Part shown: positions 1 to 64,000 of the stretch, one piece after another
Layout: every line of letters begins with the position of its first letter
Numbering within the stretch: the stretch's first letter is position 1
NCBI GenBank assembly: GCA_033239005.1
Contig: BSQZ01000028.1
Span: forward strand, 638,501 to 702,500
Length of the DNA: 64,000 bases
Direction: 5' to 3'
Source: Lamellibrachia satsuma
Taxonomy: Eukaryota; Annelida; Polychaeta; Sabellida; Siboglinidae
Program-made: the position numbers and the translations under genes
Notes under the pieces: generated by a model
Databases searched by the model: none
Told to the model about the DNA's origin: nothing
Seen by the model: the letters and a program-made list of their open reading frames with translations, nothing else

Positions 1-2260
1 GTGGTAAAACTCAAGAATTACCAACTGAAGTTACACGTCGACAAAACCGTACAACCAATCGCGCAACCAGTACGTCGTTTGCCAGTCGGTCTGCGAGAGA
101 AAGTAGAGAAGAAACTGGATGATCTACTGGAGAACGAGTTCATTGAAGAAGTTTCGAACACACCAACGACGTGGTTATCACCTCTTGTAGTAGTAGTCTA
201 ATGCGAAGAGCCAACAAGGCAATTGTGAGAGAGAGAGAGAGACATCCTATTCCAACCATTGAGGAAGTTCGCCAAGACTTAAGTAGGTCGACGGTGTTCA
301 GCAAGCTATATCTAAAATGGGGATTCCACCAAGTGGAGCTGGCAGAGGAGTTACGGAAAATAACTATATTCGTGACACACCGAGGATTGTACAGGTATCG
401 CAGGCTAATGTTTGGCATTGCCTCAGCACCTGAGAACTATCAGAAGATCGTGAAGGATGTACTGCGAGACTGCAAGGGAGCAGCAAACATAGCAGACGAC
501 GTGATCGTACATGGACGAGGTGTCAAGGAACACGACGAGAACTTGTTTGCCGTGCTGAATCGTCTCAAGGAGAGTGGCTTAACCCTGAACGGCGGTAAAT
601 GCAAGTTCAGATTACCAAGCCGAACTTCGCAGAGGTGGCCGAACCACTAAGAATCCTCACCCGAAAGGATCAGAAGTTCACATGGGGAGAGAGGACCAAG
701 AAGAAGCATTCAGAGAGCTGAAGAAGCTCATGACAAGCGCGGAGACGCTGGCTTACTTCAACAATGACTACAAAACACGCGTTGTAGCAGATGCAGGACC
801 AACAGGACTCGGAACAGTTCTGACACAGCTCCAGGAGGGACAATGGAGAGTTGTGGCATACGCGCCCAGGAACCTCACAACAGCAGAGCGGGGATACTCC
901 CAAACAGAGAAAGAGGCGTTGGCACTCGTGTGGACGTGTGAAAAGATTTCACCTATATGTGTATGGACATGAATTCGAATTGGCGACGGACCACAAACCG
1001 TTGGAGTGCATCTACAGCAGAACATCGAAGCCATCGGCGAGGATAGAAAGATGGGTGCTTCGTCTTCAAGGGAACCAGTACAAGGTGATCTACCGGCCAG
1101 GGAAAATAAACATTGCTGATGCGCTCTCACGACAAAATCAGACGACACCAAAAGACGAGAGTGGAGAAGAAATTGAGGTGGTGCGGATGATTGCTGAATA
1201 AAGCACACCAGTTGCTCTTACAGCACGTTACGTAGAAATTGAATCAGAAGAAGACGCAGAGCTGACCAGTGTGAGACACTACATACAACACGGGAACTGG
1301 CAGGAGTGCAAGATGCCATACTACACGTGTGTGAAGAATGAACTCTGTGTTCTTGGGAAGCTGGTGTTACGTGGGACAAGGATTGTAATACCAGGAAGAC
1401 TTCGAGATGATGTCCTACACCTTGCTCATGAAGGACACCAAGGGATCGTAAAGATGAAACAGCGGCTCAGAACCAAAGTCTGGTGGCCGAGAATGGACAA
1501 TGATGATGAGAAAATATGCAGATCATGCCATGGATGTCAAGTTGTGATTAAACTGAGTCCGCTAGAGCCGATGCAGAGAATTGAACCACTGACAGGACCG
1601 TGGCAAGACGTTGCTATAGACATAATGGGACCTTTGCTTACGGGCGAAAATCTGCTGGTGATAGTTGACTATTATAGTCGATTTTTCGAAGTTGTCATCA
1701 TGCAGTCGACTACAACCGAGAAAATCATCGGGGCTTTAATTCCTATCTTTGCCAAATATGGATACCCGTGTTCGGTGAAATCAGACAACGACAGTCAATT
1801 CCAATCTGAGTAATTCAAAAGTGTCTTACTAGAACATGGAATCGATCACCATACATCTCCACCTTTGTGGCCACAAGCAAATAGGGAGGTGGAGAGACAG
1901 AACCGAACACTTCTGAAAGCACTCAAAGTGGCTCATGTGGAAGGAAAGGGATGGAAAGGAGAACTCATGAAGTTTCTGTTGCCATACAGAACTACACCAC
2001 AAGTACGTACAGGTGTGACTTCAGCATATATCATGTTCGGCAGAGAGCTGAAAACAAAGTTGCCAGAACTTCGAAGTGACAAAAACATTCTGGACGAGAA
2101 TATTCGAGACCGTGATTGGAACCACAAACTAATTGCCAAAGCATATGCAGATAGCAAACGTGGAGCCATGTTAAGCCCAGTGTTACCTGGAGAACAAGTT
2201 CTACTAAAGAACACATGGACATGAGGATTGCAGGCCAATGCCACACTAGAAATGTGAAAA
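1..2260 (+). mobile_element. Ty3/gypsy retrotransposon pol remnant, copy 1 (5' end outside window)
   Basis: This is a decayed pol region read through several frames. Reverse transcriptase lies at 1-200 and 171-610, RNase H at 682-972 and 851-1201, and integrase at 1271-1813 and 1865-2224. The RT retains an ADD catalytic box (NIADDVIV) and the linker SAPENYQ. Its first catalytic Asp is lost: SKLYLKWGF stands where this family has an LDL motif. RNase H keeps Asp, Glu (QTEKEALAL) and Asp (ATDHKPLE) residues across a frameshift near 945. Integrase keeps an HHCC zinc site (about 1430-1535), Asp in AIDIMGP, Asp in KSDND and Glu in NREVERQN, but a stop at about 1811 cuts it. The RT thumb seems deleted near 610-640. 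It resembles K02A2.6-type gypsy elements and is not functional. Confidence 0.9.
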
Positions 2261-2439
2261 CGGTACAACAACCCGTCCAGTGGGTAAATGTCGACTGAAA
2301 ATAAGAAATCCCACGAATCGTCATAAATACAGTGTTGATTTCATAGTAGTAGACAAAGAATGCACGCCACTGTAAGGTCGGTAAGTTGCAGAATACTGGC
2401 AACTGATTACAGTAAACTACAAGAATCTGGCAGATATTC

Positions 2440-5174
2440 ACTCCACTCACGAATCTGAGGAACCTGTTGTATGTTTGACTATCCTGAGATAGTTGATGGT
2501 AGTCTGGGAACACTACCTGGAACAGTTCGTTTCCATGTCGATGATACTGTCCCACATGTAATCAGTAGACCCAGTAGGATAGCTGTTTTGTTGGATAAAG
2601 ATGTATCCCAGGAACTGGACAACCTAGTGAAGCAAGGTATAATCACTCCAGTAGATGAGCCGTCAGAGTGGGTGAGTCGGATGGCAGTCACTACTCGAAA
2701 GTCAAGAGAAATCTGAATCGACCCAGGACCTTTGAATGCAGCACTGAAGCGTTCAGACTACCAGCTTCCAACTATGGATTAAGTATTTACACGACTAGCC
2801 AACGCTCGAATAATCTCCAAACTTGATCTGGAGCAGGCGTTTTGGCTCTGCAAGATTGATGAAGAATCCAGTCGATACACAATATTTGCTACTCTTAGAG
2901 GCAGATATCGAAGGCTGAGATTACCCATCGGAACCAGTGTCAGGAGTGAGAAGTTCCAAAATAGGCTCAACCGAGCCTTAGATGATCGGAATACTCTGTG
3001 TAGCAGATGATATTCTATTCTACGGTTTTGGTGACACCACTGACGATGCTATGCGAGATCTCTACCAGAAGCTGAAGCTACTGCTTGGAAGATGTAGCCG
3101 ATTCGGAATCAGGCTGAACAAGTCAAAGTCTGTTTTCTGTCGAACTGAAATACATTTCCTTGGGCAATTGATAACGAGGGAAGGTCTGAAGCCAGACCCT
3201 GGAAAGGTTGATGCATTCCTAAATTTGCAGCGACCTACCTCTGTCCAGGAAATTCAACGACTGAACGGTGTAGTGAACTACCTAGCACGCTTCAGTCATG
3301 CAGCCACTGATGTTACTCACCCGATAGGATCAAACCTGAATGTGGGGACCAGAACATGAGAAGTCCTTTACGAATGTCAAGAAGCTTGTTACACTGGCTC
3401 CTGTACTTGTTGTACTGGCTCCTGTACTTATAATACTGGCTCCTGTACTTGTTACACTGGCTCCTGTACTTGTTACACTGGCTCCTGTACTTGTTACACT
3501 GGCTCCTGTACTGACATATTTTGATGTGAATAAACCTCTCACGATCCAGTGCGACTCTAGTGAGAAAGGAATGGTAGCAGTTTTACTAAGAGACAGCCGA
3601 GTACTACGTGAAGCAGAAACAAGGTATGCCCAGATTGAAAAGGAACTGATCGCAATTGTCTGGAGCCTAGAAAGGTTTCAACAGTGCACATTTGGCAAGC
3701 TTACATTCATTCAGAGTGACCATGATCCTCTGGGGTCACTGATGCGGATGATGATGCGTTTTATGAAATACGACACGGATATTGTTTACACCAAAGGTAC
3801 AAACATGAACATAGCTGACATGTTGTCTCGCGCCTTTCTCAAAAGTGTGAAATACTTGCCTATTGGAGAGAAATACCTGAAACAAATCCCACTGGAAATA
3901 CAGCGAGATGGGTATCTTGAAGCACTGAAACAAATCATCACTCATGGATGACCAGAGAACACGTGTGATGTTCCGCCTACTTTGGTACCATACTATGGCA
4001 TGCGAGATGAACTAACAACCCAGAATGGACTTATTTTCAGGGGTGAGCAGATCTTCATACCCCTTGGTCTGCGAGCTGACATGAAGAAAGCAGTTCACTC
4101 GTCTCACATAGGCATAGAAGGTTGTTTGAGGCGAGCTCGGGAATGTCTCTTCTGGCCAGGCATGACATCAGAGTCAAAGCACTATATCAGCACGTGTGAA
4201 ACATGCCGCATGTTTAAAACCGCACCTGCTAAAAATACGATGATGTTTCACGATGTCCCAGACAGACCATGGCAGAAAGTAGGGATTGACCTGTTCACTC
4301 TTGGATCTTCTGAGTATGTGATCACAGTAGACTATTTGACAAATTTGATCGCACAACCTCCAATGCAGTAATCCTGAAAGTGAAGGTTCATTTTGCTAGA
4401 TACGGAAAACCCTCCACTGTAATGCCAGACAACATCCGAGGAGTTCAGTAGGTTTGCGCAGACGTGTGACTTCTAACATGTTACTTCGAGTCTGCACTAT
4501 CCTAAATCCAATGGATAGTATAGTCTGCCGTTAAATCTGCCAAACGAATGCTGAACTAAACGCTTGAGTTTGGTGCTGACTAATATCTAGCACTACTGGA
4601 CATTCGTAATACACCAACAATGGATCTGCCTAGCCCTGCTCAACGACTACGTAACAGGCGTACACGCACGTTGCTACCCATGACAAATCGTCTGTTAGAG
4701 CCTCCGCTAGACACAAATCTCAAGTCCAAGATGATGTATGCAAAGTCCAAACAAGCAGCATATTATAACCGCAATGCTAGAGACTTGTGGACACAAAGAC
4801 GAGTGGACACAAAATCAGCATCATACCGTCGAAACAGCGCAAATGAAGCAGATCCTTTAAGTGACCACACGCATTCACCAGTCACAGCCACTCCAGTGAA
4901 GCAACCAGCCAGGACTGCAGTGTATACATATACACCAATTTGCCAGTCCAAGACAAGTACTCTGTCAGAGCACACCGCAGTATCTACTTCCATTTGGACC
5001 ACAACAGGCAAGACAGCTACACCAATTTGCCAGTCCAAGACAAGTGCTCTGTCAGAGCATACCGCAGCATATACTTCCGTATGCACTACACCAGGCAAGA
5101 CAGCTACACTTGTACCAACGAGAATATCACAGAGCTCAAACAAAGGCATCCCAGCTGTAAAATTTAGCCTGTGA
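2440..5174 (+). mobile_element. Ty3/gypsy retrotransposon pol remnant, copy 2
   Basis: A second, different gypsy pol lies directly downstream of copy 1 in the same orientation. RT starts about 2471 and continues across a stop at 2713 and a shift near 2985. It keeps SKLDLEQAFW with the catalytic Asp and a VADD box near 3005. RNase H lies at 3340-3951 (QCDSSEKG; QIEKELIAIVW). The integrase zinc-binding region and first core Asp lie at 3982-4371, after which the core is lost to frameshifts. A C-terminal tail at 4620-5174 has the SPAQRLRNRRTRTLLP motif typical of gypsy integrase ends, then an imperfect duplication of a TPICQSKT-containing segment (about 4933-5105). No gag or protease is visible, so copy 2 is probably 5'-truncated or fused to copy 1. 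Confidence 0.88.
3385..3510 (+). repeat. 21-bp in-frame minisatellite inside gypsy RNase H
   Basis: Six head-to-tail 21-bp units encode the heptad VTLAPVL and variants (VVLAPVL, IILAPVL). They sit where gypsy elements have one copy of the linker just before the RNase H beta strand TYFD. Because 21 is divisible by 3, the frame stays open across the array. Confidence 0.93.
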
Positions 5175-5690
5175 ACAGATGAATAGTGAACATTGGTGAA
5201 GAGTGAATACTGATGTCATGAAACATTTATAGCAGCTGAGAAGATATTGAACATGATTAATTATATAATCTAATGAACATTGATACTATCATAATGTGTA
5301 GCAGCTGAGAAGGCTATGAATGCTGTTGACTATGTAATTCACCGAAGTCCAATGCTATGATACTAATAAGCTCTTAATTTTATGCGGAAAGAATATTTTT
5401 CTACCATGTTTCATTTGCTTACTACTAGATGGCTAGCATTTGTTTTTTTAACTGAATTATCATATAATTGGTAGCATATTACCATACGGTATTAATTGCA
5501 CTGTTTAAAAAAAACAATAAAGACGGATGTTGTATTATCACTGAGTTCCAGTCTGGTGACTACAGTGGCACCACCTAGCAGACTCGCCCCTCCTGTGAAC
5601 TTGGCTAATAAAATGTGCTTGGTTCTATAACTTCGTGGCAATGTTATAAATAATTGGGTGAGCAGCAACCCAAAACAACACAGAGTATCT
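5175..5690 (+). other. 3' flank of gypsy copy 2, possible LTR remnant
   Basis: The segment is AT-rich and non-coding. Two short related segments both contain TAGCAGCTGAGAAG (about 5231 and 5297). A polyadenylation-type AATAAA occurs at 5516-5521. Position after integrase and the AATAAA suggest an LTR, but no second LTR copy or clean TG...CA termini can be paired here, so the boundary is not defined. Confidence 0.35.
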
Positions 5691-6530
5691 ACTAAGCTCT
5701 GCCGGTATGCACATAACCGAATCTATGTATGTATGTATGGAGTGAGCTGTCGAACGACGGATCTCGTACCGAATCAGTTGTGTTTTTTCTGGTGACTGTG
5801 TCAGCCGATTGGCGACGCGCACTGGCATCCACATATAGTGCAGTCATAGGTGGTCGCTGGTCCTTGCGGAGGTTGACCATATTTCCGTTGTGTTCTTTGC
5901 TGATGTCCACAGATAGTGCAGTCATATGTGGTCGCAGGTCCCTGCGGGGTTTGACCAATCTGCCTCTGTGTTCTTTGTTGATGTCCACAGAGAGTGCAGT
6001 CATAGATGGTCGCAGGTCCCTGCGGAGGTTGACCATTCTTCGGCTGTGTTCTTTGTTGATGTCCACAGATAGTGCAGTCATAGTTGGTCGCAGGTCCCTG
6101 CGGAGGTTGACCATTCTTCCGATGTGTTCTTCGGTCTTTGATTATTTGTAGTTGTTTCTGCTCGAAGTCCTGTACACCCGTGCGACTAGTATGACACCAC
6201 AGAGGGCGATTTGTTGCTGTCGTTTCCCACGTATTACTAGGGGTGGAACAGGACTTCAGCGTTGATTTTAGCACGTCTTTGTTTCTTTTTCTTTGGAGGC
6301 CGCTTGTTCGGCAACCGATTTTCAGTTGGCCATAGAACATCGCCTTAGATATGCGGTCATCAATCAGGTGATCAGATCACCGGAGTTCTGCTCTCGTTTG
6401 ATGTGTTCCGCATTGGTCTATTACTTCAATGTTTGTCACAAGATCTTGCCATTTGATGCCTTCTATCCGTAAAGCAGGGTTGTAAGTACGACGGCACAAT
6501 ACACGTTGATTTTCGTGCTCAGGCACCACA
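5690..6530 (-). mobile_element. LINE (non-LTR) ORF2 C-terminal fragment
   Basis: Read on the minus strand from about 6530, the translation runs IEGIKWQDLVTNIEVIDQCG, a stop region, then FYGQLKIG, an LKSC/W block, and a Cys-rich end with CTICG. This is the usual order of the post-RT tail of LINEs whose ORF2 ends in a CxxC...H zinc knuckle (knowledge of the family). Only the last 250 or so codons remain. The 3' end runs into a CATA microsatellite (about 5725-5740), consistent with a LINE tail. The zinc-knuckle segment is repeated four times. Confidence 0.8.
5837..6145 (-). repeat. 78-bp in-frame repeat duplicating a LINE zinc-knuckle module
   Basis: Four units start at 5837, 5915, 5993 and 6071, with exact 78-bp spacing. 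On the minus strand each encodes 26 residues containing QPPQGPAT then YDCTICGHQQRTQ. The unit length keeps the frame, so one LINE C-terminus carries four copies of the CxxC module instead of one. Confidence 0.9.
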
Positions 6531-6539
6531 AATGTAGTT

Positions 6540-6862
6540 GCTGTATAGGTATATCATTATTAATTTAGATGTACTCTGAGAACAAATAATTCAGAGAATG
6601 TGGTTATTTTAATCATGCAAATAGTTTCGTATTATTTAACCAATGAAGCAAGTTGCACATTCCCGTTAAGCGAAAACACATTACGCAGTAATATCAAATA
6701 ATTGTGTATGTATTCAGGTACAAATAACAGCGAAAAAGTTATTGTTCCTTTCCATATCGAAACAGAAAAGTGAGTATTCTAAACGGTGAATTGCTAACAA
6801 CTTCCACCACTGTAAATGTATTGGTGTACATGACTAATTATGTGTCTCTGTCCATGAATAGA
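6540..6862. other. AT-rich spacer
   Basis: No open frame with recognisable content, no RNA gene and no clear repeat is visible between the LINE fragment and the tandem repeat that follows. Confidence 0.5.
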
Positions 6863-7140
6863 TCTTCGGACGAGTCAAATAATTAGTACAGCAGTCCATA
6901 AATCTGTGTTACACTGTTCGGACGAGTCAAACGATGAAGACATCAGTCCATAAATTTACGTTACACTGTTCGGAAGAGTCAAACAATAAAGACATCAGTC
7001 CATAAATCTACGGTACACAGTTCAGACGAGTCAAACGACAAAGACATCAGTCCATGAATCAATGCACTGCAGTTCGGACGATTCAAACAATTGGGACATC
7101 GGCCCATGACTCGAAGCAGCATTGTTCGGATGAGTCTAAA
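6863..7140 (-). repeat. 52-bp tandem repeat downstream of the fibrinogen-domain gene
   Basis: Six imperfect units of 51-53 bp begin with TTCGGACGAGTC or close variants near 6865, 6917, 6968, 7020, 7073 and 7126. The array directly follows the stop codon of the minus-strand gene, so it would lie in its 3' UTR or flank. Read on the minus strand, the unit shares GACTCGTCCGAACAGTG and a weaker second half with the 57-bp array at 18.3-18.9 kb. Confidence 0.85.
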
Positions 7141-7142
7141 AG

Positions 7143-8405
7143 TCAAAGTCCAAACACTGACCAAAAGTGTGTCTCCTCCTCTGCGGCTCTTTCTTCCTCT
7201 TCCAGTAATCGCTGACGTTCCTCTTCCTTCTTCTCTTCATTTCGCTTCTTCTGCTTCTCAACAATGAAGCACATGGTGAGAGCCGTAGCGACGACGAGCA
7301 GAGCAATAACACATGCGATCACGAAGATGGGGCTTGATCTCAACGCAGCCGGTGTCGGTGGCTTTTCCGTCATTTCTCTTGTCGCCGTCGTCGTCGTCGT
7401 CGTCGTCGTCGTAATTTTTCTTGTCATTGTTGTCGTTATTTTGGTGCCGCACAATGGACCGGTGAAGCCTGCAGCACATTTGCACAAAGTTGTCTGTTTC
7501 GTGGCGTCGTACAAGCATAACCCGTTGTTCTCGCACGTGTTTGGCTTCTCACACTTTACGCCACAGTGCGTCTTCGGGCAGACGCAGCGGTGACTGCTGC
7601 TGGCTGCCACGTACTCGCAAACGCCATTATTCAAACACGGGTTGTTACATGCGCGAGAACCACTATCTGACGCCCGAAATAACATATGTGATCCTCGCAA
7701 CGCCTGACTGCCTTTGAAACTGTCCACGTATATTGAGTTATAGCTGTTTGTGTTATTTGGTTCATATTTTCCATTCAGGAATATTATTACACATTGCCCG
7801 AACCACCACCCGCCGCTGTACACTTTTGTGCACCTGCCACTATTACCGGTGTGATCTTTCGTCAAAAACTTCTTGTTTCTTTGGTAATTCATATCTCTGG
7901 CTTTCATGTTAATTAGGGAACCTGTATTTCCATACTGTAACTTGTAGTATTCTGATTCTTTCTCCAAACGGAAGTTTTCAGCTTGCATAGAACAAAATGT
8001 GTTGTCGTATGCAACGGCTCCAACATGAAGTTGACACGTATATTTATTTGTTAGTTGGTAAACAATTTCGTTTCCCAGCCACAGTTCCGTGTCAGGTCCG
8101 CCTTGTTCTCCGAATCCATTTTTGTAATCTTCCCAAAGTCGTGTGAAATTGACTCTACCATTCACTCTGCGCTGGTACACGATCCACCCGCCCCCTGAAG
8201 TTATTTGATCACACGACACCTTCGTATTAGCAAGGCTAGGTATGCCCGGGTAGATGGTATGAGGTCCATCTTTCGCAGTGGACACTCGAAAACATTTCAA
8301 GTCGACACAGTCCTTCGGTTTGCAGGTATTTTGGCAGAACACGGCAGCCCATAAGACCGTAAAGAAAGCGACGACGCGGCATTTGTTTGCCAGGTTGCCA
8401 TACAT
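7143..8405 (-). CDS. Membrane-anchored fibrinogen-domain/EGF protein
   Basis: The product is a 420-residue predicted type I surface protein in one uninterrupted exon. Residues 1-25 are a signal peptide (hydrophobic VVAFFTVLWAAVF). Residues 33-244 are a fibrinogen C-terminal domain with GGGWIVYQRR, the WEDYKNGFG block, GGWWFGQC and LNGKY. The Ca-binding Asp cluster normally before GGWW is weak (TKDHTGNSGRC). Two EGF-like modules follow (about 252-286 and 287-319, six Cys each), then a Thr-rich stalk (323-350) and one membrane helix (359-382, IFVIACVIALLVVATALTM). A 38-residue Lys/Arg then Glu-rich cytoplasmic tail ends it. Fibrinogen-related proteins bind glycans or act in recognition and adhesion; the ligand here is unknown. 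The start was chosen because it gives a signal peptide. The domain order (fibrinogen N-terminal to EGFs, then membrane anchor) and the lack of introns are unusual. It may be a retrocopy or a naturally single-exon family. Confidence 0.9.
   Translation of the reverse strand: MYGNLANKCRVVAFFTVLWAAVFCQNTCKPKDCVDLKCFRVSTAKDGPHTIYPGIPSLANTKVSCDQITSGGGWIVYQRRVNGRVNFTRLWEDYKNGFGEQGGPDTELWLGNEIVYQLTNKYTCQLHVGAVAYDNTFCSMQAENFRLEKESEYYKLQYGNTGSLINMKARDMNYQRNKKFLTKDHTGNSGRCTKVYSGGWWFGQCVIIFLNGKYEPNNTNSYNSIYVDSFKGSQALRGSHMLFRASDSGSRACNNPCLNNGVCEYVAASSSHRCVCPKTHCGVKCEKPNTCENNGLCLYDATKQTTLCKCAAGFTGPLCGTKITTTMTRKITTTTTTTTTATREMTEKPPTPAALRSSPIFVIACVIALLVVATALTMCFIVEKQKKRNEEKKEEERQRLLEEEERAAEEETHFWSVFGL
7381..7413 (-). 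repeat. Trinucleotide (CGT)n encoding part of the Thr stalk
   Basis: About ten GTC/CGT triplets lie inside the fibrinogen-domain gene. On the coding strand they read as ACG codons, giving nine Thr in a row in the juxtamembrane stalk, so stalk length may vary between alleles. Confidence 0.9.
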
Positions 8406-8534
8406 CTCCTTCTACGAAAACAACTCCGCACCAACAAGGCCACGTTGTTCGTCGATTGTTTCTGTGTGACGTAACGCAATTATATCAAATAAGACGAAGC
8501 CTCGGTTTCCCAGGCTCCGCGCTGTGGCGCCACT

Positions 8535-8700
8535 TTTGTCGCACACATCTTCGCCTGGATGCAGAGTGGGGTTAACCTTTCATTGTGACGGAAATTGTGT
8601 ATACTCCCACATTCTGGGTGAATACATAATTATGTAGACTTGTTAAAACCTAATCCGGGCATTTGGCTAATTAAAAATTAAAGTTAAGTTTTATCCGTTT
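8535..8700 (-). repeat. Upstream flank of fibrinogen-domain gene, shared with 19.18-19.35 kb
   Basis: The segment contains TCTTCGCCTGGATGCAGAG, a TTGTGACGGAAATTGTGTAT stretch and ATACATAAT. The same ordered blocks, with substitutions, occur in the same orientation at 19180-19350. It lies 130-300 bp upstream of the start codon, so it may hold the promoter. No TATA box or other core element could be assigned. Confidence 0.65.
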
Positions 8701-8849
8701 ATAAGATGCAATTCGAATTAACAAGATTTGCCATCCGAGCAAAAGGCCCAGATGGCAAGTGGGCAAAGAAGTCATTGGCTTATCGAGAGTCCAACATTGT
8801 TCTTCTACGTGTATCCCGTCCTCCTGAAATATGTGTAAACCTTGTTTTT

Positions 8850-9993
8850 AAACATAGTCACGTGCAAGCAGTTATACAATTCGTAGACAATTTGTTCCAT
8901 TCATTTATTATCCTTTGTGAGAACGAGTACTTCCTGATATCCAATCTACACTGATCCTTTACTAATTTGACCTTATGTCCTCTAGTTCTGCTATCTTTCT
9001 TGAGTGAGAAAAACATATTTCTATCAATATTTTCATACCCATTCAATATCTTAAAAACTTCAATCTGATCTCCTCTTAACCTCCTTGTCTCTAGAGTTGT
9101 TAAACCACATTCTTTCAGGCGATCTTCATAACTAAGGTCTCTCAAATCTGGAATAATTTTACTTGCTCTCCTTTGTATGCGTTCAAGGGTATTTGTATCC
9201 TTACGATATGGTCTCCAAGCTTTTAAACAGTATTCTAAATAAGGTCTAACTATTGCTTTATACAGAGGTACAATTAGGTTTTTTCCTTGTATGTTATGTT
9301 TCTACTAATCAACCCAAGAATTTGATTACCTTATGAAGCTGCAATACCACACTGCTCTGAAACTTTCGTTTCATCACAATCAGTGTTAACCTTTCTGAAC
9401 AAGTTTGGGTTATCCGCAAATGTCAGTACGTTACTTGTTATGTTGTCGTCTAAGTAATTAATGTATATTAAGAATAATAAAAGTCCCAATATTGATCCTT
9501 ATTGTACCCCACTCAAAACTGATTTCCAGTTTGAAACGTCTCCATCTACTACAACACGCTGTCTTCTGCCAGTCAGGCATTGTTCTATCCAGTCAATTAT
9601 GCCATCCCCGATACCTTGGGCTTTTAGTTTAAATAATAATCTTAGAGGTGGCACTTTGTCAAACGCTTTCAGAAAATCTAAGTAGATAATATCTACTGGC
9701 GATCCCTCGTCTATCCACTTGGTGATTTCTTCCAAAAAACATAACATATTTGTTAAACATGACCTCGCTTTTAGGAATCCATCTTGAGATGAATTTAGTA
9801 ATTTATGCCTAACAACGAAGTTTACCATATGGCCTTTAACTAACCTTTGTAATAATCTACAAATCACTGACGTTAAACTCATTGGTCTGTAATTCTCTGA
9901 CTTATTTCTCGAACCCTTTTTAAATAATGGTATGATGTTTGCTTCTTTCGATTCAAAAGGAACAACTCCCTCTTTTAATAACAAGTTGAACAT
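8850..9993 (-). mobile_element. CR1/Jockey-like LINE, RT fragment and 3' end
   Basis: On the minus strand, 9993-9499 encodes RT with NIIPLFKKGSRNKSENYRP, the LDFLKAFDKVP catalytic block (first Asp) and YL. The next part is broken by stops; in the region expected to hold the F/YADD box (about 9400-9440) it reads TFADN. The 3' end at 9145-8858 encodes RDLSYEDRLKECGL, RTRGHKVKL and QRIINEWNKL, the conserved C-terminal tail of CR1-like elements. The endonuclease is absent. It is 5'-truncated and mutated. Confidence 0.88.
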
Positions 9994-9999
9994 CCTTTA

Positions 10000-10284
10000 A
10001 GCTTCGATTACTTGATTATTTGAACATCTCGATAATGACGTCGATTGGCTGCTGGCGCTTCGTGGGGACGCCTACACAAAATGGAATGGTGACAGTTGGT
10101 AACAACGAGACCACGCTTCTGCGGCCAAACTCTCTTCTCGGCGAATTCAGAATGCGAGCGAGAGTAGGATAAGCGAGACTACGGCGAAAAATGTAAGGGT
10201 CATGCCTCAGTTACACTTCCTAGTGTGTAGGGCATTTGAGCAGGCACATTGGCAAGTTTGCTGGTAGAACCTGTTGACAGTGTA
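10000..10284. other. Unassigned spacer
   Basis: No convincing gene, RNA or repeat was seen between the LINE 5' truncation and the duplicated segment that follows. Confidence 0.4.
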
Positions 10285-10482
10285 ACTGTGGATTTTTAGA
10301 TGATTTCAATAGGAGGAAGGATTTTTGGAAATGTTTTCGCAACATTTCACGTGTGCATAGTAATTCATGCAGAAAGGTGTAAACATTGACGGGAACGACA
10401 CGTTCAGCCATTTTAAAAAGAGTTAGAAATGTTTTTACTAAACTCTATCAGCGTGTCAATGAAATGATGATAACGGCAGGGG
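10285..10482 (+). repeat. Segment duplicated in inverted orientation at 20.34-20.53 kb
   Basis: Blocks GATGATTTCAATAGG, GGATTTTTGGAAATG, TAATTCATGCA, GAGTTAGAAAT and GATGATAACGGCAGG match, in the same order, the reverse complement of 20525-20338. Neither copy keeps an open frame across the whole segment. The identity of the source sequence is unknown. Confidence 0.7.
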
Positions 10483-10598
10483 CGTGGTGGTCGCGTATGG
10501 GGCGTGGTGGTGGCGTGGTAGAGCGTCAGACTTTTCAGTCAAAAGGTTCAAAACCACCTCCGCCGTTTCAATGCTTAGGTAACAATATCATTGCCAAT
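10483..10598 (+). mobile_element. tRNA-derived SINE fragment
   Basis: GGCGTGGTAGAGCGTCAGAC resembles a tRNA D-arm/anticodon region. It is followed by a degraded B-box and the tail CCACCTCCGCCGTTTC. The same tail follows the B-box of the better preserved SINE at 28865. It sits exactly at the end of the duplicated segment 10285-10482. Confidence 0.6.
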
Positions 10599-10599
10599 T

Positions 10600-11143
10600 A
10601 AGCGGCTTTTTTTCCGACTACGTTTCTTCACTTGAACCTACCTCTCCAATTGAGCTCAGCTTTGTTAGATAAGCAGTTAGACGCCTAATTAATGACACCC
10701 TATTGTTAGCATCAAGAATTTGAGTTCAAAGTGTTACGTCAGATGACTGAATATTTTAAGTGCTGCATCTTTTGTAGTTTTCTGAAGTTTACTGGCCTCT
10801 GCGTAAACATGCCCAGGATCGTGACTTCTAATTACTATTGACATAGTTGGCGGTGCTTTTGAGTCTGACAAAGGGGCAGCCGGCCCGTGTCCCGAATCTG
10901 ATGGGTAGCTGCTAGGCCGTGACTGACCCTAATTGCGAGGTTTATCTGTGGATACTCTGGCAATTTTGCAACCAGTTGCCGGCCCTATTAGCAAATAGCG
11001 AGGTGACCCTATTATCGGGACGAATGTCCTATTCTTTACTATGGAAATGATATGGGATTGACCCAACGTGACCCTAATTGCGAGGTGACCCAACCACCTA
11101 AGTGACCAAATACCGAGGTTCCACTTTACATTATTGGCGGTGC
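10600..11143. other. Non-coding stretch with repeated short blocks
   Basis: The phrase GTGACCCTAATTGCGAGGT and close variants recur at about 10922-10941 and 11069-11088. Nothing coding was seen. Confidence 0.4.
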
Positions 11144-11286
<143 letters not shown>

Positions 11287-11416
11287 ACTGAGAGGTATAT
11301 ATGACTGACTGAGAGGTCTCAGTCAGTCGTAATCATATGTAATTCTAATTACGAAACGAGGGGGACACTGGTGTCGTTCTACTTGCATAAAGGGTTAATA
11401 TTAGCCGGCTGCTAAT

Positions 11417-12193
11417 TTTTCAAAAGCTTTCGACTACGTGAATCAAGAAGCGCTCTTCACTATTCTCAAGAAAGTTGGATGTCCTCCAATCTTCCTTGTT
11501 CTTTTCAAATCATTCCACGAAACCATGCAAGGCACTGCCCATGTCGATGGAATGATATCAGAACCCATTAACATTGTATATAGTGTGAAGCAGGGCTGTG
11601 TACTGGCCCCAACTCTTTTCGGGATATACTTCTCTGTAATATTGAGAAAAGCGAGGCAAAGTGCTAATCTTGCTAAACCTGCTGTGGGCCCGAGAACCAG
11701 ATTTGATGCCATTGTATTCTCTACATTACGTATGAAGGCTAAGACCAAAACAACAACGTTACATGTGCGCGAGGCCCTTTATGCAGATGACACTGCCATC
11801 TGCTCTCATTCAGAGGAACAGCTGCAGTCTATCATAGACAGTTTTTCCAATACTTGCTCAGTGTTTGGCCTCAAGATCAGTGTCAGAAAGACTGTCATCA
11901 TGAGCCACGGGACTCAAGTAGCCAAGATCACTTTCAATAATGAAGCACTCGAAACCGTGGAGAACTTCTCGTACTTAGGATCCATCATGTCCAACAATGT
12001 CACGCTTGACAAGGAACTTAACACACGACCTGATAAAGCTGCAACATGCTTTGGAAGACTCTCAAACAGAGTTTGGTCCAACAACAACCTGACACTACAT
12101 ACAAAACTGAAAGTGTATCATGCATGCGTACTCAGTACCCTTTTTTATGGTGCAGAGGCCTGGACTACCTATCGTAAACATGAACTGAAATAA
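11417..12193 (+). mobile_element. LINE RT fragment
   Basis: An open frame of 250-odd codons starts inside an RT palm (SKAFDYVNQEALF) and continues through [14 protein letters not shown] and LYADDTAI, with the catalytic YADD box intact. It then runs through FSYLGSIM and LSTLFYGAEAW, and ends at LK. Endonuclease, RT fingers and the zinc end are absent. Its C-terminal RT is most like the LINE at 40.4-42.5 kb, so they may be one family. It has few mutations for its length. Confidence 0.9.
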
Positions 12194-12204
12194 AAAATGT
12201 CCAC

Positions 12205-13720
12205 CTACTCTGCTTATGTACTATCCTTGATGTGGCACTTTATTTAAAGCTTTCTGAAAATCTAAGTAGACAAAACCCACTGATAACCCGTCGTCTACCC
12301 ACTTTGTAATTTTTTTATAAAATAAAAGAGATTGGTTAGACATGACCTTGCTTTTTGGAACCCATGTTGATATGTATTTATTAATTTATGTTTTACAATG
12401 AATTCCACCATGTGGTCTCTAATTAATGTTTCGATTAATTTATATACAACTGATGTTAAACTCACCGGTCTGTAATTTTCTGGCTTGTTCCTCGACCCCT
12501 TCTTAAATAGTGGCGTAATATTTGCTTCAATTTTGCAAGTGGTGTACTAATTTTTGTTTTGGTGGTCTCCCATCAACTCCAGGTGATTTATTATCTTCCA
12601 TCTTCTTAATTTTCTTTGCTATCATTTCAGGAGTTACAAATAACTGCCCTAAATGTTCTGATTTATTGTCCTAAAATTTAGTAAATGGAACTGGAAGTGA
12701 GGTGATATCTCCTGTGGTAAAAACTGAGCTGAAATACTCATTCAGGACCTCTGCCATTGGTCCGAACTTATCTCGAACTTTCTGTTTACTCCTTGCATAA
12801 GCATAGAAACTCTTGCTGTATTTTTTCTATTATCTGCCAATTTTTTTTCAAAGGTTCTTTTAGATTTTTTTTATTTCAACTGTAGCTAGGCTAAGTGCCT
12901 CTTTGTAATTTGCGTAGTCTTCATCCTTTCTGGTACGCTTATAAACCCTCCACATAGTTTGCTTAAACGCTATTTTTCTAATAGCTTCTTTTGACAAGTG
13001 TTTCTTTCTCGACCGTTTTCCTTGTTTTTTCAACGGAACAAATTTATCGATGATACTCTCAATTTCATATTTTAGAATATTCCAACATTCAATTGCAGTC
13101 TTGTTATCAGCATGTTATTCCAATCTAGCTTTGCTAAGTATTTTCTCATATCTTTATAGTTACCTTTGTGGAAGTTTGTCCTATATGTTTTTTATTTTTA
13201 CTTTCTGATTTTACAATGATGTCAAAATATATTTGATTGTGGTCACTGTTACCCAATGGGTCATGTATTTTTACATTGTCCACTAATTCTTTTTTGATGA
13301 TAAAACTATATCTAATACATTTTCTCCCCTTGTTGGTTCTAGCACGTGCTGAGTAAGGAAGCTCTCCTGAATTAAAAATAGAAATTGTTGGTCCTCACCC
13401 CCTATACTCTCTAGAGATTTCCATTGTATGTGTCCATGGTTTAAATCTCTCATTATGATACATTCCCCTTTACTAACTTCCTTTATAGCATTTTGTATTT
13501 TTGTGTTATCCTCTTCGTTTATGTTTGGACTTCGGTAAACTAATCCAATAGTTAATTTTGAATTTCCAGAACTATTTTGCACCAAACAGCTTCATCGTAA
13601 TCTGCTTTCCTTTCTAATTTTATTTCATAAGCCTGAGTAGATTCTTTAACATATAAAATAACTCCCCCTCCCCTTCTTCCTATTCTATCTCTCCTAAAAT
13701 AAGAAAAACGAATTAAACAT
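12205..13720 (-). mobile_element. CR1-like LINE, endonuclease and RT remnant
   Basis: On the minus strand, 13585-13283 encodes an apurinic-type endonuclease part with LTIGLVYRSPN and the motif RDLNHGHIQW (the family usually has GDFN). RT pieces follow, with a KSPGVDG-type block at about 12590, a PENYRPVSLTS-type block at about 12480, and a YLDFQKAFNKVP-type block at about 12240, where the copy ends. Numerous stops and shifts break it. It is a distinct copy from 8850-9993, in the same orientation. Confidence 0.82.
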
Positions 13721-14641
13721 TATGGTAGAAGATATTGACCCTCACCTAATTCAGCATCTGTTATGTCTTGCAGAGATCTGAAAATGTGCATGGACCATCT
13801 GGTGATTTAATGTATAATGATCCGTAATGTGTGATACGGAATAAAATAGGGATAATGTGTAATGGAGTTAACTTTAGTCAGTTGTTGATTTAGCTGAAAT
13901 AAATTGCCTGCTAATTTCAAATAATCAAAATAAAATATTAATTATGTAAATATTTTAAGACATACATTTTCAAATTTCCTTCTAAAAACTGTATTCAAGC
14001 AACAGTATACTTTGAGTTTTTTCCATATAGGTTTCATTTGTCAGGGAAGCATTTACATTTTGCTGAAATAAAACTGAACAGTGCCATGCCTACAAATGAA
14101 GCTTTTCCCCGATCTACCCAATTAAGTACTTTTTATGAATCACAATAAGTTGTTGTGCAATTAATATTGTATTACAGCTATTTGCTGACAGATATTAAGT
14201 TGTAGTTAGCATGATCTAAGGCACTAGTTAACAGTATCTAACTGCTTGCATGGTTTCAAAATGTAAATGTATGTGAATGATTTATATATCAATAGTAAAC
14301 TTGTAAAATATATCTTGTTTGCTAATGACACTAAGTTGTTCAGAACAAAACAAATATTAAGCAGTTTATGACAACATGTAATAACATCCCAACCATATGC
14401 ATGGGCTCGACAATCTTGATTTGGGGTTAGTTTCAGAGCCACTGTCTTTACCTCCTTGTACCGTTGACAAGCATCGCATCTAGCAACCCAAAATATCAGT
14501 AAAATAAAAATGGCAGAATAAAATTTATAAGAGGAGATGCAATGTTTTGGTCAATATGCCCATGACAGGGGTAATTTTGCACAAAGCGCTATACCAGTCA
14601 GATTCGAACCTACCACACAAACTGAGAAATTAGCACTCAGA
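13721..14641. other. AT-rich non-coding stretch
   Basis: No gene, RNA or structured repeat recognised. Confidence 0.5.
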
Positions 14642-15142
14642 TCATTCCATGTCAAATCAACCAATGGTCAAAAAGTTGATGTCTCAGAATTTGCTTAAAT
14701 TTTAACCAAGGAATAAGTAGCTATACCTGAACACTCCTGCGAAAAACTAAGGATTTGCATTGTGTATGTGTATGTAACCCTATAACTATAATGTGAACGG
14801 GGCTAAGTGTCCCAAGATGCACCCGTTATTTTGATCTGTTTTCAAGTGCTCCTAACTAGAGACGTTTACAAGCTACATATCTGTAATATGCATATGATAC
14901 ATTTGTTGAATATGACATATTGGTACAGATTAGCTATGCAAAATTCAAGAATGATAGGACAAAGGAAAATGGATATACCGGATGCACGAAAAGAATTGTT
15001 TTTAGAAGGATTTCAGCAGGCTGTATATCCATGTTGGCAATATACTGGCAATAACCTATTAGTTCAGAAGTGCACAGGTATATATTGGTTAAAATTTAAG
15101 CACATTTTGAGACATCTACTTTTGAAATTTCCTGAAAATTGG

Positions 15143-15161
<19 letters not shown>
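14642..15161. mobile_element. Short element with 22-bp terminal inverted repeats (MITE)
   Basis: The ends read TCATTCCATGTCAAATCAAC... (14642-14663) and ...TTGATTTGACTTGGAATGA (15140-15161). As inverted repeats they match at 21 of 22 positions. The interior has no transposase. Large parts of the interior recur in reverse complement at 31610-31980, which ends in the same terminal sequence. This supports a non-autonomous DNA transposon family. Target-site duplications were not clear, so the superfamily is unassigned. Confidence 0.75.
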
Positions 15162-16213
<1,052 letters not shown>

Positions 16214-16339
16214 TATGTACAAAATATTGTTACATAACTTTTACTAGGCATAAACCAGTCCAATACCATAAAAAACAACTAACTCTCAATATCCTTCGAG
16301 GCTTCCTTCACAAAAAGTGGCTACCATTATGGGATTTTT

Positions 16340-17245
16340 AACATAAATGAATTGATTCGTATTTCAAAAATGAATATCTCATGAACTAATCATCAATATA
16401 TATCAACAACATTTGGTACAATTGTTTCCTGCAATGTGTAGATTATATAACCATAATTAGAATGTGCATGTACATTGTATGGTTAATGTGAATAGTTTAT
16501 GCCAAATAAAAACTACAGAACAATATATGTCACCCTACATTGATGTTTGGGTCTGAAGTAGTAATAATGGTAAAAACTTCTATAGCGCCAATAATATCAG
16601 GGTTCGAATTTACTGGGGGTCTGTGGGTCCGTGGACTCTAAATTCACTGCCGGCACCCCAATAGTTCCAAATCTTGGGGTCTGGCTGGCCAGTTTTGGTG
16701 GCTAACCCCAAGATTCTGAAAAGTGGGGGTCCGACTGGCCTCCACTAATTTTGAGCTGCATTCTATCCCTGTATATCCTCAGCAACCTGATCTCAGAGGT
16801 ACAACCAGAATCATTAAGCATTTACATAAACAGAAAAGCACAAAAGTCATCATCAGCACGTAGATATAGTTTCAAATGATTTCAAAGTGATGGGTAGTTC
16901 ACTCTAGACACAAGGTGCAGCTACAGAGAAACTACACATGTCATATGGTTCTGATATGAACATTGGTATGCATATATACCAAAAATATAACACCGTTAAC
17001 TGATAGATGTGCATCTAACACACGATCGATGCCTGAAAACCCCCTAACCAGTGATTTATTGAACAAATCTTTACTTTATCAGCTTAGTGCACAGTAACCA
17101 TCAATAATATTTGTTGTAATTATGGTTATGTTATCTACACATTGCAGAGAACAATTCCAACAAGTTGTATTGATATAGGTTAATTAGTTTGTGAGATATT
17201 ATATATCCTGTGAATTATGAATCATTTTATTTATTTTTAAACGCC
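16340..17245. repeat. Foldback pair of inverted arms
   Basis: The arm at about 16340-16463 (AATATCTCATGAACTAAT ... CTGCAATGTGTAGATTATAT) matches the reverse complement of the arm at about 17113-17245 with scattered mismatches. About 650 bp of unique sequence lies between them. The right side continues to 17390 and ends GGAATGACCC, the same terminal motif as the 14.6 kb element. This may be a diverged long-arm relative of that family. Confidence 0.6.
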
Positions 17246-17673
17246 ATCACAAAATGTTGTCTTACATTTCAAACTACCATAGCTCAGAAACTACTGGAGC
17301 TATGTTGTTCAAATTTGTGTTACATGCTTACCAAGGGTTTTCACCAAACTAATTCATTAAAAAAATAGTTGAATTCGCGTGGAATGACCCTTTCTTGTGA
17401 TTTAGAAAACAAAGTAATACAAATATTAAACATGTCAGAAACTCTCATTCAATCTGAAACTCTGCAACAGCTGTAGCTTCAGCATTATTTATCCCAGAGA
17501 ACTGAAACAAATAAAACATAATTTAAATAATAAGAAAAATTAATCTGACTTTACAACCAATGGTAATGCATACTTAGACCACGTGTGCAGAGCAACGCAA
17601 CTCTATAGATAAGACCCAAAAACTGTTCTGCCAACAAGCAGGATAATATTTCATTAATGTTATACTTAATGAT

Positions 17674-17843
17674 ACATACGTACGTACGTATGTACGTACG
17701 TGCGTACGTATGTATGTACGTATTGAAATTGGTCTGTCTGCACCCTCAGCATGTTCCAGCTAGGCAGAATTTTGGAAGAAGATACGTACATACATACATA
17801 CATACATACATACATACATACATACATACATACATACATACAT
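17674..17843 (+). repeat. ACGT/GTAC and CATA microsatellites
   Basis: A run of ACGT/TACG tetranucleotides (17674-17721) is followed after 65 bp by about 14 CATA units (17786-17843). Confidence 0.95.
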
Positions 17844-18119
17844 AATATATACAGTTGCTGTACGAATTGTGTCATTTGACGATGTGCAGAATCTACACAT
17901 AAAATGTAAGTGACCACGCGGCACATAATGTAATAATTTGATCTCCAAAGAAGTTCACCTGACGACCAATATTTAATAACATGACCTATATTCTTTCCAA
18001 GAAGTGCGACCAAATATGTACTTATTTGACCTATTACGTATTACCGCCTACTTTCCTCTCATTGGTGCGTTCTGAAGAACTGCTTCGAGCCCACACTTTC
18101 TTCGTCTCTGTAGTAGGGA

Positions 18120-18150
18120 CACCCCTACTACCGGGCCGGTAGTAGGGGTG
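18120..18150. repeat. Perfect 15-bp palindromic hairpin
   Basis: CACCCCTACTACCGG, one central G, then CCGGTAGTAGGGGTG: both arms pair perfectly. No following T run supports a terminator, and none is expected here. Function unknown. Confidence 0.9.
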
Positions 18151-18304
18151 CCGTTTCAAGTTTTTGCCAGCTTGTCTTCTGGCGGACATATCTTCACTTG
18201 CCCTCCAGCCACTTGTTCAGTTGTTTAACATCAGTCAGCCACTTTTGCTTTTCCTTTCTCAATCGATCCACCACCGTCCGTTAGTATCTTCATTCATCAC
18301 TGGC

Positions 18305-18965
18305 CACTGATGCCCTTAGTCGTTTGATTCGTCCTGACAATGCTGCGTCGATGCGTGGATTATAGTGCCCTTCTTGTCCTTTGACTCGTCCTGACAGTGC
18401 TGCGTCGATGAGTGGATTATAGTGCCCTTCTTGTCCTTTGACTCGTCCGAACAGTGCTGCGTCGATGCGTGGATTATAGTGCCCTTCTTGTCCTTTGACT
18501 CGTCCTGACAGTGCTGCGTCGATGAGTGGATTATAGTGCCCTTCTTGTCCTTTGACTCGTCCGAACAGTGCTGCGTCGATGCGTGGATCATAGTGCCCTT
18601 CTTGTCCTTTGACTCGTCCTGACAGTGCTGCGCCGATTCGTGGATTATAGTGCCCTTCTTTTCCTTTGACTCGTCCGAACAGTGCTGCGTCGAATCGTGG
18701 ATTATAGTGCCCTTCTTTTCCTTTGACTCGTCCTGAGAGTGCTGCGTCGATGCGTGGATTATACTGCCCTTCTTGTCCTTTGACTCGTCCGAACAGTGCT
18801 GCGTCGATGCGTGGATTATAGTGTCCTTCTTGTCCTTTGACTCGTCCTGACAGTGCTGCGTCGATGCGTGGATTATAGTGCCCTTGTTGTCCTTTGACTC
18901 GTCCGAACAGTGCTGTTTGGTGCATTGATTATAGTGGCCTTCTTGTCCTATGACTCATCCAAACA
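18305..18965 (-). repeat. 57-bp tandem array with A/B alternating units and open frame
   Basis: About eleven 57-bp units (19 codons each) stay open for 211 codons on the minus strand (18925-18290). Units alternate between ALFGRVKGQEG and ALSGRVKGQEG types with an interposed HYNPRIDA block, giving a 114-bp higher-order period. The unit is related to the 52-bp repeat after the fibrinogen-domain gene. Openness is a by-product of a stop-free unit whose length divides by 3; there is no start context or domain to support a gene. Confidence 0.88.
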
Positions 18966-19179
18966 GTGCCTCTTCGATTCACGGATACAGACACATGGTC
19001 ATTTTATATTACTGCGCATACATGTCCACCTACGAGGATCAAAATGACTGAGATTATTGGCCAATCGACGTCGCTCCGTGCGGCTCGGCAGTCTCGCACC
19101 TACATGGTCGCTTCGCACACGCACGACCCATCGCTCCACCCCTTCATATAAAACAAAACAGAGTAAACGCCAGAACCGT

Positions 19180-19350
19180 TTATCGCACACATCAACGCAT
19201 CTTCGCCTGGACGCAAAGTGTATTTTTAATTGTGACAGAAATTATGTATGCACCCAGATTCTGAGTATATACATAATCAGCTAATTACGACCACATATGT
19301 AATAACTGCTTTGCCTGATTTAACTTATAAATATAATCGAAGTTTAAAGT
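19180..19350 (-). repeat. Second copy of the fibrinogen-gene upstream flank
   Basis: It matches 8535-8700 in the same orientation, with TCGCACACATC, TCTTCGCCTGGACGCAAAG, TTGTGACAGAAATTATGTAT and ATACATAAT in order. No fibrinogen-domain coding sequence lies between it and the related satellite at 18305-18965. Confidence 0.65.
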
Positions 19351-19604
19351 TAATTCGAATCGTACAAACTGATAAAAAGGAGCACGGAGCCTGGATAATC
19401 GAGGCTAGGATACCTATACCCGCGTGATTGAAGGCATTGTCAACAATAAAGTAACGATCACGAGTAAGTTGCAAACATCGATAGCGATTAAGAGAGACGT
19501 TTTGGCGAGGTATCACAGTAAAGCCGAAGCCAATGTAAACGCGCGCGTTTGGTGTCGAATACCGCAACTTTCTCAAGGAGGGTGACATTAAAAAGAAATA
19601 TTAA

Positions 19605-19812
19605 ACACCAAACAAAAGAGACGGGGAGCGGACCACTAAACAAAAGAGACGAGGAGCGGACCACGAAACAAAACAGACGGGGAGCGGACCACGAAACAAA
19701 ACAGACGGGGAGCGGACCACGAAACAAAACAGACGGGGAGCGGACCACGAAACAAAACAGACGGGGAGCGGACCACGAAACAAAACAGACGGGGAACGGA
19801 CCACCAAACAAA
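19605..19812 (+). repeat. 28-bp tandem repeat
   Basis: About seven units built on GACGGGGAGCGGACCACGAA plus ACAAAACA, the central ones identical. All reading frames through it are repeat-driven. Confidence 0.95.
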
Positions 19813-20337
19813 TCGCTGATTAATTGATTAATTATTAATCTGATTAATCGATCTGATCTGGTTAACTGATCTGACTGATTAATCGCTGATTAATTAACAA
19901 TTGTCAACAATCAACAGTATATCTAAATGTCTTAAATCTGAACTTTGAATGTTATCAACAATTTCCAAATGATTCGTTCGATCACTAAGTATTCTAATTC
20001 GCGTCAAATGTCGTCGGCGTCGTCTACGCCAAACAATCACTGTCCCAATCTAACATTTGCACAATGCTTACGCCAGAGACTAAGGAGTTAGTCCTGTTGG
20101 TTCTTGGGCGTAAAGATACGCCGGGACTTAGCGGGAAATTGGGCCTAGTAGGTGTTCATGCAAGACATGCATACCGACTAGCCGGCTTACGCTACAGCCT
20201 AGGCCTTACGTTATGGCGCTAGGCCCAGTCCATGCATACGGCCCCTGAGTTCGGACTACTGCAACGTTTCCCATTGGTGGCCATGTTAACGTTTTGCATG
20301 ATGATAAGAAAACGTGACCATAAAAAATTAGTAAACT
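19813..20337. other. Non-coding spacer
   Basis: Contains short TGATTAAT/ATTAATCG repeats to 19890. No gene or RNA seen. Confidence 0.45.
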
Positions 20338-20525
20338 TCTTACCTGCCGTTGTCGTCATCTCATTGACATGGTGATCGAGTTTACTAAAAATTCCATATT
20401 TCTAACTCTTAAAATGCCTTCGTGTGCCATGCCCGTCTTGCACACCAATGTTTGCAAGAATTACTTGTGGCAAAACAATTTCCAAAAATCCTCCGCCTAT
20501 TAAAATCATCTAAACATTCTTCCTT
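20338..20525 (-). repeat. Inverted copy of the 10.29-10.48 kb segment
   Basis: Read on the minus strand it has the same ordered blocks as 10285-10482. It ends GACAACGGCAGGTAAGAAG, where GCAG/GTAAGA would be a good splice donor. The segment abuts the 3' end of the LINE at 20530. Confidence 0.65.
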
Positions 20526-20529
20526 ACTT

Positions 20530-23500
20530 ACTTAGTCCTCTTCGTGCCCGGTGGCACATAAGGCATCAACAAGAGAGCGCCACTGCTGTCGGTCTGCAGC
20601 CCATTTGGTGATGGTGTTCCATGTCAGGCCGCATTCTTTCATCTCCTTCTCCACTGTTCGTCTCCATGTTTCTTTTGGGCGACCACGTCTCCTTTTGCCA
20701 TCTGCTGTCCAGCGTAAGGCTGTCTTGGGCAGTGCGCCAGGTGACATTCGGCACACGTGTCCAAGCCATCTCCATCTTCTCTTCTTTATCTGTGTGGTCA
20801 AGGATGTTGCATCTGTTTTGCGGTGCAGCTTTTCATTAGTGATGGTGTTGGGCCAAAATACTCCTAGGATCTTCCGCAGACACTTGTTTTAGAAGGTCTC
20901 AAGCTTGTGTGCTAGCTTGGCTGTCAGTTTCCAGCATTCGGAGCCGTAGAGAAGTACACCGAGAACATTACTATTGTACAGTCTCAGTTTTGTTTCCTAT
21001 CTCAGTTGCTTGGATTTCCAGATGGGCTTCAGCATAGCGAAGGTCTGACTTGCCTTTCTGATCCTAGCTGTGGCATATTTTGCAGAGTCTCCATCTGTTG
21101 TGATTTTGCTTCCCAGGTATGCAAAGTCCTGAACGTCTTCCAAAGCATCACTGTTGTTTATGTTGTTAATGGTGATGGGGTTATCTGTCTTGTTGTTTAT
21201 CCTCATCAGTTTGGTTTTTGCTGTGTTGAGCTTTAACCCAATCTGTGCTGCTGTTCTTGTGAGTTTGTCCATCTTTTCTTGCATGTCCTTGTGCCTGTTA
21301 GACAGCAGTCCATTGTCATCTGCATAGTCCAGGTCTTCCAAGATCGAGGTAAGTGTCCATCTGATGCCTCTGTTTCCATTTTTGGTGATTTCTATCATCA
21401 GCCAGTCGATGGCAAGGGTGAAAAGAAATGGTGAGAGAATGCATCCCTGTTTTACTCCGGATTTTACGCTAAAACTGTCTGACATGTGACTGTTACAGGC
21501 GACTTGACACTGGACGTATGTGTGAAGTAACTTGATCACATTTACCATCTTCTGTGGGATCCCGTAGTGACGTAGTATTCTCCACAGGGATTCTCTGTGA
21601 AGGCTGTCAAAGGCCTTTTCAAAGTCAATGAAGGCAATATAGATCGTACTGCTTCATTCCGTGCTTTGTTCCAAAATCTGCCGTAGCGTGAAAATGTGGT
21701 CGATGCATGCCTTTCCTCTTTTGAAACCGGCTTGTTCCTGGCGGAGGATCGTATCAGTAGCTGCTGATATTCTCTTTAGGATTATGCGACTGAAAATCTT
21801 GCATGTCATTGATAACAAGGTTATGCCCCGCCAGTTGTTACAGTTCCACAAGTCGCCCTTCTTTGGTAGCTTGATAATTGTGCCTGTCTTCCAATCATCT
21901 GGTGTGTCTTCTTCATCCCATATTCTCTGGAAGATCTGGCAGAGGATTCTGGGTGTTTCTTGTTCATCTGCTTTCAACATTTCTGCGCAGACGCTGTCGC
22001 TTCCTGGTGCTTTTCCATTCTTCCGGGCTTTAATGGCTTCTCTGACTTCTGCTTCTGTGATTTGGTCGAGGTTGATTTCAAGGTCATCGGCTGCCTCCGG
22101 GATGTCTGCCAGTCTGGGTGGATCTGCACGATTGAGAACCTGTTGGAAATGCTCCTTCCATCTATCTATCTTCTCTTTCTCGACTGTGATTATCTTTCCA
22201 TCTGCATCTTTAGGTGGACGATTCTGGTTTGGATCTGTCTCTCCTTTCAGCTTCTTGGTTATTTGGTAGAGTGACTTCATATCCTTTCTTCTTGCTGCTG
22301 CTTCTGCGTCTTCTGCGAGGTTTTCAATGTAAGTGCGTTTGTCTACTCTGGTACTCCGTTTTACTTCTTTGTCTTTTTGTGAGTATTCTCTTGAAAGTCT
22401 TTCTTTGAGTCTTGGGGACTTTGTGGTGAGCAGCTTTTTCTTTATTCCTTTCCTTTGTTCTATTTTGTCCCAAATTAATGGGGAAATCCACTGCTCTTTC
22501 TTTGCCCTTCTGTAGCCTTGCACTGCTTTCCCTGCTATCTCCATGGCCATGTTGAAACTGTGTATAGTCATCTTTGTTTCTTCCTGCAGAATACCAAAAC
22601 TGTTCTTCAGAGCAATTGTGAACTGTTGCTTGGTTTCTGGGTTTTGTAGCTTGGTGGTATCAAAACGCTCTTTCTTCTTCTCTCCTGTCTTTGCCTTTCT
22701 CAGTTTCAGAGCAAGTTTTCCTATCAACAGGTTGTGGTCGCTGCCATCATCAGCTAGTCTCCTTGTTTTGACGTCTTGTAGAGAGCGTCTCCACTTTCCA
22801 TTTACAAGGATTTGATCTATTTGATTCTCAGTTCTGCCGTCTGGGGATCTCCATGTCAGCTTATGTATTGTCTTATGTTGGAAGAGTGTCCCTCCAATCA
22901 CGAGGTCATTCTCCCCACATATGTCACACAATCTGCTGCCTTTATCAGTCATTGTGCCTGTTCCGTGTTTGTCCATGATCCTTTCCCTGTTAGTATTGTC
23001 GCTCCCAACTCGTGCATTGAAATCTCCAAGAACCACTAGTACGTTATCTTTGGGGATGTCTTCCAAAATTGACTGAAGACTGTCATATAAGTTATCTTTT
23101 TCTTCTTTTTCTGCTTCCTCTGTAGGTGCGCAACAGGTTACCACTGAGAGTTTGATAAATCTGGACTTAAATCTAGCATAAAGAAATCGTTCAGTTATTG
23201 GTTTCCATTCAAGAAGAGTGTTGCCTTTCTCCTGGATGATCAGGGCTACTCCCTGTCTATGCTGGTTGTCCTCTCTGTCTGACCACAGTATGGTGTCTCC
23301 TGTCGCCAGTTGCTATTTTCCAGCTCCAGTCCATCTAGCCTCCATGATACCTAGAAGGCTGATTTTGAATTGGTGCATTTCCTGGAGAACCTGTGCCAGT
23401 CTTCCTGTCTGATATAGTGTTCTCACATTCCAGCATCCGATGTTGATAAAAGTTTTTGGTGTAAGGAGATCCGCCATCGGGGTGCAGACTTCCTTGCGGG

Positions 23501-23690
23501 TTTGGTCCCCATCCTTCATAAGTCCAGTTGCCTTTGCTGCTTCTCTCCTACCGCCCGGTGCAGTTTTCTCTCTTGTTTCAGTTTCCGTAGCTAGGCTGTT
23601 TTTACGGAATGGGGTCGCTGGCCCCACGCCCAACCCTCCTCTTTTACCCGGGCTTAGGACCGGCAGGAGATTCTCAAAGAGCATTTTCTA
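20530..23690 (-). mobile_element. Nearly full-length LINE, one frame with four premature stops
   Basis: A single minus-strand frame runs from about 23684 to the stop at 20532 (about 1050 codons). Four in-frame nonsense codons are visible, near 23312, 21655, 20997 and 20890, with no frameshift. The order is endonuclease (NIGCWNVRTLY, LLGIMEARWTG, VVLGDFNARVG, GSDHNLLIG), connecting region, RT (GKAPGSDSVCAEML, WRGITLLSM, IAFIDFEKAFD, VKQGCILSPFLF, LDYADDNGLL), then a tail (WRWLGHVCRMSPGALPKTAL, WRSLVDALCATGHEED). The layout suits an RTE-like or related clade; the clade call is tentative. A short TAAG repeat follows the stop codon. This is the youngest-looking element in the window. Confidence 0.92.
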
Positions 23691-24337
23691 GGCAGAGTTT
23701 CTAAAAATTCACAGTTTGTCAAAAGGTTTTACCAGCAGACTATGCAATGTATCTGCTCAAATGCAGTTGTGTCAGATAATATGTAACACACATGTCATAA
23801 TCTTTGTTAAAAGCCAACTTTCACTTGATTTAGTATCTTTGGGTAGGATAGTTCTAAAAAAATAAGGTGGCAATTTTTTTCAAACAGGATATAAATTATG
23901 GTCTAGTACCCCTAGCCCCCGTCCAACTAGCCCCCCGGGGGCTACTGGCACTAACGGGGGGCTAGTGGCACTACTTATCATTTTGCCAAATCCACTTGGC
24001 TGTTCCATTCAGTGTTCTATCCCATCTTAACTTTAGGGGTGAAAATGTAGGTACCTGATTTTAAATATATATCTGGTGCATATTCAAGGAATGTCAGACT
24101 TTTTTATTGAAGGGAAACCGTAAAAACCCTCTTTTATTTGTCATACACAGATACAGGTAACCAACCATTAAGAGAAATAGACAGTAAATGGAAATGTAAC
24201 ATAAAAACAATACTATGTTCATAGCAGTGATCAAAACATTGTTTTGAGAAAACATTACAATGTCTTATCAAAGTTTATAATAAGTTGTTTGCACTTATAA
24301 TACCATATCCATATGCAAGCATGACTAGTCAATGAAA

Positions 24338-25533
24338 TTAAGTTAAATTGTCCATCATGTGTCCAATGGCACTGAGATACGACTCAATTACCCGGTCACA
24401 CAGCATGTATTCCAGTCCAAGTTCGTCCAAACGAGCATCGAGGTTGATGTATTTGTTCCTGCGCTTGGGAGCGGGCTGACACAACTGTAGCTGGAGGATG
24501 GATACGAGTGATGCGGCTTCCTCTTGGCTGAACAGCTCGACCATCGCAAAGATATTGGGGTGTATCTTGCCTGCCTTCCGCATGAGTCGTGTATGATACC
24601 CTTCAACGTGATTGTTGGTGCGAGGGCCGTCATATTTAAAGAAATTCCACATTTCGATTGGATACAGCCCGTTCATCCATGTCCTGTCGAAGTAGTCATT
24701 GGATTCTCGTACACGGGGTACATCCGGTGTTGTGTTCTTGACAAATCTAAATGCGTCTTTCACGTGTGGAATGGGGACGAATGGCATCGTTAGTAGCATA
24801 CAAAACCAATTCCTGTGGTCAGCGTTCTCTCTGTAGCTCACGGATAGTCCTATACATTGGATTCTCCGCCACAGACACTGAGCGTAGTTGAAGTAGCACC
24901 CCTTGACAATCACTCCGGGGAACACGTGTACGCAGGCATTCACCAGACCTTTCTCGAAATCGTGCATGATACGTTGGGGGCTGATGGTGAATCCGATTGA
25001 TTCAGACTTTTCCTTCACCAAACTGAGGAAACGAATGTAGGTGTTCCCGTCTTTGTTGGGGAGCAGACCAAACACAAGTGGCAGCATCACCCCAAGAACG
25101 AATGTAGGTGTTCCCGTCTTTGTTGGGGAGCAGACCAAACACAAGTGGCAGCATCACTCCAAGAACGAATGCATGCGATGTGACTATTTGATAAAACAGC
25201 CTTGGTGCTGTTGCAAACGTCCCATCCATGTGATAGGTATCAGCATTCGCTAGCGCATGCAGAGCGGGTTTAGATGCAAACGCTATTATCTTGTCGGCTC
25301 CATCGCCATCCTCGCCAGGCAGGGATGGGTTGGTGATTGTGGCTATCTTTAGCTTTCACCACAGTTCCATCATCGCTGACCACTACAAATGCCTTACACT
25401 TCACACTTTTCCTCTTGCTACATGTGAACTTCGTGTCCTTTGTCAACGCTTTCGATTTGTGATAGGTATAACTGTTCAAAACAGCAACAGAAAGTCCCGT
25501 AGCACCTTCGGTGAACTCAACACTAGCAGCCAT
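24338..25533 (-). mobile_element. FLYWCH zinc-finger / MULE transposase remnant
   Basis: The minus-strand segment 25533-25270 encodes a FLYWCH-type zinc finger region (SYTYHKSKALTKDTKFTCSK, VKCKAFVVV, HNHQP). A MULE transposase core follows: MDGTFATAPRLFYQ with the catalytic DGTF Asp at about 25229, then ISPQRIMHDFEKGLVNA, CYFNYAQCLWRRI and NNHVEGYHTRLMRKAG, ending at 24338. FLYWCH plus MULE is a known pairing in animal transposases. A 67-bp tandem duplication (25030-25163) shifts the frame, and sequence between finger and core seems deleted. Flanking terminal repeats were not identified. Confidence 0.85.
25030..25163 (-). repeat. 67-bp tandem duplication inside the MULE transposase
   Basis: Two almost identical 67-bp units start at 25030 and 25097, each beginning AACGAATG; the motif recurs at 25164. 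Because 67 is not a multiple of 3, the duplication breaks the transposase frame. Confidence 0.93.
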
Positions 25534-25539
25534 GTTTCA

Positions 25540-26514
25540 CGTGTCATTCCGAACTCAAATATAAAATTCAACATGAAACTCAGGCCAGCTAGAGCAGAGC
25601 AGCTCAACATATCCTTTCCTTATTGGCTAGAAATGTGTGAACTGGCAGGCACAGAACACCACAAATCCACAATCAATAGTTTTTCCAGTTAAAAGTTAGG
25701 GCAATTTACTTTCAATAGCTTATAACTGGATCAGGGCAATTAGCTTTTATGTGTTAGTTAAATTGGGTTTTGCTCACCTCAAACAAGCTTTTTGTAAAGG
25801 ATTTACTTTAACTCTTAGGACAGTGAGCTTTTCATACATTCATAATAATTCGTTACATGTTTAGAATGGTGCCTGGAGCCCGTAGCATTGAAATTACCTA
25901 TTTCTATTAATATCTGTTATTCGTATATAATGTGGGCATTAGTAGATGGCCGCCATTTTGAGGTTCAAAATGTTGGTCCCAATATAATGTGAAATTACCT
26001 ACTGTAGATTGTAATGTTATGCTCAATCTATGTTGTTCTTTAACTAATAATATTTTATGTGCTGTAACTATTTACTATTGTTAAGTAAAGTTTGAAAAAC
26101 GTACTTCTGTTATTGTTTTAATAACTTTCAATGTATTGTACAGGTTGGACAACTAGCAACATTGATGTATTTATAAAACAACTAAACACAATTTTAGCCC
26201 ACACAAAAAACCTCCGATCTTTTTATGCAGTCAGTGCATTGTATAATTACAATTGCCGTGTTAGAGATCGTCTTAACACAATCACTTTTATTACAGTATT
26301 ACTGTTGTAGCACCTGTCGCTGTGTTATTGTTGCCATAATTTCAGGGTACACGGGTGATCACAACACAAAAAACTTGCCCAGTTAGCACAATCAATAGTA
26401 GCTCAAGGAGGTAATATTGTTTATTTATTTACATTATAATGTACATGTTTGGTGCCTACACAAATTTCGTTTTAACGTAAATGTATTGCATAAAGTATGA
26501 TTTGCTGCTGCCGC
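25540..26514. other. Non-coding spacer
   Basis: AT-rich sequence with no recognised gene, RNA or repeat. Confidence 0.45.
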
Positions 26515-28035
26515 TATGAATGAGAAGGTGACCAAACATATCTTAGTTCGTGATGACATTGGACAGAAGATGTTTGAGGGTTTTGTCACAGAGCGTTTGA
26601 CAGAGGGAAACCTTTCTGTGTGGGACCCAATGAAGAGAAAGAAGCTCGGAACATTCAAAACTGCAAATGCAGCAATAGAAGTAAGAGCGGAGGACGGGTG
26701 ACGGGGGACGGGGACAAGCTGATCAAATCAAAGAAGAACGTGCACTACTGCAGAGGTTCATCATTATATCAAGACGCCGTCCAGACCTTGATCTGCAGAA
26801 GTTCATCGGGACTTTTGAATTTGGCCTAGTTCGATATCTATTCGCATCGGACGGATCACTCTTATTAGCGTATGGCAAGGCGACAATTCTCCATCATCTT
26901 GAGAAAGATGCAACATCGCGAGATATGGAAACAGAGGCTGGAAACCAAATTACAAATTAAAGAGTAATCATATTCGATGGCATGGCATTGGTGAATTCAG
27001 TTTCCCAAACGGATAATATGAAGACATGCCATGACTTCGCTGAATTCTTTCTTAAGAAACTCGTCAACTTGGTAGCAAATTACGACGAAGTTAGGTTGGT
27101 GCTTAATAGATATATGAACACCTCAAAGAACAAATCAGGAAAAAGAGGATAAAGGGGAAGTAAACGTACTACCACATCAAAGACAGCTCGTTAATCCAGA
27201 ATATTTCGGTGAAGGATTTATTCTCAAATGTCAAGACCAGGGCAGAATTTATAGAGTATTTAGCTGCCAATTGTCTACATCACAGCAAGCTTAGAGTCCT
27301 GAAGGTCGAAGAAGTTCATCGTGACGTCTGGAACAGAAAGCAATGGAAATGTCCATGTTCCAAGCACCATAATCACTCATAATCAGGCGGAGGCGGATAT
27401 TTTGGTGTTGCTGCATGCCCTTACAATTGACAGAGATGCAGAAGTTGTGATTGATTAGCTAGACACATATGCCTTAATGCTGGTTGTTCAAATGTATCCA
27501 AGCCTTCCAGTTGCAGCAAGCTTTCTTACTGGAAAGGGCAAGCTGAAGAGAAAGATTGCAGCGCAACCTATTTATGACATGCTGGGACCAAAACGCGCAT
27601 CAGCGATGTTAGACTTCCATGCTTTTACGGGGTCTGACATGTTTGGTATATTTGCCTGAAGAACCAAAGAGTCATGTCTTGTGATGATGAGATTCTGGAA
27701 GCATTGGCATCATTAGGGAACATTGATCCATCTCCAGAAACATGCACACAGTTGGAACGATTTGTCTGCATGCTTTACAGGTCCAAAGTATGCACCAAAA
27801 TAAATGAGCTCCGTTGGTTCTTATACTCAAACCGTGCTGCTGAGGGAGAGAGGCTTCCGCCCAATACAGTTTCATCTCCACATATTCTTCGGACACATTA
27901 CATAGCAATGACTTGGAGAAAGGTTGGTGAAAGTCACCCATGCCTCCCGTCTCCAGCTGAGTGTGGGTGGAACTTCAATGCAGCTGTATTTCATTTTGTT
28001 CATGTTCTATGTTTGTTTCCACCAGCCCCTGAAGC
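26515..28035 (+). pseudogene. Remnant of an uncharacterised multi-copy animal gene family
   Basis: Pieces in shifting frames look like one protein: VTKHILVRDDIGQKMFEGF and KLGTFKTANAAIEV (26516-26700), IIFDGMALVNSV and HDFAEFFLKKLVNL (about 26970-27090), ITHNQAEADILVLLHAL (about 27370), VVQMYPSLPVAASFLTGKG and LDFHAFTGSDM (27477-27659), then MSCDDEILEALASLGNI and TWRKVGESHPCLPSPAECGW (27674-28030). The HAFTG(C/S)D and EAD blocks recall a family of uncharacterised proteins repeated in cnidarian, sponge and fish genomes, often thought to be transposon-associated (recalled, not checked). Function unknown. Stops at about 27100-27480 and shifts make this copy dead. A LINE end abuts it at 28036. 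Confidence 0.65.
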
Positions 28036-28520
28036 AACCTTGATCTCACTCAGTCCTCTTCCTGCCTCAAGTGGCACATAAGGCTTCCACAAGAGAGCGC
28101 CACTGCTATCGGTTTGTGGCCTGTCTGGTGATGGTTTCCCAAGTCAGTCCGCGTGCCCTCATCTCTTTCTCCATGGTTCTTCACCAGGTCTCCTTGGGAC
28201 GACCTCTTTTCTGCTTCCCATCCGGTGTCCAACGTAGGGCTATTCTGGGCAGTGCATCTGGTGGCAGTCGACACACGTGTCCCAGTCATTTCCATGTTGT
28301 CTTCTTCACAGTTTGGGTAAGAGATTTTGCATTTGTCTTCTGGTGAAGTTCTTCATTTGAAATTCTTCTAGGCCAGAAGATTCTGAGAATCTTCCGCAAG
28401 CACTTGTTCTGGAAGGTATGTATTTTGTGGGCTGTTCTTGTTGTTGGTTTCCAACACTCTGCCTCATACAGTAAAACGCTGAGGACATTGCTGGGAAAGG
28501 AACAATGAAGATTGAGCATT
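28036..28520 (-). mobile_element. 5'-truncated LINE 3' end, same family as 20.5-23.7 kb
   Basis: The minus strand encodes LLYEAECWKPTTRTAHKIHT, FQNKCLRKILRIFW and, after a frameshift near 28290, the tail equivalent to WLGHVCRM...LVEALCAT. It ends at the same ...CAGGAAGAGGACT site as the larger copy. Only the last 160 or so codons are present. Confidence 0.85.
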
Positions 28521-28864
28521 GAAAATCAAGATGGCGGGCATCTACTACCGCTCACATATATCTAAACAATAAATATAGAACATATAAATGTGTATTGTCG
28601 ATGCCAAGGGCTCCAGGCACCATTACTAACATGTCAGGAATCATTGTAAATAACATTATGGTAGAAAATTTTGCAATTTATATGGTGGCGGCCATCTTGA
28701 ATTTTGGTAAACTTATTCTGCTTGGAAAAATTGCCCCCCTAATTTTGTTAAGTCTTTATAACCTAAAAATTTAAAATCAAGTGAAAATTTGCTTTTAACA
28801 AACATTCTGCACTAAATTACACGAGGGCCTGCACTATAACTGAGGCATGATCCCTACCTACGTG
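28521..28864. other. Non-coding spacer
   Basis: No gene, RNA or repeat recognised. Confidence 0.45.
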
Positions 28865-29130
28865 GGGAGCGGTGGTCTAATGGTTAGAGCACCCGCCTGT
28901 CAATCGAGAGGACGGTGGTTCGATTCCACCTCCGCTGTTTCGAAGCTTGGGCAATTTCGTTCACCCCACTTTGCCCGTGTCTTTCGGAAGAGACACTAAA
29001 AGCCGTTGGTCCAAACTCCTGCGTTAGCTCAAGATTGGGCTGTTTGGAGTATAACTACTTGAGACTTGAGACCAGTTTGGTTGAGCGCGATAAATGGTGG
29101 CGCCACATACCGGAGATTTGATAATCTAGG
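28865..29130 (+). mobile_element. tRNA-derived SINE
   Basis: The head is tRNA-like, with A-box TGGTCTAATGG (28873-28883) and a perfect B-box GGTTCGATTCC (28917-28927) in a GGTGG/CCACC T-stem. A body follows with CTTTCGGAAGAGACACTAAA and AGCCGTTGGTCC, typical of invertebrate SINE bodies. The anticodon stem pairs poorly, so a functional tRNA is unlikely. The 3' end is not precise. Confidence 0.82.
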
Positions 29131-29867
29131 CTACCATTGACGTTGTGAAAGGTAATACCGGACTTTAGACCGAGATGTTGTGTAGGATTTCCTAGAGACA
29201 AATTTAGATGTACTTTGATGATTCTGATATGGAAAAAACTGTGCAAACCATATCGTCGTTTCAGAGGCACGAGCAAGTTATTAATGTTAGTATGAATAGC
29301 ACCATGTAGCTTTGTCGATATTGATATGCAATATGTGGGCGATATTATACTATATTAACGTGTTGTGCAACTGGTTGTCATTAAGGTCAACGACGGTTAC
29401 AAGGTTGCACTACGAATATTAGTTTGTGTTCATTGTCAAGATGCGTGTGCCGGTTCATGGAAAAGGTTTTATTCGTGTAGAATTTTTAACTTCAAGAAAA
29501 TATATTTATTTATATTTTTTAAGGATGGTTATTGTTAATATAAAATATAATAAATCGAGTTATTAAATCGGTCATTCCACATTTATTAGGGATATTTTTG
29601 GTAAGTTTAGGAGAAAACGCCATTACCATTGGTTGAACAGAACAGTAACTTTCAGCTGCAATAATGCCAATATAAATTAGGCTGTTGCTATAGTATAGGT
29701 CCGGACCCGGATGTAATGCAAAACGGCTATTGGTCCAGGACTTTATGTGCGCATGCGCACTGAGAATCTGCTGGTAAAAAATAGCAGCAGCTAAAGTTCC
29801 GTCACTGCCAGACAACGTATGAATCAGCTATGCTAGTATAGGTCTGGCACTAAATCATTGTAACACT
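29131..29867. other. Non-coding spacer
   Basis: Nothing recognised apart from short AT-rich runs. Confidence 0.45.
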
Positions 29868-29875
29868 AACTCCGC

Positions 29876-30873
29876 CAGGGCTGGATTCAATTCTGTTTAA
29901 ACAATTCCAATTTCTTTCAATTCCATTTAATCAATTCAAATTTGTTTCAGTTCAATTTAATCATTTCCAATTCAATTAATTTTTTTTTCAATTCAAATTC
30001 CAGCTCAAATCTTTCAATTCAAATTCAATTCCAGATTTATTCTATGGGAGTTTTTCCAATGCAAACACATGGGATAATAGTAATATGTAATTGTAATAGA
30101 CGTTTTTTTAGTAATAGTAATAGAGGAACTTTTTTCAAAAGTAATAGATCTTGAAGTAATGCATAATAGTCTTACTTTTCTGTTACATCTATTGCTGCAA
30201 ACTTACAAAATATCAGGTTTGCTTGCATGTTATTCCCATGGCTGGTAATTGTAAACAATATACAGACAATGGCTGAGCCGTTATTCAAACAACATGAAAA
30301 GACCAGTAGGTTGATCATTATATGGTTTCAGAAATACCTGCTCAATGAAACAATGCAGGAGTAGCAAGCCAATTACTTAATTGTTGGGATGCCCCATTGG
30401 GGTGGCTATGGCTTCACACGTTTCTAGCCCACACAAAGGGCATGATTTCAGATATGTGCAGGCAGATAAAAAAATTTATCTTAGAGCATGAGCTGCAACC
30501 TGTATTGAATTCAAAGTAAGCTCATTACATCCCACCAAAGTTTGATTTGAGCAGAACTTCCAAGTTCTTTTTTCCACATGGTAACATTGCCGTGCAGACC
30601 CTTTGTTCAAATTTGGACAAATGTTCTCATGTCAGATCTTCAAATGGTGTACAAAATGTATGTTTAGCTGCTACAAAGACTTTGAGTTCATATACAATTC
30701 TAGGGTTGGATTGAGGACCACATTGGAAATAAAACCAGATCACATCAGTACAAGAAAATGAGGTTTAATTCATTTTATTCCAATTCAACTTTCTCAATAT
30801 CTTTCAATTCAAATTAAAAATCAGGAATTTAATTGATTAATTCCAATTCATTTTTTAATTCACCCTAGCCCTG
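29876..30873. mobile_element. hAT-like non-autonomous element (candidate)
   Basis: The termini are CAGGGCTGGATTCAATT and its rough inverse AATTCACCCTAGCCCTG. CAGGG ends and 8-bp target duplications are typical of hAT elements. The flanking 8-mers here (AACTCCGC and ACAACCGC) agree at only five positions, so the duplication is weak. Both subterminal regions are filled with AATTCAATTC-type repeats. There is no transposase. Confidence 0.5.
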
Positions 30874-30881
30874 ACAACCGC

Positions 30882-31609
30882 ACGTCTCACGTAAGCGATA
30901 ATTAGACCTATGTCTTGGTCTTCGAAAGGTCAAGGCATATGTTTATTGCTATATTAGAATATCATTGTTGTCAATTATATATACGTTCAAGCACAGTTAC
31001 GCATAAAACCGTACTCATTGTTAATCATCAAAGTATGATGATATAACTGCCTATCTAAACTAAAGATGTCTCTAATACTTTTGAGATCGTTGGAAGAAGA
31101 GAAGAGACTTAGCTATACATTTCAAATAATGATGTATCATTACTTTGTAAAATTTGAGCGTATCAGATAATATTTCGGTGCTTAGCACCTGGTTTATTAA
31201 TGATTTGTTAACCATCTGCATGCGCACATTATATGCCACTGGGAATATGCACACACGCTTACTGCACATACAAAGCAGAAAGAGTGCCGGACCAATAGCT
31301 GTATAGTTGTGCTTACGGGTCCAGAGCGCTAGCCACTTCGTATAAATTAAATGAGACAAAGTACCAGTGTGACCATCCTGAAATTGTTATATGTTGGTTA
31401 CCTAATAAAAGACTATGCATAGTTAAAAAATGGTGGTCATATGACTTGTCTCACATTCTCATTTTGGGTGCTAAAATTCGTAAAACATAGAAAAAATTAC
31501 AAGTATAGCAAGTATAAGCCTACTGAACTAATGGGTTATTGCCAGCATCCCTGACAATAGATGGTGGCAATTTGGACATTGTACTGTAACACAACAATGA
31601 AATACAGAC
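30882..31609. other. Non-coding spacer
   Basis: No coding or structured element recognised. Confidence 0.45.
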
Positions 31610-31980
31610 TGCTGAAATCCTTCTCGGAAATGTTTTCCATTTTCGTGCACCCGATATACCCATTCTCCGTCCTATCATTCTTGAATGTTGCATAGATAAT
31701 TTGCACCAGTATGTCTACATATTCAGTAAATTTCAGTTATGTAGCTTGTAAGCTTCTCAAGTTAGAAGCACCCGAAAACAGATAAAACTGATGGGTGCAT
31801 TTTGTGCCTTTACCCCATGTTCGCATTATAGTGCGTTACGGACACAATTTGCATGTAAATGCTTAGTTCTTTTGCATAAGTGTTCAGATATAGCTACTTA
31901 TTCATTGGTTAAAATTTAGGCAAATTCTGAACATCAACTTTTGAAATTTCCTGAAAGTTGGTTGATTTGACTCGGAATGA
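31610..31980. mobile_element. Partial copy of the 14.6 kb terminal-repeat element
   Basis: The blocks CCCATTCTCCGTCCTATCAT, TTCTTGAATGTTGCATAGAT, GTAGCTTGTAAGC and AAACAGATAAAACTGATGGG match the reverse complement of 14642-15130 in order. The segment ends TGGTTGATTTGACTCGGAATGA, the family terminus, at 31980. The other terminus is missing or diverged. Confidence 0.7.
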
Positions 31981-31984
31981 CCCT

Positions 31985-33080
31985 AATTAAAATTGATTTT
32001 TTATTTCAGTCGAATTTTGGCGATTATTTACTTTCTGATGTAACCCTGAAAATTACCATCTACAGCCACCAAACTCATATATCTGTCACACATGTACACA
32101 TGTCAAGTGATAAAAAAATCACACTTTTTATAACTATTAAAATTTATAAAAACAACTGTTTTTGCTTTATACTGAGACCTCTCGATGTATGCATGGTGGC
32201 ATCGCTATAACTGATGTTACAACTAGTCAATAATGCTTCATACATCATAAATCAGACGAAAAGTACTAAAGTTATCCCATTATTTAATGTTAAAATTAAT
32301 TGGTTATAGTGGCATCGCCATGCAGAATTCATCTGACGCTTATACATCGCAAGATCTCAGTATCAAGCAAACAAAAACATTTTCACTATAAATCGCTATA
32401 AGAAAGTAAGTGTAGTTTTATCATATGATATATACATATGTGTATACGAGTGGTAGAAATATGTGGAGACATTTGACAGCTCTAGTTGGTCGTTTTCATG
32501 GTTAGGTCAGAAGGTAAAAGATCGCCAATCGATTTGTGTTTGGGTCTGTGTTAAAACAACGGGTGCAGATGACGGAAGATCTGCTACCAATATTCTCACA
32601 TTGAGATGGTTGTATTAGCAGACTCAAGGGAATCTAATTAAATCATAAACATTACAGCATTATCCCTGGATATCAGGCTTGTTTGGAATATAACCACATA
32701 GAATATTACATTTCTTACATAACCCTGACAACTTTCATGATTCCTTCAGTTATTCCCTGCTTAAAATGTTATAATATCTACAACCAATAAAGCAACTCAC
32801 GTATAGTCATTTGTCAATATAGCACCACACCAAAATTCCCACAGTTTAAAAAACTTTCATTTGAACACCATCCTATCTTTTTTGGATCAATATGTAGCAA
32901 CATTAAATATGTTTATTAGAGGTGTTTATAGATAGAAAAGATAAAAGGACTAGCACAACTTACATACACTAGCTACATTATAGTAGCATTGTAGCTATCG
33001 TGAGATGCTGCTTTAACTAGAAAAGACCTGTGGCGGCCCTTTTCACCCTGTGCTATTCTGGGAAACTCGGCTAGTAGCAT
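31985..33080. other. Upstream region of the carrier gene, nothing assigned
   Basis: AT-rich sequence with no gene recognised. The promoter of the carrier gene may lie in its 3' part, but no element could be assigned. Confidence 0.4.
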
Positions 33081-33084
33081 ATAG

Positions 33085-33300
33085 AGCTGGACCATTTGCC
33101 CTTTTTCACTGCATTTTGACTGGATCCAGTCAGTAATAATTTAATTGTTTGCCTGATGATTTCGTCAAAACTAAATAAGAAATTTGCTCGAACAACCTAA
33201 CATGTCATAGTGGACACTTGATACGTTTGATTTTTTTGCGAAATGAATCTAAAATGAGACAAGTGGAAAACAAATTTGAGGAATTGCCTTTAAAATTATT
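33085..33300 (+). repeat. Interspersed repeat R, copy 1
   Basis: Shares CATTTTGACTGGATCCAGTC, GATGATTTCGTCAAAACTAA and an AAATTTGAGGAATTGCCTTT-type 3' block with 38890-39135 and 45975-46150, all in the same orientation. It lies just upstream of carrier exon 1. Family unknown. Confidence 0.65.
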
Positions 33301-33440
33301 ATTCTCTTATTGATGCACACAAGTACAGTGTATTGCAATGAGTATACATCTTGAAGCACATGCTCAGTGTTTGCCATTTCAACTTTCAGGTATAAGGAAG
33401 ATGTGACGTGGCACAGTTGAACCAAGCACACAACACTAAT

Positions 33441-33507
33441 ATGGAAATGGCAGAAAAGAAGAACCATTACGTAGAGGCCTTGGTGGATTTCATTGCAGGA
33501 GTGCTTG
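33441..33507 (+). CDS. Carrier exon 1
   Basis: ATG at 33441 opens [20 protein letters not shown], then VLG. DFIAG matches the start of carrier helix 1. The donor is CTTG/GTGATA in phase 1, matching the acceptor phase of exon 2. The short distance from ATG to helix 1 is normal for this family. Confidence 0.72.
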
Positions 33508-36500
33508 GTGATATATTATTGAGTTCTTCAACTGTTTTTAGTGTACTAGTGTTTTTAGTGTACTTCCCCCAAGTTATTGATGGAATTTTTAAATTGTTGT
33601 ACCAGTATGGGAAGATACTGTAATTATTTTCTGCAAGTGATACTTTATTCATGCATGCATGTATGGATACATGCACTTGCACGCACAGCCGCATACACAC
33701 ATCCGGACCTGGGGTCAATTCTTAATTGAACTGGAATTGAAGTAATCCAAAAACATTTTGAACTTTAATTGAATTGATAAAAATCAAAATAGATTGAAAG
33801 TCTGCAAATATAGTTGAATTGAATGAATTGATCAATTTGTATAAAATGGTAATTTTTTGGTACATTTACACGTGTAAACATAAAAATATGTTACAATTTA
33901 GTAACTCTTGGTTGTGTTAAACTTATTTTGAAGTTAATAGAGGTTGCAGAAGCTGCTCTAAGTAACCAAGTACAATTGGTCAACCTGCAGAGATCTGAAA
34001 CCACGTTCTTTGTGGGACAACACATAAAAGGGAGTAATTGGCTTGCTAATCCTTGAGCAGTTATTTTCTGAGGCCAAGCACTTAACAGCCGACAGGTCTT
34101 CCCATGTTGTTTGAGTAATGGCATTGTCTGTACACGGTACACTCTGGCTTGTACAAGATATACAAACAGTATAGACATAAACATTTGTGTAAGCTTGCAG
34201 TGATATATGTAATATGGTAGTAATGGACTATTATATATTACTTTAGGATCAAATACTATTGCCATTACTTTTGAACAAATCAATAAAATAATTATTTTAC
34301 TGAAGATCGGTGGTTTGTAGGCTAGGCCAGCTCCATATGTCAGATAAATTGTGCATTTTTTATAAAAACACCAAAATCCTTTGTGAACAGTATTCGCTAC
34401 ATGTACGAAGATATGTGTGTCAGCCTCTTTGTCAGAAAAAGAACTCAACTTTTCCAAGTCTGTCGTCGGCAAAGAAGACATTGCGATCGTGGTAGCATAA
34501 ACCACCTTGTCTTCTGACGTGAGATGAAGATTGAACTGAACTATAGTGGCACTGTCAGACATGTTTGCATGAACAGCGGGGATCTCTGGTCGTTGTAGAC
34601 TCTGTTTCCAGACATGGCGTTATATCAACCTTCTTAGTGGTTCGCAGCTTCCCATACTGCGACAAAGATGATGGGGCTCCCTCATTCACATGAGAGAAAA
34701 ATCAATTAAGGTCATTCATTGTCTCTGGTTTGGCATACGACTTACTGTCGCAAGAACAAATTACAGTGTTTTGTTTCAGTGAATCCATTACCAGGTTTCC
34801 TTTTGGTGCAACATTTGATAATGGTGTGCTGAATAGTGTAGGTATGTTCCTTGGCAAGGCATCCATGAATGATTTTGTCCGACAAACCAACTTTCCACGA
34901 ATTAATGTGATGAATTGTTATTGGCCCAGACAATCCACTTGATGGACTGTCTCCATGATTTATGGGAAGCTGCGAACCATTAAGAAGGTTGATATACCGC
35001 CACGTCTGGAAACAGAGTCTTCTCCAGGATGTCCTGATTTTCTTCTAGGAATGGGTTCACTATGTTTTGTATAACTGCCTTGATAGATTTAGTTTGATGT
35101 ACGGATGTATTCTGTCCTCCTGGCAGGTGGTCATGATGGGGTCCTCCTGGCAGGTGGTCGTGATGGGGTCCTCCTGGCAGGTGGTCATGATGGGGTCCTC
35201 TTGGCAGGTGGTCGTGATGGGGTCCTCCTGGCAGGTGGTCGTGATGGGGTCCTCCTGGCAGGTGGTCGTGATGGGGTCCTCCTGGCAGGTGGTCATGATG
35301 GGGTCCTCCTGGCAGGTGGTCATGATGGGGTCCTCCTGGCAGGTGGTCCTGATGGGGTCCTCCTGGCAGGTGGTCCTGATGGGGTCCTCCTGGCAGGTGG
35401 TCGTGATGGGGTCCTCCTGGCAGGTGGTCGTGATGGGGTCCTCCTGGCAGGTGGTCGTGATGGGGTCCTCCTGGCAGGTGGTCGTGATGGGGTCCTCCTG
35501 GCAGGTGGTCGTGATGGGGTCCTCGTGGCAGGTGGTCGTGATGGGGTCCTCGTGGCAGGTGGTCGTGATGGGGACCTCATATGCAACTGTCGGTGCATGT
35601 GTCATGTTCAGTATCATCTTCAAATTCAGTGATGACTCTCACAACCTCTGGGCACGATATCACCCAGCATCTCAATGCACCAGGATCTTCTGTTAAGTCT
35701 ACTACTTCCCCTAATCCTTTGACCGAAGCATTCATCTGATCATTGGACTGATCAATTGCCATAATGGAAAACTGCTTCCCATTTTGTATACAATGAACTT
35801 TCCTGCAGAGAATGCTACAGCGTGACAATTTACAAGCAATGCATATGTGCACTGGTGAAATCTTATATCAGCTTATCTGATAAAATATTATTAATTCATT
35901 ATAAAAATATTGATGTACACCATGTTTACCTAATATGCAGCCATTCGACTTGATTCATAGGAAATTGTGGGTTGACCCCACACCCAAATCACTGATTCCT
36001 CGCCTTTTGACCGATGCAGGTGGCGCCACATCTGTGTACATTGGTCAGCCGCTGGACACGGTCAAGGTGAAGATGCAGACATTTCCTGCACTGTACAAGA
36101 ATGCCTCCCAGTGTTTCATGTCGACCGTGAGGCAAGAGGGAATAGCACATGGCCTGTATGCCGGCACGGTGCCAAGTCTGATGGCACAGGTGTCGGAGAA
36201 TGCAGTTCTCTTTATGGCATATGGTGTATGTCAAAAACTTGTCGCGTCTGTAGCTAGCAAGAGGAGCGTGGAACATTTGTCTGTCGTGCAAAATGGACTT
36301 GCAGGTACTCTTTCACTTTCATTTTGTTTGTCGTGCGTAATGGATGTGCAGGTACTCTGTCACTTTCTTTCTGTATGCTCTGTAAACTGGATTTGCAGGT
36401 ACTGTTTAACTTTTTTGTCCGTCCTTTATTTTGGACAAGCAGGTACTCTGTCACTTTCTTTCTGTCTGTCATATAAATTGGACTTGCATGTACTCTTTCA

Positions 36501-39248
36501 CTTTTATTCTGTCTGTCATGCAAAATGGACTGGCAGGTATTCTTTCACTATCATTATGTATGTCGTGTAAAATCAACTTACACATGCTCTTTCACTTTTG
36601 GTCTGTCTGTCATGTAAAACAGACCTAGAGGTACTTTTTTGTTTCATTTTATGTTATCCAAACTCAAGCTAGTTGCTATTTATCTTTATTTTTTTATTAT
36701 CCACAGTGTCATCTGAAATGTACATATTTATATCATTTAATAGCAGTTGTGTTGAAGCATTGTAAAGCATACCATATTTGACCTGTTAATCGTACATGCC
36801 CTGTAAAGTATGCCATATTTGACCTGTTAAGCGTACATGCCCTGTAAAGTATACCATATTTGACCTGCCCTATTAAGCATACATACCCTAATAAGCATAA
36901 ACCCTTATTTTTAAGGCCTTTTTTGGTCATGCTACTCATTTCCAAACTTAGCCACAATTATTACAACATTATTATTATTACCATTTTTATTCGGACTCAA
37001 CATCCACAAACATGCACATATTAAACAAGTTATAAAGTTCCATTTAAGAAACAGCAGTTAGAAAACATTTTATACTGTGCTTGTGCTTAGATATCACAGC
37101 ATTACAATCTTTCATTACCACCAATTCACAAACCATATTTGCGAAGTCATAGCGTTTACATTGATATTCCACATTTCTTTACATTTATACTTAATGGCTC
37201 TTATAGGTTTGTTATTCTTTAATATATATTTCAGGCGCTGAAATATTTTCCTCCTTTTTGACTCCAGGTTTACTCATTCAAACAATAGTGTGACTTGTCT
37301 GGGAAGTAGTGAGGCATTCTGCAATTAGTACATAAAAGCTTTGTGTGTGAACAAATTATATTTTCCAAGAATGAATATGTTCAGATAATTTACGAAATGT
37401 AAGTTAATAGTACGGCTTATTGCTACTAGGGAGCGCTGCAGCATTTTTCTCGTCGCTGGTCTTGTGTCCGACTGAACTGGTCAAGTGTAGGATGCAAGCG
37501 ATGCGGGAGATGGAGTTGTCTGGACAACTGGATGCATCGCACATTCAGAAGGCACACCTTCACCACGTGTAAGTCACTCATTCAGAAGGAGCACCTTCAC
37601 CACGTGTAAGTCACTCATTCAGAAGGCATGCCTTCACCACGTGTAAGTCACTCATTCAGAAGGAGCACCTTCACCACATGTAAGTCACTCATTCAGAAGG
37701 CACGCCTTCACCACGTGTGAGTCACTCATTCAGAAGGCACGCCTTCACCACGTGTAAGTCACTCATTCAGACGGCACACCTTCACCACGTGTAAGTCACT
37801 CATCCAGAAGGCACGCCTTCACCACGTGTAAGTCACTCATTCAGAAGGCACACCTTCACCACTTGTTAATCACTCATTCAGAAGGCACGCCTTCACCACG
37901 TGTAAGTCACTCATTCAGAAGGCACACCTTCACCACGTGTAAGTCACTCATTCAGAAGGCACGCCTTCACCACGTGTAAGTCACTCATTCAGAAGGCACA
38001 CCTTCACCACGTGTAAGTCACTCATTCAGACGGCACACCTTCACCACGTGTAAGTCACTCATTCAGAAGGCACACCTTCACCATGTGTAAGACACTCATT
38101 CAGAAGGCACACCTTCACCACTTGTTAGTCACACATTCAAAAGGCACGCCTTCACCACGTGTAAGACACTCATTCAGAAGGCACACCTTCACCACATGTA
38201 AGTCACTCATTCAGAAGGCACACCTTCACCACGTGTAAGTCTCTCATTCAGATGGCACACCTTCACCACTTGTTAGTCACTCATTCAGAAGGCACGCCTT
38301 CACCACGTGTAAGTCACTCATTCAGAAGGCACACCTTCACCACGTGTAAGTCACTCATTCAGACGGCACACCTTCACCACGTGTAAGTCACTCATTCAGA
38401 AGGCACGCCTTCACCACGTGTAAGTCACTCATTCAGAAGGCACACCTTCACCACGTGTAAGTCACTCATTCAGAAGGCACACCTTCACCACGTGTAAGTC
38501 ACTCATTCAGAAGGCACACCTTCACCACGTGTAAGACACTCATTCAGAAGGCACACCTTCACCACGTGTAAGTCACTCATTCAAAAGGCACACCTTCACC
38601 ACGTGTAAGACACTCATTCAGAAGGCACACCTTCACCACTTGTAAGTCACTCATTCAAAATGCATATCTTCGTCACGTGTAAGTCACTCATTCAGAAGGC
38701 ACACCTTCATTATGTGTAAGTCACTCATTCAGAAGGCACATCTTCACCATGTGTAAGTCACTCACTCAGAAGTAAGTCAGTCTTGTATTCAATTTCACAC
38801 ACCTACTTACAACTCCTTCACTTTGTGTTAGTCCTTTGTGAATCAGGTTTGTAGATGTGTAAGTTCAGTAAAAGATTGCATATGAATCTGTATAATATAT
38901 AGAGCAGGACCACGTTTCCCTTTTTTCATTGAATTTTGACTAAATTAATTATTAAATTGTATTATTGCATATTATATTGTATTCAATTATTTTGACTGGA
39001 TCCAGTCAATACAGTTGTAGTTTGTCCAATGATTTAGCAAAAACTAAATAACGCTAGATAGGTTAAATTTTTCACAAAACAAGATTAGCAAGAAAAAATC
39101 AAATCAAGAGGGATCTTTAAGGTTGTTTTTTGACATTTGATTCCAGTAGTTATTACTATGTTTTTTTTACTCGGGTTGTTTGCATGAATTAGCAATGACT
39201 AATCTGAAAGATCGACTAATATTAATTAGACTTCCCTACTGTATATTA

Positions 39249-39301
<53 letters not shown>

Positions 39302-39320
39302 TATATATATATGTATATAG

Positions 39321-39393
<73 letters not shown>

Positions 39394-40376
39394 GGTTGAC
39401 TGAATGACTTTAATTTTGTACTTGAGTAAAAGTAAAAGTAATTCACCTAAAAATACTTGAGTAAAAGTAAAATTACTTTGTAAAAAAACACTTAGAAATA
39501 ACAACAACATATGATGAGTAATATTATATAAATTACACAACTTGCATCAGAGAACTGTTTTGCAACCACTCTGCCTATAACAAAGTGTTTCCAGCAGCCT
39601 TAATTAGCTGGTCAATCGGTCTGCCACCCTTGAACGTGGTGCTCACTTGGATGCTTGGAAAATTAGATTATCATTAATGAGAGCTCACAACATCAAATAA
39701 TTTCTGTTAAATACATAACTTAATTAATGATGAGGCACAATTTGTCTTTTTATCGATCTGTTCCAATGGGGTATGGGAGGAGCTAGATTGTACAACAGGA
39801 TATGCATACGCAAGTGTGATTGTATCTGAGTAGCTAGAGGGTCAGTCCAGTAGTAGCAGTAGCCTCTCAGGGAAACTGGTCAGGTAATACAACGTAGCAC
39901 TGCCCATAGTAAAATTAACAAATACATTTGATGCCTAGCTGATGAAGCCATCTGGCTTGTGATCCCCCACCTTCTCATGTCTTCCAGGATATGTCTTATC
40001 AGCTCACACAAACATTGAAACAACAAGATTTAGCAGCTAGCTGGGTTGGTTACCTGGTTCCAGCTGGGGCTAGAACTGGTCAGAAGACAGACCAGTGCAA
40101 CAGAGGAATGCTGTTGCAAATTGCAATTAAAAGTGCCCTGTCAGGGCCCCTGTCACTGATATTATTTATTATGGGTCAGCTTGAATAAGCCATTGGCATT
40201 GCTGGAAAAAGATGCTGCCAAATGGTAGAGTATCAATTCTTTACTTTTTAGTTCTGTAGAGTAATCATTATTATAAATTTATTAAACATCTCAATATGAA
40301 TTTTATTCGTGAAAGTAAAATGCTGTTTAATGCCGGTAAGCCGGTTAGGCAGTTGCTAACAATGGGCGAATATTGG

Positions 40377-40417
<41 letters not shown>

Positions 40418-43400
40418 TAAATATATCATCATCATCATCATGCTGTCAGTCGCTATGCGACAAAGACTGCTTTCATTTCTTGACCCCATTTAGTTCTCTG
40501 CTTTGAGAGTGATGTTCATGAGTCGGTCTTTATGTCTCTCAGCTTGAGGTTTCTCTTGATGGTATCCTTGAACCGGAGACGAGGGCGTCCTCTCTGTCTG
40601 TGACCAGAAGACAATTGAGAGTAGAGGATCTGCTTTTGTAGCCTGTCTGATGACATCCTCATGAGGTGTCCAGTCCACAGGAGATTCTTTTTGATCAGAA
40701 GATCTTCCATAGAGGGCAGCCCTATCCGACAGAGTATTTCCTTGTTTGTCACTTTGTCCTACCGTGTTAGCCTCATGATCGAACGCAGATGTCGCATCAT
40801 GAAGGCATGCAGCTTTTTCACCTGTCGTCTGTACACTGTCCAGGCCTCGGCTCCGTATAGTAAGGTGGACAGCCCAGTTGCGCGGTAGATCTTGCCTTTG
40901 ACCTGCGTGGACACATGGTGGATGTTCCAGAGTCTCTGGCGTAATCGGCCGAAAGATGCGCTAGCCTTGGCCATCCTCCTCTGTATTTCAGCATCAATGC
41001 GTCCATCACTTGATATAGTGTTTCCGAGGTAGGTGAATTCCGGAACAGAATTAAGCTTGTTTCCATCAACCATGATATCCTCCTCTCGGGTTCTTGTAGA
41101 GTTGGGTTAGTACAGCACTTCCGTCTTCTTGATGTTAATCTTCAGGCCGAACTACTTTGATGCATCGGAGAAAGCATCCACTATTCTCTGGATCTCTTCA
41201 GCAGAGTGGGCAACCAGTGCACTGTCACTGTCACTGTCATCTGCGTATAGCAGCTCTCTCACAAGTATCTGGGTAGTCTTGGTCTTCGCTCTGAAGTGTG
41301 CGATGTTGAATAGGTCAGCGCTCTGTCTAGACTGTATATAGACGCCATCTCCCATGCCTCGGAAAGCCTCGACAAGCATTGCTGATAGGAAGATGGAGAA
41401 GAGCGTGGAGGCCAGTACACAGCCTTGCTTGACACCATTGGTAACACCGAACATTTCCGAGACTTCCCATCCAACACTCACATTCGCCATCATTCCTGTA
41501 TGTAGAGCCTCGATCATGGTTGTGAATTTCTCTGGGCATCCATATTTCCTCAGTAGCTGCCATAGCCCGGTCCTTCCGACTGTATCAAACGCCTTCGTGA
41601 AGTCGACAAATACCATGTATAGTGGTCGGTCCTGCTCAGTGCACTTTTCTTGTAGTTGTCGGAGACAAAATATCATATCCACTGTGCTCCGGTTGGATCT
41701 GAAGCCACGCTGTGTCTCTGGAACTACTTCTGGTGTTATGTGAATAGATAGTCTGTTGAGCAGGATCCTGGCGAAGATCTTGCCTGCTATGGAAAGAAGA
41801 GAGATTCCTCTGTAGTTCCCACAGTCTGTTCGATCTTCTTTCTTGGATGGTTACAATGCTGGCATCCTTCCACGCTTGTGGTACAGAACCCTCCTCCCAG
41901 GCTTTGGTGATTAATTGGTGCAGTCTGTTGGACAGATTGTCTCCTCCGTGCTTCCATACTTCAGCAGGAATTCCATCACCCCCAGGTGCTTTGCCATCTT
42001 TCAGGAATTCCATTACCCCCAGGTGCTTTGCCATCTTTCAGGAATTCCATCACCCCCAGGTGCTTTGCCATCTTTCAGGCCGGCGATTGCTCTAGCCATC
42101 TCATCCATGTTTGGAATCTCATCAAGGCATGTGTTGGTAATGCGCTGCTGGATGTTGACAAGAGCTTCATGTTCTATGTCGCCAGGGATGTTGAGTAGTT
42201 TTTGGAAGTATTCACTCCATCTTGCCACAACTCTCTTGCTCTCGGAGAAGGTCTCCATTCCATCTGTTGACTTCAGGTGAACAGGTCCCTTTTTCGCGGG
42301 TCCCCACACTTCCTTCAGTCCATTGTAGAAGCCCTTCATGTCGTTTCTGTCTGCAGATCTCTGCAGCTCCTCTGCCTTCATTTCCCACCATTCTGACTTC
42401 AGGGCATGGGTGCGTTTTTGTAGCAGTCTGCAGGCATCTTTGTACGCTGCAATGGTGGATCTAGTACTGGTAAATATATATACAGTGTATATGTGGTATA
42501 TATACCAGGTATATATATATATTTCTATTTCTACCTGGCATGTTTGAATCTGATCTTTGTATACATGTGTATAGTTGGTATTTATACACAGTGTATATAT
42601 GAACTAACTTATGGTGTTATATGACATTATAACATTCTATTCTACCAGGATCTTGTTTAAGATCTTCTGCTATGAAATAAGTTATTTCCTTTATTGTTCC
42701 CATAGCCTATTGATCACTTTGCTTATAGATGGTTATATTTAATTTGTATTCTTCCAAGCCTATGGTACAAGAACCCTCCTGCAAGCAGGAATTAATTGGT
42801 GGCAGTCTTTAGAAGCTTGTTCCCACCTTTTAAATATTTCCCCACCATTTATCACTTCAGTGTTTGCATCTTCCAGGACTTATTTACCCACCAGCTTTGC
42901 AATCTTTGAATGATTACATAAATGTCTTTGTATTTTAATGCCGATGTTAACCATATTATGTTTGAATCTCCATCAGGCAGTATTGAATTACTTCTGCCTG
43001 TTGATAGCCTTATTTGAATGTTGTTAGTATGGTGTATGCTGGATGTTAGTTATATGAAGTGAAAGGCATCTCTGTCTTGTGCAAAAATTAGATTTACTTC
43101 TAGTACTACAGCCGCCTTTGAATGTAAATTTCAGGTGAGGAAAAGTATTGAAGAATATGCCGTTCGATTAACGAAAGCCAGCGTTGGATTTCCCCAAGAT
43201 ACCATCAGACATATTTGTCATAATTATTTTCATGTTGTGTTGGGAAAGCTCATTTTATCATAAACTATTATCTATGGAACTGAACCTAGCAATGTAACAC
43301 CAAATAATACTTCGTTTTTATGTAACAATCTTACACCAAATAAATGTAATAAATACTTGGGTATACAGTCTGTAGTCACACCAAACAAAAATCAGAACTG

Positions 43401-46298
43401 TGGTTCAGATGGTGGTTATTGAACGATTCTTATGAATGCATCTAAAATATGGCGACAGTTAATATTCTTGGTTCAAGTTATTAATACACATTTGCCTTTT
43501 TTAATTATACCCAAACACGCAGAAAGATTATGGACACATTAGTGTAAAAGCAAGAATTCTAAACAATGCCGGGTTATCATATAGCATGATTATTTGGTAA
43601 CTCACAACACTATGTAAACCATACAATAAATATGGGTTTAAATATGTTACTGCAGAAACTATGTACACTGGCAGCATGACATACAGACTGCTTTGTTAGA
43701 GAAGTAAGTAAAAGTTTACCTGTTGGTGGCTCATAGTTTGCACTCTAGGTTTTAACATGGGTTACATACGGATGCAGTCACTGATCTACCCATGTAGTTA
43801 ACCAGTCGCTCTGTCGGTCATGTCTCTTAACACTACCTCTGTACTGACTGTAGTGCTCTGACACTATTTGTCTAGGCAATGTTTCTGTGGATTATTCCTC
43901 AACACAGCATGTTACACCATAGTCTGCTATTGTTACTCATCTCTCAATGGTTTTTCTTCTGTTTATCTTTATTCCACGACAAAATTAATGTTTGTAATAA
44001 TAGTATTTTCAACGTATAATTGAATTAGTTGTGATTCATGGAAGGATGTTTCAGTGTGTTGCCATTCTTATAGGGCCAGTCATGCAGGTGTTAAACAGAC
44101 AAAGCTAATAGCATTATTAAACAGACTTGGGGTCGAAATAAAAGTGTATAAACAGAGCAACCACAGATACACTCACTGCGTAAAAAATATATTTTAGAGC
44201 AGCTTTATTTAACATATTATGATTATGCAAATAATCACATTATTCACTACATAGCAAATGATTTGATTTAAAAGGTTAAATGATGTAACTTAAAAAGGTA
44301 ATTGAAAATACCAATTACATTTTCACCAATTCTAGTTACTTTTAAAAACAAAACCAAAATTACAATTCCGGAATTGAAATTGACATTTAATGGAATTGTA
44401 GAAGTGAAGATATCACACAAGTCGCACATAACAAACATCATTATAATGTTTGGATCTCTCCAGATGGTCTATCTGTGTCACTCGCTGTTTTTGTGTTGTA
44501 CAGATGCACTAAAGACCATGGTCTGTGGTGGTCTCTCTGTCACTCACTGTTGTTGTGTTGTACAAGTGCACTAAAGACTGTGGTCTGTGGTGGTCTAGGT
44601 GGTCTATCTGTCACTGACTGTTGTTGTGTTGTACAAGTGAACTAGAGACCATGGTCTGTGGAGGTCTAGGTGGTCTCTCTGTCACTCACTGTTGTGTTGT
44701 ACAAGTGCACTAGAGACTGTGGTCTGTGGTAGTCTAGGTGGTCTATCTGTCACTGACTGTTGTTGTGTTGTACAAGTGAACTAGAGACCATGGTCTGTGG
44801 AGGTCTAGGTGGTCTATCTGTCACTGACTGTTGTTGTGTTGTACAGGTGAACTAGAGACCATGGTCTGTGGAGGTCTAGGTGGTCTATCTGTCACTGACT
44901 GTTGTTGTGTTGTACAAGTGAACTAGAGACCATGGTCTGTGGAGGTCTAGGTGGTCTCTCTGTCACTGACTGTTGTTGTGTTGTACAGGTGAACTAGAGA
45001 CCATGGTCTGTGGAGGTCTAGGTGGTCTATCTGTCACTGACTGTTGTTGTGTTGTACAAGTGAACTAGAGACCATGGTCTGTGGAGGTCTAGGTGGTTTA
45101 TCTGTCATCAACTGTTGTTGTGTTGTACAAGTGCACTAGAGACTGCGGTCTGTGGTGGTCTAGGTGGTCTATCTGTCACTGACTGTTGTTGTGTTGTACA
45201 GGTGAACTAGAGACCATGGTCTGTGGAGGTCTAGGTGGTCTATCTGTCACTGACTGTTGTTGTGTTGTACAGGTGAACTAGAGACCATGCTCTGTGGAGG
45301 TCTAGGTGGTCTCTCTGTCACCGACTGTTGTTGTGTTGTACAGGTGCGCAAGAGAACATGGCCTCTGGAGATCTAGGTGGTCTATCTGTCACCGACTTAT
45401 TGTTTTGTAAAGGTGCACTAGAGACCATGCTCTGTGGAGGTCTAGGTGGTCTATCTGTCACTGGCTGTTGGTGTCATGTATAGGTGCACTAAAGACCATG
45501 GTCTGTGGAGTTCTACGTGGTCTCTGTCACTGACTATTGTTGTGTTGTACAGGTGCAGTAAAGACCATGGTCTGTGGTGGTATTGGGGGTGTCGCTCTGT
45601 GGTTGGCAGTCTTCCCTACTGATGTCATCAAGTCCAGGGTCCAAGTACAAGTCAACCATAACAAGCCCCAGTTGTCATTTATTCCTATGTTGTTGGCTAT
45701 AATTCGAGAAGAAGGTAGGTTGATGCCAAGACAGTACTACTGGAAACCTTTCTGTGCATGTTGCTGTGCAGGCCTTAATAGAGACCATGGTCTGTGGAGG
45801 TCTAGGTGGTCTCTCTGTCACTGACTGTTGTTGTGTTGTACAAGTGAACTAGAGACCATGGTCTGTGGAGGTCTAGGTGGTCTCTCTGTCACTGACTGTT
45901 GTTGTGTTGTACAGGTGAACTAGAGACCATGGTCTGTGGAGGTCTAGGTGGTCTATCTGTCAGGTTTGCACTTGTCACCAAATTTTTACAGGATCTGGTC
46001 TAAAATAATTTAATAGTTTGTCCAATGATTTCACAGAAACTAATCTAAGACATTTGCACAAATGAACCAGCAGGTCGTAGTCGACTCTAGATAGGTTCAA
46101 TTTTTTTACCAAATAAGTATGAAACAAATTGAAGATGGAGCTTTAAATATTGTCTATTCTGACTGTACACTTTGTTTTCTTGTAGGTGTTAGGGCCTTGT
46201 ACAAGGGACTTGGTCCTACAATTCTACGGACTTTCCCGGCTACTGGGGGTCTGTTCCTTGCCTACGAGACAACAAAGAGGGTTCTGCTCGGACCATAG
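33441..46298 (+). CDS. SLC25A15-like mitochondrial carrier (span of five visible coding exons)
   Basis: The product is a mitochondrial inner-membrane solute carrier most like ornithine/basic amino-acid carriers of the SLC25A15 group. Visible coding exons are 33441-33507, 36020-36304, 37430-37568, 45553-45714 and 46186-46298. All three carrier signatures are present: [22 protein letters not shown] and [11 protein letters not shown] (each Px[D/E]xx[K/R]). Exons 1-3 join in frame with GT-AG sites, as do the last two. Exon 3 ends in phase 2 but the next visible exon needs phase 1, and about 50 residues containing helix 4 and the conserved LREVPG-type region are missing, so one exon (in 37.6-45.5 kb) was lost, diverged or overlooked. 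Introns hold a pseudogene, a LINE, and three arrays built from exon-intron junctions. The gene is tail to tail with the ERK5 gene. Whether it is functional is open. Confidence 0.8.
33600..33889 (+). other. Start of carrier intron 1
   Basis: Contains AATTGAATTGA-type low-complexity sequence (33715-33850) related to the subterminal repeats at 29.9 and 30.8 kb. Nothing coding recognised. Confidence 0.45.
34597..35024. repeat. Inverted repeat, about 62-bp arms
   Basis: The arm at 34597-34660 (CTCTGTTTCCAGACATGGCG ... GGTTCGCAGCTTCCCATA) is repeated as reverse complement at 34962-35024 with about five mismatches. The spacer is about 300 bp. It lies within the pseudogene region and suggests a local inversion or a palindromic insertion. 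Confidence 0.8.
35105..35580 (-). repeat. 27-bp minisatellite, about 17 units
   Basis: Units of 27 bp (GGTCCTCCTGGCAGGTGGTC plus GTGATGG, with GTG/ATG/CTG-type variation) run nearly uninterrupted. On the minus strand they encode a nine-residue repeat EDPITTTCQ. Several frames on both strands stay open, which reflects the unit rather than a gene. It interrupts a broken coding region. Confidence 0.95.
36020..36304 (+). CDS. Carrier exon 2
   Basis: The acceptor is TTTTGACCGATGCAG/GTGG. The exon encodes [20 protein letters not shown] (first carrier signature), then [12 protein letters not shown] in helix 2, ending LSVVQNGLA. The donor GCAG/GTACT is in phase 1. The last 24 bases and the donor are the seed of the following tandem array. 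Confidence 0.88.
36281..36655 (+). repeat. 47-bp tandem array copying the exon 2 donor junction
   Basis: About eight imperfect 47-bp units. Each combines the last 23-24 bases of exon 2 (TGTCGTGCAAAATGGACTTG plus CAG) with the first 24 bases of the intron (GTACTCTTTCACTTTC...). The first unit is the real junction. Several later copies keep a CAG/GTACT donor-like core (for example near 36350, 36398 and 36441). Confidence 0.9.
36733..36905 (+). repeat. Intronic 47-bp tandem repeat (x3)
   Basis: About three units containing GTATACCATATTTGACCTGTTAA-like and GTACATGCCCTGTAAA-like blocks. Not related to exon sequence. Confidence 0.85.
36910..37429 (+). other. Rest of carrier intron 2
   Basis: AT-rich, with nothing recognised. 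It ends in the acceptor TTATTGCTACTAG before exon 3. Confidence 0.45.
37430..37568 (+). CDS. Carrier exon 3
   Basis: Follows acceptor TGCTACTAG in phase 1. It encodes [20 protein letters not shown] then [11 protein letters not shown], the second carrier signature and start of the second matrix loop, ending [10 protein letters not shown]. The donor is ACGT/GTAAGT (consensus) in phase 2. Continuing past it gives an immediate TAA stop. The final 26 bases plus donor are amplified downstream. Confidence 0.85.
37541..38775 (+). repeat. 37-bp tandem array copying the exon 3 donor junction
   Basis: About 33 units of 37 bp. Each combines the last 26 or so bases of exon 3 (ATTCAGAAGGCACACCTTCA plus CCACGT) with the first 11 bases of the intron (GTAAGTCACTC). 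The first unit is the exon end itself. Most units keep GTGTAAGT, a strong donor consensus, while a few carry TTGTTAGT or GTGTAAGA. There are no unique spacers. Confidence 0.95.
38890..39135 (+). repeat. Interspersed repeat R, copy 2
   Basis: Contains ATTTTGACTGGATCCAGTCA, TTTGTCCAATGATTTAGCAA and CTAGATAGGTTAAATTTTTC. Shares these blocks with 33085-33300 and 45975-46150. Confidence 0.65.
39256..39390 (+). repeat. TA microsatellites
   Basis: Two long TA runs separated by a short ATATGTATATAGTATG spacer. Confidence 0.97.
39391..40378 (+). other. Intronic stretch with a CAGGG-ended repeat start
   Basis: Starts CAGGGTTGACTGAATGACTT and continues with repeated ACTTGAGTAAAAGTAAAA blocks, as in some hAT-type elements, but no matching right end was found. 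Nothing coding is recognised in the remainder. Confidence 0.35.
40425..42460 (-). mobile_element. LINE RT fragment in carrier intron, antisense to the gene
   Basis: On the minus strand, 42381-42013 encodes the pre-RT region and [14 protein letters not shown]. The RT follows (42034-41152) with [30 protein letters not shown] and LLYADDSD, where the catalytic box is intact. The part at 41073-40500 encodes [33 protein letters not shown] and GRPRLRFKD. Shifts fall near 42077, 41850, 41120 and 40755. The 3' end passes into a GAT/ATC trinucleotide tail at 40423-40440. No endonuclease is present. Confidence 0.9.
41967..42077 (-). repeat. 37-bp triplication inside the LINE RT
   Basis: Three consecutive 37-bp units start at 41967, 42004 and 42041, spanning the codons for [12 protein letters not shown]. 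The 74-bp gain breaks the reading frame. Confidence 0.95.
42465..42620 (+). repeat. Imperfect TATA/TGTATA-rich repeats
   Basis: Repeated TATATACAGTGTATATGTGG-like and TACCAGGTATATATATAT-like blocks beside the LINE 5' end. Confidence 0.7.
42755..42910 (-). mobile_element. Degraded LINE fragment related to 41.85-42.08 kb
   Basis: GTACAAGAACCCTCCTGCAA, TTAATTGGTGGCAGTCT and CCACCAGCTTTGCAATCTTT match the neighbouring LINE around 41880-42075, with many changes. No frame is open. Confidence 0.6.
42911..44450 (+). other. Carrier intron stretch without assigned content
   Basis: Mostly AT-rich non-coding sequence. A good acceptor-like site (AATGTAAATTTCAG/GTGAGG) lies at 43134, followed by an open stretch [19 protein letters not shown], which does not look like a carrier. 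The missing carrier exon was searched for here and not found. Confidence 0.4.
44452..45552 (+). repeat. 71-bp tandem array copying the exon 4 acceptor junction
   Basis: About 15 units of 71 bp precede the exon. Each unit is the last 22 or so intron bases (TGTTGTTGTGTTGTACAG) plus about 48 bases resembling the start of the following exon (GTGAACTAGAGACCATGGTC TGTGG...). Exact 71-bp spacing is seen between copies at 44779, 44850, 44921 and 44992. Most copies keep a TTGTACAG/G or TTGTACAA/G acceptor-like edge. Confidence 0.93.
45553..45714 (+). CDS. Carrier penultimate exon
   Basis: Follows acceptor TTGTGTTGTACAG. It encodes [20 protein letters not shown] and [13 protein letters not shown], the third carrier signature and helix 5, ending LLAIIREEG. 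The donor is GAAG/GTAGGT in phase 1. It sits inside the acceptor-type array, with copies on both sides. Confidence 0.9.
45773..45962 (+). repeat. Further 71-bp acceptor-junction copies after the exon
   Basis: Two full units and one partial unit, nearly identical to those before the exon. They begin GAGACCATGGTCTGTGGAGG and end CTATCTGTCA. Confidence 0.92.
45975..46150 (+). repeat. Interspersed repeat R, copy 3
   Basis: Contains TTTGTCCAATGATTTCACAG and CTAGATAGGTTCAATTTTTT, shared with the other two R copies. It lies in the last carrier intron. Confidence 0.6.
46186..46298 (+). CDS. Carrier last exon
   Basis: Follows acceptor TTTTCTTGTAG in phase 1. It encodes [20 protein letters not shown] then [16 protein letters not shown] and a TAG stop. 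This matches the final matrix loop and helix 6 of SLC25 carriers (YxGLxPTxxRxFPAxGxxFLxYE pattern). Confidence 0.9.
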
Positions 46299-47002
46299 GA
46301 CACAAAGACGGTGCGACAGGACAGTGGCCATTAGGACATGACAATTTAGGAACAAGAAATCTACATATATATTTTTGCCTATTAGCACAGTATCACGTGC
46401 ATGGTAGATTGTTAGCGGCATGTTATTTAACATGTTATTCAACATGTTTGTTTAGTCATTTCAAGATGGGTTTTTATCAGTTAAGTTATTTTCTGTTATT
46501 GTAAATCTAAAAAAATTATTATTTGAAGACTGCAGGAATTGTGTAGGCATCCATATATAATGGAATGCTGATGTATGTATTTTATAGGATATTTCCATTT
46601 CATTAATTGTAATAATGAAACTGACCCAGTTATTTATGTTAGTTTTTGTCCAGATTAACGTTTTAAAGAAAGATGTTTGTTGACCAATTCCAGTTCAGTT
46701 GCCATTTATCATGTGAAGAAAACATGACAGCATTAAATATACCTGAACTTGTCAACATAAAGATTGGATTAATGAAATATCTGCCATGTGTAGTTTATAT
46801 GCATAATGAGTGCAATATTATTATGAATATATAGGATGAGATAAGATGAGATAATAATGAGAAAATGTGACGATTAGAGGTTGATTGTTCGCGGAATAGA
46901 TCACTGTCGATATGACCACTACTACATTGTTCTTGTATTCTTCTGGAGTGGAAGGAATTTTATAATTGTTTTTGGTAGTCAAGTGTATGTTGCATACAGT
47001 GT
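46299..47002. other. 3' flank of the carrier gene
   Basis: AT-rich sequence that should include the carrier 3' UTR. No clear polyadenylation signal was assigned. Confidence 0.4.
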
Positions 47003-47010
47003 GTCTAGCT

Positions 47011-47889
47011 TAGTGCCCTGCACAGGCCTATAATTTGAGCCCAAGCCCGGTCCGCAATTAGCAGTTAGAATACAGGCCTGGCCCAGGCCCGCAAACATTT
47101 TTCAAGCCCAGCCCAGCTGGCAAACTAGAATTTAGGCCCAGGCCTGTGAATGGTTGGTACAAGGCCCGTCCCACACATTTCAGGTTCAGGCCCGCGAGCC
47201 AAAGACGGGTAAGCCAATTTAGAAAAGATAAACCTATTATCTTATAATAAAACGAAACACAAATATACTGTAATACATAGGTATTGTTTTATTAAATAAC
47301 ATTAAAAAACATCTGTAGTCACTAGCCTGAGAGAGATCAGGTTCAGACGTGTGAATTAGTACAAGTGTGAATGAATCAGTACTGGGGAAATTGTAGACAC
47401 TAAACAGTAGACACTAGTTAACACAATTGAAAAATACCAACTGACTGGGGTGGGCAGTGGGCAGGTCATTCAAGCAGGCAAGACTTGGAGGAAAGACCTA
47501 GACAATAGAATGTCCACTGGCAGGGTCAAAGGGTGATAAGTTGATGGTTAATCATGGCTTCATTGTCTCTCAAATATGCCTAAAATAAACATTTGGTGCT
47601 GGCTACTTCCAGCCAAGTGAATTTATGGACAATTAGATCTATGCAAAATGCTGCATTCATGCCAAACATATGCACCTGTAACATCTGTATGTAGTAGTAA
47701 TATGTATGGGTTTTGTATTAATATTTTTATTAGGCACGGCCCGCTCACACCAGGCCCGACCCAAGCCCGATATGTTTAATCATTTTTTTAGCCCGGCCCA
47801 CGACTGCAAAATGTAGGCACAGGCTTGGCCCGAGACATTTAGTAGAGGCCCGGACTGCGGGCACAAAGCCCAGCCAGTGTAGGGCCCTA
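47011..47889. mobile_element. hAT-like MITE with 8-bp target duplication
   Basis: The termini TAGTGCCCTGCACAGGC and GCCAGTGTAGGGCCCTA are inverted repeats of about 17 bp with four mismatches. The flanks are GTCTAGCT (47003-47010) and GTCTAGTT (47890-47897), an 8-bp duplication with one mismatch, as expected for hAT. Both arms are rich in AGGCCCG-type subterminal motifs. There is no transposase. It lies between the two tail-to-tail genes. Confidence 0.85.
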
Positions 47890-48094
47890 GTCTAGTTAAG
47901 ACGACTTATTGCCCAGATCTAGCCTTTCCGAGGAATATTAGGCAACAGTATTATACACGTTTACAGTCCATTTATCCATCACAGACACCTATGTTATGTT
48001 ACAATACTATCAGAATTTATCACAGAACAATAAAATTATCTACATTTTATGATGGTTGAATGTGAATTTGTTGTAGAACAATTCTGTGAGTGTG

Positions 48095-59043
<10,949 letters not shown>

Positions 59044-59047
59044 TTAA

Positions 59048-60208
59048 GGTAGCTGGGGCATCTATTATATGCTTGTCTTGAATTGAGTAGCTTCAGCAGA
59101 CATTTTTAAGATAAACTAACCATTCCTCACAGATTGTAGTTGAAATACTATATAATATTCCAGATTAATAAAATGTTGAGTTTTTCATTTATTTGGTTAT
59201 GTTACAAGATTTGTAAAAAAAATTTGTGACAAAATAGCCACAAAATTATATCATTTTGAGAAAATCCCCCAAAAATAAACATATAAGTATGATGGTGTCA
59301 CGGGTGACTTTATGAACAAATTTGGTTAACATAAACAAATTACGTGTTCTACATCACCATGAATAAGTTTGCAAAAAGTTGAATGACAGCTTTAAGTGGC
59401 AGTGTATTTTTGACACAAACCCTTCACCAATTGTAATTCTAATTCGTGTAATGTTGCCCATATGTAAGACGCATTCATACGCCAAATTGCAGCATTGTAA
59501 CTTCAGTAAGTGTTGTAGTTTTTCTAAAATAGTAAATTAAGCATTTCCTGGTTGTTAGTGATAACAGAGATGTCAATAGATACGAGTATCATGCTGGAAA
59601 TGTGATTTTTTCATTGGCGCTTTATGTATTGTTGATAAAACATAACAGCCATTTCTAATATTGCAATGTCCCCTTAATTTGCCGCCACAATGGTCCTTGA
59701 ATCTGCAAAGTGTTGTCATCTACAATATCAGGTTATGCCAGCCATCTGATAAACATGTGACAGGGCGTGTTTACGATCATTTTGATTGGCCCGTTACCCG
59801 AGGGGTCACCACGTCACATCTACTTGGCCTATTCCATTATAGCTTCAAAGGCACAATAAACCACGTTAGCGCTGATATTTGCTGGTTTAACGACATGATT
59901 TTGTTAAGTAGATATAGTACTGATGTGTACTGAAATCACAGTACCCAGACGACATGTTCCGTGTTAATGACGACCAAATAAAGCTGGTTCAAAGATTGAA
60001 GTACAAGCAGTCGTTACTATAGAAACATCGTCAGCGTTTCTAAGAAGTCAGGGGGATCTCCAAAAGGACTGTTTTTTAAGGATGGATTGGCAAAATACGT
60101 TAATGCCAGGTGATTATTTGTGGTGTCGACGTTCAGTTCAATATTTTCTAGCATATTATGAGGACAAAAATGAAAAAATCAACTGACACGTTAGCCACCC
60201 CAGCTACC
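59048..60208. mobile_element. TTAA-flanked DNA transposon remnant (piggyBac/Kolobok type)
   Basis: Both ends read GGTAGCTGGGG inward (59048-59058 and the reverse complement at 60198-60208), flanked by TTAA at 59044-59047 and 60209-60212. TTAA target duplication is typical of piggyBac and Kolobok elements; purine-starting termini favour Kolobok (inference). Length is 1161 bp with no transposase frame, so it is non-autonomous. Confidence 0.82.
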
Positions 60209-61184
60209 TTAACCCATTATTAAATATTACTTATTCTTAGAAATACTAGTTAGACATAGTCTTACAGTGGGGTACACTATGCCTACGGCTAAATTAAGAC
60301 TAAGCAATATGCCAATAAGTCTAAGTCTACTATACTCAGCTATAGATACAAGAGTATATGGTGGGAAAAGATATGATTACTGGAAAGCGAATGTGACAGC
60401 TATGAATGCTGCCTTTCATAATGTTAAGTGGGAAGAAGAAATGGAAGCAAATGTGAGATGGAAATACTTTAAGTTGAAAATTGAAGAGTAAGTAAAAAAT
60501 GTGCCATTAAGGGAAAGGAAGAGACTAAACCCTAAAGCCCCCTGGCAAACTAAGAGAATCTGTAGATCGGTAAAGAAACAGATTCAACATTGGAAAAGAT
60601 GAAAAAACTGGTAGGAACAAAGAATATGAAGAATATAAGAGGCAAAGAAATAAAAACAATAGTATCCGGAAAAAAGCACAAAGGGAGTAAGCAAAAGATA
60701 AAACAGTCATACCACATTTAAGAAAGGAGGACAGTGAAACCTCAACAAATGACCAGGAAATAGATGATGTTCTAGGGAAGTTCTTTGAATCAGTATTTAC
60801 AACGGAAGATGATGGTGATAATATTTTACCAGAATTTTACATTTACTGAGCAAGATATATTTATAAAGTTACAGCAGTTAAAAGAAGACAAGGTGTGTGG
60901 TCCAGATGGTATACAATACATCCATAGATATTGAATGATTGTACTGAAACTTTAGCTAAACTGTTGTTTCTAATATTTACGGAATCATTGTCTAGTGGTG
61001 TAGAATCATTAGATTTGAAATTGGCAAACATTTGTCCAATTTATAAGAAGGGATCCTAGTCTATGGCTGGTAACTATAGACCAGTGAGTTTAACTTGTCT
61101 AGCCAGTAAACTGATGGAATCTTGTGTGAAGGATGCAATGTTAAAACATTTATTAGAAAACAATTTAAATATCTATTGAGTATA

Positions 61185-62475
61185 ATTAGCTCTCAAGAAA
61201 CTTGAAGTTTGTTCTGAATATTTCGACTGCATCTCGCAGTCTTCTTCAGCAGACTGAAGTTACGGATGTGTCACATGACCAATGTTATGTGACACAAGCT
61301 GGAGTAGGACTGGTAGGAGCTCCTGGCCGACGTCTCGGTTCAGAGTAGGTTTCTTTCTGTGGATGTTAATCGCCTCCTTTATTTTTCTCCTGTGCCAGTT
61401 CTCCTCGTGGTCTAGAATATTAACATCCTTCATAGAGCACTGATGGCCTGTTTTCAGTTTGTGTTCACTTATAGCTGATAGGGGTTGGCGACAAGATAGA
61501 TGTTCTTTGATTCTTGTGCCAAGTGTTCTAGCTGTTTCTCCTATGTAGTGTTGGTCACATTCTGGGCATTGTATGTCATATACTACCCCACACTTTGCTG
61601 CCTTTGCTGTTCTGTCTTTTGGGTGTGCCAACAGTGACCTCAGGGTGTTGATAGGTTTGTGGTAAACCGGGATGTTATAGGACTTGAAAATCCTTGCTAC
61701 TTGTTCTGATAGTTTACTAATGTAGGGCAGACCTATGGCATGTTGTCTTCTGCTGGTTTCTGTGGTGGTGTTCCCCTTCCTTCTCACTGGTTGCGTGGGG
61801 TTAAACATCCAAGTTTTGTAACCGTTTGCTTTAAGCACTTTCTTGATGTGGTCCACCTCTGTGTTCTTGTCTTCTTCTGTTATCAGGTTTTCTGCCCTTT
61901 GGAGGAGTGTCCTGACCACTGATCGTTTGTGTTCTAGGTGGTGATTAGAATCCCAGTTCAAATATTGGTCTGTGTGGGTTGCTTTCTGATATATCTTGAC
62001 CTTGGTTGACCCATCATCATTCAGGCATACATTCAGGTACACCCAAAAGACAGAACAGCAAAGTGTGGGTAGTATATGACATACAATGCCCAGAATGTGA
62101 CCAACACTACATAGGAGAAACAGCTAGAACACTTGGCACAAGAATCAAAGAACATCTATCTTGTCGCCATCAGCCCCTATCAGCTATAAGTGAACACAAA
62201 CTGAACACAGGCCATCAGTGCTCTATGAAAGATGTTAATATTCTAGACCACGAGGAGAACTGGCACAGGAGAAAAATAAAGGAGGCGATTAACATCAACA
62301 GAAAGAAACCTACGCTGAACCGAGACGTCGGTCAGGAGCTCCCACCAGTCCTACTCCAGCTTGTGTCACATGACATTGGTCATGTGACACATCCGTAACT
62401 TCAGTCTGCTGAAGAAGACTGTGAGATGCAGTCCAAATATTCAGAACAAACTTCAAGTTTCTTGAGAGGTAATTA
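61185..62475. mobile_element. Penelope-like element, inverted pair of GIY-YIG ends
   Basis: The minus-strand copy (62042-61260) encodes the end of a Penelope RT (GLPYISKLSEQVARIFKSYN) and a GIY-YIG endonuclease-type domain (VVYDIQCPECDQHYIGETAR, LGTRIKEH, SAISEHKLKTGH). The plus-strand copy (62048-62398) repeats only the endonuclease part. Arms of about 440 bp (61185-61628 and 62039-62475) are inverted around a 410-bp spacer. GIY-YIG joined to RT is diagnostic for Penelope-like elements, and inverted truncated copies are common for them. It interrupts a CR1-like LINE. Confidence 0.9.
61221..61262 (-). ncRNA. Hammerhead-like ribozyme motif in Penelope terminus (candidate)
   Basis: On the minus strand: CTGAAGA (a CUGANGA box, 61249-61243), one extra A, a perfect GACTGC/GCAGTC stem with GAGAT loop, then GAAA (61224-61221). 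Penelope-like elements are known to carry hammerhead ribozymes in their terminal repeats. The extra A and a poor stem III depart from consensus, so activity is uncertain. In the inverted copy (62409-62437) GAAA is changed to CAAA. Confidence 0.45.
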
Positions 62476-63548
62476 TGCTTAATATTAATAACCAAGAAAC
62501 CGGATCATCTATCCATTCAAGAATTTAAATACCCCAGACCAACATGGTTTTACAAAGGGTTGTTCTTGCCAAACAAATTTGTTAGAAACTTTTGAATGTT
62601 GGACAGAAGATGTGGATCAGGGACATAGTGTTGATGTTATTTTGTTGGATTTTCAAAAAGCATTTGACAAAAAAGAGGTCGCTGCAGAAACTATCTGCCT
62701 TATGTAAAGTTTTAGAATAGATAGCTGATTTTCTATCAGATAGAAAACTGCGAATTATGGTAAGAAGTGAATATTCGGAATAGTTTGATGTCATTAGCGG
62801 GGTTCCGCAAGGATCAGTATTGGGACCTATTCTCTTTTTAATATATGTAAATGATATACCAGAGACAGTAAACAATAATGCAAAAACTGTTTGCTGATGA
62901 CACCAAAATATTCAGAACATTAAAAAACAAATATGATTGTGAAATCTTACAAGCTGATTTAGATAACTTAAGTGAGTGGAGTAACTGATGGTGCCTAAAG
63001 TTCAACACAAGCAAATGTAACAGGATACATTTATTCACTTTGACAGAGAAATGTTCAACATTGTTTATAATACATATATTAGACCACATCTAGAATATTG
63101 CGTACAGGCGTGGTCATCTTATTCTGCAAAAAATATTTTAATGCTTGAGAAAGTACTACGCAGGGCAACAAAACTGGTAATAGGATTAAAGGATTTTACA
63201 TATGAGGAAAGATTAACACAACAAAAACTTTAGGTGGTTTAATTGAAACTTTTAAGTTGTTAACTGTGAAAGAGACATTAATCTAAATAACCTCAGAGCA
63301 GAGGCCACAGTAAAAAATTAAACAAACAACAATGATATCAATGTATGAACTTATGCAGATGCAGAGTTTTCAGTCAAAGAGTGGTGTATATATGGAATTC
63401 TTTGTCCAACGCAACGGCAACGATATTATATCTGCACCCTGTACTAACATTTAAAAAAGAAAGAGTGGCGGGTTACATTCCTACCTACTCGAACTGTAAT
63501 GTTAACCTATCCAGAATCTTAAAGCTAAAAAACAAAGTTAAATCATGA

Positions 63549-64000
63549 ATGCGAAATGCCCAACAGTAAGTATATATTTATGTCTATGACCGATTTGATT
63601 GATACACAACAATCAAAAGTTCACAAAACAGCTACGATCGAGCGATAATGCAAGTGAGTCGATTGAATACCGTCAAATAAAAAACAAAGATATCCGACAA
63701 CAATGATAACAAGTGACGCCTAACAATAGTGTAATCATGAGGGAAAAAATCATCGGCAACATTCCATATAAGTGCGCGTTTTATAACTTACCGTATGGTA
63801 ACGGTATTACTATTAGGCCACTATCAAACTTTGACGGGGACACCTGGTGATTACCGGAGGAATCATACGATATAACGGCAACGCAGCGACCATAGGATGA
63901 ACTTCACAAAACGCCTTCTATCAAGAACGTTTAGTGGTATTTTTTATTATGGCTACATATACATAAGTTCGGGCACAGATTATGCACAAACACACACGCA
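63549..64000. other. Terminal stretch
   Basis: No gene, RNA or repeat recognised up to the window end. Confidence 0.45.

Follow-up and report, generated by a model that had tools for sequence, protein, structure and literature searches.

Results

The window analysed here, a stretch of 64,000 nucleotides from the tubeworm Lamellibrachia satsuma (contig BSQZ01000028.1 of assembly GCA_033239005.1, positions 638,501 to 702,500), carries on its plus strand an SLC25A15-like ornithine carrier gene. Its closest homologue is P0001, the "mitochondrial ornithine transporter" of the siboglinid annelid Ridgeia piscesae, with 71% over the joined window exons. By tblastn with this protein and refinement of the edges, exon 1 including the start codon was placed at 33441..33507, exon 2 at 36020..36304 (87% identity), exon 3 at 37430..37568 (73%), the penultimate exon 5 at 45553..45714 (82%) and the last exon 6, including the stop codon, at 46186..46298 (97%). 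As the exon edges were set by homology to P0001, the splice junctions of this gene are putative.

Exon 4, which by reading frame is expected to measure ~170 nt and to lie on the plus strand within 38773..44464, was found neither by tblastn nor with an exon-4 HMM nor in a search of the species' own genome. By tblastn, nothing in the window corresponds to residues 165-221 of P0001, which include the VPGYFFFFGGYE segment. The HMM, built from homologues, matched only exons 6 and 2, both of them its repeat relatives; its best value within 38773-44464 was E 1.4. Across the whole 735-Mb assembly the segment gave matches of at most 39% identity, located in other carriers. A paralogue (L052 on C50; 43% and 38% identity) carries the segment itself, and no junction array was seen in the 6 kb taken around it. 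Joining exon 3 to exon 5 results in a frame shift followed by a stop, and the reading frames of the remaining exons are open. The window copy of the ornithine carrier is thus probably broken, or its exon 4 is absent from the assembly.

Three minisatellites overlap the putative junctions of this gene, and TRF returned them where the original prediction had placed them, at 36274-36619 (47 bp x 7.4), 37542-38772 (37 bp x 33.3) and 44527-45962 (71 bp x 20.2). With unit alignment, array A extends over 36274..36639 across the exon 2 donor and array B over 37542..38772 across the exon 3 donor, whereas array C is composed of an upstream part at 44465..45581, across the exon 5 acceptor, and of three acceptor-containing units in the next intron at 45752..45962, all on the plus strand. 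As had been predicted, each unit consists of an exon edge, a splice site and a piece of intron; the composition is ~32 exon plus 15 intron bp in A, 27 plus 10 in B and 46-48 plus 23-25 in C. The exon ends obtained by tblastn with P0001 coincide with starts or ends of the arrays, and by homology to the Ridgeia carrier the true junction is a member of the array in all three cases: it is unit 1 of 8 in array A, unit 1 of 33 in array B, and in array C the 16th copy, preceded by 15 others and followed by 3 more beyond exon 5. With copies on both of its flanks, exon 5 sits within array C. At array A, the homologue covers exons 2 and 3 with no gap between them; at arrays B and C homology ends at the junction, the adjoining exon 4 being absent from the window, so that continuity across the junction is shown for array A alone. 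In its exon part, the unit of array C departs from the present exon at about one fifth of positions, and for this reason the array is probably not fresh.

The gene holds seven arrays altogether. One of these, a 27-bp x 17 array in intron 1 (35114..35578, plus strand, by TRF), lies off the junction, ~440 bp from exon 2. It was considered as a decayed mirage, as such boundary duplications are called in amphioxus, and rejected, since it shares no more than 8 nt with the exon 2 acceptor. Between arrays B and C lies a piece of a retroelement on the minus strand, with a Pfam RVT_1 match in the frame 41155-41850.

Other parts of the window contain arrays as well. On the minus strand, a 78-bp-unit array (5828-6131) falls mostly within the open frame 5804-6376 and a 57-bp-unit array (18319-18969) mostly within the open frame 18293-18928; both unit lengths are multiples of 3, and both arrays are possible in-frame coding repeats. 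A minus-strand ORF at 7146-8411 has a fibrinogen C-terminal domain, and a 52-bp array of 4-5 copies (6865-7136) is located just past its downstream end. Three minus-strand ORFs within 52169-58419 match the protein kinase domain, by eye as a MAP-kinase-like gene, and are not overlapped by TRF arrays.

A Pfam search of the genome gave at least 111 carrier-domain matches with 150 of 186 candidates scored. From this set, part of the carriers was sampled, namely 19 stretches with multi-exon carrier loci (L037-L055) together with L056 and L057. Besides the window gene, six other carrier genes contain 11 junction-spanning arrays. Donors are spanned at L037:2841-2895, L038:2881-2984, L049:3828-4172, L049:5803-6931, L053:2942-3075 and L055:896-1029, and acceptors at L037:2235-2328, L039:2261-2322, L039:8366-8501, L049:3109-3282 and L053:6386-6575; the second array of L039 is AT-rich and doubtful. 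With the window gene this amounts to 14 arrays at 8 donors and 6 acceptors in 7 of the 26 sampled genes. Four further arrays (L046:4498-4567, L048:3437-3546, L009:2692-3213 and L049:1641-3064) were inspected and not counted, being close to junctions without spanning them. The last of these, a 50-bp x 28 array, begins at a donor with a unit that is almost devoid of exon sequence.

The junctions at these arrays differ in their backing. In L049, which we take to be UCP4, the homologous proteins UCP1 and UCP2 are continuous across the three junctions. In L053, the SLC25A38 proteins of Lamellibrachia and Ridgeia are continuous across the two junctions, and the joined exons are 98% identical to L. 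satsuma SLC25A38, with mismatches that fall at rough exon edges, and 88% identical to the Ridgeia protein. Those of L037, L038, L039 and L055 were placed solely by carrier-domain matches, by the reading frames and by the sequence of the splice sites.

The case of L053 also bears on the question whether the window arrays are a sign of decay, i.e., that the gene is a dying copy which lost exon 4 and in which the arrays grew once splicing had ceased to matter. That exon 4 was found neither in the window nor in the assembly, and that exon 3 would be spliced to exon 5 out of frame, is consistent with such a history. Its other exons, however, are open and 73-97% identical to Ridgeia, and junction arrays of the same kind occur in L053, where the annotated Lamellibrachia protein is matched at 98%. 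We regard relaxed constraint as an unlikely origin of the arrays.

It had further been suggested that the repeated splice sites are decoys kept by selection. Such arrays could regulate splicing through competition, for instance with a share of the transcripts diverted to decay. In favour of this view, the GT is intact in all 33 units of array B, and use of any array B copy would lead to an in-frame TAA just past the exon 3 end. Over 13 aligned arrays, in which the authentic copies are included and L039:8366-8501 is omitted, splice dinucleotides are not better kept than other positions, however, with 91 of 106 intact where the other columns predict 98. The AG is gone from 8 of the 18 units aligned for array C, and in L049:5803-6931 the GT has become AT in 4 of 17. 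The loss in these two arrays hints at the opposite of decoy retention, but the events are few, as copies share ancestry. Selection for decoys is accordingly very unlikely in our opinion.

It is correct that 47, 37 and 71 are not divisible by 3, but this is nothing unusual, as it applies to 11 of the 14 junction arrays and to 34 of 47 other arrays; with respect to frame avoidance by unit length, junction arrays are no different from other arrays.

Whether junctions are hit more often than by chance was assessed with gene models that initially comprised hand-picked HMM exons and exons added by eye. The 27 script entries correspond to 26 genes, as L050 and L051 are one gene, with 75 introns, 150 junctions and 87,770 intron bases. 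One-exon loci, intronless genes and loci inside a larger stretch were left out of the models; L057, the same gene as L019, was not in the count. Counting arrays with a period of at least 12 inside gene spans, 14 of 61 span a junction against 2.74 expected if units are seeded uniformly over introns and intron edges, and 14 was reached in 0 of 20,000 simulations. Without the window gene the figures are 11 of 54 against 2.55 (p 0.00001), and if the number of junctions is multiplied by 1.5, 2 or 2.5, p becomes 0.0007, 0.005 and 0.02, respectively.

The count of 14 in 61 favours the finding, in that 4 of the 14 arrays are at exons that were prompted by the array or weakly scored by the HMM. A strict test was thus restricted to automatic exons with HMM E < 0.4. 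It gave 10 of 55 against 2.47 expected with the window gene (p 0.0001) and 7 of 49 against 2.26 without it (p 0.006, rising to 0.04 and 0.12 if junction numbers are taken as 1.5-fold and 2-fold). Leaving out the AT-rich case in addition resulted in 6 of 48 (p 0.02; 0.10 and 0.23, respectively). When exons were taken at E < 0.01 and the window gene was left out, 6 of 48 arrays span a junction against 2.04 expected (p 0.014), and 5 of 47 against 2.0 when the AT-rich case is also excluded (p 0.048). An earlier, hand-made strict version had yielded 7 of 50 (p 0.007). The arrays of L037 and L038 had been spotted in short loci beforehand, and both genes were already in the initial selection.

The cases are clustered, as the 14 arrays sit in 7 genes where 11 would be expected at random (p 0.003). 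Ordinary arrays do not clearly pile up near junctions: among 45 non-junction arrays, 9 are within 60 bp of a junction against 5.2 expected (p 0.06) and 14 within 150 bp against 12.6. Mean GC is 0.45 for junction arrays (n 14), 0.375 for other arrays (n 47), 0.53 for exons and 0.37 for introns. Arrays make up ~19% of the sampled intron length.

This last figure, together with the even spread of non-junction arrays relative to junctions, would suit a genome so rich in minisatellites that duplications arise anywhere and the number at junctions is due to chance, a view that competes with the excess and not with the interpretation of the arrays as mirages. The strict p of 0.12 at doubled junctions, and the 5 of 47 at E < 0.01, point in this direction. 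On the other hand, the full count exceeds its expectation both with and without the window gene (p still 0.005 at doubled junctions in the latter case), and so do the automatic exons of the strict test. Absence of any junction bias is hence a possibility of some substance, albeit one we do not favour. In the sampled carrier genes, junction arrays exceed the uniform-seeding rate and their frequency looks raised, with strict tests that are moderately significant and a significance that is gone if half of the junctions were missed. The argument that three seeds in one gene exceed chance gains some support from the excess in other carrier genes; in part, these seeds reflect a local proneness, as seen from the seven arrays of the window gene and from the confinement of the 14 cases to seven genes.

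Discussion

In our judgement, it is likely that the arrays are mirages, i.e., boundary-straddling duplications that have grown within an intron, in which the copy on the exon side is still used and the others are bystanders. The features that can be tested in sequence fit this interpretation: the units are tandem and minisatellite-like by TRF and unit alignment; with homology-based edges, each unit combines an exon edge, its splice site and an intron piece; and the authentic boundary is found among the members, with donors and acceptors affected alike. Such an array would start with the tandem duplication of a short segment straddling the exon-intron border and would then grow inside the intron through slippage or unequal exchange. 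The copy nearest to the exon would stay the working splice site, so that splicing would take place at the outermost site of the array and the reading frame would be kept. The other copies would be intronic bystanders, presumably without function and subject to drift and homogenisation. Growth on the side of the intron would explain why arrays of this kind are tolerated.

Some points speak against the mirage account. Array C flanks exon 5 on both sides, which is not given by one-sided growth, and neutral placement alone does not explain the excess over random seeding. The window arrays may sit in a broken gene copy, exon 4 being absent. In addition, some of the repeats described at human exon-intron boundaries alter splicing (PMC2812944).

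From our point of view, the excess can be imagined to have a more specific reason, namely that exon edges are preferred birthplaces of minisatellites in the tubeworm lineage, several-fold per base over intron interiors, and that junction arrays survive since splicing hides them. We put this forward tentatively and consider it rather doubtful at present. A seeding by exon sequence, with survival only at the exon edge, would agree more readily with the roughly even distribution of ordinary arrays and with the raised GC of junction arrays. If exon edges were indeed such birthplaces, splice junctions would be genome-wide hotspots of structural mutation and a standing raw material for exon/intron change. 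That junction arrays occur in about a quarter of the sampled carrier genes, above the seeding expectation, suggests that exon borders undergo a mutational process of a general kind. The tubeworm genes could serve as a tractable system to study how one splice site is chosen among dozens that are nearly identical, and whether tandem duplications start at exon edges more often than in other DNA.

In a non-exhaustive literature search, we found no report of boundary-spanning minisatellites in an annelid. Large intronic minisatellites in an annelid gene are described for intron 1 of an earthworm metallothionein; the passages on these arrays place them inside the intron and make no mention of a junction-built unit (PMC12783039). 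The dual-specific AGGT sites of the polyubiquitin gene UBC resemble the tandem AG|GT copies of arrays A and C, and the UBC unit is described as coding, in frame and variably spliced (PMC10809524). In the tubeworm, the copies are intronic and only 3 of the 14 unit lengths are multiples of 3, with none among the 47, 37 and 71 bp of the window arrays.

An intron gained by the potato RdRp gene likewise arose through tandem duplication across an intron-exon boundary (PMC4974935). We group it with the model of Rogers, in which an AGGT-containing segment is tandemly duplicated and supplies both splice sites of a new intron; slippage at AG/GT-containing junctions and a resemblance to such an intron origin had been brought up in the original prediction. 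One could cite in its favour the potato intron itself, the human boundary repeats tied to novel introns (PMC2812944) and the AG|GT that was counted by eye at 7 of the 14 array junctions. Yet this also means that AGGT is missing at the other half, including array B with its CACGT|GTAAGT, so that AGGT is not required and a mechanism specific to it is not supported. Moreover, the tubeworm arrays have many copies, not two, and adjoin exons that already exist, and none of these genes was seen to contain a new intron derived from an array. What is left is a resemblance, and intron birth by this route appears most improbable as an explanation for the arrays.

In human genes within segmental duplications, internal tandem repeats with units of ~30 bp are found at exon-intron boundaries, and manual inspection revealed 27 intron modifications (PMC2812944). 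According to this account, variation of the repeats is seen within exons or at boundaries among recent paralogues, with transcripts that show variable splicing or novel introns for some of them. In the tubeworm, by comparison, the copies lie in the intron beyond the putative authentic junction.

Lastly, mirages are described in the amphioxus genes for Adh3, the globins BflGb6 and BflGb9, PGBD5 and troponin C, with units of 10 to ~160 bp, many copies that retain an intact AG/GT and, for several genes, an mRNA reported as regular; the globin paper also puts them forward as a source of new introns (PMC3087553, PMC3902484). As in these descriptions, the tubeworm arrays are minisatellite-like tandem duplications in which a 5' or 3' exon-intron boundary is repeated next to its authentic copy. 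They differ in their annelid host, in copy numbers of up to 33, in an array that flanks an exon on both sides, and in their number, which at 14 in 7 of the 26 genes exceeds random seeding. Overall, the pattern is real and of a kind already known from lancelet and human, its host is new within the literature searched, and its frequency looks raised.
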